The position numbers were made by a program, and so were the translations under genes. A stretch of DNA of 64,000 bases, taken from the NCBI GenBank assembly GCA_958296385.1, contig OY282494.1, forward strand, positions 2,996,981 through 3,060,980. The letters are read 5' to 3'. The stretch's first letter is position 1. Every line of letters starts with the position of its first letter. Shown here piece after piece: positions 1-64,000 of this stretch. Under the pieces are notes generated by a model, which had not been told where the DNA came from, ran no database searches, and was given only the letters and a program-made list of their open reading frames with translations. The DNA comes from an uncultured Dehalococcoidia bacterium. Lineage in GTDB: Bacteria; Chloroflexota; Dehalococcoidia; Lucifugimonadales; UBA3495.

Positions 1-166
1 CCCGGAATGAATAGCGTCTTGATGATTAGCGACTTGATACGCCGGCGACTTGTCCGGGGTGCGCCGGCATACTATGATTGACCAACCTCGCCGGCGCCGC
101 CGTTAGCCGCCGCCGGCCATCCACCCGGCCCACTTACCCGGCCCACTTACAAGGAGCAACCGAACT

Positions 167-1138
167 ATGAAAGCAGCCCAACTTGTCGCCCCCAAGCGTT
201 GGGAGTTCACCGACGTTGACACGCCCGCGCCGGCGGATGGCCAGGTGCTGGTCAAGATGGAGCGGGTCAGCGTGTGCGGCTCCGACATCCGCCACACCTA
301 CGGCCCGGTGCTGGACGAATCCGAGTACCCCCTGGCCCCCTGTCGCGGCGCCCACGAACTGGCCGGCGTCATCGTGGACAGCAAGACCGACGAATACCGG
401 GCGGGCCAGCGCGTCATCGTGATACCCTTCCCCGGCACCGGCGGGCTGTGCGAGTACGTGCTGTCGGCGCCGGGCCGCATCGCCGTGCTGCCCCACTACG
501 GCGCGCTGGACGAGTGGGTAATGTGCCAGCCGCCCGGCACCGTGCTGTACTCCTGCCGGCAGCTGGGCAGCCCCTTGCAGCAGAACATCCTCATCTTTGG
601 CCAGGGCAGCATCGGGCTGAGCTTTACCATGATCCTCTCCCGCATGGGCGCCCGCAACGTCATCGTCGTTGACCCCCTGGACTACCGGCTGGAAAAGTCC
701 AAAGAGATGGGCTCCACGCACCAGATTAACCCCGACAAGCAGGACGTCACCGAGGCGGTAATGGAGATTACCAAGGGCGCCGGGCCGGATACCTGCGTAG
801 AGGCCGCCGGCTACCCCGACTCGCTGAACGACTGTTTCCGGCAGGTGCGTCAGTTCGGGCAGGTAATTGTGTTCGGCGTGCAAACCGACCACATGGTGCC
901 CATCGAGCATAACCTCTGGATGGACAAGCAGCCGCGCATCATCCCCACCACCGGCGCCCGCAGCGGCGACCCCATCAGCCAGATTCAGGACATGGTTGAC
1001 CTGCGGGCCCGCGGCTGGGCCGACCCGGCCGAGCTGATTACCCACCGCGTCGGGTTCTCCGAAATCCAATCGGCCTATGATATGTACGAGCAGCGCCTCG
1101 ACAACGTCATCAAGGTCGTAATGGACATCAACTCCTAG
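167..1138 (+). CDS. Medium-chain (zinc-type) alcohol dehydrogenase/reductase family protein
   Basis: A 323-residue cytosolic NAD(P)-dependent MDR-fold oxidoreductase; the substrate cannot be told. The N-terminal GroES-like domain keeps the catalytic-zinc region (Cys37 in VCGSD, then GAHE at 61-64, equivalent to the usual GHE). The four-cysteine structural-zinc loop of classical alcohol dehydrogenases is absent. The Rossmann glycine motif GQGSIG is at 145-150, with an acidic residue at the end of the next strand (VVDP), which favours NAD. The start is fixed by AAGGAG at 151-156, ten bases before the ATG. Family lengths are usually 330-350, so this is slightly short but complete. It stands alone. 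Fold assignment is firm; role (polyol, sorbitol or threonine-type dehydrogenase) is open. Confidence 0.88.
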   Translation: MKAAQLVAPKRWEFTDVDTPAPADGQVLVKMERVSVCGSDIRHTYGPVLDESEYPLAPCRGAHELAGVIVDSKTDEYRAGQRVIVIPFPGTGGLCEYVLSAPGRIAVLPHYGALDEWVMCQPPGTVLYSCRQLGSPLQQNILIFGQGSIGLSFTMILSRMGARNVIVVDPLDYRLEKSKEMGSTHQINPDKQDVTEAVMEITKGAGPDTCVEAAGYPDSLNDCFRQVRQFGQVIVFGVQTDHMVPIEHNLWMDKQPRIIPTTGARSGDPISQIQDMVDLRARGWADPAELITHRVGFSEIQSAYDMYEQRLDNVIKVVMDINS

Positions 1139-1188
1139 CCCGCGCGCACGGGCCAATCAGGGCAATCCGGGCGCGGGGATGGGGCGGT

Positions 1189-2316
1189 ATGACGGCTGCA
1201 TACGGACAACCGCCCCGCCCCGCCAACACCGCTGCCTCCGACGCTGCCGCCGACGCCCCGGCCTTAACCGCCGGGGCGCGGGTGCTGCTGGCGCGGGAGA
1301 ACCTCTGCCTGGCCATGGCCCTCTTTGCCGCCTCGCACCAGGGGCTGATTACCACCGCATTTGTGCCGGCCCGCGCCGACATCTACCTGCAAAACGGCGA
1401 CGTAGTGGACTACGCCGTTCCCCTGGAACTTACCGACAACGCGGCCCTGGTCCGCTGCGCCGGCAACCAAATCCGGGGCGCCTTTGCCCTCTGCGTTTTG
1501 CAGACGCAGCGGGAGCTGGCCAGCGGGTTCCCGGATTTGCTGGCGGACGCCAACGAGGACGCAAACGAATTTGACGCCGACTTGCGGGCGGCCGGCGCCG
1601 CCGTCTATCTAATCGCCCGCAGCGTAGAGCGTGACCTGATTGCGCCCCGGTGGGACATCCCCCCGGACTACCGCCGGCTGCACGCAGTGCCGGCCTTTGA
1701 CTTCGCGCTGGACGCCACCCGGCTGGACGGGCAGGCCGTGCGCTGGGAGCACTTCGGCGGCCTGCCCCGGTTTCTGGACTTGACCCTCTACCTGGCCCGG
1801 CGGCTGGACGAATCGGAGCCGGTCACCGGCCCCGGCGAGTACGGCATTACGGGCGATTTGGCCGGTATGCTGTCGTCCGATGCGGCGTCCGACGGGCCGC
1901 CCGTGATACAACCCGGCTTTGGCAGCGGCGCCGGACGGCTGCGCCGGCCCGATGATGCTCTGTCCAGTGATGCTCTGTCCGGTAATCCGCTGTCCGGTAA
2001 TCCACTATCCGATGCCGCTACGCTATCCGGATGGGTTGCGCCGACGGCTCCGCCGGAACCCCGGTTCGGCATCGCATCCCCGGCTGCGGAGTCCGGGCCG
2101 GTGGGCGATTTCGTAACCGACGCCTGCGCCACCGACGCCGGCGCAATGACGCTGGCCAGCGCCCTGTACACGTCCTATGCCGCCTGGTGCCTGGACAACG
2201 GCTATCTGTCGGTAAGCCAGCGCAAGTTCGGCCTGGAGCTCACGGCGCAGGGCTATCAGCGCAAACGCCGGGGCAAAGGCCGCCACTGGTGGGTTGGCCT
2301 GCAACCCCGGGATTGA
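1189..2316 (+). CDS. Hypothetical protein with a D5/P4-primase-like C-terminal winged-helix segment
   Basis: A 375-residue protein. Residues 1-230 are a compact Ala/Leu/Asp-rich region I do not recognise. A low-complexity Asp/Ser/Leu linker (about 255-280) is encoded by 15-bp tandem repeats. The last ~50 residues (YTSYAAWCLDNG, then SQRKFGLEL and GRHWWVGL) resemble the C-terminal winged helix of phage/plasmid D5/P4-type primases, where the order is Y-W-N-G-S-QR-FG-GR-W-G. No primase or superfamily-3 helicase motifs precede it, so it is not a full primase. The first ATG after the upstream gene is used and has no strong ribosome site. It may be a domesticated fragment of a mobile-element replication protein. 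Coding status is fairly sure; function unknown. Confidence 0.6.
   Translation: MTAAYGQPPRPANTAASDAAADAPALTAGARVLLARENLCLAMALFAASHQGLITTAFVPARADIYLQNGDVVDYAVPLELTDNAALVRCAGNQIRGAFALCVLQTQRELASGFPDLLADANEDANEFDADLRAAGAAVYLIARSVERDLIAPRWDIPPDYRRLHAVPAFDFALDATRLDGQAVRWEHFGGLPRFLDLTLYLARRLDESEPVTGPGEYGITGDLAGMLSSDAASDGPPVIQPGFGSGAGRLRRPDDALSSDALSGNPLSGNPLSDAATLSGWVAPTAPPEPRFGIASPAAESGPVGDFVTDACATDAGAMTLASALYTSYAAWCLDNGYLSVSQRKFGLELTAQGYQRKRRGKGRHWWVGLQPRD
1954..2013 (+). repeat. 15-bp in-frame tandem repeat (4 units)
   Basis: Four consecutive 15-bp units begin at 1954, 1969, 1984 and 1999. Each encodes a variant of the pentapeptide (D/N)(A/P)LS(S/G/D), and a fifth degenerate unit follows. The unit is a multiple of three, so copy-number change would keep the reading frame and only alter linker length. 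Confidence 0.75.
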
Positions 2317-2345
2317 GGCGCTGCGGAATGAGGCTACCCACTCCC

Positions 2346-2460
2346 CTAATGTCATTCTGAGCGTAGCGAAGAATCTCGGCAGCGTAGCAGCGGCGTTTGT
2401 CGCCAAAGTGCGCGCTACGTCATCGAGATTCTTCGCTGCGCTCAGAATGGCATTGGGGGT
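2346..2460. repeat. Dispersed inverted repeat (REP/MITE-like), copy 1
   Basis: The left arm begins GTCATTCTGAGCGTAGCGAA at 2351 and its imperfect reverse complement ends at about 2453, separated by ~45 bp. The same arms recur at 37686, 41010 and 58453 as full copies, and at 11607, 29144 and 47960 as halves. All copies are intergenic. No ORF lies inside, so it is non-autonomous. Together with the operator at 2554 it accounts for most of the 2317-2660 gap. Confidence 0.85.
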
Positions 2461-2553
2461 AAGGAATGGCAGTAGGGGTAGCAATGACGCGGGTAGCCGG
2501 CACGGAATGGCGGTGGTATGGCCGGTTTGCGCCGGTAAAAAATCGGCTTTTTT

Positions 2554-2607
2554 GTTACACCCACGTAACATCTGCGTAAAACCGGCGTAACACGCTGGCG
2601 GCATACT
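2554..2607 (+). promoter_or_regulatory. Promoter 1 of the micropeptide trio: four 11-bp-phased GTAACA repeats and a -10 box
   Basis: Hexamers GTTACA, GTAACA, GTAAAA and GTAACA start at 2554, 2565, 2576 and 2587, exactly 11 bp apart. The -10-like CATACT lies at 2602-2607, 15 bp after the start of the last repeat, and no good -35 is seen. Known facts: OmpR/PhoB-family activators (PhoB, PhoP, GlnR) bind 11-bp direct repeats that replace the -35 element. Inference: an activator of this family turns on the gene at 2661. Confidence 0.7.
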
Positions 2608-2660
2608 GCACGCATCAAAGGGTCGTACCCCATCAACCAGCCAGCCGGAGAGATACTAGA

Positions 2661-2810
2661 ATGATTGCCATTGCCGCCGCCGCCGCTTTCGTTGGACTGT
2701 TCGCACTGTGGGTCGTAGTCCCCCGCTTCATCCTCCGTCGCCGCGAGAACCAGGCCCCCGCAGTCATTCCGATGCGCCAGGACGACTACGCTCCCATGGC
2801 CGCCGACTAG
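2661..2810 (+). CDS. Single-pass membrane micropeptide, family copy 1 (49 aa)
   Basis: A 49-residue protein: hydrophobic helix AAAAAFVGLFALWVVVP at residues 5-21, then a positively charged RFILRRR stretch, then a polar tail ending in AAD. By the positive-inside rule the tail should be cytoplasmic. Two paralogues follow at 3014 and 3442, sharing the LF-LWVVVP core. The start is supported by GGAG at 2647-2650 within a leader (GGAGAGATACT) shared with copy 2. An 11-bp-phased operator lies upstream and a hairpin terminator downstream, so it is a monocistronic unit. I know no named family. Small subunits or regulators of membrane complexes have this layout, but no partner is visible. Confidence 0.75.
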   Translation: MIAIAAAAAFVGLFALWVVVPRFILRRRENQAPAVIPMRQDDYAPMAAD

Positions 2811-2840
2811 CCGCCATCCGGCATACCCCCCGCGCCATCG

Positions 2841-2866
2841 CCCGGAGCATTGCTCCGGGCTTTCGC
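2841..2866 (+). terminator. Hairpin terminator after micropeptide 1
   Basis: The stem CCCGGAGCA / TGCTCCGGG closes a tiny loop at 2841-2859 and is followed by CTTTCGCTTGCC. The U-run is short, so termination may be inefficient. The same hairpin and tail recur after micropeptide 2. Confidence 0.6.
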
Positions 2867-2899
2867 TTGCCTTGCGCCGGTTTTTAGAATTGGGCGGTT

Positions 2900-2964
2900 T
2901 TTACACGGGCGTAATATTTCCGTAACAATTTTGTAACATTTGCGCGGCGCAACTGGCGCATAAT
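2900..2964 (+). promoter_or_regulatory. Promoter 2 of the micropeptide trio: four 11-bp-phased repeats and a -10 box
   Basis: TTTACA, GTAATA, GTAACA and GTAACA start at 2900, 2911, 2922 and 2933, again in exact 11-bp register. The -10-like CATAAT is at 2959-2964. The gap from the last good repeat to the -10 is 11 bp longer than in promoters 1 and 3, leaving room for one degenerate fifth site at 2944. Confidence 0.65.
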
Positions 2965-3013
2965 GGTAAAACTATCGGGTGCATTTCACCAAACCGTCAG
3001 GAGAGATACTGAT

Positions 3014-3160
3014 ATGCTTGCCCTTGCCGCCGCCGCTTTTGCTGGCCTGTTCTCACTGTGGGTTGTGGTTCCCAACTACCTGCGCCGCCGCGCCGCCAGG
3101 CGCAAGGCTGACCCGGCTGCGATGCGCGACGAGGAGCACGCCTCAATGGCCACCGACTAA
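3014..3160 (+). CDS. Single-pass membrane micropeptide, family copy 2 (48 aa)
   Basis: A 48-residue paralogue of the proteins at 2661 and 3442. The helix LAAAAFAGLFSLWVVVP is followed by RRRAARRK and an acidic tail ending in ATD. An in-frame upstream start at 2963 exists, but alignment with the paralogues and the shared GGAGAGATACT leader (3000-3010) place the start at 3014. It has its own phased operator and terminator. The most basic juxtamembrane segment of the trio is here. Function unknown; probably the same role as copy 1, perhaps a different dose or partner. Confidence 0.75.
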   Translation: MLALAAAAFAGLFSLWVVVPNYLRRRAARRKADPAAMRDEEHASMATD

Positions 3161-3190
3161 CCCCCGGCCGGCATACGCGCTGCGCTACGG

Positions 3191-3216
3191 CCCGGAGCAC
3201 CGCTCCGGGCTTTCGC
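3191..3216 (+). terminator. Hairpin terminator after micropeptide 2
   Basis: The stem CCCGGAGC / GCTCCGGG at 3191-3209 is followed by CTTTCGCGTGCC, nearly identical to the hairpin after copy 1. The terminator was therefore duplicated together with the gene. Confidence 0.6.
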
Positions 3217-3321
3217 GTGCCCGGCGACGATTGCCCGGCGCTGCCGGCGGCGCTGACGATGCTTGCCTTACGACGATGCTTGCCTTACGACGGATGATTG
3301 ACCCGCGGCGCGGCCCGCACC

Positions 3322-3375
3322 GTTACAAGGCTGTTACATTTGCGAAAAACCGGCGTAACAACTTGGCGGCATACT
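3322..3375 (+). promoter_or_regulatory. Promoter 3 of the micropeptide trio: four 11-bp-phased repeats and a -10 box
   Basis: GTTACA, GTTACA, GAAAAA and GTAACA start at 3322, 3333, 3344 and 3355 in 11-bp register. CATACT at 3370-3375 sits 15 bp after the start of the last repeat, the same spacing as promoter 1. The downstream half (ACCGGCGTAACA, then TGGCGGCATACT) is almost identical to promoter 1. Confidence 0.7.
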
Positions 3376-3441
3376 AGCCCCATCGCAAATCGCAGTTCCT
3401 TGCATCGTAATGGAATCGTAATGGATTGGAGGCATAATCAA

Positions 3442-3609
3442 ATGGAAATCATCGCTGCCGCAGCCGCTTTCGTTGTCCTGTTTGCCCTGTGGGTCGTCGT
3501 CCCCCGGTTTTGCATCCAGCGCAAGCAAAAGGCCAACAACCCGGCCCCCCGGCAGCGGTTCTCCACCGAACTGCCCTCCGACCTCCCGGCCCCGCAGGCG
3601 GCGGACTAA
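3442..3609 (+). CDS. Single-pass membrane micropeptide, family copy 3 (55 aa)
   Basis: A 55-residue paralogue. The helix IIAAAAAFVVLFALWVVVP is followed by RFCIQRKQK and a longer proline-rich tail ending in AAD. GGAGG at 3428-3432, nine bases before the ATG, fixes the start at 3442. It differs from the other two by a cysteine just after the helix and the longer tail. A strong GC hairpin with a T-run ends the unit at 3636. Function unknown. Confidence 0.75.
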   Translation: MEIIAAAAAFVVLFALWVVVPRFCIQRKQKANNPAPRQRFSTELPSDLPAPQAAD

Positions 3610-3635
3610 ACCCGCCCGCCCGCTGCTTTGCAGAT

Positions 3636-3667
3636 TAGCCCGGGGCTGCGTTCCCCGGGCTTTTTGC
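3636..3667. terminator. Bidirectional terminator between micropeptide 3 and the PNPOx gene
   Basis: The GC-rich inverted repeat AGCCCGGGG / CCCCGGGCT is followed on the plus strand by TTTTT. The PNPOx-like gene on the minus strand ends immediately beside it, so the hairpin can serve both convergent units. Confidence 0.65.
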
Positions 3668-4185
3668 TATTCGCCGTTAGCACCGGAGACGCCGGCCGCG
3701 CGCTCCCGTTCCCGCCATTCCGCGCTGCGGGCGTCCCAATAGGATTGCCATTCCTGGCGGGTTTCGTCCTCGGTGGCGCCACCCCAGTAGCCGGGCGATA
3801 CCAGCTCCGCCGCCGACTCAACGCGAATCAGAGCGACGGCGCGCACCCGGTCGGCCAGCCGTTGCAGCGACGCCGGGCCGCCCCGCATCCGCTCCAGCAC
3901 CGCATCGTACACGGCGCCATCCCCGTGGACGGCGGCCTTGCCCTTGAATCGGTAGCCTTTGCGCAGGAACACGTCAACTACGTTCAGCTCGATGGACGGG
4001 TTGGCGGCCAGGTTGCCCATCGTCCCCGGCGAGGCCAGGTCGGTGAACAGAATGTGGTCGTCGTCCCAAACCTGCGCCGTGCCTTTGGGCGACAGGTTCG
4101 GCGTGCCGTCGGGGCACACCGTAGCGGCAAAAATCAGCCGCTGCCCGGCGATGACCTCCTGCATATGACTGGTCAGTATTCCCAT
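3667..4185 (-). CDS. Pyridoxamine 5'-phosphate oxidase-like FMN-binding split-barrel protein
   Basis: A 172-residue protein with the PNPOx-like split-barrel pattern: an N-terminal strand with DGTPNLSPKGTAQVWDDD, then HILFTD, then NPSIELNVVD. Such proteins bind FMN, F420 or heme as small dimeric redox proteins; the reaction here cannot be deduced. AGGAGG about ten bases upstream supports the start. Length fits the family (150-200). It is convergent with the micropeptide trio and divergent from the hydrolase at 4355, with ~170 bp between for two promoters. Other F420/FMN enzymes in the window make a redox role plausible. Confidence 0.82.
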   Translation of the reverse strand: MGILTSHMQEVIAGQRLIFAATVCPDGTPNLSPKGTAQVWDDDHILFTDLASPGTMGNLAANPSIELNVVDVFLRKGYRFKGKAAVHGDGAVYDAVLERMRGGPASLQRLADRVRAVALIRVESAAELVSPGYWGGATEDETRQEWQSYWDARSAEWRERERAAGVSGANGE

Positions 4186-4354
4186 AACCCGGCAATCCTC
4201 CTGGCCGTCGTTTTGGCCGGCCGTCGTTTCAGTCTATGGCGATTGACATTGTACCGGGCCATAGTTAGCATTGCATCAATCGGCTGTCATCAGAGCCCGC
4301 CGGATGGGCCCGCCCGCCGGCGCTGCATCCGGTTACATCAAGGAGGCCACGATT

Positions 4355-5155
4355 ATGTTCGTGCGGCGCGACCTTACCGATACCGTTGAAACCCGTGAAG
4401 GCAATATGCACTTCGTCAAGCAGGGCGCCGGCTACCCGCTGGTTATGCTCCACCCCCTGGGCACGTCCACCTGGGCCTGGAGTTCCGTCATTGACGCTTT
4501 CAGCCAGCATTACACCTGCTACGCCTTTGATATGCTGGGGCATGGCGAGTCGGACAAGCCCACCCGTCATTTTAACATCCCGGATTACGCGCAGGCTTTG
4601 GATGACGCCTGCCAGATTCTGAACATCCACCGGGGCCATTACGTGGGCAACTCGGTGGGGGCGGTGCTGGCTACCGAGATGGCGGCCTCGTTCCCCGACC
4701 GGCTGGACAAGCTGGTGCTGGTGGGCGCCCCGGTCTGGGACGCCCGCACCGCCCCGGAGCGCATCGCCGAGTCCGCCGCCGGCTACGACGCCGACGGTAT
4801 GCCCGTGCTGCGTACCGTAGAACAGGCCAAAGAATCCACCACCTTTGCCGAACCCCGGCAAGAATGGGTGGACGCCACCAACGACACCCGCGCGCAGGCC
4901 GGCGCCTGGGTCAAAAAGCTGCACGAGTCCCTGGCCTGGTACGACATCATGGCCCGCCTGCCCCGCGTCAGCGCGCGGGAAACGCTGGTGCTCTACGGCG
5001 AAGTTGACCGCCTGCGCGACGGTGAGGAACTGCTGCACAACAACATCGTCCGGGCCCGCAAACACGTCATGCCCGGCGTGGGCCACATCCCGCAGATTGA
5101 AGCCCCGGAGGAGTTCGTGGACGCCGTACTGTCATTCCTGAAACCGGCGGGCTGA
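4355..5155 (+). CDS. Alpha/beta hydrolase
   Basis: A 266-residue alpha/beta-hydrolase-fold enzyme. HPLG at 33-36 forms the oxyanion region, the nucleophile is Ser100 in GNSVG, an acidic residue lies in LYGEVDRL (about 220), and the catalytic histidine in GVGHIPQIEAPEEF (about 247). The family includes esterases, C-C hydrolases and dehalogenases; I cannot choose. The start at 4355 follows AAGGAGG at 4340-4346; an earlier in-frame ATG lacks such a site. It is a single-gene unit. It is one of three such hydrolases in the window, all with the same pocket order but different nucleophile elbows. Confidence 0.88.
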   Translation: MFVRRDLTDTVETREGNMHFVKQGAGYPLVMLHPLGTSTWAWSSVIDAFSQHYTCYAFDMLGHGESDKPTRHFNIPDYAQALDDACQILNIHRGHYVGNSVGAVLATEMAASFPDRLDKLVLVGAPVWDARTAPERIAESAAGYDADGMPVLRTVEQAKESTTFAEPRQEWVDATNDTRAQAGAWVKKLHESLAWYDIMARLPRVSARETLVLYGEVDRLRDGEELLHNNIVRARKHVMPGVGHIPQIEAPEEFVDAVLSFLKPAG

Positions 5156-5336
5156 CCTGAAACCGACGGGCTGATGCGATATTGCAGCGTAAATCAACGC
5201 GGCCGCCTCTTGGATACGCCGGTTTTATCGGCTAACATAGGGGGCGGCATCCGCTCAACTCAACCGCCCGAACTTTACCGCCATCCGAACCTTACCTTAT
5301 GAATGACCGTCCCGCCCGTCTCACCGTCTAGCTGCC

Positions 5337-6683
5337 ATGTCAACCATATTCGTCGGAACTCGCAATCGCAGTCACCAGCTGCTGCGCACCGCGCAGGTGC
5401 GCGACCGTGCCGGCACGTCCAACATCGTGGCGGTTGGCATGGGTACGGCCGGCTGCCGGCGGGTCGTGCTGTTCTTGCAGCGCATGGCCGAACTGGCGGC
5501 CGTCAACCGCGTCCAGTCTGCCGTGTTCTACGACTGCAACGAAGTCACCATCAACCACATCAGCCGCTATCTGGTCAAGTTTATGGGCAAGAAACGCGGC
5601 AGCCTGGGCGTGCAGGCCCTGTTTCCGGGGTACGTGCCGGTACCCAACGGCTTTACGCGCAACCCACAGCACTTCCGGGAGTTCTGGGGCCCCTGCGAGC
5701 GGGACATGGACAACGTAATCGAGCGGGTATCGGCCCAAGCGTCCCGCGCCGGCCGCAACCCGGCGCTGATTATCGAGTTCATGGGATTCGGCGGACACGC
5801 GGTGCTCGGCGGCCTGCTGCACCGGAAACTGCGGGAGACCTTTCCCTCGTCGGTAATCCTGCCGGTGCTGATGCTGCCCAACGACCACGTTTGCCAGGAA
5901 TGGACGCGGCGCTACATCTGGGAGCAGTACGAGGAATTGCTGGCCGGCTCCAACTGCCTGGTAACCACCCAAACCGCCAGCAGCATCGGCGAAGACGACA
6001 TCCGCCTGGCCACCGGCCTGGCCGGCGCGGAACTGGCCGAGTTTGAGGATGACGAAGCGGTCGAAAGCCCCCTGGCCTCGGTCTGCCGGCGCCTGACTCC
6101 GTCCTCCGGCGGCTGGCTGGGCATGGCCACCGCCAAGCGGCGCGTACCCATGCTGAGCAAGTTCAACTGGTCCAGCTTCCCCCCCTGGTGGCGCAAGTAC
6201 GCCGCGCTGGGGCCGGACGACGAGATGTCCATGTCCCTGGGCCACGCCGTATGGTCCACCCTGGACCCGGCGGCGCAAATGGCCGCCGGCGTCAGTCACG
6301 CCGTCAACGCGCCCCAGGAGGTAGTGGTGTCGCTGCCCATCCATCCGGATCTGCTGGAGGAGATGGCATCGGAGGCGGCGGAGGCGCTGGAGCGCAGCAC
6401 GCTGTTCGCCCGCTATCCCAACATGGACGTGGCGTTCAACACCGCCCGCTTCAACGGGGGGATTAAGCAGGAACCGTATATGCACCTGACCCGCCTTTAC
6501 CCGATACAGGGTGAATTGGGGCCGGTGATGGACGTTATGCACCCCAACCGGCCGGCGGGGGAACGGCGGCCCGGCGGCACGTTTGAAACCGGGTTCGGCT
6601 CGTACTACCACATGGACGGGGGCTCCGCGCGGTCGCTGGCGCCGGCCGGAGCAGCAGCCGGCACATCCGGCAACGCCTGCTAA
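5337..6683 (+). CDS. Divergent tubulin/FtsZ-superfamily-like protein 1
   Basis: A 448-residue protein whose conserved elements fall in the linear order of a tubulin/FtsZ GTPase. It has a T1-like loop GMGTAG (34-39) after a hydrophobic strand, then VFYDCNE where FtsZ has its AINTD strand. A T4-like loop MGFGGHAVLGGL (149-160) stands where FtsZ has GGGTGTGA. Next come VLMLPNDH and a long amphipathic helix, then GGWLGMATAKRR at the T7 position, and an FtsZ-C-like alpha/beta segment (VVVSLPIHPDLLEE onward). The classical GGGTG(S/T)G signature is not intact, so GTP binding is inferred. No good ribosome site precedes the ATG. A paralogue lies at 7041. Canonical FtsZ is 350-400 residues, so this has extra sequence. 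Could be a cytomotive filament or a non-polymerising relative. Confidence 0.6.
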   Translation: MSTIFVGTRNRSHQLLRTAQVRDRAGTSNIVAVGMGTAGCRRVVLFLQRMAELAAVNRVQSAVFYDCNEVTINHISRYLVKFMGKKRGSLGVQALFPGYVPVPNGFTRNPQHFREFWGPCERDMDNVIERVSAQASRAGRNPALIIEFMGFGGHAVLGGLLHRKLRETFPSSVILPVLMLPNDHVCQEWTRRYIWEQYEELLAGSNCLVTTQTASSIGEDDIRLATGLAGAELAEFEDDEAVESPLASVCRRLTPSSGGWLGMATAKRRVPMLSKFNWSSFPPWWRKYAALGPDDEMSMSLGHAVWSTLDPAAQMAAGVSHAVNAPQEVVVSLPIHPDLLEEMASEAAEALERSTLFARYPNMDVAFNTARFNGGIKQEPYMHLTRLYPIQGELGPVMDVMHPNRPAGERRPGGTFETGFGSYYHMDGGSARSLAPAGAAAGTSGNAC

Positions 6684-7040
6684 TCGTAGCCCCGCACGCA
6701 CGAATACCGTATAATGAAAGCATCGGACGGCATCAGCTTGACGATAACGGACGCGGGCCGGGCAAAATCCGTCGCAATACGCCGCAAGTACACGGAATAT
6801 CCGGGGAAGTCGCCAGCAGCCTCATTTGACAAAGCCCAATCCACGCTGATATGATTTGCCACGACTGCACCCTCACGATATGTATCAGTACAAAGTTGCG
6901 GCTGACTGGAACAATTATTGATTAATCACTAAATAAATGCTGACGAGGTTCCGAATAAAGTGGTTATGTCTATATCCCTACGAACCACTACCTCCGGCAG
7001 ATTCGATTACTGAACCCCGGGAGGAGGTAAAAGACCAATC
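6684..7040. other. Intergenic stretch between the two tubulin-like genes
   Basis: About 357 bp. The part from 6880 on is visibly AT-richer than its surroundings (TTGATTAATCACTAAATAAA near 6918), which suits a promoter for the gene at 7041. A TATAAT at 6710-6715 has no matching -35. Short ORFs on either strand here lack ribosome sites and homology that I can see, so I call no gene. Confidence 0.5.
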
Positions 7041-8558
7041 ATGCCACCAAAAGCACGCACTTTCAGGGTTCGCACCGAGGCCGTCCATCCGGTGGCCGCT
7101 ACCGATGACCGTTACGATGGCGGCAAGCCCCCGCCCATCCTCTCGGTTTCCGTGGGAACGGCCGGCTACAAGCGCAGCTGGAACTGGGCCAAAAGGATGG
7201 GCCAGGCCGGGGTGCTGGGCCGCGTCCAGGGAATGTTCATCTACGACTGCAACCAGGCCACCATCGAGGACATCGAGTCCACCGTTGACCAGATGCGCCG
7301 GGTGCCCCGCGGCGGCGACCTGCCCGTTATCCTGCCGGAGTTCTTTCCCAAAGTTGACGGCTTCCTCCGCGACCCCAACGCCTACAAGGATTTCTACGGC
7401 CTGATTGACCGGGACCTGGACCGGATGGTTGACCTGCTCCAGCAGCGCTCCGAAACGGTCAGCGCGCCCCCGCAAATCATCATCGAGTGGCTGGGGTTCG
7501 GCGGACACGCCAAGCTGGGCGGCCTGCTGCACCAAAAGCTCGTCGAGCAGTTCCCCGAAGCCCTGTTCCTCCCCATCGTCCTGCTCCCCCGCGAGCACGC
7601 GCTGGAAGAGAATATGCGCAAGGAAACCTGGGGCGCCTACGAAGGCACCATGTGCCAGATGGACCCCAAGTCCGGCCTGCTGGTCAACAGCTACCCCGCC
7701 CTGCTCACCGACAACCGGATGTCCCGCAACTACGCCGCAATGGACGACAAGCTGGCCATCGGGCTGGCCTCCATTGAGTCGGCCATGGATTATCAGTCCG
7801 ACAGCGGCTCCCTGGCCGAAACCATCGCCAGTTTCGGGCAGTATTCCAACGGCTGGCTGGGGATGCGCGTATTGAGCCGCCGGGTTGACGTGGCCGAAGT
7901 GCGCCCGCCCAGCCGCCGGTTCCGGCTGCCCTTTGGCAACCGCGAGATGGCCGTCATCAAGGGCAAGGACAACCACTTGACCTGGAGCATCAAAGCCGCC
8001 CTGTGGGACATGGTGGATACCAAGCGCAAGGACTTGCAGATGGCCGACCACTCGCCCATCGACGACGAATCGGTGATGCGGCTGGTGATAACCATTCCGG
8101 CCAACAGCGAGGGCGTCAAGGAGATTGAGGACGACGTGCGCGACCAGCTGGACCGTGAAGGCTACGAGGAAGCGTTCCCCAACCTCACCTACTCCTTTGC
8201 CCCGGCCCGGTTCCCCGTATCCAGCAGCGACCACCATATGTTCATCAGCATGGTGTACCCCCTCCGCAGCCCGGAGATTCCCAGCATCGAGCGCATCATG
8301 GGCAAGTCGGACGGCGGGCGCCGGTTCGGGGAAGACGAAAGTCTGGACCAGATTGGGTTCGGCACCGGCCACTTCATGCCCCAAAACGGCAGCCGTCGGG
8401 AAGACCCCGGACAGCACAGCTACCTCTCCCGGGGACGCCTGCGCCGCATCGAGCGGGACCAGGAACGGGAGAACAGCCGCAGCGTCACCGCCGACGACCA
8501 GTACGGCAATTCCTACAACGGCACCGAGAACGGCTACGGCGCCAACTACCGGCGCTAA
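7041..8558 (+). CDS. Divergent tubulin/FtsZ-superfamily-like protein 2
   Basis: A 505-residue paralogue of the protein at 5337. Shared elements are SVGTAG (37-42), MFIYDCNQ, the T4-like LGFGGHAKLGGL (151-162), LPIVLLPREHALEENMRKE followed by a helix, SNGWLGMRVLSRR at the T7 position, and a C-terminal ferredoxin-like segment (LVITIPANSEGVKEI). The C-terminus carries an extra ~65-residue Arg/Gly/Asn/Tyr-rich polar tail, like the disordered, partner-binding tails of FtsZ; copy 1 lacks this. GAGGAGG at 7021-7027 is slightly far (13 nt) from the ATG. A strong terminator follows. Two paired but unequal paralogues suggest co-assembly, as with tubulin-like BtubA/B or FtsZ1/FtsZ2; that is inference. 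Confidence 0.62.
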   Translation: MPPKARTFRVRTEAVHPVAATDDRYDGGKPPPILSVSVGTAGYKRSWNWAKRMGQAGVLGRVQGMFIYDCNQATIEDIESTVDQMRRVPRGGDLPVILPEFFPKVDGFLRDPNAYKDFYGLIDRDLDRMVDLLQQRSETVSAPPQIIIEWLGFGGHAKLGGLLHQKLVEQFPEALFLPIVLLPREHALEENMRKETWGAYEGTMCQMDPKSGLLVNSYPALLTDNRMSRNYAAMDDKLAIGLASIESAMDYQSDSGSLAETIASFGQYSNGWLGMRVLSRRVDVAEVRPPSRRFRLPFGNREMAVIKGKDNHLTWSIKAALWDMVDTKRKDLQMADHSPIDDESVMRLVITIPANSEGVKEIEDDVRDQLDREGYEEAFPNLTYSFAPARFPVSSSDHHMFISMVYPLRSPEIPSIERIMGKSDGGRRFGEDESLDQIGFGTGHFMPQNGSRREDPGQHSYLSRGRLRRIERDQERENSRSVTADDQYGNSYNGTENGYGANYRR

Positions 8559-8589
8559 ACCCGGACGCCGCCAACCGCGCGCTCATCAA

Positions 8590-8636
8590 AACGGCGCCGG
8601 GCTTGCGCTAATCGCAGGCCCGGCGCCGTTCTTTTG
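8590..8636 (+). terminator. Rho-independent terminator after the tubulin-like pair
   Basis: A perfect 12-bp stem, ACGGCGCCGGGC (8591-8602) with GCCCGGCGCCGT (8618-8629), is followed by TTCTTTT. It lies 32 bp after the stop codon and also sits between convergent genes. Confidence 0.85.
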
Positions 8637-8663
8637 CGCCGTCCGGATGTGTCGGCAAAGGCG

Positions 8664-9803
8664 TCAGTTATCCGCCGCCGCCGCTTTGCGCGCTTTATCT
8701 TTGCGGGCTTTATCCTTAAAGTGCGGAATGACGTACTTGCCGAACAGCCGCAGGGATTCCATCACTTCGGCATGGCTCACCGGCCCTACCTGGAACAACG
8801 GCATGATTTCGTCAACGCCCATCCGCTCGTAGCTTTCAATGTACTCAATGCAGTCGTCGGGGTTGCCGATGCAAAAGCGGCCGCCGTCCTCAATGAGCGA
8901 ACGCGAGGTCACTTCGTCGGCGCGGGCGGTGTCGGCCTGCACCGCCCGCTGGTAGTGCCACTGGTAATCCGCCGGCACTTTCGCCGGGTCGTACCCCTGC
9001 CACACGTAAGAATCCCGGATGCGCTGCTGCACCCGATACCAGTCAATAATCTCCGCACCCCGCTGAAAAGCTTTGTCCCGATCCTCCATACACAGCGCAA
9101 CGGTGTTGCCGGCCACGCGGGGATGCACCACCCTGGTAGCCGGTTCCGGGCTGGCGATGGCCTCGCGGTAAATCCTGATTAGCCCCTCGGCCCGTTCCAG
9201 CCCCACGCTGGTTTGGGCCAGGCAGCCCAGGCCCTGCCGCCCCACTTTCTCGGCAGTGGATTCCTGGCTCACCGCCTGCCAGATGGGGGGATGCGGCTTC
9301 TGCACCGGCTTGGGAATCACCTCCCGGGGCGGGATGCTGTAATGCTTGCCCTCGTAAGCGAACAGCTCATCCGTCCAGGCGCCGGGGATGATTTGCAGGT
9401 ATTCCTCCACCATCTCCGACACGTCGGCAAGGTCGGCGCCGTAGGGCAGCATCTGGTAAGGGTAACCGGAGCGCCCAATGCCAAAGTCAACGCGCCCGCC
9501 GGAGATGACGTCCAGCGTGGCCAGACGTGAGGCCACGTTCAGCGGATGATGCAGCGGCGCCAGCACGACGGCGATGCCCAGCCGCATCTGCGCCGTGCGC
9601 TGGCTGATGGCCGCCAGCGTAATATCCGGCGCGCTGGAGTGCGACCACTCGGAGCGAAAATGATGCTCCACAAACCAAACGCTGGTCATACCCTGCGCCT
9701 CCGCAAACTCAACCTGCTCCAGCATCTCCTGAAACTTGCGGCTTTCGCTCCGGTCATCCCAGGGCTTGGGAACCTGAATCTGGTAAAAAAGGCCAAGGTC
9801 CAT
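8664..9803 (-). CDS. LLM-class (luciferase-like) flavin-dependent oxidoreductase
   Basis: A 379-residue bacterial-luciferase-fold monooxygenase. The N-terminus MDLGLFYQIQVP, the EHHF motif on strand 2, the RLGIAVVLAPLHHP strand, and LDVISGGRVDFGIGRSGYPYQ mark the alkanal monooxygenase-like TIM barrel. Reduced FMN and oxygen are the expected co-substrates; the organic substrate is unknown. GGAG about ten bases upstream supports the start. A lysine/alanine-rich C-terminal tail follows the last barrel helix. Three further paralogues (38763, 41152, 58611) are in the window; expansion of this family is a known hallmark of SAR202 genomes. Confidence 0.9.
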   Translation of the reverse strand: MDLGLFYQIQVPKPWDDRSESRKFQEMLEQVEFAEAQGMTSVWFVEHHFRSEWSHSSAPDITLAAISQRTAQMRLGIAVVLAPLHHPLNVASRLATLDVISGGRVDFGIGRSGYPYQMLPYGADLADVSEMVEEYLQIIPGAWTDELFAYEGKHYSIPPREVIPKPVQKPHPPIWQAVSQESTAEKVGRQGLGCLAQTSVGLERAEGLIRIYREAIASPEPATRVVHPRVAGNTVALCMEDRDKAFQRGAEIIDWYRVQQRIRDSYVWQGYDPAKVPADYQWHYQRAVQADTARADEVTSRSLIEDGGRFCIGNPDDCIEYIESYERMGVDEIMPLFQVGPVSHAEVMESLRLFGKYVIPHFKDKARKDKARKAAAADN

Positions 9804-9879
9804 AAGGGCGCGCTCCTGCTCCTGATACTGCTACCGCTGATGCGGCAAACACTTGCGGCGGATGGCGCATTGTAGCAGA

Positions 9880-10554
9880 TTAGTCATACAGCGGATCGCG
9901 CCCGCCCCGGTCCGACCAGTAGGCCATCCAGCGCGCCATCGGGTCAATCCTGATGCCGCTGCGCTGCCAGTTGACGGCAATGCGCACCGTATCCCGATGG
10001 CTTTCGGCGGCGTCCATAAACCCCGGCGCAATGTCAATGCCCCGGTTATTCGTTCCCGTGGCGCTGGTGAGATAGCGGCTGCTGCCGTGCTGGCCGGCCA
10101 GTTCCTGCAAGACTTCCATCGGGATATAGAACACGCTGTCCCTTTCCGTTTCCCACCAGATTCGCACCAGCAGCAGGTCGGACGTGAACTCAAACTCGCT
10201 GATGTCGCTTTCCGCCGACGCCGTATCCGCAGTCCACTTCGCCTTGACTTTTCCGTTGCGGGTAACGGTCTTGATTTCCAGAGGCTGGCCGAAAATCAGG
10301 ACATCCCGCATCGGTGAGTTAGCCGCCGGCAGGTCAATGTGCATATCGCCCAGGGTGTGCCGCAGGTAGGCAATGATTATCTTTTCCCGAACCACGCCTA
10401 CTTCCTGGCCCACCGACTCGTAGGTCAATCCCGTCTTGCGCTGCTGTACGCGCCGCGCTTCGGCGTCCGCTACCTCAAAGGCGCGCGGTAGGTTTTGCCG
10501 CAGCAATTCTACGTAATCCGCGTTACGAAACAGGGTTATAAGCGTTGGATTCAT
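9880..10554 (-). CDS. Type II restriction endonuclease, ThaI-like
   Basis: A 224-residue nuclease downstream of, and overlapping by 32 nt, the methyltransferase at 10523. The PD-(D/E)XK core is visible: Asp84, then Glu93-Ile-Lys95 in FGQPLEIKT, preceded by a helix with GVVREKIIIAYLRH. Downstream blocks (SDLLLVRIWW, VFYIPMEVLQELA, GTNNRGIDI, ARWMAYW) match my recollection of the ThaI family, whose founder cuts CGCG. The start is the ATG at 10554, inside the methyltransferase gene; the same frame stays open further upstream but there it is antisense-frame overlap, not homologous sequence. Family assignment rests on recalled motifs, and specificity is not proven. Confidence 0.65.
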   Translation of the reverse strand: MNPTLITLFRNADYVELLRQNLPRAFEVADAEARRVQQRKTGLTYESVGQEVGVVREKIIIAYLRHTLGDMHIDLPAANSPMRDVLIFGQPLEIKTVTRNGKVKAKWTADTASAESDISEFEFTSDLLLVRIWWETERDSVFYIPMEVLQELAGQHGSSRYLTSATGTNNRGIDIAPGFMDAAESHRDTVRIAVNWQRSGIRIDPMARWMAYWSDRGGRDPLYD

Positions 10555-11296
10555 CCGGCGCCTCCGCAATAATGCGCCCCTTGCTGTCGGCGTAGGCGAA
10601 CAGGTTTGGCACTCCCGCCAGGCGGCGCCGGGCCAGTTCGCAGTATTCCGCCGACAGTTCGTAGCCCACGAAACGGCGGCCGGTTTGCAGGGCGGCGATG
10701 GCGGTGCTGCCGCTCCCCATAAAAGGGTCCAGCACCACCTCGCCGGCGTAGGTGTACAGCTCAATGCAGCGGCGCGGCAGCTCCACCGGAAAGGGCGCCG
10801 GATGGCCCACCCGTCGGGCCGACTCCGCCGGAAACTGCCACACGCTGCGCGTCCAGTCCAGAAAATCATCGCGGCTGATGGTGGACTCCCGGCCGGCCAC
10901 TTTGGGGCGCCGGTAGGTGTCCTTGCACAGCACCAGGATGTACTCGTGGACGTCGCGCAGGGTCGGATTGGCGGCCGATTTCCAGCTGCCCCAGGCCGTG
11001 GACGAGGCGGCGCTGGCGGCCTTGTCCCAGATTATCTCGCCCCGCATCAGAAACCCGATGCGCTGCAAATCCTCAATGATGTAGCGATGCAGCGGCAGAT
11101 AAGGACGCCGCCCCAGGTTGGCGATGTTGAAACAGACGCGCCCGCCGGGCACCAGCACCCGGTACACCTCCCGCATCGCCCGCCGCAGAAACGCCCGGTA
11201 CTGCGCCAGCGTCAAGTCGTCGTCGTACTCTTTCCCGACGTTATAGGGCGGCGAGGTAACCATCAGATGGACGCTGCAATCCGGCAGCAGTCGCAT
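10523..11296 (-). CDS. Beta-class DNA methyltransferase (adenine-N6 or cytosine-N4); 5' end frameshifted
   Basis: The intact ORF gives 257 residues with motif IV TSPPY (14-18) before motif I DPFMGSGST (about 190), the order of beta-class amino-methyltransferases. It protects DNA against the ThaI-like nuclease encoded just downstream. Homologous-looking coding sequence continues upstream in the same frame beyond the first ATG (ENPLPPGVANCIFPESS, and before it FYGARLYDGQPDERAVEY) with no start codon. An ATG at 11427 in the next frame would join it if the A4 run at 11410-11413 (T4 on the coding strand) had one more base, giving MTRRGFYGARLYDG. The true protein is therefore probably ~300 residues and is broken by a 1-nt deletion or sequencing error. 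Confidence 0.82.
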   Translation of the reverse strand: MRLLPDCSVHLMVTSPPYNVGKEYDDDLTLAQYRAFLRRAMREVYRVLVPGGRVCFNIANLGRRPYLPLHRYIIEDLQRIGFLMRGEIIWDKAASAASSTAWGSWKSAANPTLRDVHEYILVLCKDTYRRPKVAGRESTISRDDFLDWTRSVWQFPAESARRVGHPAPFPVELPRRCIELYTYAGEVVLDPFMGSGSTAIAALQTGRRFVGYELSAEYCELARRRLAGVPNLFAYADSKGRIIAEAPDESNAYNPVS

Positions 11297-11484
11297 CCGG
11301 CGGGTTGACGACTCCGGAAAAATGCAGTTGGCAACCCCCGGCGGCAGCGGATTCTCTACGTACTCAACCGCCCGCTCATCCGGCTGCCCATCGTAAAGCC
11401 GCGCACCGTAAAACCGCGACGCGTCATGCCCCCGCCGCCCCGGAGCGCCAAACGCGCTAGTGTGGGTTCCAGACCCTGATTCTC

Positions 11485-11510
11485 GGGGGGGGGGGGGGGG
11501 GGGGGGGGGG
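11485..11510. repeat. 26-nt poly-G homopolymer
   Basis: An uninterrupted run of 26 G on the plus strand, ~60 bp upstream of the probable methyltransferase start and followed by AATTAATATTAATAT. Poly-G/C tracts upstream of restriction-modification genes drive phase variation in other bacteria. Runs of G are also a common artefact of two-colour sequencing and of contig joins. The sequence alone cannot separate these. Confidence 0.9.
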
Positions 11511-11602
11511 AATTAATATTAATATCGGCAGCCAAAACGCGCGGCATTATCGCGCCGGACCAAAACTATGGCAAGGGCGGCCCCCATATCATAGAGTGCC
11601 CT

Positions 11603-11670
11603 CCCCCCAATGTCATTCTGAGCGCAGCGAAGAATCTCGATAGCGTAGCAACGCCTTTGCCCCCAAAGCC
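11603..11670. repeat. Dispersed inverted repeat, half copy
   Basis: Only the left arm (GTCATTCTGAGCGCAGCGAA from 11612, then GAATCTCGATAGCGTAGCAA) is preserved. The right arm has decayed. It lies in the 11297-12250 gap, which otherwise holds the methyltransferase 5' end, the poly-G run and the hairpins at 11931. Confidence 0.75.
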
Positions 11671-11930
11671 TGCGCCGCCCCGTCAAAATCCCCCGCCAAT
11701 TCCAAAAATCAGCGACGCCAACCTCTTGCAACCGCACATCGGTTCGTGTAAGATACATCTATCGGGCATCTCAACCAACCAATCCCCCCTCAGCCGTCCT
11801 CGCTCGAGAACATCCGCTGAGGAACCGGGGCCACCACACCGCTAGCACAACCGCCGGAGATTCAAGTCAAAACGGCCAGTCAGCAAAAAATCGCAATCGG
11901 CAAGGGTAGTCCCGACCCCGCTTTCACGGC

Positions 11931-11991
11931 GCGGGCTGCCTCCGCAGGGTCTCGAGCTTCAGCCCGCGTGCTGTCCTCCCATTAGGGACAG
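11931..11991. other. Two adjacent hairpins in a gene-free stretch
   Basis: GCGGGCT (11931-11937) pairs with AGCCCGC (11961-11967), and directly after it CTGTCCT (11971-11977) pairs with AGGGACAG (11984-11991) with one bulge. The surrounding 11670-12250 has no ORF with codon structure like the neighbours. It could be a small structured RNA or the end of a lost IS200/IS605-type element; neither is shown. Confidence 0.35.
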
Positions 11992-12250
11992 GCCACGTAA
12001 AATGAAGGTACAAAATAGTTGCGTACCAACCTCCGGCCGTAGGGCTGACAATGACTTGAATCTCCGACAACCAACACCAAACCAAACCGAACCCACCGCC
12101 CGATAGCTAATCGCCCGATACCAGCCAACCGCAAACTCTCTCCCCCAGGATGAGCCATCATGACTTGACCATACCATACCACCGGAAACGAAACGCCGCC
12201 CCGGGGATGCCCCGGTCATTCCGCATCCCCTGGCTGCCCCCGCCCCGGCG

Positions 12251-13135
12251 TTAGTTGCGGGCGTATTTATCTACCGCCTTGTCGCCGGTCAGCGCCAGGA
12301 ATATGTCGCCCTGCGCGTCGCACCAGATGCCGTGCGCGGAGCGGCTGTCCCAGCGGGCCAGTACGCTGCCGTCCCGGTCAAAGATGCTGACCTGCGGGCC
12401 GTGCGAATCGTCCAGCGGCGGCAGCTGGCTGACTACGAAATCGCCCTCCGGCGTTTCCGCAATGTCCGTGGGCCGGCAGGTATCCGTCCACATCGTCAGG
12501 AAGTTGCCCATCGTGTCAAACACCTGGATGCGGCTGTTCTCCCGGTCGCACACGTACACCCGGTCATCGCGCGTCACCAGCAGGCTGTGCGGCAGGTGAA
12601 ACTCGTAGGGATGCTCCTTGCCCGGCTTGCCCCACGAATACTTGTGATTGCCGTCGTTGTCAAAACGATGGATGCGGGCGTTGCGGTAGCCGTCGGCCAC
12701 GAACAAATCGCCGCTGGGCGACGGCACCAGCTCGGCCGGATAGTTGAACGGCCCGGCCGCCCGCGGCACCAGCGCCCCGGCAACCTCGCACCCCGTATCC
12801 GAGTGCACGCCGTGGCGGCCCAGCATCTGAATGGGCTTGCCGTCCAGCGTGTACACGATGCAAACCGACGTATCCCGGTCGGTCAGATAAACCACGTCGT
12901 CCTCAATGTAAAACCCGTGCGCGTACACAAACGAGCCGTTGCCCCAGCCGCTCTTGAACGACCCGTCGCTGCGGTCAAAAATCGCCACCGGCGGGTCGGC
13001 CCGGTGAAAGACGTAGATGTCGCCGGCCGAGTCGCTGGCCAGCGCGCTGACGGCGCCCATCGGGTGAGCGTCAGGCATCCGGGCCCAGTCTGCGGTGAGG
13101 GTGTAAGTATGCTTTCCGGTTCCAACGGTAGTCAT
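12251..13135 (-). CDS. NHL-type six-bladed beta-propeller protein
   Basis: A 294-residue protein built of NHL-like repeats: GDIYVFHRADPPVAIFD, VVYLTDRDTSVCIV, GDLFVADGYRNARIHRFD, RVYVCDRENSRIQVFD and GDIFLALTGDKAVDKYA. The layout resembles the lyase domain of peptidyl-alpha-hydroxyglycine amidating enzymes and other propellers, but there is no signal peptide, so it should be cytosolic. AGGAGG lies seven bases before the ATG. It is the last gene of the operon E1 alpha, E1 beta, propeller (46 bp after E1 beta). Whether it has an enzymatic role with the dehydrogenase is unknown. Confidence 0.8.
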   Translation of the reverse strand: MTTVGTGKHTYTLTADWARMPDAHPMGAVSALASDSAGDIYVFHRADPPVAIFDRSDGSFKSGWGNGSFVYAHGFYIEDDVVYLTDRDTSVCIVYTLDGKPIQMLGRHGVHSDTGCEVAGALVPRAAGPFNYPAELVPSPSGDLFVADGYRNARIHRFDNDGNHKYSWGKPGKEHPYEFHLPHSLLVTRDDRVYVCDRENSRIQVFDTMGNFLTMWTDTCRPTDIAETPEGDFVVSQLPPLDDSHGPQVSIFDRDGSVLARWDSRSAHGIWCDAQGDIFLALTGDKAVDKYARN

Positions 13136-13181
13136 CGGTGAGCCTCCTGGCGATGCGATACGATGCGGTGCGGCGCTGCGG

Positions 13182-14237
13182 TTACGCCATCAGTTTGCGC
13201 ACGGTGGAGATGACGCGCTCCGCGTTGGGCACGTACAAATTCTCCAGCGGGCGGCTGTACGGCACCGGCGTATGCGGCGGCGTAACCCGCGACGGCGGCG
13301 CGTCCAGGTAGTCAAAAGCTTCCTCCGCAACGCGGGCGCAGATGTCGGACGAGATGCTGCAAACCGGCGTGTCCTCATCAACAACGACGATGCGGTGGGT
13401 CTTGCGCACCGACTCCAGCACGTGGTCGTAGTCAATCGGCGACACGCTGAGCAGGTCAATCACCTCAGCGTTGATACCCTCTTTGGCCAGTTCCTCAGCC
13501 GCCTCAGTCGCCACCCACGTCATCCGGCTGATGCCCACCAGCGTGATGTCGGCGCCGGGGCGCACCGTCCGCGCCTTGCCCAGCGGAATGGCGTACATAT
13601 CCTCCGGCACCGGGCCGGTATCGCCGTACAGCCCCTTGTGCTCAAAGAATATCACCGGGTCATCGTCGCGGATGGCCGATATGAGCAGCCCTTTGGCCGT
13701 GTACGCGTCCGACGGGCAGACGCCTTTCAGCCCCGGTATGTGGCTGAACAGGGAGTAAAACGACTCGGAGTGCTGCGCCGCGCTGCCGAACCCGGCGCCG
13801 ATGCGGGTCAGCATCACGAACGGCACCTTGACCTGCCCGCCAAACATATAGCGCATCTTGGCGGCGTTGTTGAGCAGCTGGTCCATACAGACGCCGATGA
13901 AGTCAACGAACATCAGCTCCGCCACCGCGCGCATCCCGGTGGACGCGGCGCCGATGGCAGTGCCGACAAAAGCGGCCTCCGACAGCGGCGTATCCAGCAC
14001 GCGCTCGTTGCCAAATTCCTGAATCAGCCCCCGCGTAGTACGAAAAGCGCCGCCCCAGGCATCCACGATGCCCAGATGCTCCCGACCGGCGCCGCCGGCA
14101 ATCTCCTCGCCCATAATAATGACGGTTTCATCCCGCCGCATTTCCTGCAGCAGCGCCTCGTTGATGGCCTCGCGGGTCTGAATGATGCGGGTTTCGCCCG
14201 GCGGCGGCAGCATCGGAACTTCGGTAATGGTAGTCAT
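13182..14237 (-). CDS. 2-oxo acid (pyruvate/acetoin-type) dehydrogenase E1 component, beta subunit
   Basis: A 351-residue transketolase-like pyrimidine-binding domain plus transketolase C-terminal domain. Characteristic segments are TREAINEALLQEMRRDETVIIMGEEIAGGAG, LDTPLSEAAFVGTAIGAASTG, EHKGLYGDTG, and the C-terminal VIDLLSVSPIDYDHVLESVRKTHRIVVVDED. Together with the alpha subunit it decarboxylates a 2-oxo acid on ThDP. The lack of an adjacent lipoyl E2 or E3 and the likeness of the MTT-leader type suggest an acetoin- or branched-chain-like enzyme. GGGAGG precedes the ATG; it starts 56 bp after the alpha subunit stop. Confidence 0.9.
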   Translation of the reverse strand: MTTITEVPMLPPPGETRIIQTREAINEALLQEMRRDETVIIMGEEIAGGAGREHLGIVDAWGGAFRTTRGLIQEFGNERVLDTPLSEAAFVGTAIGAASTGMRAVAELMFVDFIGVCMDQLLNNAAKMRYMFGGQVKVPFVMLTRIGAGFGSAAQHSESFYSLFSHIPGLKGVCPSDAYTAKGLLISAIRDDDPVIFFEHKGLYGDTGPVPEDMYAIPLGKARTVRPGADITLVGISRMTWVATEAAEELAKEGINAEVIDLLSVSPIDYDHVLESVRKTHRIVVVDEDTPVCSISSDICARVAEEAFDYLDAPPSRVTPPHTPVPYSRPLENLYVPNAERVISTVRKLMA

Positions 14238-14293
14238 AGTTTCAGCCTCCCAAAGGGGGTAAGGGTTACTGCGCTCCGCTCCGGCCGGCCCGT

Positions 14294-15307
14294 TCAGACC
14301 GTCATATTGGCGCCGCGCCGCATCATCTCGATGGGGTAGTCCACGTACACGTCCTCGTAGATTTCGTGGGGCTGCGGCAGCGGGCTGGCGTCGGCGAAAG
14401 CAACGGCGTCGTCAATCAGCTGCCGGGCCTCGGCGTCAATCTGGTCCAGCTCGGCCGCCGTGATGACGCTGCCCTGCGCCGCCATGTGATTGCGGAAAGT
14501 CAGCAGCGGGTCGCGGGCGCGCCAGTAGTCCTCCTCCTCTTTGGTGCGGTAAGTGAGGGGGTTGTCAAACACGGTGTGGCCGTAGTAACGGTAGGTGCGC
14601 GCCTCCAGCAGCGAGGGGCCGCCGCCCGTCCGGGCCCGGAACACCGCCTCGCCAGCCGCCTCGTACACCGCCAGCACGTCCATACCGTCCACGTGGATGC
14701 CGGGCATATCGTAAGACGCCGCCCGGTCCGCCACGTTAGCGGTGGACAGAGCATACTCCACCGGCGTGGACTCAGCGTAGCCGTTGTTCTCGCAGCAGAA
14801 AATGACGGGCAGTTTCCACACCGACGCCAGGTTCATGCACTCGTGCAGCACGCCCTGATTAGCGCCGCCGTCGCCAAAAAAGGCCACGGCCACCCGCCCC
14901 AGCTTGCGGATTTTGGAAGTAAGACCGGCGCCCACGGCCAGCGGCACGCTGCCGGCCACAATGCCGTTAGTCCCCAGCATCCCCTTGCTCATATCGGCAA
15001 TGTGCATCGAGCCGCCCTTGCCCTTGTTGGGGCCGTCGATGCGCCCAAACAGCTCCGCCATCATCAGCGTCGGGTCAACGCCCTTGGCGATGCAGTGGCC
15101 ATGCCCCCGGTGCGTGCTGCCGATGTAATCGTCATCGGTAAGATGAGCGCAAACGCCGGTCGGCACCGCCTCCTGCCCCACCGAGGAATGAACCGACGAG
15201 GACATCCCCCGCTGCCCGGTCTCCGGCACCCCCCGCTCCTCAAAATGGCGGATGGTAGTCATAGTGCGATAAAGCCGCAGCAGGGTATCGCGATCCTCCA
15301 AAGCCAT
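14294..15307 (-). CDS. 2-oxo acid (pyruvate/acetoin-type) dehydrogenase E1 component, alpha subunit
   Basis: A 337-residue ThDP-binding E1 alpha subunit. The ThDP/Mg motif is GDGGANQG (145-152) closing with ENN at 173-175; THRGHGH at 65-71 and NKGKGGSMH at 94-102 are the usual active-site loops. The start at 15307 is chosen because AAGGAG lies ten bases upstream; an in-frame upstream ATG at 15367 has none. Length is typical of the family (320-370). It is first in the operon with E1 beta and a beta-propeller. No E2 or E3 gene is in the window. Confidence 0.92.
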   Translation of the reverse strand: MALEDRDTLLRLYRTMTTIRHFEERGVPETGQRGMSSSVHSSVGQEAVPTGVCAHLTDDDYIGSTHRGHGHCIAKGVDPTLMMAELFGRIDGPNKGKGGSMHIADMSKGMLGTNGIVAGSVPLAVGAGLTSKIRKLGRVAVAFFGDGGANQGVLHECMNLASVWKLPVIFCCENNGYAESTPVEYALSTANVADRAASYDMPGIHVDGMDVLAVYEAAGEAVFRARTGGGPSLLEARTYRYYGHTVFDNPLTYRTKEEEDYWRARDPLLTFRNHMAAQGSVITAAELDQIDAEARQLIDDAVAFADASPLPQPHEIYEDVYVDYPIEMMRRGANMTV

Positions 15308-15539
15308 AACAACACACTCCTTGCAAGTAAGACGCACTCGTAAAATGTCCCGGCACGATGCCGGCACGATAGACGACCGGATTTAGCGAAAAACCGGCGC
15401 AGCAAACGCCGGCGCCGAGAATGGCCCCATAGTAGCACGGGGCGGGTTGCTGTCAAGGCAAAACGCGTTGACGGCGCGCGCGGCGGTTGCTAGTATCCGC
15501 GCAAGTCAAGTTAGCGCAGCAGTGTTACAGGATGGACGG

Positions 15540-17597
15540 ATGGACGTTGGAATGGCGGACCTAAAGTGGCGATTCCGCGCGATGTCACCGGCGGAAGTCA
15601 ATCAGGGAACGGTAGTGCGGGAGTTCTTTGAGGACGAACCCATCAACACCCGGCTGGTGCGCGAGGCGATACAGAACTCGCTGGACGCGGCGTTGGGCAA
15701 AACGCGGGACGCCGCCGGAGCCGGGCCGGTGCGCGTGCGTTTTGCGCTGGGCGGCATCAACAACCCCTTGCCCATGGCAAAAGCAGCCCGCTACTGCAAC
15801 GGCATCGCCCCCCATCTGGCCGAGATTGACGAACTGGACGCTGGGCTGCGGGAGCAGGCCGGCAGCGGCAATCCGGCCGCCAGCGGTATGCCCTACATCG
15901 TCGTTGAGGATGCCGGCACCCAGGGGTTGGGCGGCGATTGGACGGAGTACGACACCACCGACCCGGACAATCATTTTTACTGGTTTTTCCGCAACATCGG
16001 GCTTTCCGGCAAAGGCGATTCGGACAACGGCTCGTGGGGCTTGGGCAAGTGGGTCTTTCCCGACGCCTCGCACGTCAGCGCCTACCTGGCGGTTACCCGC
16101 CGTCCGGATGGCGAAACGCTGCTGATGGGCCAAACGGTGCTGACCAAGCACACTATCAACGGCCAGCGCTACGACCCCGTTGGCTATTTTGGAGTGCAGA
16201 ACCACGACGACCTGACACTGCCCTTGCAGCTGTCAAATCCGGAACAGCGCCCTTTTATCGAGCAGTGCATCGCCGATTTTGACCTGCAATTTCGCAACGA
16301 GTCGGGGCTGTCCCTCATCGTGCCCTTTCCCCGTGTCGGCAGCGGTAAAGCCGCCGCTGCGGATGATGCGGATGCGGACGACGCGGTTGGCGTTGACCTG
16401 AACGAACTAATCGCCGCCGTAGTCCACAACTACTTTTATCCGATAATCGCCGGCAAGCTGGAAGTCATCATTGACGCCGGCAACGACGACGCCGGCAATG
16501 GCACAAATCCGACGGTGGTCAGCGCCGACACTATCAGCGGCGTTGTTGACCGGCTGGATTTGCCGGCGACCGGCGAGCGCAGCATCGGCAGCTACCGGCG
16601 GCTCTTTGCCATGTGCCGGGACAGCATCAATCGCCGGCCCACTGATTACGAAGTTCTGCCGGCTCTGCCATCAAGCGATCGAACTCGGTATGACGAAAGT
16701 CAACTCACCGCCTGGCGCGAGCGCTATCAGGCCGGCGAAGTGCTGGCTTTCCGCATTGGCACGGACGTTGACCGGCGGGGCGAGGGCAAGAAAGCGACGG
16801 GGCTGCGGCTGTACCTGCAACAGGACGCCACGTTGACCGAGGGGCATGATTATTACGTGCGCGGCACGCTTTCCATCTACGGCCATATGGATTTCATCCG
16901 GCCGCATCGGGAAGCCTGCGCCTTAATGGTGGTGGACGAAACGGAACCCCTGGCGGCGATGCTGCGCGATTCGGAACCGCCGGCGCATACGTACTGGCGT
17001 CCGGACAGCAGCCGGGCTTTCAACCGCTGGGTCGCCGCACGCCATCGCATCCAGGCGGTACGCAACACGCCGGGCAACCTGCTGCGGCTGCTGGAAATGC
17101 CTACCGATACAGTGCAAAAGGACGCTTTCACCGACATTTTCTTTTGGGACGGCAACCGCCCCCGTCCGACAAATACTAGGATTCGCGAGAGTACGGGCGG
17201 CTACAACACCGACCGGGGAAAATCAGATGGCCACCGGCCACCGGATTTTGACATTACTCGAACCGGCAACGGGTTCCGGGTGACCATCGCCAGCGGCTCG
17301 ACCGACCCGCCAACCCGGGCATTTCTACAAGTGGCATACGAGACTACCGGGGGGAATCCGTTGTCCAGATATGTCCCCTCGGATTTTCGCCTGCACGGAC
17401 GACGACGGGGCGAGGCGCTTCCTTTACAGATGGGGGGCTGCCGGGTTGAACCGGGTAAGGACGGAAACGAGCTGTTTTTGCAGATTGATAACCCGGAAGA
17501 CTTTGTGATCGAGGTTTCCGGTTTTCACCCGTTGCGCGATGTATTCGTCAAGGTGGAAAGAGTGGACGATACCGCCAATGCGGATGACAGCCCATGA
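15540..17597 (+). CDS. GHKL/histidine-kinase-like ATPase-domain protein (candidate defence operon, gene 1)
   Basis: A 685-residue protein with an N-terminal GHKL ATP-binding fold: N-box REAIQNSLDA (41-50), G1 box DAGTQGLGG (124-132) and G2 box GSWGLGKWVF (164-173). This is the ATPase arrangement of Hsp90/MutL/MORC-type proteins, not of a sensor kinase: no HisKA or response-regulator domain is seen. Residues ~280-685 are unrecognised; the last ~100 look like a beta-sandwich (FRVTIASGSTDPP onward). The ATG at 15540 or 15552 may start it. Its stop overlaps the next start as ATGA, and genes 2 and 3 are coupled likewise. GHKL ATPases occur in several anti-phage systems, and a viperin-type gene lies beyond. 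Function is inferred. Confidence 0.72.
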   Translation: MDVGMADLKWRFRAMSPAEVNQGTVVREFFEDEPINTRLVREAIQNSLDAALGKTRDAAGAGPVRVRFALGGINNPLPMAKAARYCNGIAPHLAEIDELDAGLREQAGSGNPAASGMPYIVVEDAGTQGLGGDWTEYDTTDPDNHFYWFFRNIGLSGKGDSDNGSWGLGKWVFPDASHVSAYLAVTRRPDGETLLMGQTVLTKHTINGQRYDPVGYFGVQNHDDLTLPLQLSNPEQRPFIEQCIADFDLQFRNESGLSLIVPFPRVGSGKAAAADDADADDAVGVDLNELIAAVVHNYFYPIIAGKLEVIIDAGNDDAGNGTNPTVVSADTISGVVDRLDLPATGERSIGSYRRLFAMCRDSINRRPTDYEVLPALPSSDRTRYDESQLTAWRERYQAGEVLAFRIGTDVDRRGEGKKATGLRLYLQQDATLTEGHDYYVRGTLSIYGHMDFIRPHREACALMVVDETEPLAAMLRDSEPPAHTYWRPDSSRAFNRWVAARHRIQAVRNTPGNLLRLLEMPTDTVQKDAFTDIFFWDGNRPRPTNTRIRESTGGYNTDRGKSDGHRPPDFDITRTGNGFRVTIASGSTDPPTRAFLQVAYETTGGNPLSRYVPSDFRLHGRRRGEALPLQMGGCRVEPGKDGNELFLQIDNPEDFVIEVSGFHPLRDVFVKVERVDDTANADDSP

Positions 17598-18346
17598 TAC
17601 GACGCTTTAACTACACGCGACGCAAGCGCATTGAGCATCAGAAAGTAACCATCGCGTTGCAGGAAACCGGCGCCGGCAGTCCGCCCACCTTTACGGCGAC
17701 GCTGGATTTGGCGGAGTTGGAACTGCCGCCGGATGCCCGGCTGGTTATCACGGCCCGGCGCGGGCGCGCCGCAATGCGGTTTGACTGGGGCACGGCCGGC
17801 GCCCCAACGCCGCCGCCGGACTGCCGCCTCAGCGCCGAGCTGGACAACCCGTCCTTTCGGGTGATGGCGCAAGACGACACCGGCCGGATACTGGCCATGG
17901 CCGACCGCATCAACCCGCAGCGGGCGGGCGGGCAAGATTCAATGCTGTACCTCAAAGAGGAGGAGTTGGGGCAGGAAGTATGGCGGCTGGATTTCAGCGG
18001 GGCCGGCAAACCGACGCTGCTGGTCAATCGTGAAATCGCCGGCATCAGCGCCGCAATGCGACACGACGACGCACTGCGCGGCTTGGTGCTGCCGGAGGTA
18101 CTGCGGGCCGTGCTGTCCCGCGCCCTTATCGTGGATGAGGCCGCTCCCGATGATACGGAAGGCGACTGGTCTAACTGGCTGGATTTTGTCGCCAGCTTTC
18201 ATTCTACGGCAGACTACCCCGGAATTGACTCCGCAGGACATCGTGACAAAAGTGAGGTTAGCAACTGGATTGACGCGGCGGTTGATACTTTCACCCGTGA
18301 GCGCTTTCGCGCCAGTGAACTTTATTCCAAAGCGAGGGAGCGATGA
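17594..18346 (+). CDS. Hypothetical protein, candidate defence operon gene 2
   Basis: A 250-residue protein translationally coupled to the GHKL gene (ATGA overlap) and to gene 3 (ATGA overlap). The N-terminus MIRRFNYTRRKRI is very basic. The middle (TATLDLAELELPPDARLVITAR, then FRVMAQDDTGRILAMAD) looks like beta-rich sequence. A C-terminal helical part contains WSNWLDFVASF and WIDAAVDTFTRERFRAS. I recognise no family. Obligate coupling to the ATPase argues that the products act as one complex. Confidence 0.65.
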   Translation: MIRRFNYTRRKRIEHQKVTIALQETGAGSPPTFTATLDLAELELPPDARLVITARRGRAAMRFDWGTAGAPTPPPDCRLSAELDNPSFRVMAQDDTGRILAMADRINPQRAGGQDSMLYLKEEELGQEVWRLDFSGAGKPTLLVNREIAGISAAMRHDDALRGLVLPEVLRAVLSRALIVDEAAPDDTEGDWSNWLDFVASFHSTADYPGIDSAGHRDKSEVSNWIDAAVDTFTRERFRASELYSKARER

Positions 18347-19107
18347 GCGAACCAGCGGTAGCAGTATGCGAATTAACTGCCGACGGAATCCGGGAGGCCA
18401 AAGCATATCTGGCGGCGCTGCGTAATGACGCCAAAGCGCCTTTCCCCGACGGCCTGCTAACCGAACCGCATTACGCCCGGCCCGTTGCGCCGGCCGTGTT
18501 CGTAGCGCCCCGCAGTTTCGCCAACCGCCGGGAGGCCGGCGAATATCTCAGCGCGCGATTGGAACCGCTGGGCATGGCCCGCATCGCCGGCAACGCGCCG
18601 CTGTGGTCGTGGCTGGGGATGTTCTATTTTGACGAGGCAGTAGGCCGCTACGCCGACGGCCGCCGGCGCGTTTCCGCATCGGATGTGGCCTATGTGATTG
18701 ACCCGTTGAGCGCGCGACGTGGCGACAGCCAGAGTCACCGGAACCGGCTGCTGGCCGCCTGGGATATTTACACCCGACACGGCGCGGAACGGGCCCGGGG
18801 TTTGCTGTCTCAGCGGGTTTCGGGTATGGAGCAACTGGCCGAGCGTCTGCTGGGCAAGATGGAAGCCTATCGTTCACCGGGCGTTATGGCCCTGGCCAAC
18901 CGCCTATACACCGACCCGGCAACCGGGCAGCAGAAACCGGGGATTGCCGGCGGCGGCAGCGGCGGCAATCAACGACCCCCCGGCGGCATAGTACGCCTGC
19001 TCGACGTGCTGGACCAGCTGTACATGACCTACGACGTGTACGGCATGACAGCAGAGCGGCTGCTGGCCCTGCTGCCGCCGGAGTTTGACCGCTTTCGGCC
19101 GGCTTGA
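18343..19107 (+). CDS. Hypothetical protein, candidate defence operon gene 3
   Basis: A 254-residue mainly helical protein, last in the GHKL operon. Segments such as LWSWLGMFYFDEAV, NRLLAAWDIYTRHG and LDVLDQLYMTYDVYGMTAERLLALLPPEFD are visible, with a Gly-rich flexible loop (GIAGGGSGGNQRPPGG) before the last helices. No nuclease or membrane motif stands out. It ends 49 bp from the convergent HTH-TPR gene. I do not recognise the family. Confidence 0.65.
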   Translation: MSEPAVAVCELTADGIREAKAYLAALRNDAKAPFPDGLLTEPHYARPVAPAVFVAPRSFANRREAGEYLSARLEPLGMARIAGNAPLWSWLGMFYFDEAVGRYADGRRRVSASDVAYVIDPLSARRGDSQSHRNRLLAAWDIYTRHGAERARGLLSQRVSGMEQLAERLLGKMEAYRSPGVMALANRLYTDPATGQQKPGIAGGGSGGNQRPPGGIVRLLDVLDQLYMTYDVYGMTAERLLALLPPEFDRFRPA

Positions 19108-19155
19108 CGGAATTACTCGGCGGCGGCGCCTATCCCCGTTGTTGTGCGCAGCTTT

Positions 19156-20832
19156 TTATTTTTTGCGGCGATTCTGCCATGCGTTGTATTCATACGAATC
19201 TCCGAGGCGTTTGGCGGTTTTGGCGTAACGGATTCCTTTCCGAGTGTCGCCCAGCATGAAAGCGCAGCGGGCGGCGTCGCGGAAGGCCAGGGTGTAATCC
19301 GGCCTGACGGCAATCACCGATTCCAATTGTTCCAAAGCCGCGGCGGGGCGCGACAGGTTCATCAGGACGTAGCCGGTGGCGTATTGGAGGTGCGGGGTGG
19401 GCTGGGGCAGTCGCTCCGCAGCGCGTTGGAGTTCGACAAGGGCCTCGTCGAAGGCTCTGATGTTTGCCAAGATAATTCCAGGCTCTACGGCCGGATTGTC
19501 CCAATTGGGCAGGAGGGCTGACGCTATTTTGCACTCGGTAATGCCTTCGTCCACCAAGTCCCGCCGCCCGATGATTCCTCCAATCTTGCCGAGGAACGAA
19601 CCGAGCTGGAAATGAGCAGGGGGGCTAGCGGGAAAATCGCGGGCGATGGCTCGGAGTTGGGTGGGGTGGGTTTCCACAATCTCGGTAAGCAGTGACAAAC
19701 CTCCCCGATAAATGCGCTGATAATCCAATCGGCCGTAGTTCGCGTAAAATTGAGCGAGGGCTTGCTGGGCCGGGTCTGGCAAATCCGAAACGTCCAGGAA
19801 ATCCTGCGCCAAGCCAGCAGCTACTCGCGGCTGGACATTCTGGACGCCCTCTAATTGGAATACCAGTCCCCAGTCCATCGTAGCCGCGATGATGTCTCTT
19901 TGCCACTCGTGATCGGTTTCTACAATGGCGAGATTTCGCAACAGAACGTGGGTAGAAGGACACGCCGTGCCAAATTGCATAGCGTCGCCTTCCGCACCGC
20001 AAGCCTCCTCAATGGATTGGCGGTTCATCCCGTTCACATCCTCTGTTATCAGCCAGATGAAGCGAACGAGGGCCGTACTCAATTCTATGACTTGCTCCCG
20101 GCCGATCTGCTCGGCGAGGAGGTCGGCGAGGGTTGCAAAGGTGAACTGCCGGCGGATTATCTGCTCAATTTGCGATGCTGCCGCACTTCCGGGCTGACCG
20201 GCGAGCGTTTCGGCAATGGCAGTGATGTTTTTCGGTGCAGGGCGGTTTTTCCCGTCCAGCCAGTTATCTACGGTAGTGTTGGAAACCCCGAGGTCAACCG
20301 CCAGCCGGTTCCGGGTGAGCCCGGCGTTCCCGATGATTGCACGGAGAAATTTACCACCGCCGTTTTCCTGCGCCCACAACGGAGTTTTCGGAGGACTCGG
20401 TTCCAGCCCGGAAAGCCGGATAAATGCAAATGCCCGGAGGGCCAGGTCAACCACTACGAGCCGGAGCATACGCACACGGGCCGGGCTGGGATCCTCCGTC
20501 GTACCGGAATGGCTCTTCATCATGCCAACCAACCTGTCCCACCGTTGCGCTGCGTGCGCCACTGCCGTAGGGAGCATTCTTGATATAGAGGCGTCGTGCT
20601 GTTGGAACAGGGGCGGGTTAGGCACGACTCCGCTGCTAACGAGCGCTTCGCCGAGGGCCAAGAGTATTTCCGTATGGTCGTGTTGACTCACCGGCTCGCC
20701 GGCAAAGAACCGCCGCGCCGTTCTGCTATTGAGGACTTCGTGGTCGCAGTCAAGCGCATTTACAACCGCACCAATCACTTGTCCACTGTAAGCGGGCAAA
20801 ATTGTGCTGAGGTTTTCCGTTGAATCACTCAC
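19156..20832 (-). CDS. HTH (XRE-like) and TPR-domain protein downstream of viperin
   Basis: A 558-residue protein starting at GTG behind GGGAG. A helix-turn-helix segment is visible at about 185-215 (RNRLAVDLGVSNTTVDNWLDG), and the C-terminal ~120 residues have TPR-like helical repeats (AFDEALVELQRAAERLPQPTPH, LSRPAAALEQLESVIAVRPDYTLAF). The N-terminal 180 residues are unrecognised. It lies 70 bp after the viperin-like gene on the same strand and is probably co-transcribed. Known viperin neighbours are often nucleotide kinases, so an HTH-TPR partner is unusual. It may be a regulator or sensor of the viperin gene; that is inference. Confidence 0.75.
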   Translation of the reverse strand: MSDSTENLSTILPAYSGQVIGAVVNALDCDHEVLNSRTARRFFAGEPVSQHDHTEILLALGEALVSSGVVPNPPLFQQHDASISRMLPTAVAHAAQRWDRLVGMMKSHSGTTEDPSPARVRMLRLVVVDLALRAFAFIRLSGLEPSPPKTPLWAQENGGGKFLRAIIGNAGLTRNRLAVDLGVSNTTVDNWLDGKNRPAPKNITAIAETLAGQPGSAAASQIEQIIRRQFTFATLADLLAEQIGREQVIELSTALVRFIWLITEDVNGMNRQSIEEACGAEGDAMQFGTACPSTHVLLRNLAIVETDHEWQRDIIAATMDWGLVFQLEGVQNVQPRVAAGLAQDFLDVSDLPDPAQQALAQFYANYGRLDYQRIYRGGLSLLTEIVETHPTQLRAIARDFPASPPAHFQLGSFLGKIGGIIGRRDLVDEGITECKIASALLPNWDNPAVEPGIILANIRAFDEALVELQRAAERLPQPTPHLQYATGYVLMNLSRPAAALEQLESVIAVRPDYTLAFRDAARCAFMLGDTRKGIRYAKTAKRLGDSYEYNAWQNRRKK

Positions 20833-20902
20833 AGTTGATGCTCCCTGCGGTATCCGGATTTTGTCCGATTGTGATGCTCTACCCTGGTTTGCAAGGCCGG
20901 TT

Positions 20903-21772
20903 TCACCAGTCGTACAGGCCGCCGCGCTGCCGGAACCGGTCGGGGTCGATGGCGACGTCCTGGAGAGCTTCCGCTACGCCCACCTCCATGATTGGCTTGC
21001 TGTAATTGTGCTGCCCCGACACGTTGTCAAAAAACCGGCCGGCCGGGTCGAGCATCACGTAACTGCCCCGCATCAAGTCGTTGCCCTCCGGCACTACTGT
21101 AATTCCTTGCTCCGATACCGACTTGTTCCGGCGCACGTAGGCTTCGAATTGGGCATTATCGACGACGTGGCGCTCGATGTCCTTGTCGTTTTGGCCGGTT
21201 ACGGGAAGCACCCGGAGGATTTTCCAGCGTTCCGGTTGGGCCGTCGTGATGAATCCGGTAAAGTCGTCAGCCCACGTTTCCGCTGTCACCACCGTGTTTA
21301 TCTTCAACCGGATGCCGCGCTGCTTGATCCGGTTGATGATTTGCAAGTAATCCCGTTCCGTCAAAGGCCCTGCGGATGTCGTTCGCCCGGTGCGCCGCAA
21401 TTTTGCCGCGTCCACGGTGTCTATGCTGAGGGTAATCCAATCGAGTTGGCCCTGCACGGTGTCCAGCCATTCGTCGGTGATTTTCGTTCCGTTCGTTACT
21501 ACGGCTGTGGTCATACCGCCGCTCCTGGCGGTGCGGATTAGCTCCGGCAGCCAGGGGCACAGGGTAGGCTCGCCGCCGGCAAAATTGATTTTGTCAAAAG
21601 ATGCTTGGGCCAGCAGGCTTACTACCTGGATGCAATCATCCCGTTTCAAGTGCCCCTTGGGCAGGATGTCTTGCTTGACGTCCAGGAACCGGGCGAAGCA
21701 GAACTCGCACGCCATGTTGCAAGGCTGCCAAAAGTGAAAGTTCACGGACGGCACCGCTTTTGTGATGTTCAT
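20903..21772 (-). CDS. Prokaryotic viperin-like radical SAM enzyme (antiviral ddhNTP synthase)
   Basis: A 289-residue radical-SAM protein. The CxxxCxxC cluster motif is Cys18, Cys22, Cys25 in PCNMACEFCFARF, preceded by VNFHFWQ, as in viperins (N-x-H before the cysteines and C-F after). GGEP at 66-69 binds the SAM amino group. The C-terminus ends GGLYDW, with the terminal aromatic pattern of viperins. Viperins reductively dehydrate a nucleoside triphosphate to a 3'-deoxy-3',4'-didehydro analogue that stops viral polymerases. GGGAGG seven bases upstream fixes the start at 21772. The nucleotide specificity is unknown. MoaA-like or anaerobic-maturase enzymes are the main alternatives, but they are longer and have C-terminal cysteines that are missing here. 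Confidence 0.82.
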   Translation of the reverse strand: MNITKAVPSVNFHFWQPCNMACEFCFARFLDVKQDILPKGHLKRDDCIQVVSLLAQASFDKINFAGGEPTLCPWLPELIRTARSGGMTTAVVTNGTKITDEWLDTVQGQLDWITLSIDTVDAAKLRRTGRTTSAGPLTERDYLQIINRIKQRGIRLKINTVVTAETWADDFTGFITTAQPERWKILRVLPVTGQNDKDIERHVVDNAQFEAYVRRNKSVSEQGITVVPEGNDLMRGSYVMLDPAGRFFDNVSGQHNYSKPIMEVGVAEALQDVAIDPDRFRQRGGLYDW

Positions 21773-21819
21773 TTTGCCTCCCAACGCCGTATGATTTCGT
21801 CCGGCGTTCATCTGAATAC

Positions 21820-21848
21820 AGGGTAGGCAGGGCGGTATGGCACGGCAA
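21820..21848 (-). promoter_or_regulatory. Possible promoter of the viperin/HTH-TPR pair
   Basis: On the minus strand TTGCCG (21848-21843) and TACCCT (21825-21820) are spaced by 17 bp, ~48 bp upstream of the viperin start. The -10 is weak and nothing else marks the site. Confidence 0.35.
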
Positions 21849-21892
21849 CCCAAGTTTATTGGACAATCTTTACTGACTCAGTGATACCGCAG

Positions 21893-22732
21893 TCATCCGG
21901 CGGCGGCTACTACCACCTCCGCGCCGGCGCCTATGCCCAGCGTGGCTGCTGCGCTGCCGTCCACTATTACGATTTCCAGGCGGTTGTGGCTGCCGGGCAA
22001 CGCTCTCAGGCCGTGGCCCGGCGGGTCGTGAAAGGTGCGGGATAGGCCGGTTATTTCGTGTCCTGCAATGGTAACCGTTAGCGGCCCGTCGCCCATTGCG
22101 GTTAGGATGTCGGTGGTTATGTTGGTTATCAGGTTGCCGAAGGTGTCGGCGTAGATTACTTGGCCGCGCAGCGTGCCGCCGATGGGACGGGGGATTGGCA
22201 TTGGCCGGGCGGTTATGTTTGGCGTTGGTTGGCCGAGGTTGTCGGGGCGGATGTTTAGCGACAGGTGGGCTGCGGTTGGGGCGAATATGTCGCGTCCGTG
22301 AAAGGTGGCGGATACGGGGTGCTGCCAGTAGTTGGGGTTGGTCAGTCGCCAGGCGCGGCAGGCGTTGGGGACGGGGGTTGCGGTTGTTGCATCGGCATCG
22401 CCGAAGTTGGGGGTGTAGCGGCGGCAGATTAGGGTTAGCAGGCCGTTGTCGGGGGCGAGGTATCGGGCGTTGGGGGTTTCCAGCAGGATGGCGGGCCGGT
22501 CGGTGCCTACTCCGGGGTCGACTACGGCGACGAATATGCTGCCCGTCGGGAAGTAGGGGGACGCGTCGGCCAGGACTGCGGCGCCGTGCTGGATGTTCTG
22601 CGGGCCAATGCCGTGGGTGAGGTCAATGACGCTGGCGTCCGGGTTAATGCCGGCGATGACGCCGCGCATCATCCCAACGTAGGCGTCGGCGAGTCCGAAA
22701 TCGGTAGCCAGAACGATGAGCGGGGAGGCCAT
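21893..22732 (-). CDS. SAM hydroxide adenosyltransferase (S-adenosylmethionine hydrolase, DUF62 family)
   Basis: A 279-residue protein of the fluorinase/DUF62 fold: IVLATDFGLADAYVGMMRGVI at the N-terminus, VVDPGVGTDRPAI, LAPDNGLL, FHGRDIFAP, and FGNLITNI in the C-terminal barrel. The Asp-Arg-His set typical of SAM-to-adenosine hydrolases is present (VDPGVG, DRPA, FHGRD), so hydrolysis rather than halogenation is likely. The start at 22732 is set by homology; the frame stays open far upstream into the SecG gene. It follows secG on the same strand by 74 bp. Confidence 0.82.
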   Translation of the reverse strand: MASPLIVLATDFGLADAYVGMMRGVIAGINPDASVIDLTHGIGPQNIQHGAAVLADASPYFPTGSIFVAVVDPGVGTDRPAILLETPNARYLAPDNGLLTLICRRYTPNFGDADATTATPVPNACRAWRLTNPNYWQHPVSATFHGRDIFAPTAAHLSLNIRPDNLGQPTPNITARPMPIPRPIGGTLRGQVIYADTFGNLITNITTDILTAMGDGPLTVTIAGHEITGLSRTFHDPPGHGLRALPGSHNRLEIVIVDGSAAATLGIGAGAEVVVAAAG

Positions 22733-22806
22733 CTCGCCAAATCCGGCGGCGCTTGATTGATTGACTGCGGCGATTGACTGATTGACCGCCGGGGACGCAA
22801 ACGTCG

Positions 22807-23022
22807 CTATCCGGTGAACCGGGCGCTCAGGGTTGATACCACCAGAAAGATGACGATGAGCGCGACGGTTATTTGGAACAGCGTGCGCTCCAGGCCGCGA
22901 CGGGTGCGGGCGGTGTTTTGCGCGCTGCCAAAGAACCCGCTGCCGCCCTCCCGCACCTGCGACAGGATGAGCAGCACCAATGCGACGGATATGACTATTT
23001 GCACGGCGTTGAATAACGACAT
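22807..23022 (-). CDS. secG: Preprotein translocase subunit SecG
   Basis: A 71-residue two-helix membrane protein with the SecG pattern: N-terminal helix NAVQIVISVALVLLILSQ, the central REGGSGFFGSAQN loop, then the second helix TLFQITVALIVIFLVVSTL. It is the accessory subunit of the SecYEG channel in the inner membrane. Length is typical. It precedes the SAM-hydrolase gene on the same strand and is divergent from the aminoacylase at 23106. Confidence 0.9.
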   Translation of the reverse strand: MSLFNAVQIVISVALVLLILSQVREGGSGFFGSAQNTARTRRGLERTLFQITVALIVIFLVVSTLSARFTG

Positions 23023-23105
23023 CTGAAATCACCAACCCTAATTACCAGCCCGACGATTATAGCACAGCGGTTGCCGGTTGGGGGTTGCGCCGTTATTATT
23101 GCGTT

Positions 23106-24686
23106 ATGATTGATTTGCTGATTGCCGGCGGGCTGGTGGTGGACGGCACGGGCAGCCCCGGGTTTTATGCCGCCGTTGCCGTTACGGGCGATACGCTGAC
23201 GGTGCATCGGGGCGATGACTCCGACTTGCGCCGCAATGCCGCGCGCGTGATTGACGCGGCGGGCCACGTGGTCTGTCCGGGTTTTATCGACCTGCATTCT
23301 CACGCCGGGCTGACTATTCTGGGCGAACCGCATCACGACCCCAAGGTGCGGCAGGGCGTTACTACGGAGCTGGTGGGTATCGATGGTATATCCCACGCTC
23401 CTTTTAAAAGCCGGGAGGAACTGCATCGTTACATCTGGCTGGATTCGGGGCTGAACGGCTACCCGCCGCTGCCGGCGGACTGGCTGACGGTGGCCGAAAT
23501 GCTGGGCAAGTACGATGGCACGGTGGCCGTCAACATTGCGTACATCCTGGGCAACTCGCCGGTGCGCATCTGGAGCGTGGGCTGGGAGCAGCGGCCGGCC
23601 AGCGCCGCCGAGATTGCCGATATGCAGGCGGTGGTGCGGGAGGCCATGGCCGAGGGCGCGTGGGGTCTGTCCACCGGCCTGGACTACCCGCCGGGGGCTT
23701 ACGCCGACACCGACGAACTGGTTGCGCTGTCGGAAACGGCGGCGGCAATGGGCGGCATCTACCACACGCACACCCGCGCCAGCCTGCTCAGCCAGGGCTA
23801 TCTTGCCCCCTGGCACGAGGCCGTTGAGATTGGGCGGCGCAGCGGCATCCCCGTGCATCTCACCCACTACCGGCAAAGCGCGTCCGGCACGGGCAGCCGC
23901 CTGGGGCATCTGGGGCTGGTGGAGGACGCGCGGGCCGAGGGCATCGACTGCACTTTTGACTGCTACACGTATCCCTATTCGGGAACGACGGTTACCATCG
24001 GATTGCCCCACTGGGCCAAAGACGGCGGCCCTGAGCGTTTGATGGCGGCGTTGCAGGACGCCGACGACCGGGAGCGGATGAAACGGGAGCTGTCGCCATC
24101 GCGTCTGCATAACAACTGGCTGACGAACTTCACGCGCCCGGAGAACCGGCAGTACGACGGGATGCTGATTACCGACATCGCCGCGCTGCGGGGGCAGGAA
24201 CCGGCGGACGCTCTGTTTGACCTGCTGGTGTCGGAGAACCTGGGCATCAGCACGGTGGGGCTGGGCACCAACGCCCAAACGCTCTACGCATTCGTCGCCC
24301 ACCCCTACGGAATGATTGCCTCCGATGCCATCCTGTTCGGCGAGTACCCCAACCCGCGCACCTACGGCTGCTTCCCCGTAGTGCTGGCCGAGTTCGTGCG
24401 CGCCGAACAACACCTGCGCCTCCCCGAAGCCATCCGCAAGATGACGTCGTTCCCGGCACAGCGACTAGGCATCCCCGACCGGGGCATCCTGCGCGACGGA
24501 TTCAAGGCCGACATCGTGATTTTCAACCCCGACACCGTAAAAACCCACGCCACCCGCGAGAACCCCAAGCAGTACCCGGTTGGAATTGAGTACGTGATAG
24601 TCAACGGCCAGGTGGTGATAGAGCAAGGCGATAACACCGGAGCCCTGCCCGGCCGCGCAATACGCCGGGGACGGGCGGCAACTTAG
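23106..24686 (+). CDS. N-acyl-D-amino-acid deacylase (D-aminoacylase) family amidohydrolase
   Basis: A 526-residue amidohydrolase. The N-terminal beta-sandwich begins MIDLLIAGGLVVDGTGSPGF, followed by CPGFIDLHSHAG carrying the metal-binding H-x-H. GLSTGLDYPPGAYAD, HTHTRASLLSQ and VHLTHYRQSA supply further ligands. The C-terminus GILRDGFKADIVIFNPDTV closes the sandwich. It removes the acyl group from N-acyl-D-amino acids or related amides. The ATG at 23106 follows the only sensible N-terminus for this family; a TTG 21 bp upstream is less likely. Divergent from secG. Confidence 0.88.
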   Translation: MIDLLIAGGLVVDGTGSPGFYAAVAVTGDTLTVHRGDDSDLRRNAARVIDAAGHVVCPGFIDLHSHAGLTILGEPHHDPKVRQGVTTELVGIDGISHAPFKSREELHRYIWLDSGLNGYPPLPADWLTVAEMLGKYDGTVAVNIAYILGNSPVRIWSVGWEQRPASAAEIADMQAVVREAMAEGAWGLSTGLDYPPGAYADTDELVALSETAAAMGGIYHTHTRASLLSQGYLAPWHEAVEIGRRSGIPVHLTHYRQSASGTGSRLGHLGLVEDARAEGIDCTFDCYTYPYSGTTVTIGLPHWAKDGGPERLMAALQDADDRERMKRELSPSRLHNNWLTNFTRPENRQYDGMLITDIAALRGQEPADALFDLLVSENLGISTVGLGTNAQTLYAFVAHPYGMIASDAILFGEYPNPRTYGCFPVVLAEFVRAEQHLRLPEAIRKMTSFPAQRLGIPDRGILRDGFKADIVIFNPDTVKTHATRENPKQYPVGIEYVIVNGQVVIEQGDNTGALPGRAIRRGRAAT

Positions 24687-24848
24687 CGACGCCATGACAT
24701 CGCCACAGCGCAGGCACAAAAGCGCCGTAACGCCGCATTGCGGACATTCCGTCCGACGCTAACGCCAAACTACGCCCGCCTGCCATTTTTTGTCAAACCT
24801 TTGACCGGGGCCCGCCGTTCCGTTTCAGATGGGCAAGTCACATCGGAT

Positions 24849-25487
24849 TTACCCGCTTACCCCCCGCCCATCCAGTTTCGCCCGCAGCGCAGTGCGCACC
24901 GCTGGCCATTCGGAGTCAATGATGCTGTAAAACACCGAATGGCGGTTCAGCCCGTCCCGCGTTATCCGGTGGTTGCGCAGCGTTCCCTCCAGCTTGGCGC
25001 CGATGCGTTCAATCGCCCTTTGCGAGCGGATGTTGCGGCTGTCGGTTTTCAGGCACACCCGCAGCGCGTCCAGGTCGTCAAAAGCGTGGCTCAGCAGCAG
25101 GTACTTGCACTCGGTGTTCACGGCAGTGCGCTGGTGCGCTATGCCATACCAAGTGTTGCCAATTTCCAGCGCCCGGTTGGGACGGTCAATGTCCAGATAC
25201 CCGGTAGAGCCGATGGCCCGTCCGTCAGCCTGACTTACCACGGCGAATTGCAGCGCCGCCCCGCTGCGGTTACCCTCGCGGAACTTGTCCACGTAAGCGG
25301 CGGCGTCATCAAGACTGGCGAACTCCGGCGTAGCCAGATAGCGCCAGATTGATGCGTCGGCGCCGGCGATGTGCAGCGCCGGGGCGTGCTCGGGCCCGAT
25401 TGGCTCCAGCCGCACGTGTTCGCCGGCCAGCGTCGTCGGTTGCGGATTGAAAGCTGCGCTCGGCTGCACTGTCATAATGCCATCCAT
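24849..25487 (-). CDS. GNAT family N-acetyltransferase (RimJ/RimL-like)
   Basis: A 212-residue acetyltransferase. LAGEHVRLEPIGPEHAPAL is the usual RimJ/L-type first strand. The acetyl-CoA region is NTWYGIAHQRTAVNTECKYLLLSHAFD, and VCLKTDSRNIRSQRAIERIGAKLEGTLRNH is the characteristic last helix and strand. It should transfer acetyl groups to an amine or protein N-terminus; the substrate is unknown. It lies 23 bp after the MFS transporter stop on the same strand, so the two are probably one transcript. Confidence 0.88.
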   Translation of the reverse strand: MDGIMTVQPSAAFNPQPTTLAGEHVRLEPIGPEHAPALHIAGADASIWRYLATPEFASLDDAAAYVDKFREGNRSGAALQFAVVSQADGRAIGSTGYLDIDRPNRALEIGNTWYGIAHQRTAVNTECKYLLLSHAFDDLDALRVCLKTDSRNIRSQRAIERIGAKLEGTLRNHRITRDGLNRHSVFYSIIDSEWPAVRTALRAKLDGRGVSG

Positions 25488-25510
25488 TAAGCTGCCAGAG
25501 GTTAAAAGGA

Positions 25511-26872
25511 TTAATCGTCGTTGCCGGCGGCCGGCGCGTTTGCGGTGTCCTGTCCAATCCAGCGCCGGCGTGCGGTGGCCGGTGGCGGCGGGCGCGTGCA
25601 GAACAGAAAGGCCGCCGCGCTCACCAGATACAGCGGCGTAAAGGTGGCCAGCACGTAGTAGTAGCTGCCCGTCTGGTCAACGATGTAGGCGGCAAACTGC
25701 GGCGCAGCCACCATCCCAATGTTCATAAACAGGCTCATAAACCCCATCAGCGTCGCAAACCGCCCCCGCCCGTAGTAGTCGCTGAGCATCAGCCAGTTCA
25801 CCGACGTCACCCCCTCCACGATGGCAATGCCCACCACGAAAGTAAGCAGCCCCGCGATGCCCGGCCCCAGCCACAGCCCCCACATTCCCACTGCGCCGGC
25901 GGCCATTCCCGCCGCCAGTATCAGGTTGGAGCGCAACTTGCCGGCGGTCACCCCCAGCACAAACCGCAGCGGTATGCCCAGAAAGAACATCCCGCTGACC
26001 CACGCCGACGCCTCATCCTCGGATAGCCCCCGCAGCGCCATCATCGCAAAGACGTGAATCAGCATCCCGTTGGTAACCGACACCCGCAGGATGGCGCCGA
26101 CCATAAACACCCAGAAGGTGCGCGTTGCGATGGCCTCCCGGAACGTGAAGTTTATCTCCTGACGGGCCGACTGCCGCCGCCGGCCCGTTCCGCCGGATGC
26201 TGCGTTGTCCGGCGGGTCGCCATCGGGACGCAGGCCCATGTCCTCCGGCCGGCTGCGGATAATCAGCGTAACGGGTATCGTCAGCCCCAGGATGATGATG
26301 CCCGTCCACAGCAGCGTATCCCGCCAGCCCAGCCATTGGATGGACTCGTTCAGCAGCGGCACCACGATAGCGCCGCCGCCGGCGAAAGCCGTCATCAAAG
26401 TTGACAGCGCAATATGACGTCGCCGCACGAACCACTGATTCACGCCGGCCATCAGCGTCTGCCCGAACCCGGCCGACTTGCCCAGCGACACAAACCCGGA
26501 GAACAGCACCAGCATCATCCAGTAAGAGTTGGCCCGGGACATCAGAATGACGCCCACGCCCACGATGATGCACCCCACGAGAATCATCGGCCGCGCCCCG
26601 ATGCGGTCCACCAGCCACCCGATCGCCGGCCCCGCAACGCTCCCCTCCGCCCGGGCCAGGCTGAAAATAAGCGTCATCTGCGAATAATTCAGCCCCAGCG
26701 ATTCCCGTATCGGCAGAAAGAACCGGGGGAACCCCTGCGATATGGCGCCGTTGCCGAACATCCCCAAAACGCAAGCGGCGGCAACGACCCACCACCCATA
26801 AAAAATGCGCGGCTGCCGCTCCCCCGCCTCAGCCCCCTCGGAATCAGCAACATTGTCATTGATGTTTGCCAC
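25511..26872 (-). CDS. MFS transporter
   Basis: A 453-residue integral membrane protein with about 12 hydrophobic helices in two halves separated by a polar loop (SRPEDMGLRPDGDPP). The loop motif DRIGARPM after helix 2 is the MFS A-motif region. FYGWWVVAAACVLGMFGNGAISQGF at the N-terminus resembles the monocarboxylate/oxalate-formate antiporter branch. The start codon is GTG. It probably moves an organic anion. Two long stretches within it are open in other frames but are shadows. Confidence 0.87.
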   Translation of the reverse strand: MANINDNVADSEGAEAGERQPRIFYGWWVVAAACVLGMFGNGAISQGFPRFFLPIRESLGLNYSQMTLIFSLARAEGSVAGPAIGWLVDRIGARPMILVGCIIVGVGVILMSRANSYWMMLVLFSGFVSLGKSAGFGQTLMAGVNQWFVRRRHIALSTLMTAFAGGGAIVVPLLNESIQWLGWRDTLLWTGIIILGLTIPVTLIIRSRPEDMGLRPDGDPPDNAASGGTGRRRQSARQEINFTFREAIATRTFWVFMVGAILRVSVTNGMLIHVFAMMALRGLSEDEASAWVSGMFFLGIPLRFVLGVTAGKLRSNLILAAGMAAGAVGMWGLWLGPGIAGLLTFVVGIAIVEGVTSVNWLMLSDYYGRGRFATLMGFMSLFMNIGMVAAPQFAAYIVDQTGSYYYVLATFTPLYLVSAAAFLFCTRPPPPATARRRWIGQDTANAPAAGNDD

Positions 26873-26926
26873 AACAAAGCATCATAATCCCCCCCACCGC
26901 CCCCGGTCAAACACCCCCTCTACCCC

Positions 26927-27668
26927 GGCAGCGTTCCGTTTTAGGTGGTTTAGTTGTAGGATGGCTGCAAATGCTGGCTTTGCTATCGGCGGGAGGGGCG
27001 TTGCCACTGGATTGCTTTACGATTTGGAAACCCGGTTGGAGCAACAGATGCCCGTCCGGTTGCAGCAGGCTTCTGACGATTACCAGCCCCTCTGCCCAGA
27101 CTGTGGCTTGGCTATGCACCGGCATCATTGGTACGCCCGCACTACCACCATGATGAAAACGGCATGGATCTGGGAGCGTTTGGGAATTGGGAAAGGGCGA
27201 TCGACTGGCCCTGACAGCAGGGAGCAATCCAGCCGGCACATCTGGTGAGCGACAGGGATAGGGCCATCGCATCAGCCATCCGGATGGTCTATGGCCGGCA
27301 AGCGCCGCATCAGCTCTGCCACTGCCACCTGCTAGGGAGTACCGGCGGAACATTGGAGAGAACGGCTGGCTTGCGGCGCGGCGGCTGCTGGCGTCATCCA
27401 TCTTGGCGGAGGCCAAGTTTCACGCGGCCCGGGTGATAGCGTTGACCGGAGGACAGGGGACGTACTGGTGTCTGAAAGCCCTGCGGGAGGCGCTGCGCCA
27501 TTTGGCCACGGGGCAGTCCCGATTCAAGACAACCGCCCGTTTGGAACGACACAACCGGGAACTGCGGCGTCGGGAAAAGATGGGCACCGTATGGACACCC
27601 CACAACCTGCTGATACTGCTCCAAAACTAGGGCCTCATAAACCAAACCACCTAGAACGCAACGCTACC
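26927..27668 (+). mobile_element. Decayed insertion sequence with ~25-bp terminal inverted repeats
   Basis: The left end (GGCAGCGTTCCGTTTTAGG from 26927, then TGGTTTAGTT) and the reverse complement of the right end (GGTAGCGTTGCGTTCTAGG, then TGGTTTGGTT, ending at 27668) match with four mismatches. The 742-bp interior holds a broken transposase. No target duplication is visible. An almost identical left end stands alone at 48003. Confidence 0.75.
26960..27630 (+). pseudogene. Transposase remnant (DDE, mutator/IS256-like) with frameshifts
   Basis: Three reading frames must be joined to recover the protein. An N-terminal zinc-finger-like part (CPDCGLAMHRHHW) comes first. The middle part reads VSDRDRAIASAIRMVYG then QAPHQLCHCHLL. 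The C-terminal part reads AEAKFHAARVIALTGGQG to RLERHNRELRRREKMGTVW. The last segment resembles the C-terminal helix of mutator-type transposases. At least two frameshifts and a probable internal deletion make it inactive. Family is tentative. Confidence 0.7.
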
Positions 27669-27771
27669 TTTACTATGGCCCGTCGCTGTCCCCATATCTG
27701 CGGTCCCGGATGCCGAGCGTCGGATGATGTACGAGGTGTTGCTAACCTTGCCGCCGGGCTGCTGAACTACA

Positions 27772-27981
27772 ATGTATATCCGTCGCATAGAAATGCTCCA
27801 AGCGGTCAAAGATTTTCAAGATGCTTACCAGCGGCCGGCTTTGCGTTTGCACCCGTTGCGTAGTTCCCGGCGGGGCGAGTTGTCTATTTACCTGGTTGGC
27901 CGCTGGCGTCTCATCGTAACGCAGGGCGCTACCGAGGAAACCGTAATCATTGAGGAGGTGAGCGACCATTATGACGACTAA
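27772..27981 (+). CDS. RelE/HigB-type toxin, N-terminally truncated
   Basis: Sixty-nine residues matching the C-terminal two thirds of HigB/RelE-fold mRNA interferases: ALRLHPLRSSRRGELSIYLVGRWRLIVT, then VIIEEVSDHYDD. Full-length members are 90-110 residues, and the first helix is missing. A stop codon lies 9 bp upstream in frame. The insertion sequence ends at 27668, ~100 bp before, so a deletion linked to it may have removed the start. It overlaps the antitoxin start by 11 bp. Probably inactive as a toxin. Confidence 0.65.
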   Translation: MYIRRIEMLQAVKDFQDAYQRPALRLHPLRSSRRGELSIYLVGRWRLIVTQGATEETVIIEEVSDHYDD

Positions 27982-29059
27982 GCCGCAGCGCGTTTTTTCA
28001 GATATGCCCGTACCGCCCGGCGATATACTGGCTGAGGAGATCGAAGTCCGCGGTATGACGCAGCGGGAGCTGGCGGCCCGGCTGGATCGTCCGCCGCAGG
28101 TTGTCAACGAAATCATCCGGGGCAAGAAGGCTATCACGCCGGATACTGCAATCGCCCTGGGCAAGGTGCTGGGCGGCTCCCCGCAGTTTTGGACTAACCT
28201 GGAAGCCTCTTACCAGATGACCCTGGCGCGGCAGCGCGCGAAAGACGCCCTGCTTAACGAAAAGCAGTTGCTGAAAGAGTACCCCGTCGGAACGCTGATC
28301 AAGCGCGGCTGGCTATCGGCCGGGCGGGATGCGGAAAGCAGGATGAACGCGCTGCTGGAGTTCCTCGGCGTCGCCAGCATTGAGCCTAAGGTGTACCAGG
28401 CCGCCGTCGGTTTTCGCATCACGGAGGCGGCGCAACGCAAGGTGTCCCCCGGCGCCCTGGCCGCCTGGCTCCGCAAAGGCGAACTCGACGCGCAGGAAAT
28501 CCGGACGGCTGACTATGACGCCCAGGCTTTCCGCGCTGCGCTGACCGCCATCAGGGGAATGACCGAACAGCCGCCCGCAGAATTCATCCCGGCGATAACG
28601 CAACTCTGCGCCGGCTCCGGGGTTGCTTTCTGCGCCGTACAAGAGTTGCCCAAAAGCGGCGCTAACGGCGTCGCGCGGTGGCTGACCGACCGCAAAGCCC
28701 TGCTGCAAATGAGCAACCGGAACAAGTGGGCCGACATCTTCTGGTTCTCATTTTTCCACGAAGCCGGCCATCTCCTCAAACACCGCACGCAGCGCCGGAT
28801 GCTCATTGATGGGCTGGGCGACGACCCGGACACCGCCGAAATGGAAGCCGAGGCCGACCAGTTCGCCCGGGATTTCCTCATCTCACCGGAAGATTGGAAC
28901 GCCTTTTGCGCCGAAGGCAACTTCACGCCATCCGCCATCCGCCACTTCGCGCAGTCAATCGGAGTAGCCCCGTTCATAGTGGTCGGACGGTTGCAGAAAG
29001 AAAAGCGGGTTGCCTACAACCGGCTCGCGGATTTGAAACTGCGGTACACGTGGGGATAG
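27971..29059 (+). CDS. HigA-type antitoxin fused to an ImmA/IrrE metallopeptidase domain
   Basis: A 362-residue protein. Residues 15-75 are a HigA-like XRE helix-turn-helix (PPGDILAEEIEVRGMTQRELAARL, PPQVVNEIIRGKKAIT). The rest is a helical linker and a zinc-peptidase domain with HEAGH at 263-267 and a downstream Glu-rich helix (AEMEAEADQFARDFL). In this family the peptidase part inactivates or senses a partner repressor or antitoxin. GAGG at 27955-27958 lies 12 bases before the ATG. The toxin partner is the truncated gene just upstream. The enlarged HigA with ImmA domain is a known two-domain type. Confidence 0.87.
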   Translation: MTTKPQRVFSDMPVPPGDILAEEIEVRGMTQRELAARLDRPPQVVNEIIRGKKAITPDTAIALGKVLGGSPQFWTNLEASYQMTLARQRAKDALLNEKQLLKEYPVGTLIKRGWLSAGRDAESRMNALLEFLGVASIEPKVYQAAVGFRITEAAQRKVSPGALAAWLRKGELDAQEIRTADYDAQAFRAALTAIRGMTEQPPAEFIPAITQLCAGSGVAFCAVQELPKSGANGVARWLTDRKALLQMSNRNKWADIFWFSFFHEAGHLLKHRTQRRMLIDGLGDDPDTAEMEAEADQFARDFLISPEDWNAFCAEGNFTPSAIRHFAQSIGVAPFIVVGRLQKEKRVAYNRLADLKLRYTWG

Positions 29060-29143
29060 GGTTCAGAAAGCTAAACGCCAGTTGGTTAGCCCGTTGGCCG
29101 CTGCCCTGCCGGCCGCACCTTGCGCTGTCATTTTGACCCTCAC

Positions 29144-29185
29144 TGTCGTTCTGAGTGCAGCGAAAAATCGCGACGGCGCAGCGCA
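29144..29185. repeat. Dispersed inverted repeat, degenerate half copy
   Basis: GTCGTTCTGAGTGCAGCGAA, followed by AAATCGCGACGGCGCAGCG, resembles the left arm of the repeat at 2346 with several changes. It is part of the 29060-29413 gap, which otherwise holds the gene remnant at 29230. Confidence 0.5.
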
Positions 29186-29229
29186 CGCTTTGGTGGTAGC
29201 GCCGCTGAGCTAGAACTGCCGCCCGCTGG

Positions 29230-29340
29230 TTAATGGGAGAGGTGGCCGGCGAGGAGGCTGTCGCGGGGGGCGATGGTCTCCAGCCGCTCGGCGATTTCCA
29301 ACCCGGCCCGCTGCCAGGCCGCAAATTGTCGACCTCGGCT
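29230..29340 (-). pseudogene. C-terminal gene fragment
   Basis: On the minus strand, ~35 codons read RQFAAWQRAGLEIAERLETI, then APRDSLLAGHLSH and a stop, with the neighbours' codon bias. Upstream, toward the convergent junction with the IS1 element, the frame breaks down. It looks like the last piece of a gene destroyed by rearrangement. Family not recognised. Confidence 0.4.
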
Positions 29341-29413
29341 CTAACCTGAATCCGGCGCAACGCATACCGCAATTTTGTAAATTAGCGTTTAAGCAAGGCG
29401 CAAAACAGTATTC

Positions 29414-29925
29414 TTAATATGTGCGTGTATTGAATTGGCAGCGTCCGCCCCGGGCGTACCAGCAGGCCAGCGCGATGGAATACACCAGCATCGCCACGCT
29501 TTTGTTGTAGCCTTTCGTCCGTCGCACCAGCCGGTTCAGCTTGCTCCGCAGCCACGAGTGCAGACCCTCGTTCCAGTTCACCGGCCCGTACTTCCCCACC
29601 TCGTGCCGGTCTGCCGGCAGCCAGCCGTACACCGGATACCCGTCGCTGCAATACCGCTCCGCCTCCGGCAGCCGCTCGTACAGCCGCAGGAAAGGTTTTT
29701 CGCTGCGGTCGCCCACCTCAAAGTCCACCCAGCGACGGCCATCTTTTTCCTCCACCACCACCGTCCAGATCCAGCAGTCCTCCCGTTTATCCCCCCGGCG
29801 CACTCCCCAGTAAGTCCACATCTCGTCCCAGGCAATCACCGCCGCCAGCTGCCACTCCCCCGCGCCCGACCGCCGCTGCCGTCCCCGTTCCCGCAGCCCG
29901 GTCAATGCCTGGCCCCCCCCTTTTT
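29414..29925 (-). CDS. insB: IS1-family InsB-like transposase domain (made by -1 frameshift)
   Basis: About 165 residues after the shift site. AWDEMWTYWGVRR carries the first catalytic Asp/Glu region. CSDGYPVYGWLPADRHEVGKYG holds the second Asp. GLHSWLRSKLNRLVRRTKGYNKSV, with the LNRLVRRT helix, corresponds to the IS1 RHNLNLRQHLARLGRKS helix. The frame is open upstream past the shift site, overlapping InsA. It looks intact, so the element may still be mobile. Confidence 0.78.
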
Positions 29926-30189
29926 GAGCCACCCCAGCACCGCCGGAACGCTGTACCCGGTGTGCCGGCTCACCGCGCTCACGCTGCTGCCGTCCTGGTA
30001 CATCCGCACCCCCGCCTCTCTGAGCGCCGGCCCCGGACGATGATACGCCCCTTCCGGCAGATAGGTACGGCCGCAGTCGCCGCACTTATAGCGTTGCCGA
30101 CCCTTGCTATGGCCGGCTTTGGCCATCCAGTTGGAGCCGCAGTCCGGACAGCGGACATCGTGGCGATAAGCGCGCGGGCGAACCATCAT
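29902..30189 (-). CDS. insA: IS1-family InsA-like DNA-binding protein
   Basis: Ninety-five residues. A zinc ribbon (CPDCGSNWMAKAGHSKGRQRYKCGDCG) is followed by a helix-turn-helix (ALREAGVRMYQDGSSVSAVSRHTGYSVPAVLGWLKK), the standard IS1 InsA plan. It ends GGARH just after the slippery run. Alone it represses transposition; fused by -1 frameshift to InsB it gives the transposase. Confidence 0.8.
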   Translation of the reverse strand: MMVRPRAYRHDVRCPDCGSNWMAKAGHSKGRQRYKCGDCGRTYLPEGAYHRPGPALREAGVRMYQDGSSVSAVSRHTGYSVPAVLGWLKKGGARH

Positions 30190-30371
30190 TGCACCTCAGG
30201 CAACCGAGTACAATCCCCATTATATCCAATCCCAGCATACATTAGGAATACCATGTTGCCGGCGTGCTATGACAGGGGCAGCGCCTTGTGTTATGTTGGG
30301 CGGCGTTGCGCGGCGGTGCGGCGCAATCAATCAGTCATTTGATTCACTAACACTTTCAGGAAGGTGGCAAA

Positions 30372-31979
30372 ATGCCCATTATGACCGGCGGCCAGGCTCT
30401 GATGCGTTCTTTGTATCGGGAGGGGGTTCGGGTTATCTTTGGACTGCCTGGCGTGCAGCTTTATCACGCTATGGATGCGCTCAACGATGAGCCGGGCATC
30501 CGGTTTATCACTACTCGCCACGAGCAGGCTACTACTTATATGGCCGACGGGTTTGCGCGGGCCAGCGGCGGCGTGGGTACGGCTTTGATGGTGCCGGGGC
30601 CGGGCCTGCTCAACGCTTCGGCCGGGCTGAGCACGGCTTACTCGGCGTCGTCTCCGGTGCTGGTGGTGTGCGGGCAGATTGAGCGCGACCTGATTGGCGT
30701 GGACCGGGGGATGCTGCACGAGGTGAACGACCAGCAGGACGCCATTCGACCCATCACCAAGTACGTGGAGCGCATTATGACGCCCGATGCGGCGCCGGCG
30801 GCCGTCCACGAGGCGTTTCGCCAGCTGACTACCGGGCGGCCCCGTCCGGTGGAAATTGAGATGCCGCCAGAGACCATGGCCGAGGCCGGGTCGGTGTCGC
30901 TGCTGGAAGCCGAGGGCTATCCCCGGCTGGCGGCGTCCGACGAGCAGGTTGCCGAGGCCGCCCGCATCCTGAATGAGGCGCGGCGTCCGCTGATTTGGGC
31001 CGGCGGCGGCGTCATATCATCTGATGGTTCGGCGGAGCTGGCGCGGCTGGCGGAGCGGCTGCAAGCGCCGGTGGTTACCACCGCCGAGGGCAAGGGCGCC
31101 ATCAGCGACCGGCACCCGCTGGCGCTGGGCGCGCTGCGGCTGCGCAACGACCCCGTGGCCAAAGAGGAACCTAACTTTGACGTCATTCTGGCGGTGGGCA
31201 CCCGCCTGGCTTTTCCGGCCTGGCTGGACGGCCAGCGGGTGGTGCAAGTTGACATTGACCCCGCTGAGCTGGGGCGCAACTACGCCGACACTTACGGCGT
31301 CAACGGCGACGCCCGCACGGTGCTGGCGCAGCTGGACTCCCGCCTGGCCGCGTCCGACGGCGGCGCGTCCCGCCCGTCCTTTGCCGCCGAGACGGCCGCC
31401 CTGCGCGACCGCCGCCGGCAGACGGCGCGGCGTCCGGAGCCGCAGGAGTCGCTGCTGGCCGCCGTCCGCGCCGCCGTGCCGGACGACGGCATCCTGGTGT
31501 CGGGGATGACGCAGCTGGGCTACTACGCCCGCGCCTTTTGGCCGACCTACGAGCCGCGCACGTTCATCACGTCCAGTTACTCCGGCAACCTGGGCTACGC
31601 CTGGCCCACCGCGCTGGGGGCAAAAGTAGCGCAGCCCAACCGTCCGGTAGTCGCCCTGTGCGGCGACGGCGGCTTCCTGTTCAACTCGCAAGAGCTGGCC
31701 ACCGCCGCGCAGCACAACATCAACGCAATAGCCGTAGTATTCAACGACAACGCCTACGGCAACGTCCTGCGCGACCAGGTCAACCAATTCCAAGGCCGCA
31801 CCATAGGCGCCGCCCTCCACAACCCCGACTTCGTGAAGCTGGCCGAGGCGTATGGGGTTAGGGGGATGCGGGCCGAGGGGCCGGAGGGGCTCGAGGCGGC
31901 GCTGCGAGAGGCACTGGCGGTGGAGGCGCCGGCCTTGATAGAAGTGCCGGTGGGGATGATGCCGACGCCGTTTACGTAG
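30372..31979 (+). CDS. Acetolactate-synthase-like ThDP-dependent enzyme
   Basis: A 535-residue three-domain ThDP enzyme. The catalytic Glu51 is in TTRHEQATTYMADGFARASGG. A central FAD/nucleotide-like domain follows, then the ThDP motif CGDGGFLFNSQELATAAQHN closing with NDNAYGN. This is the acetolactate synthase/benzoylformate decarboxylase/oxalyl-CoA decarboxylase superfamily. No regulatory small subunit (ilvH) is adjacent, so a catabolic decarboxylase or ligase is at least as likely as branched-chain biosynthesis. GGAAGG upstream supports the ATG. A paralogue with an altered active site lies at 50961. Confidence 0.87.
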   Translation: MPIMTGGQALMRSLYREGVRVIFGLPGVQLYHAMDALNDEPGIRFITTRHEQATTYMADGFARASGGVGTALMVPGPGLLNASAGLSTAYSASSPVLVVCGQIERDLIGVDRGMLHEVNDQQDAIRPITKYVERIMTPDAAPAAVHEAFRQLTTGRPRPVEIEMPPETMAEAGSVSLLEAEGYPRLAASDEQVAEAARILNEARRPLIWAGGGVISSDGSAELARLAERLQAPVVTTAEGKGAISDRHPLALGALRLRNDPVAKEEPNFDVILAVGTRLAFPAWLDGQRVVQVDIDPAELGRNYADTYGVNGDARTVLAQLDSRLAASDGGASRPSFAAETAALRDRRRQTARRPEPQESLLAAVRAAVPDDGILVSGMTQLGYYARAFWPTYEPRTFITSSYSGNLGYAWPTALGAKVAQPNRPVVALCGDGGFLFNSQELATAAQHNINAIAVVFNDNAYGNVLRDQVNQFQGRTIGAALHNPDFVKLAEAYGVRGMRAEGPEGLEAALREALAVEAPALIEVPVGMMPTPFT

Positions 31980-32057
31980 GGGGGGAATCTCTGGCATTAT
32001 TCGCTTGCGATGCAACGGCAACGTAAGTAGAATTAGGCCAACAGGGAGCGACTGATT

Positions 32058-33530
32058 ATGGCAGGGCATTTTTATTACGGCGACAATTTGGCAGTGATGC
32101 GACAGCACATCGCTGACGATTCGGTGGACCTGATTTATCTGGACCCGCCGTTCAAGTCCGACGCAACTTACAATATGCTGTTCAGTGGCCCTGACGGAGC
32201 CGGTCCCGCCGAATCGCAGGTACGGGCATTTGAGGATACTTGGCAGTGGGGGCCGGAGGCACGGCGTGAATTTGACCAAGTTTGCCAGGAAACGCCCGAC
32301 ATTGGGGCCAAGCTGCAAGCGATGCGCACGATTCTTGGGGAGTGCGGTATGCTGGCTTACCTCTCCAGAATGACTATCCGCCTAGTTGAGATGCGCCGGG
32401 TTCTCAAACCCAACGGCAGTATCTACCTGCATTGTGACCCGACTGCCAGCCATTACCTCAAAGTAATGATGGACGCGGTATTTTACCCGGTCAGAGGAGA
32501 GCTACGCAGCGAAATCATCTGGCGCATCGGATGGGTTTCCGGTTTCAAAACCCGTAAGAAAGGCTGGATTCGCAACCACGACACCATCCTTTACTATGCG
32601 TTGGGCAACCAGTTCACTTTCAACAAGGAATACATACCATACCCAGAAGGGTACACTCGTCGGGATGGCAGTTTGCCAACAGGTCAGGGCATCCCCATTG
32701 AGGATACTTGGAACTGCAACCGGGCTGATGTCCTTGATTCCATAATGATAAAGAGTTTCTCCCGCGAGAAACTTGGCTATCCTACTCAAAAGCCGCTGGA
32801 CTTGCTACGCCGCGTCATCAGAGCATCCAGCAATCCCGGCGATACGGTGCTGGATCCATTCTGTGGTTGCGGCACCGCTTGCCACGCCGCCGAAGAATTA
32901 GGCCGCAACTGGATTGGCATTGACATCACAGCGCTTGCACTGCCAGTTTTGCAGGCGCGTTTTGAGGCGTCATCGCTGGGCGCCGATTTCACCGTAACCG
33001 GAATGCCGGCTTCGTCGCAAGACTGGAGGCTGCTGGCGGCTGATAACCCGATGGAGTTCGAGCGGGCCGCCCTCAGCCTGATTGACGGCTGCCGCCCTTA
33101 CAGCGAGCGGCGTGGGGGTGGTGATACCGGCATTGACGGGCTAATCCCAATCGCTGTTGGCCGGAATCAATGGCGGTTTGTGGTAGTATCAGTGAAAGGC
33201 GGTACGCACTTGAACCCGGCGATGGTGCGCGATTTGCGAGGCACAGTTGAGCGGGAAAGTGAAAAGGGCGTAATAGCCGGGGCGTTGGTGACAGCCTACC
33301 CTATCACCGACGGGATGCGGCGCGAATTGGAAACCGCCGGCGACGTTGACATACTTGGCCGCACTTACCCTAAATTGCAAGCTGCCACCATTGATGAAAT
33401 CCTGGCGCGCAAAGACCAGCGTCTGCCGGAGCTCGCGTTACCGTTGCAGGTAGCCGCCCCGCTGGACAGGATGCGGCTGATACGGGATGATGCGGCTGGG
33501 CAGTACACGCTGGCTGGTGGCATTGGGTAA
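32058..33530 (+). CDS. DNA methyltransferase fused to a PD-(D/E)XK (Mrr-like) nuclease domain
   Basis: A 490-residue fusion. Residues 1-310 are a beta-class amino-methyltransferase: motif IV DPPF at 29-32 before motif I DPFCGCGTACHAAEELGRNW (about 270). Residues ~330-450 look like a restriction-endonuclease domain: RGGGDTGIDGLIPI supplies the Asp and WRFVVVSVKGG the (V)xK, as in Mrr-type folds. The two activities in one chain would make it a self-contained R-M enzyme. GGGAG precedes the ATG by about ten bases. No separate specificity subunit is nearby. The gene downstream is an AbiJ-like protein. Confidence 0.78.
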   Translation: MAGHFYYGDNLAVMRQHIADDSVDLIYLDPPFKSDATYNMLFSGPDGAGPAESQVRAFEDTWQWGPEARREFDQVCQETPDIGAKLQAMRTILGECGMLAYLSRMTIRLVEMRRVLKPNGSIYLHCDPTASHYLKVMMDAVFYPVRGELRSEIIWRIGWVSGFKTRKKGWIRNHDTILYYALGNQFTFNKEYIPYPEGYTRRDGSLPTGQGIPIEDTWNCNRADVLDSIMIKSFSREKLGYPTQKPLDLLRRVIRASSNPGDTVLDPFCGCGTACHAAEELGRNWIGIDITALALPVLQARFEASSLGADFTVTGMPASSQDWRLLAADNPMEFERAALSLIDGCRPYSERRGGGDTGIDGLIPIAVGRNQWRFVVVSVKGGTHLNPAMVRDLRGTVERESEKGVIAGALVTAYPITDGMRRELETAGDVDILGRTYPKLQAATIDEILARKDQRLPELALPLQVAAPLDRMRLIRDDAAGQYTLAGGIG

Positions 33531-33591
33531 TGATTATCTTCGTTGATACGCAGTAGTAGGATAGTCGTAGAGACCGGGACTTCGCATATTA

Positions 33592-33620
33592 TTGCGAAAA
33601 CAAAAACGATCGTGTATCAT
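33592..33620 (+). promoter_or_regulatory. Promoter of the AbiJ-like gene
   Basis: TTGCGA (33592-33597) and TATCAT (33615-33620) are 17 bp apart in an AT-rich stretch, ~65 bp upstream of the start at 33685. A good sigma-70-type match for this genome. Confidence 0.5.
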
Positions 33621-33684
33621 CCTATATGGGGAATTGAAATAACCACAACCCCAATTCGGGTGTAGAGTAAGGAGCTATCTGATT

Positions 33685-34542
33685 ATGAACCAGCATGAGG
33701 TTTCAGAAGTTACGCGACGCGCGATTATTGACTTCTTGACGATTTCCGGAATAAATTGGGCAGGGGTATTGCGAGAGGACGAATTCCTTGGAAGGCTTTA
33801 TGATCTTACATCCATGCGCTCTACAGATAATAGGAGGGCAAACGCAGCGGGAGATATTATGCAACACCGCGCCGTTTTCATCGATTGGCGTGACGACTGG
33901 GTTTTCACCGATAGCAGATTCAACCTTCTGTACGCCCCGGATAACGAACTTTTGCGTTTCCTCTGCGAAACTGTTCATCCTGTAGTCAGGCCCGATGCAG
34001 ATGAAGTAAATAGGCTCGTGGCTGCGTATAATAGCCATTTAGTAGCCGACGGATGGTCAATCGTGGCGGCCCAGCAAATTTCGGGGAAACCCGTTTACGC
34101 TTCTCACAAGGTGGGACAGCGAGTACAACTTTTCGATGAACCTACCGGCTGGGAGAAAGTGGAGCGAGAGATCGGGGAAGCTCGCGATATGCTTCGAACT
34201 GCCAGGATAGAAGCACATTACCAAGCTGTCGGACTTTTTTGCCGTGAAGTTTTAATTTCCGTAGCCCAAGAGGTCTATTGCCCGGAGCGACACAAGACAT
34301 CAGACAATAAGACTCCCAGTGACACTGATGCAAACCGAATGCTCGAAGCATTCTTTAGCGCAGAACTGTCAGGTGGAACGAATGAAGAAGCCCGTGCTTA
34401 TGCTAAAGCGGCCCTCCGTCTGGCAGTTGGATTGCAGCACAAGCGAACCGCAGACTGGCGCACCGCCGCACTTTGTTTAGAGGCTACCATCTCAACGGTT
34501 AACATAGTAGCCGTGCTTGCCAATCAACGGCTCGGCATCTAG
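33685..34542 (+). CDS. AbiJ-like abortive-infection protein (AbiJ N-terminal domain 3 type)
   Basis: A 285-residue protein. Residues ~10-155 carry the pattern I associate with the AbiJ-NTD3 domain: RRAIIDFLTISGINWAG, FLGRLYDL, GDIMQHRAVFIDWRDDWVF, FNLLYAPDNELLRFLCETVHPVVRPD, ISGKPVYA. The C-terminal half is helical with a probable HEPN-like region, but no clear RxxxxH motif is visible. Known facts: AbiJ proteins abort phage infection in lactococci. The gene is clearly lower in GC than its neighbours, has its own promoter and AAGGAG site, and follows an R-M fusion gene, so recent transfer as a defence gene is likely. Confidence 0.68.
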   Translation: MNQHEVSEVTRRAIIDFLTISGINWAGVLREDEFLGRLYDLTSMRSTDNRRANAAGDIMQHRAVFIDWRDDWVFTDSRFNLLYAPDNELLRFLCETVHPVVRPDADEVNRLVAAYNSHLVADGWSIVAAQQISGKPVYASHKVGQRVQLFDEPTGWEKVEREIGEARDMLRTARIEAHYQAVGLFCREVLISVAQEVYCPERHKTSDNKTPSDTDANRMLEAFFSAELSGGTNEEARAYAKAALRLAVGLQHKRTADWRTAALCLEATISTVNIVAVLANQRLGI

Positions 34543-34609
34543 AGTTTCACGACAAGCAGGTGACTAAATTCGCCTACTGTCGGGGGGTGTTGCCATAACA
34601 CGGCCGGTC

Positions 34610-34972
34610 TTAGCCGGCTGCCGGGGCGGTGGCGGTGTGCTGCGGGCGTAGTTGGGCGTGGGTTGCGGTTAGTAGTTCGCGGAGTTGTTCGTCGATGGGG
34701 GGTGGTGGGTCGCCGGCGAGGGCTTTGCAGGCTAGTTTCTCGGCTAGGCGGGGTTGGTTGCAGTCCAGGGCCAGCCAGCCGGCGCTACGGTGGAGCACCG
34801 AGTTTCGCGGCTCATTGGGTTCGGTTATTTCCGCCAGGGCCTGGAGCTCCAGGTCGAGGGCTTGGGCGAACAGCTCCGACGCCTTTGCCTCGTCGCCATC
34901 GCGTTTCCGGGCCAGGTCGGCGAAAAACGCCGCTTCCATAGCCTTGCTGTGCAATTCATCAAGGGCGTTCAT
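34610..34972 (-). CDS. TPR-like small protein, cassette copy A gene 2
   Basis: A 120-residue helical protein with TPR-like repeats (ASELFAQALDLELQALAEI, SVLHRSAGWLALDCNQPRLAEKLACKALAG, IDEQLRELLTATHAQL). It is a paralogue of the protein at 35549. The start follows GAGG in GCCGAGGTTC, the same layout as its paralogue, and overlaps the stop of cassette gene 1 by 14 bp. I have seen this pair architecture in cyanobacterial-type genomes but know no function. Confidence 0.75.
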   Translation of the reverse strand: MNALDELHSKAMEAAFFADLARKRDGDEAKASELFAQALDLELQALAEITEPNEPRNSVLHRSAGWLALDCNQPRLAEKLACKALAGDPPPPIDEQLRELLTATHAQLRPQHTATAPAAG

Positions 34973-35492
34973 TTCTCTGAACCTCGGCGAGGGGATTTCC
35001 GAATTCTACCACGACGACATAGGTCTCCAAGTGCGGATGTTCACGCCGGTTAGCCTGCCGCAGCTTTTCCCTGACGCGCGCTCTGATAGCAGCGGCATCG
35101 CCATTCCGGATGCCGGATATTTCCAGGCCGGCCCGGTACTCGATACCGCCGCCGGACATTATCCCCAGCCAGTAATCAAAACCCGTGCCTCTGCGGGACG
35201 GCTCCAGAACAGCGTATCCGGTTTCGGCCTGGACAACCAGAATCGCGACTCCCAAAGCGCCGGTTTCGGTAGTGCGCTCCGCATCATTATAGGCCAAGTT
35301 GCGGGCCTGCTCGCTGGCCGGATGCCAGGTAAGCCGGTAGCTGCCGTCGTGGTAGCCTTGCACGGTAAGGCGGACGCCCGGCGTGTGGCCCTGCGATTCC
35401 AGGCACACGCCGCCGGCCTCGGCCAGCGCGGCGCCCATCGCCGGGGTGATGGCCGGGACATTGCCGGCGCTCAGTTCGTTCAAGTCAAGCAT
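34959..35492 (-). CDS. Conserved hypothetical protein, cassette copy A gene 1
   Basis: A 177-residue protein paralogous to that at 35904. Shared blocks are LDLN-L--G near the start, GVCLESQGHT, GVRLTVQGY, GALGVAILV, TGYAVLEPSRRGTGFDYWLG, ARLEISGIRNGD and YVVVVEFGNPLAEVQRNE. I choose the ATG at 35492 (MLDLNEL) because the -10 box TATAAT of the promoter covers the earlier ATG at 35516. No membrane helix or catalytic motif is obvious. It is always followed by the TPR-like gene. Confidence 0.72.
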   Translation of the reverse strand: MLDLNELSAGNVPAITPAMGAALAEAGGVCLESQGHTPGVRLTVQGYHDGSYRLTWHPASEQARNLAYNDAERTTETGALGVAILVVQAETGYAVLEPSRRGTGFDYWLGIMSGGGIEYRAGLEISGIRNGDAAAIRARVREKLRQANRREHPHLETYVVVVEFGNPLAEVQRNERP

Positions 35493-35514
35493 CGGCGCAG
35501 CATCATCCGGCGCC

Positions 35515-35542
35515 ATTATAGCCGGACTGACTTGCGGCGCAA
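35515..35542 (-). promoter_or_regulatory. Promoter of cassette copy A
   Basis: On the minus strand TTGCGC (35542-35537) and TATAAT (35520-35515) are 16 bp apart. The same boxes with the same spacing occur before copy B, so the promoter was duplicated with the genes. Confidence 0.6.
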
Positions 35543-35548
35543 ACGGGC

Positions 35549-35917
35549 TTAATCGGCTGCCGGGGCTTTGGCGGTTTGTTCCGGGCGTAGTTGGGCTTGG
35601 GATGCGGCTAGTAGTTCGCGCAGTTCCTCGGCAATCTCCGGGTGTGGTTCGCCGGCGAGGGCTTTGCAGGCCAGCTTTTCGGCACGGCGAAACTGTTTGC
35701 TGTTGAATGCCATCCAGCCGGCGCTGCGGTGGAGCACTGACCAGGTGGGTTCGGTGCGCTCGTCCTGCTCCTCCAGTTCTCTGATGGCGGCGAGTTCCAG
35801 TTCCAGCGCTTGAGCGTAAAGGCGGGTGGTCTGTTCGGTATTGCCCTGGGCTCGTGCCAGAATCGCTGCTTCCACGAGGTCCATGGCCTGATTGTGGGGG
35901 GTGTTAGCGCTGCTCAT
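35549..35917 (-). CDS. TPR-like small protein, cassette copy B gene 2
   Basis: A 122-residue paralogue of the protein at 34610. Shared segments are LYAQALELELAAIRELEEQ, WSVLHRSAGWMAFNSKQFRRAEKLACKALAGEP and ELRELLAASQAQLRPEQTAKAPAAD. The start at 35917 (MSSANT) follows GAGG in GCCGAGGTTG; an in-frame ATG 18 bp upstream is less well placed. It overlaps cassette gene 1 by 14 bp. Confidence 0.75.
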   Translation of the reverse strand: MSSANTPHNQAMDLVEAAILARAQGNTEQTTRLYAQALELELAAIRELEEQDERTEPTWSVLHRSAGWMAFNSKQFRRAEKLACKALAGEPHPEIAEELRELLAASQAQLRPEQTAKAPAAD

Positions 35918-36431
35918 TTCGGGCAACCTCGGCAAGCGGGCGACTGAACTCGACTACGATGACATAGGCCGGCAGCCTATTGTTGGAGAGGGCAAGCCGG
36001 TTCGTTTTCTCGCGTAATCTACTCCTGATTTCTCTGTCGTTACCCTGAAGGATACCGGAAATCTCCAGCCTTGCCTTGCGCTGGAAATAGGGTGCGTCAG
36101 ATTCGTCGCCCAGCCAGCGGTCAATGCGGGTGCCTAGCGCGGCCCGCTCGATTGTGGCGTAACCGATTTCCTGCCGGGTCAGCAAAATTGCGATGCCTTC
36201 TGCGCCGTTCTCCGTGGCTTCCCTGAGGTCTGCCCAAGTTCGGCGAACCTGGTCGGTAACCGTCGGCCATTCTAAAATATGATTGTTTCCGATATAGCCT
36301 CGCACAACGAGTTCGGTTCCGCTGGTATGGCCTTGCGATTCCAGGCATACGCCGGCGCACTGCGCCATCCCGCCGCCGGATTCCGGAGTAAGACCGGGCT
36401 GGCCGGCAAGCAAGTCGTTTAAATCCAGCAA
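35904..36431 (-). CDS. Conserved hypothetical protein, cassette copy B gene 1
   Basis: A 175-residue paralogue of the protein at 34959 (GVCLESQGHTSGTELVVRGY, EGIAILLTRQEIGYATIERAALGTRIDRWLG, ARLEISGILQGND, YVIVVEFSRPLAEVARNEQ). The open frame extends to 36515, but the TATAAT at 36480-36475 overlaps that region. The best start is TTG at 36431, behind AGGAAAG, which gives LLDLNDLL at the same place as copy A. The longer form would add a signal-like MALLSISQCGY; I think that is spurious. Confidence 0.68.
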   Translation of the reverse strand: MLDLNDLLAGQPGLTPESGGGMAQCAGVCLESQGHTSGTELVVRGYIGNNHILEWPTVTDQVRRTWADLREATENGAEGIAILLTRQEIGYATIERAALGTRIDRWLGDESDAPYFQRKARLEISGILQGNDREIRSRLREKTNRLALSNNRLPAYVIVVEFSRPLAEVARNEQR

Positions 36432-36474
36432 TCTATCTTTCCTGTACCCGCACTGACTGATTGAAAGCAGCGCC

Positions 36475-36502
36475 ATTATAGCCGTGCACGGCGCAAGCGC
36501 AA
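36475..36502 (-). promoter_or_regulatory. Promoter of cassette copy B
   Basis: On the minus strand TTGCGC (36502-36497) and TATAAT (36480-36475) are 16 bp apart, identical in sequence and spacing to promoter A. The upstream CCCGTTTGCGCCGCAAGT is also shared with promoter A. Confidence 0.6.
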
Positions 36503-36631
36503 ACTTGCGGCGCAAACGGGCGGGTAGTCCGTCAGGGCGCTCTCCGTTATGTTATTATGCCCCCGGTGCGGCGTTTGGCCGCCGGTTGGTTTTGCTTGCG
36601 TTTTGTGCGCTTTGCTTTTGAGGAGGTTGTT

Positions 36632-37618
36632 ATGGCTGGCAATTACACTATCAGCGTTGGCACTGTTGGGGGTGGGCTTTCGGTTAGCCCCGATGGTGGC
36701 GAGAGCTGGAACCGTATCCGCAATCCCTTGCCCACCGAGTGCAATATCCGCGCGCTGGCGGTTGACCCTAACGACCGGCATCGCATCTACGCCGGTTCCG
36801 ACAACGGGCTGTTCCGCTCCAACGACAACGGCTTTACCTGGGAGTACGTCGAGTCGCCGATGGACGACCTGCAAATCTGGTCGGTGGGCATCGACCCCGA
36901 CGACAGCGACACGGTGTTTGTCGGCACGCGGCCCAACGCTTTCCGCTCGCGGGATGGCGGCCAGTCGTGGGAGTCGCTGGACTTGGGCGTGCGGATGCCG
37001 TGTCCCATCGGGATTCCGCGCACGACCAACATCATCGTTGACCCGCGCGATACCCGCACGGTGTGGGCGGGCATTGAGGTGGACGGCGTGTATCGCAGCC
37101 TGGACGGCGGCGACAACTGGACGCGTCTGCCCGACCTGGGCCCCGACCCGTTCCACGGCGACATCCACGGGATGGCCCTCAAGCCCGGCCCGGAGTCGGC
37201 CATCTACTGCACCACGCCCTTTGGCATCTCCACCAGCAGCGACGAGGGCGAGAGCTGGGAGCTGCACGAGTTTCCCCGGTTCCACGCCGAGGACACCCGT
37301 TCCTACTGCCGGGGTATGGTCATCAAGCCCGACAATCCTAACGTGATGTTCGTCGGCAACGGCGACACTATCCCCGGGGTTACCGGCGCCATCCGCCGCA
37401 CCCGGGACGCCGGCGCGTCGTGGGACGCTCCGGAGCTGTCGGCCACGCCCAACTCGGTGGTGTACTGGTTCGCGGCCAGCGACCACGTGCCCGACGTGAT
37501 GGTGGCCGCCAGCATCTACGGCTACGTGTACGTCAGCAGCGACGGCGGCAACCGCTGGGACAAGCTGCAAAAAGAGTTCGGCGAAATCCGCTCGCTGGCC
37601 CTGACGCCCAACGAATAG
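36632..37618 (+). CDS. BNR/Asp-box repeat (sialidase-like beta-propeller) protein
   Basis: A 328-residue protein with seven Asp-box repeats spaced around the propeller: SPDGGESW, SNDNGFTW, SRDGGQSW, SLDGGDNW, SSDEGESW, TRDAGASW and SSDGGNRW. Such VPS10/sialidase-like propellers are either glycosidases or photosystem-assembly-like/scaffold proteins. The catalytic Arg triad of sialidases is not evident, and no signal peptide is present. AGGAGG at 36621-36626 fixes the start at 36632. A hairpin terminator follows. Confidence 0.85.
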   Translation: MAGNYTISVGTVGGGLSVSPDGGESWNRIRNPLPTECNIRALAVDPNDRHRIYAGSDNGLFRSNDNGFTWEYVESPMDDLQIWSVGIDPDDSDTVFVGTRPNAFRSRDGGQSWESLDLGVRMPCPIGIPRTTNIIVDPRDTRTVWAGIEVDGVYRSLDGGDNWTRLPDLGPDPFHGDIHGMALKPGPESAIYCTTPFGISTSSDEGESWELHEFPRFHAEDTRSYCRGMVIKPDNPNVMFVGNGDTIPGVTGAIRRTRDAGASWDAPELSATPNSVVYWFAASDHVPDVMVAASIYGYVYVSSDGGNRWDKLQKEFGEIRSLALTPNE

Positions 37619-37641
37619 GCCCGGCGAACCGTTGGCAAGCA

Positions 37642-37669
37642 TAGCCCCTCTCCGTGAGGAAAGGGGCTA
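37642..37669 (+). terminator. Hairpin after the BNR-repeat gene
   Basis: TAGCCCCT (37642-37649) pairs with AGGGGCTA (37662-37669). No long U-run follows, so it may act as a weak terminator or 3'-end stabiliser. Confidence 0.45.
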
Positions 37670-37685
37670 ACTTTCCCGGTCTGAT

Positions 37686-37796
37686 AATGTCATTCTGAGC
37701 GCAGCGAAGAATCTCGATGTCGTAGCAGCGGCGTTGTCCCCAAAGTGTGCGCTACGCTATCGAGATTCTTCGCTGCGCTCAGAATGACATTGGGGT
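37686..37796. repeat. Dispersed inverted repeat, full copy
   Basis: The left arm GTCATTCTGAGCGCAGCGAA starts at 37689 and the right arm ends TCAGAATGAC at 37789. It is in the gap between the BNR gene and the hydrolase at 37865. Confidence 0.88.
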
Positions 37797-37864
37797 TAGA
37801 ATGGCAGGACGGGAAAACGACTAATGAGGCGAGTTAAGGTCATCTTTGATGTTGGAGCATACCG

Positions 37865-38734
37865 ATGCCTACGTTTGATTCCGACGGCGTGCGTATTTTT
37901 TACCAGTCCACCGGCGCGGGGTTTCCGCTGATTTGGAGCCACGAGTTTGCCGGGTCTTACGAGAGTTGGGAGCAACAGGTGCGCTATTTCAGCCACCGCT
38001 ACCGGGTCATTACCTACAACGACCGGGGCTATCCGCCGTCGGACGTGCCGGACGACCCGGCGGCCTATTCGCAGGACATCACCATCGAGGACTTGCGTCG
38101 TCTGATGGACCATCTGGGGCTGGAGCAGGCGTATATCGGCGGGCTGTCCATGGGCGGCAACGTGGCGCTCAACTTTGCGCTGCGCTATCCGGAGCGGTGC
38201 CAGGCCATCATCGTGGCGTCGGCGGGTTCGGGCACTACGCACAACGCGGCGTTTCGCGCCGGCGGTGAGGCGATGGCGGCCCGGCTGCTGGCCGAGGGGA
38301 CGCCGCCGGTGATGAAAGACTACGGCAGCGGCCCCACGCGGGTGCAGCTGCGGCGCAAAGACCCGCGCGGCTACGACGAATTCATGCGCCTGCTGCTGTC
38401 CCACAACGCACGCGGCGCCGCCCTGACCTTTCGCGGCGTCCAGCTGACACGCCCCACCATCGACCGTCTAATCCCGCAGCTGAACGCGCTGCAAGTGCCG
38501 ACGCTGATTATGATTGGCGATGAGGACGACCCCTGCGTGGAGCCGAGCATTATGCTGAAACGGCACATCCCCCGCAGCGGCCTGGCCGCGCTGCCCCAAT
38601 GCGGCCACGCCATCAACCTGGAGGAACCCGCCCTGTTCAATCAGCTGGTGTCCGATTTCCTGTCCGCCGTGGAGGCGGGCAAGTGGGCCGAACACCCGCT
38701 GGGCGACACCCCTTACAGCACCGGCTCCCGGTAG
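37865..38734 (+). CDS. Alpha/beta hydrolase
   Basis: A 289-residue alpha/beta hydrolase. WSHEFAGSYESWE holds the oxyanion region. The nucleophile is Ser in GLSMGG (about residue 96), the acid lies in MIGDEDDPC, and the histidine in QCGHAINLEEPALF. The pattern is closest to 3-oxoadipate enol-lactonase/haloperoxidase-like enzymes, but the reaction is not determined. The start is the first ATG after a weak upstream site. It is convergent with the LLM oxidoreductase at 38763, with only 28 bp between stops. Confidence 0.87.
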   Translation: MPTFDSDGVRIFYQSTGAGFPLIWSHEFAGSYESWEQQVRYFSHRYRVITYNDRGYPPSDVPDDPAAYSQDITIEDLRRLMDHLGLEQAYIGGLSMGGNVALNFALRYPERCQAIIVASAGSGTTHNAAFRAGGEAMAARLLAEGTPPVMKDYGSGPTRVQLRRKDPRGYDEFMRLLLSHNARGAALTFRGVQLTRPTIDRLIPQLNALQVPTLIMIGDEDDPCVEPSIMLKRHIPRSGLAALPQCGHAINLEEPALFNQLVSDFLSAVEAGKWAEHPLGDTPYSTGSR

Positions 38735-38762
38735 AGCGCTTGGGCCGGTATCCGTCCTGCCG

Positions 38763-39665
38763 TTACCGGCCCCAACCGATGGGGATGACTTCGCGGAACC
38801 GGCGCATTGCCTCAATGTGCTGGTCAACGGAGCTGAGGGGGCCGCGGCGGGCCTCGGCCATCAGGTGGGTGGCGCCCATGCTGCGCCAGCCCTCGGCCTC
38901 GGCTTGCCATTCCTCCGGCGATTTGCCGGGCATCCGCAGGCGGCCGGCCAGGCCCACGTCGGACGGCTGCCGGCCGGCCTCGGCGATGTAGGTTCCCATC
39001 TTGTCCAGCACCGCGCGGGCGGTGTCGTCGGGGCCAAAGCTGGGGAACCAGCCGTCGCCCATCCGGGCGATGCGACGCAGCACGACGTCGCGGGGCACCG
39101 GGCCGGCCGTGCCGCCGGCGCCAAACCACACCGGGATGGGCCGCTGGACGGGCAAGGGGCGGATGCCGGCGGCCCGCACTGTGTGCCAGCGCCCCTCAAA
39201 GTCCACCACCTCTTGCGTCCACAAGGCGCGCAGCAGGTCAATCTGCTCCTCGGAGCGGCGGCCCCGATTCGTAAAGTCCTCGCCCAGGGCCTCAAACTCC
39301 ACGTGATTCCAGCCCACTCCGATGCCCAAAGTGAGTCGGCCGCCGCTGAGTACGTCAATCTCGGCGGCCTGCTTGGCGACCAGGGCGGTTTGGCGCTGGG
39401 GCAGGATGAGGATGCCGGTAATCAGGCGGATGCGGGACGTGATGGCGGCGGTGAACGCCAGGGTAGTCAGCGACTCGTGGATGACGCTGTGGTGGGTGTA
39501 GTAGTGGTCTTGCACGTGCCGGTGGTGCGCGGGGTCGGCGCCCAGCACGTGGTCGGCAATAAACAGGTAGTCAAACCCCATCCCCTCCACCGCCTGCACG
39601 TACTCCCGAATCGCGCCGGCATCGGGGCCAATCTCAGTCTGCGGGAAAATAGCGCCAATCTGCAT
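38763..39665 (-). CDS. LLM-class oxidoreductase, F420-dependent type
   Basis: A 300-residue luciferase-fold enzyme. MQIGAIFPQTEIGPD at the N-terminus, ADHVLGADP, RIRLITGILILPQRQTALVAKQAAEIDVLSGGRLTLGIGVGWNHVEFEALG and IPVWFGAGG are typical of the TIGR03619-like F420-dependent group. It probably uses F420H2 or FMNH2 on an unknown substrate. The start at 39665 follows GGAG. It is shorter than the other LLM enzymes here and belongs to a different branch. Confidence 0.88.
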   Translation of the reverse strand: MQIGAIFPQTEIGPDAGAIREYVQAVEGMGFDYLFIADHVLGADPAHHRHVQDHYYTHHSVIHESLTTLAFTAAITSRIRLITGILILPQRQTALVAKQAAEIDVLSGGRLTLGIGVGWNHVEFEALGEDFTNRGRRSEEQIDLLRALWTQEVVDFEGRWHTVRAAGIRPLPVQRPIPVWFGAGGTAGPVPRDVVLRRIARMGDGWFPSFGPDDTARAVLDKMGTYIAEAGRQPSDVGLAGRLRMPGKSPEEWQAEAEGWRSMGATHLMAEARRGPLSSVDQHIEAMRRFREVIPIGWGR

Positions 39666-39863
39666 AGTGTTGTTCTCCAATGATAACGGTTTCCGACGAT
39701 AACGGTTGCCGATGGTATCAGTTTGCGATTGTACCACTCCGGCCGCGATGGACTGCCGCCGGTGTGCTAGGATTACGCCCATCAATCCTATGTCGTCAAT
39801 CCAATCGTCAGCAATCCAATGATAATCGCCACGCCTAACCATTCGCCCCCAGGAGGCATTGCC

Positions 39864-40973
39864 ATGACTACGCAGCAGCCCATCCGCATCGGACTGATTG
39901 GCGCGAACATTCACCAGGGCTGGTCGCCGCGCGCGCATCTGCCGGCGCTGGCCGCCCATCCCGACTTTGACCTGGCCGCCGTGTGTACCACCCGGCAGGA
40001 ATCGGCGGATGAGGCGATGGCCGCTTTCAGCGCCGGCGCCGCTTACGACGACTACAACCGGATGCTGGCGGAGGGCAATTTGGACGCCGCCACCATCTCC
40101 CTGCGGGTGCCGAGCCACTACGAGCCGACGATGGCGGCGCTGCGGGCCGGCAAGCACGTGTTCACCGAGTGGCCCCTGGGCCGCACTACCGCCGAGGCTG
40201 TCGAGATGGCCGGCGCGGCCCGCCGGCAAGGTGTCAAGACGGCGGTAGGACTGCAAGCCCGGGCCAACCCGACCGTCGCTCACCTGCGCAATCTGGTTGC
40301 CGACGGCTACGTGGGGCGGGTGATGACGTGCCACGTCCGCTTGATGCGCGAGGGCGTGCTGGCCCGGAACTCCGGGCGCACCTGGCAGCGGGACAACGCG
40401 CTGGGCGCCCACACTTTGACCATCGCCTGCGGCCATACCATCGATGCGCTGTGCAGCATCGTGGGCGACTTTGCCGACGTTGCCACCGTCGTCAGCACGC
40501 AGGCCACCACCTGGCACGAAACCGACACCGGACAGGATTTGGCGGCTACGTCGCCGGACAACATTCTGGTCAGCGGCAACCTGCAAAACGGCGGCGTGGC
40601 GTCCGTGCAAATCGGCAGCACCCCCTGGGCCGGCAGCGGCTACCGCATGGAAATCTACGGCGACAAAGGCACGCTGGTTGCGGTGTCGCTGGACTCGCCG
40701 CAGCTGAAAGAGGTTGCCATCCGGGGCGCCCGCGACGGCAGCAACGACTTGCAGGATTTAGTCGCCGCCGAGGATTTAATCCTGGCGCCGGAGATGCCGG
40801 CTACCGAAGCCTACAACGTAGGCCAGCTGTACAGCCGTTTCGCCGCCGCCATCCGGGGCGCCGCCAGCGCCGAGCTGCCGCTGCCCGACTTTGACCACGC
40901 CGTAAGCCTGCACCAGTTCATCGACGCCATCCGCCAGTCCAGCGACGAGGGGCGGCGGGTTGCCGTAGCCTAA
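39864..40973 (+). CDS. Gfo/Idh/MocA-family oxidoreductase
   Basis: A 369-residue NAD(P)-dependent dehydrogenase. The Rossmann motif is IRIGLIGANIHQGW. HVFTEWPLG replaces the usual EKP loop, as in Gal80p-like proteins, which keep the fold. The C-terminal alpha/beta domain contains GHTIDALCSIVGDF and YRMEIYGDKGTL. AGGAGG at 39851-39856 fixes the start. The missing Lys of the EKP motif may mean a regulatory or altered role; substrate unknown. Divergent from the LLM gene at 38763. Confidence 0.87.
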   Translation: MTTQQPIRIGLIGANIHQGWSPRAHLPALAAHPDFDLAAVCTTRQESADEAMAAFSAGAAYDDYNRMLAEGNLDAATISLRVPSHYEPTMAALRAGKHVFTEWPLGRTTAEAVEMAGAARRQGVKTAVGLQARANPTVAHLRNLVADGYVGRVMTCHVRLMREGVLARNSGRTWQRDNALGAHTLTIACGHTIDALCSIVGDFADVATVVSTQATTWHETDTGQDLAATSPDNILVSGNLQNGGVASVQIGSTPWAGSGYRMEIYGDKGTLVAVSLDSPQLKEVAIRGARDGSNDLQDLVAAEDLILAPEMPATEAYNVGQLYSRFAAAIRGAASAELPLPDFDHAVSLHQFIDAIRQSSDEGRRVAVA

Positions 40974-41009
40974 GGCGTTACCGGCAAAACGGTACAACCC
41001 CCCATCATC

Positions 41010-41124
41010 CCCCAATGTCATTCTGAGCGCAGCGAAGAATCTCGATGACGTAGCAACGGCCTTTCTCTCAAAGTGTGCATTGCCTCGTCGAGATTCTTCG
41101 CTGCGCTCAGAATGACATTGGGGG
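41010..41124. repeat. Dispersed inverted repeat, full copy
   Basis: The left arm from 41016 and its reverse complement ending near 41119 frame ~45 bp. It lies between the convergent Gfo/Idh and LLM genes, where it can act as a bidirectional terminator. Confidence 0.88.
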
Positions 41125-41151
41125 TGACGTTCAGTCCGTAACCGCGCCGGG

Positions 41152-42405
41152 TTAGTCGGCGGTGTTGGTGGCGGTGGCGGCGTTGTCCACGATGGGGCGG
41201 TTGGTGGAGGCGTCCACCTCAAAGGGCGAGTACAGCTCCAGCTCTTTGCCCATCTCGCGGACGGCGGGGATGACCTCCTCGCCCATCAGCCGCAGGCTGC
41301 GCATCTGGTCCTCGTGGGTCATGGCGCCGTCGCCGTCCCAGAAAAACACGCTGCCGGGCCGCAGGTATTCCAGCACCTCGCGAATCTTGGGAATCACCGT
41401 CTTGGGCGTGCCGGCGATGATGGTGCTGTCGGCAACCTGGTCCTCGTAGGGGCGCCGGTTGGTGCCAAAGCGTCCGGCGGGGCCGAAAGCCGACGCGGAC
41501 AGGCGCCGGGAGTTGCGGGAGGTGTGGCCGGGCAGGTTCATAATGGCGGGGTTGATGCCGCCCTCGTTGCCGGCCAGGAATGGATTGCTCACGCCGGACA
41601 GATACTTGCGGGCCACTTCCTCGGCCTTCTCCTCGGTTTCGTCAACGTGTACTTTCCACAGATAAGCCACGTTCTGCGTGCCGGACTCGTAGCCATGCTC
41701 GGCGGCGGTGTCGTGGTAGAGCTGGAACGCCTCGCGGGTCGGCTCCAGCTTGGTGGCCAGCAGCACCAGCGGATAGCGCTTCTCGGCGCACCACTTCACC
41801 GTCTCCACCGACACGGTGGACGGAATCCAGACCTGCGGGTGCGGCTCCTGCAACGGGCGCGCCCAGGGATTGACGTAGCGATAGTGGAAGTGCTTGCCCT
41901 CCCAGCGCCAGGGGCCGGGGTCGGTCCACGCCTTGATGATAAGGTCGTGGGCTTCCTCAAACCGCTCCCGGTTGAAGTGCGGCGGCGAGTTGTGCGACCA
42001 GCTCTCCCGGCCGCCGCCGCGCACAAACCCCGACACCAGCCGGCCGTGAGAAATCATGTCAATCATGGAAAGCTGCTCGGCCAGCCAAAGCGGGTCGTCC
42101 CAGATGGGCAGCACGTTGCCCAGGATGATGATTTTCACCTTGTTGGTGATGCGGGCGAGGATGGATGCGCCGACGTTGGTAACGCCCTGCATACAGAAAG
42201 GCGTGGAATGATGCTCGTTAAGCATAACGGCATCAAAGCCCATCTCCTCGGCATAAACCTTCTCGTCCAGGTAGCGGTTGTAAAGCTGAGCGCCAACCGC
42301 CGGGCGGTAATGGCTGTTGGAAATACCCAAGTCAACGCTCTGCGTGCCCATCAAGCCGGAGTTCTCATCCTGCCAGGGCTGCTCAGTAAAATGGCCAATC
42401 AACAT
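41152..42405 (-). CDS. LLM-class flavin-dependent oxidoreductase
   Basis: A 417-residue luciferase-like monooxygenase. NEHHSTPFC is the substrate-pocket EHH motif. KVKIIILGNVLPIWDDPLWLAEQLSMIDMISHGRLVSGFVRGGG forms the flavin-site strand and helix. A long insert after the barrel carries the Asn-rich GGINPAIMNLPGHTSRNSRRLSASAFGP segment. AAGGAG lies about ten bases before the ATG. One of four LLM paralogues. The long-chain form resembles nitrilotriacetate/alkanesulfonate monooxygenase-type enzymes; substrate unknown. Confidence 0.9.
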   Translation of the reverse strand: MLIGHFTEQPWQDENSGLMGTQSVDLGISNSHYRPAVGAQLYNRYLDEKVYAEEMGFDAVMLNEHHSTPFCMQGVTNVGASILARITNKVKIIILGNVLPIWDDPLWLAEQLSMIDMISHGRLVSGFVRGGGRESWSHNSPPHFNRERFEEAHDLIIKAWTDPGPWRWEGKHFHYRYVNPWARPLQEPHPQVWIPSTVSVETVKWCAEKRYPLVLLATKLEPTREAFQLYHDTAAEHGYESGTQNVAYLWKVHVDETEEKAEEVARKYLSGVSNPFLAGNEGGINPAIMNLPGHTSRNSRRLSASAFGPAGRFGTNRRPYEDQVADSTIIAGTPKTVIPKIREVLEYLRPGSVFFWDGDGAMTHEDQMRSLRLMGEEVIPAVREMGKELELYSPFEVDASTNRPIVDNAATATNTAD

Positions 42406-42559
42406 AACGCGGCCTCTCCTTGCGGGGGGTAGGGGTTCGGGTGCGGGGGGACAGATGGATGGATAGATGGCGGCAGTGTAGCAGGCAGCAGGGGATGGGG
42501 CAAGGCAAGCCCGCCGTAGTGTACGGCGGGAGAGGTGGTTTTGCCGTTGCTGAGAGCGT

Positions 42560-42621
42560 TTATCGGGAATGGTTGGCGTAACCGTAGCCCCCGAATGCGC
42601 CGGCGATTAAGCCGCCAATTG
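42560..42621 (-). pseudogene. Remnant of the two-gene cassette's membrane protein
   Basis: On the minus strand, in frame, AIGGLIAGAFGGYGYANHSR and a stop match the C-terminus GGLLIGLVGGIGSGYGYARRRR of the protein at 42917. A stop codon lies just upstream, so only ~20 codons survive. It follows the remnant at 42646 in the same gene order as the intact cassette. Confidence 0.6.
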
Positions 42622-42645
42622 CTCATCCGGCATAATGCACTTCTG

Positions 42646-42755
42646 CTAAAACAGGGAAAAGCCGCGACGTGGGGTATTACCGGAACGGCTGCCCATTTGG
42701 GGGGAGAAAGCGTCGTCAATCATCCCCTGCATTTCGTATCCGGGCTGATACCCTG
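42646..42755 (-). pseudogene. Remnant of the small cassette protein (third copy)
   Basis: On the minus strand the frame reads GYEMQGMIDDAFSPQMGSRS, then GNTPRRGFSLF and a stop. It matches the C-terminal third of the proteins at 43469 (VNAVVTDFFSPGSRGN) and 43921 (MNEMISDFLTPRRRRTGHRRFF). The N-terminal two thirds and the start are deleted, and the leader repeat at 42756 is joined directly to it. Confidence 0.65.
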
Positions 42756-42856
42756 TTGCGTTCAGCCCAAGTAATATCAGGCTGGCTGCCGATTGTAGCA
42801 AGTCCGGCGGCCGATATACACCCCTGTTTTTATCGTAGCCAGGCTAACTCCATCCC
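42756..42856 (-). repeat. Leader direct repeat, copy 1
   Basis: About 100 bp (from TTGCGTTCAGCCCAAG to AACTCCATCCC) repeated at 43772-43871 with ~80 percent identity by eye. It contains a TGTATA-17-TACAAT promoter on the minus strand and now drives only the decayed copy of the cassette. Confidence 0.8.
42792..42820 (-). promoter_or_regulatory. Promoter in leader repeat copy 1
   Basis: On the minus strand TGTATA (42820-42815) and TACAAT (42797-42792) are 17 bp apart. It is the ancestral promoter of the decayed cassette. Confidence 0.5.
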
Positions 42857-42916
42857 AGAGGGCCCATCAGTCAATGCCTTGCTTCCTAATCAAAATCGCT
42901 GGTCGTAACACCACGC

Positions 42917-43456
42917 CTAGCGGCGACGTCTGGCGTATCCATAGCCACTGCCGATGCCACCAACCAGGCCAATAAGCAAGCCGCCAAAGCCGGATATAAT
43001 TTCGCGCACCAAGTCGGGCCTTTCGTTGATGGTCATAAAGACGATGATGCCAGATAGCACCAGCACGATGAACCCAGCAAAAACGAGCAGCCATTTCTTG
43101 AAGTTATGTTCCTGATCTGAGCTGCGTCCTCGCTGGTTGATAATTTCGGTGATGTGCTGAGGGCCTATCTGGGACGTGACTGGATTGACTGTTCTACCCG
43201 GTGCCATTGACAACGATGTAGCGCTAAAGATTTGCGTCGTTCTTGACCGAATTTGCGACTCCAAGCGCGACCGCACGTCCGGCGGAAGACTTGATAAAGC
43301 ATCCGGTGGCAAACGTTCCAGCATATCTACTAGAACGGGAATCAGCGTCCCTTGGGCATCCGTCTCCGCGCTATTTGCGCCGTCCCCATTATCGCCTTGA
43401 TCAATCTGTGGGTGTTCTGACGGCTCTTGCTCGGGTTTGTCCAGATTAGTTGACAT
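42917..43456 (-). CDS. Small-cassette gene 2: two-helix membrane protein
   Basis: A 179-residue protein. The N-terminal ~115 residues are polar and acidic (MSTNLDKPEQEPSEHPQIDQ onward) with a proline-rich helical region. Two C-terminal membrane helices follow (WLLVFAGFIVLVLSGIIVFMTI and IISGFGGLLIGLVGGIGSGYGY), ending in RRRR. The long N-terminus is probably cytoplasmic. It starts 12 bp after the small protein at 43469 and is co-transcribed with it. A decayed second copy lies downstream. No family recognised; the layout of a soluble partner plus a short two-helix protein is shared by some membrane-acting effectors. Confidence 0.7.
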   Translation of the reverse strand: MSTNLDKPEQEPSEHPQIDQGDNGDGANSAETDAQGTLIPVLVDMLERLPPDALSSLPPDVRSRLESQIRSRTTQIFSATSLSMAPGRTVNPVTSQIGPQHITEIINQRGRSSDQEHNFKKWLLVFAGFIVLVLSGIIVFMTINERPDLVREIISGFGGLLIGLVGGIGSGYGYARRRR

Positions 43457-43468
43457 AAATAACTCCGG

Positions 43469-43756
43469 CTATATCAACGAAATGCGGTCGTTAAAGCCCG
43501 ACCGGTAGTTCCCACGGCTTCCTGGTGAGAAAAAGTCGGTAACCACGGCATTCACTTCGTCATTTATAGCGACCGCGAGTGCTATCTTTATGAGGTCTTC
43601 CATTTCCTCATTTGTAATGTATCCTTCCTGATGCAAGCTGGCACCGACTTCGATGATATGCCGTAGGTTTTCCTCTGCGGTTGCCTCGGGCGGGCTGATA
43701 GCCGCCAGCAAATCCTCCCAGGACACGGGGGGATGCTCGTCCCTGGTGGCTGCCAT
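43469..43756 (-). CDS. Small-cassette gene 1 (copy 2): conserved small protein
   Basis: A 95-residue paralogue of the protein at 43921. Both contain WEDLLAAISPP / LDDLLEAINPPPPSVEE, a central helix (EGYITNEEMEDLIKIALAVAIN / EGQLTDEQAAALITAIVNAN) and the C-terminal VVTDFFSPGSR / MISDFLTPRR block. AGGAGG in AAGAGGAGGACACC supports the start. The leader repeat at 43772 with its hairpin lies just upstream. Function unknown. Confidence 0.72.
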   Translation of the reverse strand: MAATRDEHPPVSWEDLLAAISPPEATAEENLRHIIEVGASLHQEGYITNEEMEDLIKIALAVAINDEVNAVVTDFFSPGSRGNYRSGFNDRISLI

Positions 43757-43771
43757 TTTGGTGTCCTCCTC

Positions 43772-43871
43772 TTGCGTTCAGCCCAAGCTATATTGGGCTG
43801 GTTGCCGATTGTAGCAAATCCGGCGTCAAATTTACACCCCTATTTTACCGTAGCCAGGCCAACTCCGTCTC
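43772..43871 (-). repeat. Leader direct repeat, copy 2
   Basis: Partner of the repeat at 42756. On the minus strand it holds a TGTAAA-17-TACAAT promoter followed by a hairpin (CAGCCCAA with TTGGGCTG, loop TATAGC) just before the ribosome site of the gene at 43469. The hairpin may stabilise the mRNA or control translation. Confidence 0.8.
43808..43836 (-). promoter_or_regulatory. Promoter in leader repeat copy 2
   Basis: On the minus strand TGTAAA (43836-43831) and TACAAT (43813-43808) are 17 bp apart, ~50 bp upstream of the start at 43756. Confidence 0.55.
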
Positions 43872-43920
43872 TCCCGACCCGTCACTCAACGCCGACTGCT
43901 CTTACCCCAACCGTTGCTTA

Positions 43921-44190
43921 CTAGAAAAACCGGCGGTGGCCCGTGCGCCGGCGCCGCGGGGTGAGAAAGTCGCTAATCATTTCGTTCATCTGGCGGTTCG
44001 CATTGGCATTGACTATCGCCGTAATCAGGGCTGCCGCTTGCTCATCGGTAAGCTGGCCTTCCTCCCAGCCTTTGATGGTGACAACCAGCGCGCGCCGCAA
44101 CCGTTCTTCAACGGATGGCGGCGGTGGGTTGATAGCCTCCAGCAAGTCGTCCAGCGTCAGATGCTCAAAGCCCTCTACAGCAAGCGCCAT
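43921..44190 (-). CDS. Small-cassette gene 1 (copy 1): conserved small protein
   Basis: An 89-residue protein, paralogue of that at 43469, ending in the basic tail RRRRTGHRRFF. The start at 44190 follows AGGAGGG; an in-frame start at 44217 lacks one. It is separated from the next copy by a leader repeat and has no membrane-protein partner directly after it. Function unknown. Confidence 0.7.
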   Translation of the reverse strand: MALAVEGFEHLTLDDLLEAINPPPPSVEERLRRALVVTIKGWEEGQLTDEQAAALITAIVNANANRQMNEMISDFLTPRRRRTGHRRFF

Positions 44191-44231
44191 GATGTTGCTC
44201 CCTCCTTTTGTGCCCATCCAACTGGATGCCC

Positions 44232-44259
44232 ATTATAGCAAAATGCGGTTGGGCTTACA
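44232..44259 (-). promoter_or_regulatory. Promoter of small-cassette copy 1
   Basis: On the minus strand TGTAAG (44259-44254) and TATAAT (44237-44232) are 16 bp apart, followed by a short hairpin (CATCC with GGATG) before the ribosome site. The layout matches the leader repeats at 42756 and 43772 though the sequence is otherwise different. Confidence 0.5.
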
Positions 44260-44278
44260 GCGGCGTCTGCCCACCTAA

Positions 44279-47200
44279 CTAGCCCAACTGCCGCCCGTAG
44301 TCCCAGCTGCTGCTGGAGCGCATTATTCGCAGGTGTGTTAGCAGCGGTTCCTCCGGCAGTCCTAGCGCTGCGATGTGCAGCCGGTCCAGCTCCTCTATCA
44401 AGGCGGGCTTGCGATGGAAATTTACGTTGCGCCAGACCGTGCCGCGATTGGGCGTTTCGACGATGCACTCCGGTATGACATCAATTAGTTGCTGACCGAG
44501 GGCGATCATTTGCTGTGGATTTTTAGAACATATATTTGGAATAGTCAAAGTCCCGTGGTCGGCGATGGGTTTGACATGAAACCCATCGCCGACCATCCAC
44601 CACCAGGCATAACCAACGTGTCCATTCAACGCCGCCATCAGCAGACACAAAGTATCATGGTCTTTCACTCGCAGCACGGTATCTCTCCGCGGCGATATTA
44701 CTCCCTCTGGGATTACGCCAATGAATTGGTATGCTGTTTGCGGAAAAGCCAGCCCTTCTGTGCCGGACGCATCTTCGTAACTTTCGACAGTCCTTGTCTG
44801 TTCTACGATTGCCTCCACCATATCGGCTACTTCCCGCGTAGGTATGCGTAACCACTGACTAGCTACCCGCTTGTCTATATGGAAACCTAGTTCGGGCAAT
44901 ACTGTGGTCGTCCGCTGTTCCAAGCATTCTTTCCGTTCTGCTGCCGGCCAACGTTGCAGCCCGCTTGAACTGACTACAAAGTTGCCGCTGCCCAGGGTAG
45001 CCGTAAAGACGGTTGCCCGTTGCCGGTTTTCAGGAGACTTAACCGTTGGGCTGATATTGAATGTCGTGTCAGGGCGGTTGTCATAATGACGCAGGGCTAT
45101 GGACTTGCATTGTGCGTCAAACCTGTCACGCAGCGACTTTTGCTGCTGACCAAATGCGATAGACAGCGGAACAATCATTGTAACTACGCCCCCATTGGGA
45201 TTCGCCAGAGCCAACCCGGTTTCGCAGAACAGAGCATAGGTATCTCCGACATTCGTTGCCCGGTAATGCTTTTCGTCCTTCAAAGTCTTGCGGGTTGCCG
45301 CGTTCAATTTCGTGTAGGGCGGGTTGCCGATTACGATGTCAAAGCCTTGCCAGGGGGTTTCGTAGAATAGGAGGCGGGCGTCGGTGCGGGCGGGGGTGGG
45401 GTTGATGTTGTAGAGGGGCGACTCGGCGAATCCGATTAGTTCCTGGCTGGCCAGTTCGCCTTTCTGGTGGAGCAGCAGCCGGAGGCGGTCGCGCAGCGCG
45501 CCGTCCTGGGTCAGCAGTTTCTGCTTGGCGTCCTCGGTGTGGGCGTCAAACCACCGGGCGCGGTTCTCGGCTACGCCGGTCAGGGCGGCGATGAGTTCCG
45601 GGTCGGCGCTGTCCAGCTGGCCGGGGCGGTCGGGGCGCCACTGCGGGTCGGCGATGGTTTGCAGCGTATCGGCGCACACGATGCGCGCCTCAAGGTTGGG
45701 CAGGGGAGCGTCGCCGGGGTCGTTGCGGCGGGCGGCGGTGATGGCGATAAACAGCCGCAGCCGGGCGATTTGCACCGCCAGCGGGTGAATGTCCTGGCCG
45801 GCCAGCTGCCGCTTGATGATGTCGGCGGCGGGGTTGGCGGCGTCGGGTTCCAGCTTGCGCAGCGCCCGTTGCAGCGCCAGCAGCATACTGAACAGGAATT
45901 CGCCGGAGCCAACCGCCGGGTCAAAAATCCGCAGTTCCTTGATGCGCTGCGTCAGTTTGCCGTGCTGCGCGGCGGTTAGTCCGGGCAGCGGTTCGTCGGC
46001 ATCGCCAAACAGGGCCAGCAGCTGCGCGTCGGCAACCCCGGCCGGCGCGTAATCCCGGACGGCGGCGGCCAGGGCGTCTTTCACCATCTCGTCGGCAACG
46101 TCGGCGGGCGTATAGTAGGTGCCGTTGGGTTGTTGCGACGGTCGTTCGGTGCCTTCCTCGGTAGGCGTAATCAGCCGCTCAAAAAGGTTGCTGAGCAGTT
46201 CGGGGTCAAGGGTCTGCTCACTCTCGCCGGGCCGGTGTTCGTCCATCGTCCAGTGGTAGCGGGAGAGGATGGTGAACAGGCCGGGCGACTTCTCGTCGGC
46301 GTTCCAGTATTCCGCCGGCGCAATGTCCAGGTCGTCATCGTCGCCATGCTCGGCAAAGAGCGACCCGTTCAGGAAAGGCGCCGACTCCATTGCGTTGTGA
46401 ATGGCGTGCACGTGATGGTCGGGACGCACCGGGCCGGGCGTATCCAACCGCCGGTGAAAGAGGAACCGCAGCACGTCTTGATGGTACAAAGCGGCGTCGG
46501 GGAGGCTGGCGTTGACAAAAGCCGCTTCGAACAGCTCCGGCGGGATGATGTTCTCCTCTTTAAGTATCCAGGCGAACATGACGCGCACCAGATGCCGCAA
46601 AACGGCCTGGCGCTGGGGCAGCGTTTTGCCCTGTTGCATTCGCCCCGTCCATTGGGCGACTTCGCTATAGAACTTCTGGCGCAGCGTGGCGGCGGCCAGC
46701 GGAGCCAGCAGTTTCTCGGCAGTGAGGCCGTCGTCGGGGTTGTGCAGCATTTGCAGCAGCTGGGCAATGGCGGTGCGGGCCGACGGGGAGGGCAGCGTGG
46801 GGTCAAAGGCGGCCGTCATATTGACCTGCCCGCCGCCGGCCACGGCCAGCCGCGCCTCAAGGCCGCTGTCGGGAGCGCCGGCGTAGGCGAACACCACCGC
46901 GGTGCCGGATGCGTCGGCGCTGGCAAAGATGCGCGCGCACAGGGCCGCATCCGGCCGGCTCACCCCCCGGGACGGATGGAACCGGACGGCGGCGATTACG
47001 GCGCGCCGGCCGGCCAGCGTCTGATTCTCCCCTGGATTCTCCGTCCGGATGGCAATGCCCCGGTTGTAGGAATAGACTTGCCAGTCATTGTCGTGGGCGT
47101 CTTTGCGGATGCCTAGCAGGTTGGCATCGTCATTGATATTAGACTGCGTAACCGCGCCCGGTTCGTTAGTCATTTGCCGCACGATATAGTCCGGCAGCAA

Positions 47201-47857
47201 GTTATCGGCAATGGCGGCAAACAACTGGTCAGCCGGATTGACGCGCTCCACAATACGACTGGGCACGGTGCGATAATGGATATTGTCCCGCGCCAGCCGT
47301 TCTACCAAGTCCTGCAAGCGTTCCCGGACGTCGGCGTCAAAGTCGGCCAGCGCAGTCTGCCCGGCGTTCGCCAGCGGCGCCAGATTGTGCTCGACGATAA
47401 ACTCCACGTCGGGGTTGGCGGCGCTGCCGGCGCGCCGGTAGATGCGCCACTTGATGCCGTCGGTGAGGACGCCGAGAGTATTCGGCCCGCTGGCCGAGTG
47501 TTGCTTTAGGTAACGCTGTATCTGCCGGTCGGGAGAAGTGTTACTGGGCCGGCCGGGCGTCGTGCGGTCAAAGTCGGTTCCGCACTGCTTGGCCTCCACG
47601 ATAACGGCGGCGTGGCCGGGGCTGGCGGTAACGGGATTCAGAAAGCAGGCTTCATCCAGACGGTTGCCCGCCTCGCCATACTCCGGCGCCCGGTGCGTTT
47701 CCGGATAGCCCAGGGCCTCGAGGGCCGGCCGTATCAGCAGCGACAGGGTAGCCGCCTCATTAAGCAGCGGCCCCCGGTCGGCAACGTCGCGCATCCCATC
47801 ATGCAGGACGGTGACAATGCGCCGGGCGATGTCATTCTCAGTGGCGGCGGTAGTCAT
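44279..47857 (-). CDS. Type IIG-like restriction-modification enzyme (Eco57I/BREX-PglX-like)
   Basis: A 1192-residue single-chain enzyme. The N-terminal part has a PD-(D/E)XK-like nuclease site (VIVEAKQ, about residue 86). The adenine-methyltransferase core has motif I DPAVGSGEF (about 644) and motif IV NPPYTK (about 843) in gamma-class order. The C-terminal ~250 residues would read the target. Length and order fit type IIG enzymes. Many PglX-type proteins of BREX are similar in size, but no other BREX gene (brxA/B/C/Z) is near. The start is the ATG at 47857. It lies beside an Fe-S RecB-like helicase. Confidence 0.85.
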   Translation of the reverse strand: MTTAATENDIARRIVTVLHDGMRDVADRGPLLNEAATLSLLIRPALEALGYPETHRAPEYGEAGNRLDEACFLNPVTASPGHAAVIVEAKQCGTDFDRTTPGRPSNTSPDRQIQRYLKQHSASGPNTLGVLTDGIKWRIYRRAGSAANPDVEFIVEHNLAPLANAGQTALADFDADVRERLQDLVERLARDNIHYRTVPSRIVERVNPADQLFAAIADNLLPDYIVRQMTNEPGAVTQSNINDDANLLGIRKDAHDNDWQVYSYNRGIAIRTENPGENQTLAGRRAVIAAVRFHPSRGVSRPDAALCARIFASADASGTAVVFAYAGAPDSGLEARLAVAGGGQVNMTAAFDPTLPSPSARTAIAQLLQMLHNPDDGLTAEKLLAPLAAATLRQKFYSEVAQWTGRMQQGKTLPQRQAVLRHLVRVMFAWILKEENIIPPELFEAAFVNASLPDAALYHQDVLRFLFHRRLDTPGPVRPDHHVHAIHNAMESAPFLNGSLFAEHGDDDDLDIAPAEYWNADEKSPGLFTILSRYHWTMDEHRPGESEQTLDPELLSNLFERLITPTEEGTERPSQQPNGTYYTPADVADEMVKDALAAAVRDYAPAGVADAQLLALFGDADEPLPGLTAAQHGKLTQRIKELRIFDPAVGSGEFLFSMLLALQRALRKLEPDAANPAADIIKRQLAGQDIHPLAVQIARLRLFIAITAARRNDPGDAPLPNLEARIVCADTLQTIADPQWRPDRPGQLDSADPELIAALTGVAENRARWFDAHTEDAKQKLLTQDGALRDRLRLLLHQKGELASQELIGFAESPLYNINPTPARTDARLLFYETPWQGFDIVIGNPPYTKLNAATRKTLKDEKHYRATNVGDTYALFCETGLALANPNGGVVTMIVPLSIAFGQQQKSLRDRFDAQCKSIALRHYDNRPDTTFNISPTVKSPENRQRATVFTATLGSGNFVVSSSGLQRWPAAERKECLEQRTTTVLPELGFHIDKRVASQWLRIPTREVADMVEAIVEQTRTVESYEDASGTEGLAFPQTAYQFIGVIPEGVISPRRDTVLRVKDHDTLCLLMAALNGHVGYAWWWMVGDGFHVKPIADHGTLTIPNICSKNPQQMIALGQQLIDVIPECIVETPNRGTVWRNVNFHRKPALIEELDRLHIAALGLPEEPLLTHLRIMRSSSSWDYGRQLG

Positions 47858-47959
47858 AATGCAGGCGAACCGGCGGCATCGGGAAACAAACCGCCGGGTT
47901 TCAGCGCAAATGGTAGCAAAAGCCTCCGTAAGGCTGTCAACCGCCAGGCGGTCACCACT

Positions 47960-47999
47960 ACGTCATCGGGATTCTTCGCTGCGCTCAGAATGACATCAG
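47960..47999. repeat. Dispersed inverted repeat, right arm only
   Basis: CGTCATCGGGATTCTTCGCT followed by GCGCTCAGAATGACAT equals the right arm of the full copies. The left arm is missing. It lies directly next to the solo insertion-sequence end at 48003, so a rearrangement probably removed the rest. Confidence 0.75.
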
Positions 48000-48002
48000 G
48001 CG

Positions 48003-48031
48003 AACTAAACCACCCAAAACGGAACGCTGCC
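48003..48031 (-). repeat. Solo insertion-sequence end
   Basis: The reverse complement of 48003-48031 matches the left end of the IS at 26927 (GGCAGCGTTCCGTTTT, then GGTGGTTTAGTT) with one difference in 29 bp. No transposase accompanies it. It marks a second, deleted copy of the element 21 kb away. Confidence 0.75.
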
Positions 48032-48071
48032 ATACCGGAGAACGTCAATCACCATAGCCTGGCACAGCGTG

Positions 48072-50807
48072 TCAGGCGCGGCTTGCGCTGCAAAGCAATG
48101 ATAAGTCACAACGCCGACATATTTGCGTGGCCGGAGTCGGATCAAGCCGCATCTGGCGCAATGCAGTTGCTGCTGCCTGCGTCTTCTCACGAACATCGTC
48201 GATGAAATATTCGTCCACCGGGCGCGGTTTCGCACGCCGCTCTGCTAACTCGTAGATCTCAACGAAATCTACATCCCGTCCGGTGAGTTCTTTGTAACCA
48301 AGGGCGTAGGTGTGCAGCTGCGCTTCGGTTGCTTCTTCTTGCTGGCTGTGTTCATTAGACTTCAAGTCGACGATGGTTGTCTCGCCGGTATCAGTACGGC
48401 GCACCAGGTCAATGCGGCCTTTGATGCGCACGCCGTCGTCCAAGTGAATCTCAACGGCTTGTTCGGAAAACTCGATGTGCTGTAGGTCATCCCTGCGGTC
48501 GTTGATGTAGTTAGAAATGTCGCGATGGGCTGCTTGCTCCAGTCGTTTGCGCACCTCGCCAAAGGCATAAGGTATGCGCAAGTGCCGTTCGACCAGCTCA
48601 GGCGTATCGGCCGCGGTCACTACCTCGCCTCGCATAGCGCGTTGATGGACTTCCGCAAGGGCATCATGGAGGGACTTGCCGTAGCCAAGTGGCAGGGCGA
48701 TTGGGTTGTCAAAGCCGTAGAGCACCCGCAACTTGAACTGGTATCCGCATTCATACAGATACTTCAGGTCGCTGAACGAGAACTCGACGTTCGCGACGGA
48801 TGCCCGTGGCATGGCCGGGAGGCGGTTTCGGTTGGTGTAATCCGGTTTGTGCCGCCGCACAAACTTTGACACCAGGACGTCATCCCAAAATTCGGATTTG
48901 TAGGCATGATAACCTTGAGTGCCTTTTGGCCCCCACGTCATATGCAGGAATTTTTTACTCCGCGTCATTGCTACGTAAAAGAGCCGTCGCTCGTCATCAA
49001 CGGAACCATTGTAGCGTTGGGCATTTTCAATTGCACTTTCTGGAATAAGATTCCAGAAGGTCTGTCGCCTGTTAGGCAAGGGAAAGCTGTTCCGGCGCAA
49101 TGCTGGCAAAAACACTGCCGGCCATTCACGGCCTTTTGCCTGGTGAACAGTCATTACCTGCACCGCGTCCGGCGTTAGATAATCAACATCATCGGCCCCT
49201 TCACTGAAAGAGCCTTCAGCCTGGTAGTACAGGAAGTCTGCGAATCCCTGGAAGGATTCCAATGGCTTGGAGCTGAAGTTGATAGATTCCCAGTCAGTGA
49301 TTATCTGACTGAATTTGCCGAGATTGAACAGCACGACTTGACCGCGTTCACCCGGAACTTTCTCTTCCCGCAGCTGTATAAGCTCGAGGAATCTCAGAAA
49401 TAGGGCCTGTATGCTCGGCGGATTTCCTCCTTCCTCGGCGTACACTTTATCATGAATTTCTTTTGCATATCGCAACGCCTTATCCATATTCTGCTTGGTA
49501 ATGCCGAGGGTCGCGTTTTCCCACGATTGGCGTAATTCCTGCTCGTTGGGAGATTCGTTGGCGATGAAATAGAAAAAGTCCCGCGCTGCGCAGGCTTCGT
49601 CGGTTTCGAAAAGATTGGCGAGGCCGGTAACTACGAATGGAATTTCAGCATCTTTCAATGCTTTGGTAATAACCGCGCCGTTGGATTTGACGCTGCGCAA
49701 CAGCACTGCCATATCCGACCACGACAGGCCACGCTCATTACCGCCGTCGTCAAAAGCAACGCCATACAGGGATTTGATTGTTTCGGCAATGTGATTGGCC
49801 TCTTCTTCCGGCGAATCAAAAGCCAAAGCGACGACATCGCCCGGCGCATAGGATTGCGCTTCTGCGGATTTCATCTCCTTCGGCAGCCGTTGGCTGACTT
49901 TTCTAACGAACCGGCGAGATGCGTCGATTACACCCTCACTCGAACGGAAGTTATCCTCAAGCCTGATTTGTCTGACGTCAGGGTAGCGTGTTTCAAATTT
50001 GAGAATGTTGCCGACGAAACTGCCCCGCCACTGGTAAATCGTCTGGTCGTCGTCACCTACCACGCAGAGGCCGGCGCCGAGGTCATGCAGCAGTCGCACA
50101 AGTCGTTCCTGGATCGGGTTCACATCCTGGTACTCGTCCACAACCACGTACTTGATGCGCTCAGATACCCGGGAGCGCAATTCATCGTTGCGCTCCAATT
50201 CGGAAACGGCGTTATCAAGTTGGGATGAGAAGTCAAAGTACGAATCAGCAGCGAGTTGAGCGCGATATTTTTCCAACCCATCCGCCACCGAACAGCCCTC
50301 CACTTTCTGCCGAGCAACCTCGTCCTCGCGCAGCACCGCCAGCGCCGATATGTAATCACTCGTGCTGATATAACGCCTAAGTCTGCTCCCATTAAGGTTA
50401 GTCGAGCTGGTCAAACCGGTCAGGCTACTCTTGCGATTGATGTAGAGCCGTTGTCTAACGTTATCCAGCACCTCGTATTTCAGATACTCGGGCACTTCGT
50501 TTTGCAGCAGTTCCTGGCAAAAGCCGTGGATGGTGCCAACGTACATCTCGGCCATGCCGGTAATGTCGCCGCCGGCGGCTTCGCCAGCCCGGCGGACGAT
50601 ACGCTCTTTCAGCTCCGCTGCCGCTTTTTCGGTGAACGTAAAGGCCACGATATTGCGCGGCTCCAAACGACCAGCGTCGGCTTTTGTCAACAGGTGCGCT
50701 ATTCGCTGCGCCACCACTTCCGTTTTACCGGAACCGGCGCACGCAATGAGCTGGAGATTACGTTCGCTGTATTCGACCGCTTGCCGTTGCGCCGTAGTTA
50801 GTTCCAT
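48072..50807 (-). CDS. UvrD/Rep-type helicase with C-terminal Fe-S RecB-family nuclease domain
   Basis: A 911-residue protein. Walker A is ACAGSGKTEV (about 22-31), Walker B is VVVDEYQDVN (about 220), and the superfamily-1 motifs VGDDDQTIYQWRGS and VMTVHQAKGREWPAVF are present. The C-terminus has a PD-(D/E)XK site (GRIDLVRRTD, TTIVDLKSNE at about 812) with a cysteine before it (YECGYQF) and CRRCDLSLLC after, the AddB/Cas4-type Fe-S arrangement. It should unwind and cut DNA ends. It lies next to a type IIG enzyme, suggesting a defence role; a repair role is the alternative. Confidence 0.87.
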   Translation of the reverse strand: MELTTAQRQAVEYSERNLQLIACAGSGKTEVVAQRIAHLLTKADAGRLEPRNIVAFTFTEKAAAELKERIVRRAGEAAGGDITGMAEMYVGTIHGFCQELLQNEVPEYLKYEVLDNVRQRLYINRKSSLTGLTSSTNLNGSRLRRYISTSDYISALAVLREDEVARQKVEGCSVADGLEKYRAQLAADSYFDFSSQLDNAVSELERNDELRSRVSERIKYVVVDEYQDVNPIQERLVRLLHDLGAGLCVVGDDDQTIYQWRGSFVGNILKFETRYPDVRQIRLEDNFRSSEGVIDASRRFVRKVSQRLPKEMKSAEAQSYAPGDVVALAFDSPEEEANHIAETIKSLYGVAFDDGGNERGLSWSDMAVLLRSVKSNGAVITKALKDAEIPFVVTGLANLFETDEACAARDFFYFIANESPNEQELRQSWENATLGITKQNMDKALRYAKEIHDKVYAEEGGNPPSIQALFLRFLELIQLREEKVPGERGQVVLFNLGKFSQIITDWESINFSSKPLESFQGFADFLYYQAEGSFSEGADDVDYLTPDAVQVMTVHQAKGREWPAVFLPALRRNSFPLPNRRQTFWNLIPESAIENAQRYNGSVDDERRLFYVAMTRSKKFLHMTWGPKGTQGYHAYKSEFWDDVLVSKFVRRHKPDYTNRNRLPAMPRASVANVEFSFSDLKYLYECGYQFKLRVLYGFDNPIALPLGYGKSLHDALAEVHQRAMRGEVVTAADTPELVERHLRIPYAFGEVRKRLEQAAHRDISNYINDRRDDLQHIEFSEQAVEIHLDDGVRIKGRIDLVRRTDTGETTIVDLKSNEHSQQEEATEAQLHTYALGYKELTGRDVDFVEIYELAERRAKPRPVDEYFIDDVREKTQAAATALRQMRLDPTPATQICRRCDLSLLCSASRA

Positions 50808-50960
50808 TTGCTCATCTCCCTAATCATGCGTAGCCAAAGCTTGGGCCAACGAATCCGATTGCACGGATAAACTTATCAGCCCACGGCGGCAGTGGCAAGC
50901 GGCGGGATGGTACAATCCCCTAAATCCATCGCCATCCTATCCCACCAGCGAGGTTCTAAA

Positions 50961-52622
50961 ATGAGTGTTGACGTTGCTACTGCTATTGCCCGGGTTTTGC
51001 GGCAGGAGGGGGTGGAGTGGGTTTCCACTTTTCCCGTTTGCCGCATCAATAATGCTTTGGGGCGCGAGGGCGTGCCGCTGATTATGATGCGCGACGACCG
51101 TTATGCCGTCGCCCTGGCCGATGCTTTCTCCCGCGTTACCGGCGGCCAGCGCATCGGCGTTTGCACCGTGCAGGGCGGCGTCAACGGCGCCGGTTTGCAG
51201 TACTCTTATCCGGGGCTGGCCCAAGCATTTGAGGACAACTCGCCCATGCTGTGCATCACCGACGGCATCGCTGCCGGCAGCACCGAGAACTCCCTTTTTG
51301 ACGTGCATACCAGCCTGCGCACCGTTACCAAGTGGTACGGCAACATCGACCGGCCGGAGCGCGTGCCGGAGTTTATGCGCCGCGCTTTCACCATGCTCCG
51401 CAGCGGACGTCCCGGCCCGGTGGTGCTGGCCGTGCCTGACGCCGCCGGCATCTTTGACGAAACCGCCGACCCCTATGCGCCCGTCAAGGGCTGGAAGTCG
51501 GCGCCCGACCCGTCGGACGTGGCCACTGCCGCCGACCTGCTGCTGGACGCCGCTGCGCCCCTCATCTACGCCGGCGAGGGCGTCATTTACGCCGGCGCAT
51601 CGGCAGAGCTGACCGCGCTGGCCGAGCTGCTCAACGCGCCGGTCATCACCACCCTCAAGGCCAAAGGCGCCTTTCCGGAGAACCACCCGCTGTTCGTCGG
51701 CGTGCGCGGCGAGCATCCCATCGAGTATCTGGAAAAGAGCGACGTCATCCTGGCGGTGGGGTCGAGCCTGTCGCCGGGGCGGTTCACTCACGGCATCCCC
51801 AACGCGCCGGGCAAAACCATCATCCAGTGCAACCTGGACGAGTTCTATCTGAACCGCATCTATCCGACGCATCACGCCGTCATCGGCGACGCCCGGTTCA
51901 CCTTGCAGGCCCTGTCCGATGCCATATCCGACCGCACGGCCGGCGCCGGCCGTCCGTCTGATGGCGTTGCCGCCGCCGTCAAGGACGCCCGCGACCGGGG
52001 CCTGGCCCAGTACCGGGAGGTGATGGCCTCCGACGACACGCCCATCAATCCCTACCGGGTGTATGGCGATATGATGCAGGCGCTGGACCCGCATAATTCG
52101 TTTGTGACGCACGATTCCGGCAACACCCGCGACCAGTTGAGTACGGTGTACGACACGCTGATTCCCCGGGGTTTCCTGGGCTGGGGCAACATTTCCACGC
52201 TGGGCTTTGGGCTGGCGGCGGCGCTGGCGGCGAAGCTGGCCTACCCGCAGCGGCAGTGCGTGGCGGTAACCGGCGACGCCGGCGTGGGCTATATGCTGGG
52301 CAACCTGGAGGTTCCCGTGCGCCAGAACATCGGCATCACCGTAGCCCACATCAGCAACGGCGGGTTCGCCGGCTACGGCCCCGGCTTCTGGGGCGACGGC
52401 CACGACCCCTACACCCACCGCGTCCTGGGGCCGGAGGAGCTGGATATGTCAAGAGTCGCCGCCGAACTGGGCCTGCACGCCGAGCGGGTAACCGAGCCCC
52501 GCGACGTCATCCCCGCCCTGCACCGCGCCCAAACCGCCAACGCCACCGGCCAACCCGCCTACATCGAATTCATCTGCGCCCAATACCCCCTATACGGACG
52601 CTGGGCCAGCAGCCACGCCTAA
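50961..52622 (+). CDS. Acetolactate-synthase-like ThDP enzyme with altered catalytic site
   Basis: A 553-residue paralogue of the protein at 30372. The ThDP motif is TGDAGVGYMLGNLEV closing in SNGGFAGY. At the position of the catalytic Glu (RHEQ in the paralogue) it has RDDR (residues 44-47), so Asp46 replaces Glu51. A few family members (for example glyoxylate carboligase) lack this Glu and use other chemistry. GAGG eight bases upstream supports the start. The role is unknown. Confidence 0.83.
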   Translation: MSVDVATAIARVLRQEGVEWVSTFPVCRINNALGREGVPLIMMRDDRYAVALADAFSRVTGGQRIGVCTVQGGVNGAGLQYSYPGLAQAFEDNSPMLCITDGIAAGSTENSLFDVHTSLRTVTKWYGNIDRPERVPEFMRRAFTMLRSGRPGPVVLAVPDAAGIFDETADPYAPVKGWKSAPDPSDVATAADLLLDAAAPLIYAGEGVIYAGASAELTALAELLNAPVITTLKAKGAFPENHPLFVGVRGEHPIEYLEKSDVILAVGSSLSPGRFTHGIPNAPGKTIIQCNLDEFYLNRIYPTHHAVIGDARFTLQALSDAISDRTAGAGRPSDGVAAAVKDARDRGLAQYREVMASDDTPINPYRVYGDMMQALDPHNSFVTHDSGNTRDQLSTVYDTLIPRGFLGWGNISTLGFGLAAALAAKLAYPQRQCVAVTGDAGVGYMLGNLEVPVRQNIGITVAHISNGGFAGYGPGFWGDGHDPYTHRVLGPEELDMSRVAAELGLHAERVTEPRDVIPALHRAQTANATGQPAYIEFICAQYPLYGRWASSHA

Positions 52623-52652
52623 ACCGGGCAGTGACAGGGAGAGGACAGCAAC

Positions 52653-52844
52653 ATGGGAACATTCAGCGTAACCATGCAGATTGGCGACCTCCTCGGCAGC
52701 AGTTTCGAGGAGGTCGCTGCCCTGGTTGACACCGGAGCAACCACCACCGTGATACCCCGCGCTGAGCTCCTCAGCCTTGAAAGATATGCTCCCGGTGATA
52801 GGCCAGGAAATCCTGATGCGGCGCGAATTTCTCCGGCAGCGTAA
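52653..52844 (+). pseudogene. Retropepsin-like aspartic protease, truncated
   Basis: Sixty-three residues. MGTFSVTMQIGDLLGSSFEEVAALVDTGATTTVIPRAELLSL carries the active-site DTGA of single-domain aspartic (clan AA) proteases. The C-terminal strand with the usual ILG motif is missing, and the sequence runs into the 3' end of the convergent HNH gene from 52771. Full-length relatives are ~110-130 residues. GGAGAGG precedes the start. Probably a fragment after a rearrangement. Confidence 0.6.
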
Positions 52845-53553
52845 TCGGATGCCCGTCGTAAGAGCCAACGGCCGCTGCGAAAAACTCGCCAGCGGCCGTT
52901 GTACGTTCACGTGATACCCGGACGGTCATATCGTCGTTGATGGTAAGCAAGCCGGCGTCAAACGCCCGGTCGTGCAGCGCCGACAGCAGCAGGCCGTTCT
53001 GCGGATTAGTCCGGTGCGCCGTAGCGTGGTGCCAATCGTGATGCCAGGGGACAATATGGCTGGCGATGAGCAGCTTGGGAACGGCCAGCCCGGTGATGCA
53101 GCACTGCTCGTTGTAAGCGCTCAAAACCGCCGCCCGGAAAAACCGCTGCCCCACGCGGGCAGTAGCCGTCACAACCCGGTCTGCGCCGATGGGAAAGACA
53201 CCAGCATAACCCGGCAAGTCGTCGTCAACAGGCTGCGGCATCGCCTCGGTAGCCGTCAAAGCCTGCTCGCACTCAACAGCAAAGCCCTCCCAATCCCCAC
53301 ACATCTCATCCCACATCGCCCGGTCGTTAGCCGAAGCCGCCCGCAACCCACTGCGCCCCGTAGAGGTAATCGCCGGGTCCAAACTGGCAATATTCCCCAT
53401 CTTCATAGACAAAGCCGCCGGAGTACGGCCAATAGCCGCCGCAACCCGGATGATGTCAGGATGCCGCGAACTAATCTTACCGAAAGGCATCCGGCAATAC
53501 AGGGCGAAAGCCACCAACAGCTGCTGCCGCGTCCAATTCGTCCGGGTCGTCAT
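52771..53553 (-). CDS. HNH endonuclease
   Basis: A 260-residue protein with a C-terminal HNH domain of the type found in restriction enzymes: CCITGLAVPKLLIASHIVPWHHDW, then NPQNGLLLSALHDRAFDAGLLTI. His and Asn residues are in the expected order. The N-terminal half contains an HTH-like segment (RVAAAIGRTPAALSMKMGNI), as in many standalone HNH restriction-like proteins. No methyltransferase is adjacent, so it may be a modification-dependent (type IV-like) or orphan enzyme. Convergent and overlapping with the protease fragment. Confidence 0.82.
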   Translation of the reverse strand: MTTRTNWTRQQLLVAFALYCRMPFGKISSRHPDIIRVAAAIGRTPAALSMKMGNIASLDPAITSTGRSGLRAASANDRAMWDEMCGDWEGFAVECEQALTATEAMPQPVDDDLPGYAGVFPIGADRVVTATARVGQRFFRAAVLSAYNEQCCITGLAVPKLLIASHIVPWHHDWHHATAHRTNPQNGLLLSALHDRAFDAGLLTINDDMTVRVSRERTTAAGEFFAAAVGSYDGHPITLPEKFAPHQDFLAYHREHIFQG

Positions 53554-53619
53554 GTGCTAGTGATTCCGCTTTTCGATTCGCTTATACCGGCTCGTCAAAT
53601 GGCAACTGCCGAGGATCCA

Positions 53620-56460
53620 CTAGGCAGTAATTTCAGCCTCGGCCAGCAATACAACGTCGTTCGGATGGCGCAAGTCGGTACAGCGATCGGCCAGTACAGC
53701 GGTAGCTCGTTCCTTTAGCGATTGCCGAATATCTTGCAGGACAGCAGGGTCAAAAGGCGCCCCGCTTATCGGGGGACTAGTAAGCAGGTCAGCGAAAAAG
53801 GGAGGATTGATGCCGCATTGCTGGCTGCCTTTGGGCAAGAAAACCGGCAGTAGCTGTTCCTCGTTAGGAACGCCCTGGTCATTCTGCCAGCGCAGTTTGT
53901 AGATACCGAGGACGCCGGGTTGAGGGCCAACCAGACTGGCGCGTTCCCCTTTGAACTCAGGGGATTTGGCGAACTCAATGAGGTCGGTAAAGAATTCGCT
54001 GGAGAAGTCCATTGGCATGGCTTGGGTACGAGAGCTGCGGGTTGACGGCTGGCGGCTGGTGGTGACACGGACAACCGTCTGATTACTGAACTCGGAATAC
54101 TGACCGCGCAATCTATCTGGCAACTCCAATACTAACACCCGCCCGTTGTACAGCCTCTCTCTGATTCGGATGTTGCGGAACGGAAGTATGCCTTCCACAA
54201 AGGCCAGTACATCATCAGAACCGAAGCCAGTCAGCGCGGCGGCGGCCTGCGGGTCAAAACCGGAAACGTAGGTAAAAAGCTGTTCCTGTAGTGATTGCGC
54301 GTCCTTGGCTCGGTCAATCGCTAACGTGATTTCGGCGTCGGTGCGGTCGATGTCCAAATCACGGTTAGCGGCCAAAATAGATGCCACATCAACTCGTTCC
54401 AGTAATTCACCGACGATCTCGTCTTGCAGCCCTTCGCGAAACTCTGAGCTTACCGATGCCATATCCGCTGCGATGTTGTCAACGCGCTCCAGCATTTTCC
54501 CCAATGCCAGGCTGTCAAAACCGTCATTTGCCAACAGGTTGAACACTACAACTCGTTCCTGCTGGCCGTAACGATAAAGGCGGCCGGCTCGTTGCACCAA
54601 CCGCGCTGGATTCCACGGCAAATCGTAATTCACTAGTATGTGGCAGCTTTCATGCAGGTTGAAACCCTCTCCGCCGGCCTCAGTAGAAACCATAAATTGC
54701 GCTGATTCGTTAAATCGGTCGATGTTTTCCCTTTTTACCGTCAGATTCATACTGCCGTTGATTTGGGCAACACCGCTTTTCGGGTAGCGCTTTTCCAGAG
54801 CCTTGACCAGATAATCTTGCGTGGCACGGTATTCCGTGAACACTAGAAGCTTATGGCCCTGCTGCATCAGCGGGTCACTGATTTTGGTGAGAAACTGTTC
54901 CAGTTTATGGTCATCGGCTTTGACGGTTTCTGCTGCTGCCAGCAAGTCGGCAACTTGCGACTGTTCATTGTCAAAAAATGGCGCAGCCGCGATGTCGGCG
55001 ATTTCATCCAAATCGTCCAGGCTATCAGTGCCTTCGAGAAAGGCGTGTTCATCAAGAGTGTCGCCAAATGGTGACCTGACGGGTTCGCTATCGACACCTT
55101 GCAATCGGGAGAGTCTCCGTTGTAACGCCCGTTCAATGGCAGCAATGCTGGAGGACGCCAGCTTGCGGTAAGTGGTCATAACGAATCCGATGGCCCGTCC
55201 GGTATTACCCCTAATCTCGGCGGCGCCGTATCCATCCTTGAGATAGCCTTGCAACTTGGCGTCAAAGTCCCTGGCCGCCTGTGACAAGGCCGCTTCAATC
55301 CGACGGGTATCCTGCCCACGGAACAAAAACTCACCTTGTGCATCCGTGACCTGGCTTTTGCGATTCCTCATAACGATTTCCGCTACCACGGACGGATCAG
55401 AGAACATACCGGCCAGTTGACGCGACAGATCAGGGCGAAGTAGGCGGAGCAGATGTACAAACCTTTCGTGGTCTCCCTGGTGAGGCGTACCAGTCAAGAA
55501 TATGAACTCGTCCGTCAGCGGGCGTAGTCGCTCCGCCAGGAGATAACGCTGGGTAACGGCTTGTCCCGATATTTTACTCAAATGGTGGGCTTCGTCGAAT
55601 ACAATCAAATCCCAAGGCTCAGAATTGGATGCGACGAACAGCGGCAGGTGGTGGTCTGACTTGCCGCGGTCGATTGATACAATTACCTTGTCGTAATTAT
55701 GTACAGCCCAGTCGCTAGGCCGCTCAATGCCAAAATCCTGGCCGTAGATGCGGAAAGACTCGTTAAACTTGTCCTGCATCTCGTCTTTCCATTGTTGCAC
55801 CATCCCGGCTGGGCATACTATCAGAACCCGCCTTGCTGCTCGTTGCCGCTTTTTGGCAGCTAGCAACAAGCCCACCTCGATGGTTTTCCCTAACCCAACG
55901 TCGTCGGCTATAAGCCAGTTGCGCTGGTCTGAAGTCATTATCCGGTGCACCAGGCTAATTTGGTGTGGCAGAGGGTCCACGTCAAAACGATCCAGGGCGC
56001 CAGTGATCTGATTCCAGGAATCCAGCGCATAGGCCAGTACCTTCAATCTAAAGCGCTCTGCGCTGTCTGGGATGGATGCTCCCCTACTGATACGCCTCAG
56101 CCTCTGGTAAGGTAGCCACCGGGTTTCGCCAGTGTTATGCAGTTGCACTAGAACCTGTTCCTGCCCGGCAAACTGGCGGGTTTCAATCACTTTGCCGAGG
56201 CCCAGCGTCTGGCGTGTATTGGAACGTGGACTATCCTGCACTTCATGACCGCTGCGGAATCCGCTGCGTAGCTCAGCAACCGGATGCCATTCGATAATCC
56301 CGGCACTGCCCCAGCGTACTTGTACAGAGGCCGCCTGCCCAGCCGTGTTTTTATGATCTACTACGATACCCAGGGTTCTTGGATAACGCGCCGGGTCGGC
56401 GTGCGTTACGCAACAACCCTTTACAGGGATGAGATGGGTTGTCTGTTGTTGGGTAGCCAT
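53620..56460 (-). CDS. SNF2/RapA-like DEAH helicase (candidate defence pair with 56493)
   Basis: A 946-residue superfamily-2 ATPase. The N-terminus has an SH3/Tudor-like beta region (VRWGSAGIIEWHPVAEL). The ATPase core has DDVGLGKTIEVGLLL (about 182-196), DEAHHLSK (about 290) and FLTGTPHQGDHERF. The C-terminal helicase half contains LLVFTEYRATQDYL, STEAGGEGFNLH and VQRAGRLYRYGQQ. It moves along or remodels DNA-protein complexes. The start at 56460 follows AAGGTGA. It is 32 bp after the Trp-rich gene at 56493. SNF2 helicases drive several known phage-defence systems (for example DISARM, Zorya), but the marker partners of those are absent. Confidence 0.83.
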   Translation of the reverse strand: MATQQQTTHLIPVKGCCVTHADPARYPRTLGIVVDHKNTAGQAASVQVRWGSAGIIEWHPVAELRSGFRSGHEVQDSPRSNTRQTLGLGKVIETRQFAGQEQVLVQLHNTGETRWLPYQRLRRISRGASIPDSAERFRLKVLAYALDSWNQITGALDRFDVDPLPHQISLVHRIMTSDQRNWLIADDVGLGKTIEVGLLLAAKKRQRAARRVLIVCPAGMVQQWKDEMQDKFNESFRIYGQDFGIERPSDWAVHNYDKVIVSIDRGKSDHHLPLFVASNSEPWDLIVFDEAHHLSKISGQAVTQRYLLAERLRPLTDEFIFLTGTPHQGDHERFVHLLRLLRPDLSRQLAGMFSDPSVVAEIVMRNRKSQVTDAQGEFLFRGQDTRRIEAALSQAARDFDAKLQGYLKDGYGAAEIRGNTGRAIGFVMTTYRKLASSSIAAIERALQRRLSRLQGVDSEPVRSPFGDTLDEHAFLEGTDSLDDLDEIADIAAAPFFDNEQSQVADLLAAAETVKADDHKLEQFLTKISDPLMQQGHKLLVFTEYRATQDYLVKALEKRYPKSGVAQINGSMNLTVKRENIDRFNESAQFMVSTEAGGEGFNLHESCHILVNYDLPWNPARLVQRAGRLYRYGQQERVVVFNLLANDGFDSLALGKMLERVDNIAADMASVSSEFREGLQDEIVGELLERVDVASILAANRDLDIDRTDAEITLAIDRAKDAQSLQEQLFTYVSGFDPQAAAALTGFGSDDVLAFVEGILPFRNIRIRERLYNGRVLVLELPDRLRGQYSEFSNQTVVRVTTSRQPSTRSSRTQAMPMDFSSEFFTDLIEFAKSPEFKGERASLVGPQPGVLGIYKLRWQNDQGVPNEEQLLPVFLPKGSQQCGINPPFFADLLTSPPISGAPFDPAVLQDIRQSLKERATAVLADRCTDLRHPNDVVLLAEAEITA

Positions 56461-56492
56461 ATCAATCACCTTGCAGATTGCCAGTCTGAATC

Positions 56493-57308
56493 TCACCAGC
56501 CCAGGTTATCATGCCATTCACTGGAGTCGTACCAATCCTGCTCGGAAAACCATAATGGCGGCCCATATCGATAACGCCGGTAGCCGTTGATGCGTTTATT
56601 GGATTGTACATCATAGCCTTCGGGGTCCTCCGGAGCATCTGAGTTCAGATGTCGCTGCCAACTCTCGCCGGGTTTAAACTTGGCGCGGAATACTGCGAAG
56701 GATGCAAATGAGCGAAAACCGCGCTGCCATAAGGCAAGTTCAATCCAATCCCCCAGCCAGGTTTCATTGATTACCTCGCTAGGGCGGTAATGACGCCTCA
56801 GCTGTATCAAATTATAAGAATCGTCCAGCGACAGGCTATAACGGCTGCGTGTCAGATACCAGCACTGCAAACGATAGTCCCAAAATGAATGTTCCCACCA
56901 GTGCTGGTTCGAGTCCCAATATACCCAAAATCTCAGGAACAATAACAGACTGCCGCCAGTCCATTGCTGCTTTTCCAGCCAGGGCAGCCAGCGTCGCAGG
57001 CGATTGACGCTGAATTCCCTCAATAGCTCAGCAATTTGCTTTTGCCGGATTCTGGTATAGGTAGCCAGTTTGGTAGCAACCCACCGGTCAATCAGTAGTT
57101 CGTTACCCAGAAAGTAGTCATCGTCGTCATCAATGACGTACAGAGGTTGGCGTAATTCGCCATTGTATTCGGACAGCAGTTCCGGTTCGTCCCAATCAAC
57201 ATCATCAATGTCAACCCGGCCAGAATTGTCATCCAAATCCAGCGAACTAGCTAGGTCATCGGCATCGTCGCCGGGTTGCCGGCCATCTTTGTCGGGTTGC
57301 GTAACCAT
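56493..57308 (-). CDS. Trp-rich acidic protein, partner of the SNF2 helicase
   Basis: A 271-residue protein with a strongly acidic, disordered-looking first ~70 residues (DDADDLASSLDLDDNS and DIDDVDWDEPELL). The helical body is very rich in tryptophan (about 20), for example WLPWLEKQQW, FWVYWDSNQHWWEHSFWDYRLQCWYL and WLGDWIELALWQRGF. It is directly upstream of the helicase on the same strand. I recognise no family. The acidic tail may mimic nucleic acid or bind the helicase; this is inference. Confidence 0.7.
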   Translation of the reverse strand: MVTQPDKDGRQPGDDADDLASSLDLDDNSGRVDIDDVDWDEPELLSEYNGELRQPLYVIDDDDDYFLGNELLIDRWVATKLATYTRIRQKQIAELLREFSVNRLRRWLPWLEKQQWTGGSLLLFLRFWVYWDSNQHWWEHSFWDYRLQCWYLTRSRYSLSLDDSYNLIQLRRHYRPSEVINETWLGDWIELALWQRGFRSFASFAVFRAKFKPGESWQRHLNSDAPEDPEGYDVQSNKRINGYRRYRYGPPLWFSEQDWYDSSEWHDNLGW

Positions 57309-57342
57309 AGCGTTGGCATCCGTTCATCGCTGTCTGGCCATT

Positions 57343-58140
57343 CTACCCCAAAAACTCCTCCACCAGCCCCACGAACCGCTCCGTCGCCTCCAGTTCCGGG
57401 TGGTGGCCGCAGTTTGGTATTATTTCCAGGCGGCTGTTGGGGATGCGGCGGTGGTATTCCTGGGCGGCGCTTATGGGGACTATGTTGTCCTGCTCGCCCC
57501 AGATTAGCAGAGTGGGCGTGCGTTCCAGGCGGTAGATTTGGTGGACTAGCGCCGGGTCGTGCATATAGGGGCGCCAGGATACCCGGCAGGTGCCTTCCAT
57601 CGCCGTCTCCCAGCGTTCCAGCACGTCCTCGTCCGGCTCGGCGGGGCAGATTGTCCGGTACTCCGGCGTGCCGTCCGGGTCGTGCAGCGACGCCCGGATG
57701 AACAGCGGCGGCGTTACCTCAAAGATGTCAAAGATGTGTCCCTCCGTGGGGCGGACGCCGCCGGCGCCGACTAGAATCAGCCGCCGGAACTGCTGCGGAC
57801 ACATCGTCGCCAGCTCCGCCGCCAGCCAGCCGCCCAGCGAGAACCCCATCAAGTCGGCGCCCTCCAGCCCCAGCTTGTCAAACGCCCCCAGATACCAGAT
57901 GGCCATGTCGTGCATCTTCATCGACCAGTCCAGCTGGTCCGACTGCCCAAAGCCCGGGTGCGACGGAATCTTCAGCGTGTGATTCCGCGACAGCGCCTCA
58001 TGGTAATTGAGCCAGCCAGGATGCCCCAGCTCGTCGTGCAGAATGACCAGCGGCGGCCCGGAGCCGCCCTCCACCACCTCCACGCGGGAGCCGGCAATCT
58101 CAGTAATGCTGGAAGTCCAGGGTTGCGTTGCAGTAGTCAT
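57343..58140 (-). CDS. Alpha/beta hydrolase
   Basis: A 265-residue alpha/beta hydrolase. VILHDELGHPGW holds the oxyanion region, with an unusual HDELG in place of HGxxG. The nucleophile is Ser in GFSLGG (about 106), the acid lies in LIWGEQDNIVP and the histidine in NCGHHPELEATERF. The frame stays open upstream into the tRNA, but the ATG at 58140 gives the right N-terminus. Substrate unknown. Confidence 0.86.
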   Translation of the reverse strand: MTTATQPWTSSITEIAGSRVEVVEGGSGPPLVILHDELGHPGWLNYHEALSRNHTLKIPSHPGFGQSDQLDWSMKMHDMAIWYLGAFDKLGLEGADLMGFSLGGWLAAELATMCPQQFRRLILVGAGGVRPTEGHIFDIFEVTPPLFIRASLHDPDGTPEYRTICPAEPDEDVLERWETAMEGTCRVSWRPYMHDPALVHQIYRLERTPTLLIWGEQDNIVPISAAQEYHRRIPNSRLEIIPNCGHHPELEATERFVGLVEEFLG

Positions 58141-58286
58141 AACGTCAGAAATCCTTTGCAGATGGATAGATGGATGGATAGCAAGCTGTTGGGCAGTCAA
58201 GTCCCCCGGCAGGCCGGCGCAGTTCCCCGCTGGGAAAAGGCAAGGCTGGCGCAAGGGCAGCGGCCGCGTCGCCGGGCAAAAATGAT

Positions 58287-58361
58287 TGGAGCGGGTGATG
58301 GGATTCGAACCCACGACTTTTTGCTTGGGAAGCAAACACTCTACCACTGAGTTACACCCGC
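58287..58361 (-). tRNA. tRNA-Gly (anticodon CCC), with encoded CCA
   Basis: On the minus strand a 7-bp acceptor stem (GCGGGTG with CACCCGC) encloses the D-arm (AGTGGTAGAG) and an anticodon stem with loop TTCCCAA. The T-arm contains GGTTCGAATCCC. The discriminator T and CCA follow in the genomic sequence (58290-58287). The CCC anticodon reads GGG. Confidence 0.95.
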
Positions 58362-58452
58362 GCGCCGCCGGGGACGCAAGGCCAGTTTAGCAAGCCCGCC
58401 GGCATAGCGCAACCGGCCCGCCACGCTACCCCACCAGCTTGCCATGCCTACC

Positions 58453-58570
58453 CCCCCAATGTCATTCTGAGCGCAGCGAAGAATCTCGAAATCGTAGGGG
58501 ACACTTTGGGGGTCAACGCCGTTGCTACGTCATCGAGATTCTTCGCTACGCTCAGAATGACATTGGGGGA
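58453..58570. repeat. Dispersed inverted repeat, full copy
   Basis: The left arm starts at 58461 and the right arm ends near 58563, flanked by CCCCCAAT / ATTGGGGG. This gives the longest preserved pairing of the four full copies. It lies between the tRNA and the 3' end of the LLM gene. Confidence 0.88.
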
Positions 58571-58610
58571 GTGTTCAGGGTAGCGGGGGCGGTTGTATTG
58601 GCCCGGCCGG

Positions 58611-59729
58611 CTACTTGAATTCGGGTATCACCTGGTCGGTGAGCAGCCGCATGGTATTCATCACCACGTCCCGGGGGACGGATGACGTCCAGTTGACCTC
58701 AAACATGATTTCGTCGGTGCTGAAAATCTCCCGGAGTACGTAAATCTTCTCGACCACTTCCTCCGGCGTGCCGAACAGGTTCACCTCTTTGGTGGCGTCC
58801 GGGCTGGCCGCGCCGGCGTCGGTGCTGCCGATGCCCACCCGGCCGGAGTAGTACCGCCGGGCCAGGCTCATCAAGTCCTCGGTCTGCCGGTCGGCCTTCT
58901 CTTTGGTTTCGGCCACCAGCGTGGGTATCCGCACCACCGTCGTCGGCTCGCCGGGGTGTCCGGCGTCAATCCACGCCTGCCGGTACATCCGCACGTCCTC
59001 GGTCAGCACCGCCGTCCCCCGCAGGTTGTGCGGCGAGCTGCCCGCGCCCACCGCGATGCGGTAGCCCTGCTGGCCCATCGGCACAAAACTCTCCTGGCTG
59101 TCCACCGGCAGCAGCATCGGCGGGTAGGGCCGCTGGTACGGCTTGGGGATGGCCAGATACGGCTCGTAGAACGCCGGATAACTGTAATACTTGCCCTCAA
59201 ATCCGGAGAAGTGTTCCTCTGTCCAGAGTTGTTTCATAACCTCCAGATACTCAAAGAACTGCTCCCGCCGCGAATCCGAGCCCCGCGTGCGCCCGCCGGC
59301 GCCGTAGATAAACCGCCCCTTGCTGACCTGGTCCACGATGGCAACCTGCTCGGCCGTCTGGATGGGGTCTTCCAGCATCAGATTGTCAAACCCGTACCGC
59401 TCGTGCGGCAGCGCCGACGCGGACACCGTTTCGCCGGCCTGCTTCATCACCGGCCGATGGATTGACGACCCAATCTTGATGCGCTCGGTGCGGGCCGCAA
59501 TGACGGCCGACAGCATCAAAACCTGCGGGTCCATACTGGCCTGCTTGGAGAAATGCCCGCCGCCCAGCCAGACGTAATCCCAGCCCATCTCCTCTACCGC
59601 CTCAATCTCCTTCCAGTTCTGAACGTAAGCCTCCTCCTCCAGCAGCTTGCCGCCCCGATAATCGGCGTCCCAGGGCACCTTGTCCCCCTCGTACAGCGCA
59701 TTCCAAGTGTTGAATAGTCCAAAGTCCAT
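58611..59729 (-). CDS. LLM-class flavin-dependent oxidoreductase
   Basis: A 372-residue luciferase-fold enzyme. MDFGLFNTWNALYEG at the start, the WLGGGHFSKQASMDP region in place of the usual EHH, RIKIGSSIHRPVMKQAGETVSASALPHERYGFDNLMLEDPIQTAEQVAIVDQVSKGRFIYGAGG and YPPMLLPVDSQESF mark it. The altered EHH motif suggests a different substrate pocket from the other three LLM paralogues. The weak upstream site GAGGAGGG supports the start. Confidence 0.88.
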   Translation of the reverse strand: MDFGLFNTWNALYEGDKVPWDADYRGGKLLEEEAYVQNWKEIEAVEEMGWDYVWLGGGHFSKQASMDPQVLMLSAVIAARTERIKIGSSIHRPVMKQAGETVSASALPHERYGFDNLMLEDPIQTAEQVAIVDQVSKGRFIYGAGGRTRGSDSRREQFFEYLEVMKQLWTEEHFSGFEGKYYSYPAFYEPYLAIPKPYQRPYPPMLLPVDSQESFVPMGQQGYRIAVGAGSSPHNLRGTAVLTEDVRMYRQAWIDAGHPGEPTTVVRIPTLVAETKEKADRQTEDLMSLARRYYSGRVGIGSTDAGAASPDATKEVNLFGTPEEVVEKIYVLREIFSTDEIMFEVNWTSSVPRDVVMNTMRLLTDQVIPEFK

Positions 59730-59872
59730 ACCAGCCCTCCTCGATCGCTCAATCCGGCTTTCCCGGCAAAAATACTGCCCGGCAAGCCGCTAATTTACCG
59801 CCGATGCACCCCCGCCCAACGGGATTCGTAACCGCCGCCAGTGTGCCACACCCAACCCACAGCGGCAACCCC

Positions 59873-60094
59873 TCACCGCCCGGCCGCCGCCTCCGCGTCC
59901 CGCAAGTCCGGCGGCAGCAGGTTAGGGATGCCGCCGCTGATGGGATACCCCTCGTCGCAGGCCGCGCAGGTCAAGATGCCGGCGATGATTTCACCGGCGT
60001 TGGCGGCGTCATCCGATGCCACCGCATCCGCCCGCAGCGTCAGCCCGCCCTTGCACACCGGGCAGGCGATGATGTCCAGCAAGTCAGCGTTCAT
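59873..60094 (-). CDS. Trm112 family protein
   Basis: A 73-residue zinc-ribbon protein. LLDIIACPVCKGGLTL and ILTCAACDEGYPISGGIPNLLP give the four-cysteine site and the PI--GIP--L tail of Trm112. Trm112 activates methyltransferases acting on tRNA and release factors. The acidic Ala/Asp-rich insertion (DAVASDDAANAGEII) between the cysteine pairs is longer than usual. Confidence 0.88.
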   Translation of the reverse strand: MNADLLDIIACPVCKGGLTLRADAVASDDAANAGEIIAGILTCAACDEGYPISGGIPNLLPPDLRDAEAAAGR

Positions 60095-60117
60095 TCGTCA
60101 TGCCTCCAGATTCCGTA

Positions 60118-60615
60118 TCATCCCGACAGCCCCCGCTCAAACAGCCAGCCCAGCACGTCGGCCAGCCCGATTACGATGACGCCGGCGATGGTCAAAGCCC
60201 CCGGCCCGGACAGCGCGCGCCGTATCCCGCCGGCGTTGGCATTGGCATCGGGATTGGCGTTAGGATTGACCCGGCGGCGCGGCAGCAGCCACGCGATGCC
60301 GAAAGCGTAGCCGGCCAGCACAATTTTAGCCACCAGCGCCGCCGTGTACGCAATGCCGGCCGCCTCCGACGTCAGCCGGCTCACCGCCAGAATAACGCCG
60401 GTAACGATGAGCACCCCGATGGCCGTCGTTACCACCGGGCGAAACTCCGCGGCCAAAGCCCGCCCCACTATGCCGCCCGCATCCGTCGCCCGCAACGCCG
60501 GCCGCCCCGCCAGCAGCATAAACAGACTGCCGCCAATCCAGATTACCGCCGCCAGCGCGTGGGCCCACCGGATGATGAGCAGGATGACGTCCAGTCCAAT
60601 GTCCAGTCCGGTCAT
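60118..60615 (-). CDS. CopD-like four-helix membrane protein
   Basis: A 165-residue protein with four membrane helices (DVILLIIRWAHALAAVIWIGGSLFMLL, TAIGVLIVTGVILAV, AALVAKIVLAGYAFGIAWLL, ALTIAGVIVIGLADVLGWLFE). The histidine in helix 1 (RWAHALAAVIWIGG) is the CopD/cytochrome-b561-type mark of heme or copper proteins. A loop of NPNANPDANANA repeats precedes the last helix. It sits 14 bp after the TlpA-like gene and 23 bp before the Trm112 gene, all on one strand, so probably one operon. Confidence 0.75.
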   Translation of the reverse strand: MTGLDIGLDVILLIIRWAHALAAVIWIGGSLFMLLAGRPALRATDAGGIVGRALAAEFRPVVTTAIGVLIVTGVILAVSRLTSEAAGIAYTAALVAKIVLAGYAFGIAWLLPRRRVNPNANPDANANAGGIRRALSGPGALTIAGVIVIGLADVLGWLFERGLSG

Positions 60616-60629
60616 TGCGCCGCCGCCGT

Positions 60630-61130
60630 CTAGCCCAGCAATTCCGACAGGATTTCGTCCAGCCGCGCCGCGTCCAGCCGGCTGATTTCCTGCCGGTGGA
60701 CGCGCCCCGCCTGGTCGATAAAGTAGGTGGTGGGAAAATACTGCACCGCGTAATCCTGCGCCACCCGCGCCCGCACGTCGGTAGCGAACCGGAACGACAA
60801 GCCCAGCTCGTCCACAAACTGCCGCGCCTCAATCTCCGTGTCAAACCCCTGCGGCACAAACAGCCCGATAAACTCCACCGGCCGCCCCTGGTACTGCTCC
60901 CAAACCTCCTGAAACGCCGGCATCTCATCGCGGCACGGCGGGCAGGACGGATACCAAAAGTTAATCACCACCACGTTGCCCCGCTGCTCCGACAGCCGGA
61001 ACGTTGCCCCGTCAAAAGTAGTCAACGCAAAATCCGGCGCCGGCTCCCCCGGAGCGCACCCGCCAACGCCCAACGCCAGCGCGCCCGCCAGCGCCACAAT
61101 AACCACAACACCGAAAAATCTAGCAAGCAT
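60630..61130 (-). CDS. TlpA/ResA-like thioredoxin-fold lipoprotein
   Basis: A 166-residue protein. The N-terminal signal peptide ends in a lipobox (LALGVGGC), so it is probably a membrane-anchored lipoprotein outside the inner membrane. The thioredoxin domain has FWYPSCPPCRDEMPAF with the CPPC active site, and the cis-proline motif YFPTTYFID. ResA/TlpA proteins reduce disulfides in cytochrome c or copper-site assembly. With the CopD-like gene downstream, a metal or heme maturation role is plausible. Confidence 0.88.
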   Translation of the reverse strand: MLARFFGVVVIVALAGALALGVGGCAPGEPAPDFALTTFDGATFRLSEQRGNVVVINFWYPSCPPCRDEMPAFQEVWEQYQGRPVEFIGLFVPQGFDTEIEARQFVDELGLSFRFATDVRARVAQDYAVQYFPTTYFIDQAGRVHRQEISRLDAARLDEILSELLG

Positions 61131-61264
61131 CCCCCTATATTACAGCACGCCGCCCGGATGCTGCTTAAATCCCCCTCTCGGATTGGATACGGTGCTATTT
61201 ACGGTGCTACTATTGCAATGCCAATCCCCGGCCATCCGGCCCGTCGGTCTGATTTTGAGGTGTT

Positions 61265-62050
61265 ATGGGCGCTATTGACGCAGCGGCGGATTTACTGGCG
61301 GCGGCAAATTACGCCATCGCCCTCACCGGCGCCGGCCTGTCGGTAGAGAGCGGCATACCGTCGTTCCGCGGCCCCGACGGCCTGTGGACCAAGTACGGCC
61401 AGCCCGGCAACCTGTCCTACCGGGAGTTTGCCCGCGACCCGCAGGCGTGGTGGGAACGCCGCCTGCGCGATGAGGCAACGCCGGGCAACCCCACTTTCGA
61501 CCTGAAAGACGCCGTTGACCACGCCGCCCCCAACCCCGGCCATCTGGCCCTGGCCGAACTGGAGGCCATGGGCGTAATCAAGGCGGTAATCACCCAAAAC
61601 GTTGACGACCTCCACCGTCAAGCCGGCAGCCGCGCACTGCTAGAGATTCACGGCAACCGCAGCCGCCTGCGCTGCATCGCCTGCGGACGTCAGCAGCCCC
61701 GCGCCGGCTGCGCCATCACCGATGTCCCCCCCATCTGCCGGCAGTGCGGCGGCGTCATCAAGCTGGACACGGTAATGTTCGGCGAGCCTATCCCCAAAGC
61801 CACGCTGGACGCCTGCTTTGCCGAAGTACAACGCTGCGACACGATGCTGTTGGTCGGCACGTCCGGCACCGTCAACCCGGCGGCCCAGTTCCCGGCCATC
61901 GCCCGCGCGCGCGGCGCGTCAATAATAGAAGTCAACCCGGCGCCCACCCCGCTAACCCCGCTGGCCCACGTCGCCGCCAAAGGCCCCGCCGGCGCGCTGC
62001 TGCCCCAAATAACCGCCGCAACGCAACTGCGCCGCAATGGAACCGGGTAG
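61265..62050 (+). CDS. NAD-dependent protein deacylase, sirtuin (CobB-like)
   Basis: A 261-residue sirtuin. TGAGLSVESGIPSFRGPDGLW (21-41) binds NAD, TQNVDDLHRQAG is the active-site loop, and the catalytic His lies in EIHGN. The zinc cysteines are in CIACG and CRQCGG. VGTSGTVNPAAQFPAIA is the C-terminal Rossmann motif. Deacetylation or deacylation of lysines in the cytoplasm. GAGGTG precedes the ATG. Confidence 0.92.
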   Translation: MGAIDAAADLLAAANYAIALTGAGLSVESGIPSFRGPDGLWTKYGQPGNLSYREFARDPQAWWERRLRDEATPGNPTFDLKDAVDHAAPNPGHLALAELEAMGVIKAVITQNVDDLHRQAGSRALLEIHGNRSRLRCIACGRQQPRAGCAITDVPPICRQCGGVIKLDTVMFGEPIPKATLDACFAEVQRCDTMLLVGTSGTVNPAAQFPAIARARGASIIEVNPAPTPLTPLAHVAAKGPAGALLPQITAATQLRRNGTG

Positions 62051-62072
62051 CCGCCCGGAGTAAAATTGCCCC

Positions 62073-63305
62073 ATGCGACAAGCGATTAGCGAATGGCTCC
62101 AGGCCCTGTCAGCGGACGCCGCCATCGTAACGCCCACCTGGGTTGACCTGGCGGTGAGCGCCGTCATCCTGGCGGTGGCCGTTCTGATTGCCCTGCTGTT
62201 CAGCAAGGTCATCTTTCGGATGCTGCTGCGGCTGGCCCGCGTTTCCTCCGGCGATTTGGACGACCGCATCGTTACGGCGGCCCGCCTCCCGGTGGTGGTG
62301 TACATCACGCTGCTGGGGCTGTACCTGGCGTTGACGGTGCCGCTGTCGCTGCCGCCCACCGTGCAGGACGTGGTCAACAAGGCCGCCGCCGTCATCGCCA
62401 TCATCAACGGCGCCTTTCTGCTCAACGCCGTCGGTTCGGCGGCCCTGCGCTGGCTGCAAGGCGTGCTGCAAGACACGGCGGCCGGCAGCACCGGCAGTTG
62501 GGCCCTGCCCATGGCCCGCCGGGGTATGCTGGTCGTCATCTTTGTCATGGCCGGCATGGTGTCGCTGGACGTGCTGGGCATCAACATCAGCCCCCTCATC
62601 GCCGGCCTCGGCATCGGCGGCCTGGCCGTCGCCCTGGCCATCCAGCCCACTTTGAGCAACCTTTTCGCCGGCACCTACGTTATCACCGAGGGCGTCGTCA
62701 GTCGCGGCGATTACATCGAGATGGAGAACGGCGTCAGCGGCTACGTGGTTGACGTGAACTGGCGCAGCACCCGCCTGCGTACCTGGTCCAACAACCTGGT
62801 CATCATCCCCAACTCCCGTTTCGCCGAAACCATCCTCACCAATTACAGCAAGCCCGATGCCCACGTGAACGTCTATCTAACCTGCGGCGTCGCTTACGAG
62901 AGCAACCTGATGCAGGTTGAGGAAGTTAGCCTGGACGTGCTGAACCGGGTGCTGTGGGAGCATCCCGGCGCCGTGTCCGCCTACGGCGCCTACTTCGGCT
63001 ACGAGGCTTTTGGCGACAGCAACATTGACTTCTGGCTGTTTATGCAGGCGCAGGACCGGCTGGCCAGCTTTGAGGTGCGCAGCGAACTGGTCAAGCAGCT
63101 GCACCATCGCTTGACGGCCGAGGGCATCACCATCAACTACCCGGTGCGGGAGCTGCGGTTCCCCGCTGACGGCCCATCGTCAGACGGCGCCATACCGTCG
63201 GGCGCGCTGGCGGCCCGTGCGGCGGCAATGCCGGTTGCTACCTACCGCACCCGCGCGCCCGCTCCGGGCAGTGATACCGGCGATGCCGACGGGCCGGACT
63301 TCTAG
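62073..63305 (+). CDS. MscS-family mechanosensitive channel
   Basis: A 410-residue membrane protein with four or five helices. The MscS core is GLGIGGLAVALAIQPTLSNLFAGTYVITEG (pore helix), followed by GDYIEMENGVSGYVVDVNWRSTRLRTWSNNLVIIPNSRF, the beta domain, and an alpha/beta C-terminus. It opens under membrane tension. The last ~45 residues are low-complexity and polar. It follows the sirtuin gene by 22 bp and is probably co-transcribed with it. Confidence 0.9.
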   Translation: MRQAISEWLQALSADAAIVTPTWVDLAVSAVILAVAVLIALLFSKVIFRMLLRLARVSSGDLDDRIVTAARLPVVVYITLLGLYLALTVPLSLPPTVQDVVNKAAAVIAIINGAFLLNAVGSAALRWLQGVLQDTAAGSTGSWALPMARRGMLVVIFVMAGMVSLDVLGINISPLIAGLGIGGLAVALAIQPTLSNLFAGTYVITEGVVSRGDYIEMENGVSGYVVDVNWRSTRLRTWSNNLVIIPNSRFAETILTNYSKPDAHVNVYLTCGVAYESNLMQVEEVSLDVLNRVLWEHPGAVSAYGAYFGYEAFGDSNIDFWLFMQAQDRLASFEVRSELVKQLHHRLTAEGITINYPVRELRFPADGPSSDGAIPSGALAARAAAMPVATYRTRAPAPGSDTGDADGPDF

Positions 63306-63347
63306 CCCGGCGCCGTCAGCGTTTCCGTTAGCCGTTCCTTGACTGAC

Positions 63348-64000
63348 CTACCGCGACAGCCCGTAGGCGGTGGCCTGCAACCTGGTATCGCCCGTAGCGT
63401 TGAGCCGCTGCGTGATGCGGTCAATCAAAGCCCCAACGGCCGTTTCGCCCCAGAACCAGCGGTGCACGTCCGCCTCGCTGTCCGATGGACGCTGATTCAT
63501 CCGCGCCTCGTAGCAGAACGCCTTAAGGTCGTCGGCGCAGTAGCGCACGAACTGCGGCACCGAAACGTCGGCCGGCCGGTCGTCAAAGTCGGCGTCGTCG
63601 CTGTCCGCGTAGGCTTCCAGAAACCGGATAATCCCTCGAAACCGGCGCTGCGGCACCCCCGTTAGGCCAACGGCCGAACGCCCCCGCTGCTCCACCCACC
63701 GCTCATAATAGCTCCGCAGAGCCGTAATCTCGTCGGCAGCATCCAGCGGCTTTGATGCTCCGTTGCCCGATGCGCCGTTGCCCGCACCCCCGTTAGCGGA
63801 TGCGGCCACTTCCGATGCCTGCGGCATCCCGATTGGCCCGGCATCATCCGGATAATCGGCCAGCACCGGCCCGGCGTCGGCCCGCAGCGTGTCCAGCGCG
63901 GCGGCCAAAACGTCGTGCTGAAAGGCCGGGTCATCCGGCTGGCCCATTGCGTAGCCGAAGTAGAACGGCACCCACAGGGCCCGTGGCGGGCGGGTGCGTT
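63348..64000 (-). CDS. C-terminal part of a glycine/proline-reductase-like protein (runs off the window edge)
   Basis: About 217 residues of the C-terminus; the frame is open to the window edge, where codons read RTRPPRALWVPFYFGYAMGQ. The motif PPRALWVPF-FGYAMG-PDDPAFQ resembles what I recall of glycine/sarcosine/betaine/proline reductase-like proteins, usually followed by GPVLxDFPxD (here GPVLADYPDD). The rest is a Gly/Ala/Asn low-complexity linker and a helical domain (RSYYERWVEQRGRSAVG, FVRYCADDLKAFCYEAR). The N-terminal catalytic part is outside. Family assignment is tentative. Confidence 0.5.
   Translation of the reverse strand, partial: RTRPPRALWVPFYFGYAMGQPDDPAFQHDVLAAALDTLRADAGPVLADYPDDAGPIGMPQASEVAASANGGAGNGASGNGASKPLDAADEITALRSYYERWVEQRGRSAVGLTGVPQRRFRGIIRFLEAYADSDDADFDDRPADVSVPQFVRYCADDLKAFCYEARMNQRPSDSEADVHRWFWGETAVGALIDRITQRLNATGDTRLQATAYGLSR

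Follow-up and report, generated by a model that had tools for sequence, protein, structure and literature searches.

A tandem trio of single-helix micropeptide genes with predicted GlnR-type operators in an uncultured Dehalococcoidia bacterium, and related genes beside ammonium transporter and glutamine synthetase genes

The window (the whole stretch of DNA that was analysed, 64,000 nt) contains three short genes in tandem. In the ORF list they are + strand ORFs of 49, 48 and 55 residues, and each has a set of flanking elements (Table 1). The alignment of the three peptides has 18 invariant columns, including A6–A9, F10, L13, F14 and LWVVVP, which gives the motif A-A-A-A-F..LF.LWVVVP. The other two peptides are 50% and 61% identical to the gene 1 peptide. 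The DNA of the trio is repetitive as well: there are three 95-nt repeat copies, a 63-nt upstream block is present twice (at 2554 and 3322), and the half-sites at 11-bp spacing upstream of the genes form a repeat family of five copies. On the basis of the ORFs, the invariant columns and the shared repeats, the description of the locus as three paralogous single-helix micropeptides, first made in a sequence-only reading, was confirmed. The ATG starts are supported because homologues start at the same point. With the trio profile, no fourth copy was found in the 3.3-Mb genome; two weak matches lay inside large ORFs.

Table 1. Positions of the features of the micropeptide locus in the window
Feature	Position	Strand	Details
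GlnR-type operator 1 (predicted)	2554..2592	+	GTTACA-GTAACA-GTAAAA-GTAACA, 11-bp period, 0 mismatches; reversed control 0 genome-wide
-10 element CATACT	2602..2607	+	9 nt past operator 1
Ribosome-binding site GGAG, gene 1	2647..2650	+	read from sequence
Micropeptide gene 1, 49 aa, MIAIAAAAAFVGLFALWVVVPRFILRRRENQAPAVIPMRQDDYAPMAAD	2661..2810	+	orthologues in genus-mates; core dN/dS 0.04; helix 3-31
Hairpin 3' of gene 1	2840..2860	+	weak T-run
GlnR-type operator 2 (predicted), degenerate	2900..2938	+	TTTACA-GTAATA-GTAACA-GTAACA, 3 mismatches
-10-like CATAAT (operator 2)	2959-2964	+	an extra 11-bp period downstream
Ribosome-binding site GGAG, gene 2	3000..3003	+	read from sequence
Micropeptide gene 2, 48 aa, MLALAAAAFAGLFSLWVVVPNYLRRRAARRKADPAAMRDEEHASMATD	3014..3160	+	alignment, genome profile search
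Hairpin 3' of gene 2	3190..3210	+	without T-run
GlnR-type operator 3 (predicted)	3322..3360	+	GTTACA-GTTACA-GAAAAA-GTAACA, 0 mismatches
-10 element CATACT	3370..3375	+	9 nt past operator 3
Ribosome-binding site GGAGG, gene 3	3428..3432	+	read from sequence
Micropeptide gene 3, 55 aa, MEIIAAAAAFVVLFALWVVVPRFCIQRKQKANNPAPRQRFSTELPSDLPAPQAAD	3442..3609	+	alignment, genome profile search
Intrinsic-terminator-like hairpin with T-run, gene 3	3637..3661	+	hairpin prediction

Each gene had also been credited with its own promoter, ribosome site and hairpin terminator. The GGAG-type ribosome sites are there for all three, but no significant classical sigma-70 promoter was found at the trio (1 vs 0.7 expected); in its place, each gene has a predicted GlnR-type activator site and a -10 element. 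A hairpin does lie behind each gene, but a proper T-run occurs only behind gene 3, and the three hairpins are no excess over shuffled sequences (2.1 ± 1.5). An Rfam search gave no match at the trio.

Other elements lie around the genes. The sequence CATTCTGAGCGNAGCGAAGAATCT is present in ten copies (chance 0), at window positions 2353-2449, 11614, 37691-37786, 41019-41114, 47969 and 58463-58559, with inverted pairs ~73 bp apart in four cases; it is a palindromic dispersed repeat, one copy of which lies just 5' of the trio. Between genes 2 and 3 (3255-3288), GACGATGCTTGCCTTAC is duplicated exactly in tandem. A 375-aa ORF at 1189-2316 (+) has a C-terminal Pox_D5 / P4-primase winged-helix match, and a similar primase-like ORF is found just upstream of the micropeptides in genus-mates.

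Every one of the 13 genus-mates has homologues of the trio, as do most genomes of the family and part of those of the order, so chance is excluded for the trio. The homologues are frequently arranged in tandem, in two to four copies (four in a row in L090 and L143). A wider profile was positive in 22 of 393 class genomes from other families and in 28 of 400 phylum genomes from other classes. When GTDB genomes were scanned with a single tight pattern, 46 loci matched, of which 45 were titled Chloroflexota/Chloroflexi, Dehalococcoidia or SAR202. One copy of the genus type, preceded by an operator, was on a contig of 4.8 kb assigned to Latescibacterota (L153), which is probably misbinned. Altogether, 118 family members were recovered, 109 of them distinct peptides. 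No Pfam or NCBIfam family came near its curated cut-off, and PHROGs gave no significant E-value, in agreement with the earlier statement that no named family matches. The genes are tiny, which probably explains why the protein-family libraries that were searched lack the family.

Most members are 27–31 residues long, with 27 as the commonest length (38 members; short examples are MEAIIAAGAFVGLFTLWVVLPKRFLKK from L031 and MEAIVAAGAFVGLFTMWVVLPKILIKRSNR from L030). The typical peptide has one helix with the core AFxGLFxxWVV[VL]P, followed by K/R. The forms of 48–56 residues come nearly all from the source genus, where, from the comparison of lengths, a minimal peptide appears to have gained tails of 20–28 residues. 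The helix-plus-tail plan first proposed for the trio holds as far as the helix core is concerned; its tails appear to have been acquired within this genus by an ancestral peptide of 27–31 residues.

Selection was estimated from 13 orthologues of 49 residues. The dN/dS was 0.04 for residues 2–27 (bootstrap 0.01–0.10) and 0.21 for the tail (bootstrap 0.08–0.35); by this estimate, the core is under strong purifying selection. Two outcomes had been named that would refute the sequence-only reading, namely a dN/dS near 1 and the lack of any homologue in related genomes, and neither occurred. In a diverse set of 24 members, F10 and P21 never varied, and F14, W17 and V18 were almost constant. We infer that F10, F14, W17 and P21 lie roughly on one side of the helix, and this points to a specific membrane partner.

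The first four residues had a net positive charge in 0 of 109 peptides, and the 12 residues after the core were positive in 106 of 109. From this charge pattern and the positive-inside rule, an orientation with the N-terminus out and the C-terminus in was inferred. AlphaFold predicted a single helix (residues 3–31, pLDDT about 76–87) and a loose tail; as a lone helix, the model had no fold usable for a structure search.

Most homologues have the consensus GTAACA-n5-[TG]T[AT]ACA-n5-GnAAA-n6-GTAACA upstream, with an exact 11-bp period, and a -10 hexamer nine bases past it, whose position is conserved in 78 aligned promoters. An operator score of at least 17 of 22 was reached by 83 of 100 unique homologue promoters, and the top score of 5000 shuffled controls was 16. 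Promoters with low scores belonged for the most part to copies found at class level, several of which follow P-II or amt genes, and to second copies that come immediately after a first. A ribosome site was present in 97 of the 100 homologues.

The operator was rare in the genomes. In the source genome (3.3 Mb), a search for the four-box pattern that tolerated three mismatches gave four sites and the reversed control none. These four are the three trio operators and a single site that separates two amt genes upstream of glnA; the trio and amt–glnA are thus observed to have the operator in common. In 99 relatives, the strict three-box pattern matched 0–5 times per genome (the control once in all), and it was present in 46 of 47 peptide-bearing genomes. 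The strong GlnR promoters before amtB and glnA consist of GTnAC-n6 repeated four times (PMC3087709), and the GlnR box is described generally in PMC10704036. A GlnR regulon would have operators of GTnAC/GAAAC half-sites at an 11-bp period, doubled in strong promoters such as those of amtB and glnA, and would count amtB, glnA and glnK/glnB among its other targets. By sequence, our operators satisfy the first point, and the genes behind them satisfy the second. The operators have, judged by their sequence and without binding data, the architecture of actinobacterial GlnR boxes. They differ in belonging to another phylum and in that the source genome has few strong sites, three of four driving micropeptides. 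In two relatives (G046, L080:1957; G016, L081:3411), a GlnR-type operator stands before the gene of an ABC ATPase with two domains, and a permease-like ORF comes next; the pair is possibly a nitrogen-scavenging importer.

A regulator of this type would be an orphan OmpR-family protein with an atypical receiver and a DNA-binding domain closest to GlnR. Three OmpR-type regulators were found in the source genome. Two have full receivers and adjoin kinase-like ORFs. The third (L042, G000:C1:743180-743851) has no receiver domain called by Pfam (in the orthologue at L210 it was below cut-off), and no kinase-like ORF lies beside the gene in a 3.2-kb stretch. Its best PDB matches were 8hig (112.6 bits) and 8hih (109.2 bits), which we take to be mycobacterial GlnR, followed by RegX3 (99.8) and MtrA (94.4). 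It therefore meets the description of a GlnR-like orphan, as do actinobacterial regulators; this identity is based on the ranking of sequence matches and not on a tree. No NCBIfam model among its matches, all far below cut-off, names GlnR. In six order-level relatives (G053, G061, G075, G087, G091 and G097), an orthologue of this gene and the operator share a gene cluster, as in loci L210, L212, L213 and L084. Hence, regulator type, operator, transporter and peptide form one physical unit there.

The linkage to nitrogen genes was seen directly in the relatives. At 25 of 32 GTDB loci outside the genus, an amt, glnA or P-II gene lies no more than a few kb away and on the same strand; the neighbours were confirmed by Pfam as Amt, glutamine synthetase, P-II and the winged-helix regulator. 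With PEP for the micropeptide gene and box for the operator, recurring orders were amt-box-PEP-amt-glnA (L075, L076, L085, L163), box-amt-box-PEP-amt-glnA, amt-PEP-glnA-glnA (L127, L157, L165, L166), amt-PII-PEP-glnA (L111, L112, L116) and PEP-amt (L097, L104, L108). In L210 the order was regulator-box-amt-box-PEP-glnA, then a GOGAT-like ORF, and in L084 it was regulator-box-PEP-amt-PII-box-PEP-glnA. Elsewhere in the phylum, outside this class, amt-PEP or PEP-amt pairs are seen repeatedly, with the operator absent (L241, L242, L243, L246). No such neighbour was seen in 7 of the 32 loci, in family f133 or in any of the 14 loci of the source genus, where the peptide genes have moved to a syntenic place behind the primase-like ORF. 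The f133 loci (L240, L244, L245, L227-L238), from another family of the phylum, have a near-invariant member (MPLPLEALLGIVAFAGLFMMWAVIPARLRKR) that lacks the operator and has neither amt nor glnA in its vicinity.

Of the 79 relatives with an Amt, 47 carry the typical subtype, which includes the trio, and of the 20 without one, none does; for members of the family outside the genus, these counts were 23 of 29 and 0 of 7. The counts are not phylogenetically independent, and the shared locus and incomplete bins contribute to co-loss. The peptide does not simply stand in for P-II, as P-II is present in the source genome and most relatives. The only P-II match of the source genome (G000:C1:431779-432102, L214:4280) starts a 300-aa ORF, which could mean a fusion of P-II to another domain or a reading frame that stays open by chance.

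On these grounds, we consider it very probable that the trio belongs to one nitrogen regulon with amt–glnA, although there are no expression or binding data. The sequence-only reading had named no function; ours comes from the DNA around the genes and from the gene neighbours of the homologues. Our preferred reading goes further and is held with only somewhat more confidence than doubt: the three peptides would be single-helix membrane proteins induced by nitrogen limitation that act on ammonium uptake, most likely by binding Amt. Under nitrogen shortage, an orphan GlnR-like regulator, with L042 as the candidate, would bind the four-half-site operators and activate the three trio promoters together with amt–glnA. 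The peptides would insert into the membrane with the N-terminus out and the basic C-terminus in, and the conserved F-F-W-P face would most likely pack against Amt and so stabilise or tune the transporter or determine how it responds to P-II. The activator, the topology, the partner and the direction of the effect are inferences. Whether the peptides act on Amt directly is an even call; there are no interaction data. The trio is not adjacent to amt in the source genus, and in other classes the members linked to amt have no operator; both points speak against the preferred reading.

The main rival is that the peptides act on glutamine synthetase, as a membrane anchor or allosteric helper for GlnA under nitrogen limitation, comparable to the 23-aa sP26 of Methanosarcina mazei, perhaps with Amt-side and GlnA-side subtypes. 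We regard this as unlikely, yet it has real support. The peptide lies directly 5' of glnA in many loci (L083, L087, L089, L128, L158, L165, L166), and some genomes have two subtypes, of which the copy preceding glnA is more divergent than the copy preceding amt (L084/L167, L146, L162, L248). Moreover, one relative (G080) has a glnA-side copy of the second subtype and no Amt match in its genome. On the other side, the absence of the typical subtype from all Amt-negative relatives would be unexpected (their glnA content was unchecked), glnA is not adjacent in the amt-PEP pairs of other classes, and the conserved residues are in a membrane helix, whereas GlnA is soluble. The glnA-side subtype may have glutamine synthetase as its partner. 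A combined possibility, to which we give rather little weight, is a dedicated membrane subunit or docking helix that joins Amt, P-II and glutamine synthetase, so that ammonium would be assimilated where it enters; it would have Amt-side and GlnA-side paralogues, and the Amt-side peptide would have been amplified and re-tailed in the source genus.

Being small, hydrophobic and encoded by intergenic tandem paralogues, the peptides could also be type I toxins or other membrane-depolarising peptides such as Ldr, Ibs or TxpA. The activator-type promoters common with amt–glnA and the retention of the peptide within amt/gln clusters make this very improbable, and no Pfam, NCBIfam or Rfam match supports it (the blank in Rfam does not exclude a new antisense RNA). 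The operators could instead belong to a Pho-type (PhoB/PhoP) regulon, which also uses 11-bp direct repeats: the half-sites resemble Bacillus PhoP boxes, and the genome has two further OmpR/PhoB-family regulators. This identity was dropped with slightly more assurance still, since the identified targets are nitrogen genes (amt and glnA besides the trio), the pstB-phoU region has no such site (pstS upstream was not covered), and the orphan regulator adjoins the operator in the six order-level relatives. Least credible is a leader peptide, translated only to control downstream amt or glnA and with a product that has no job of its own: the ORF is often the first between operator and amt or glnA, but the genes of the source genus stand alone with hairpins behind them, some copies are 3' of amt, up to four stand in a row, and the F-F-W-P pattern persists at the very low core dN/dS.

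If the peptides act on Amt, as we favour, their closest parallels are small membrane proteins of other transporters. MgtS (31 aa), MgtU (28 aa) and MgtR (30 aa) serve Mg2+ transporters, and MgtU is made alongside the transporter that it stabilises (PMC10710835). AcrZ (49 aa) binds AcrB (PMC10710835). The hydropathy, charge and predicted helix of our peptides fit the single-helix, ~27–50-residue build of such proteins. With the Mgt peptides they have in common the size and, as we propose, a place in the starvation response of the transporter itself; the differences are a P-type ATPase partner and no ammonium link, and no sequence relation is claimed. Transporter interaction is proven for the Mgt peptides and inferred for our family. 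AcrZ is similar in that it has a single helix and packs, within the membrane, against a transporter, but its partner is an efflux pump, it has no tandem paralogues and its regulation is different.

Nitrogen-related small proteins are known from Methanosarcina mazei. sP36 (61 aa) acts on Amt through GlnK1; it is soluble, lacks a transmembrane helix and moves to the membrane (PMC10714827). It resembles our proposal as a small nitrogen-related protein acting on the Amt ammonium transporter, but the strongly hydrophobic helix excludes that our family is sP36 (no sequence comparison was made). For sP26 (23 aa), glutamine synthetase was the reported partner, and stable binding was not reproduced structurally (PMC11957540). 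The likeness here is that of a nitrogen-related micropeptide, again with no sequence comparison behind it. A literature search found no comparable small membrane protein of Amt and no GlnR regulon in Chloroflexota, with subscription journals thinly covered.

The family is real, conserved, unnamed and tied to nitrogen. Ammonium transporters are present in all domains of life, and we know of no membrane-embedded small subunit for them. To our knowledge, this would be the first family of transporter-associated small membrane proteins for Amt. If our reading is true, the phylum-wide micropeptides beside amt, P-II and glnA would be the first membrane-embedded small subunit of Amt. SAR202 bacteria and their relatives are abundant and mostly uncultured, living in the sea and in sponges; a GlnR-type nitrogen regulon outside Actinomycetota would then exist in them.
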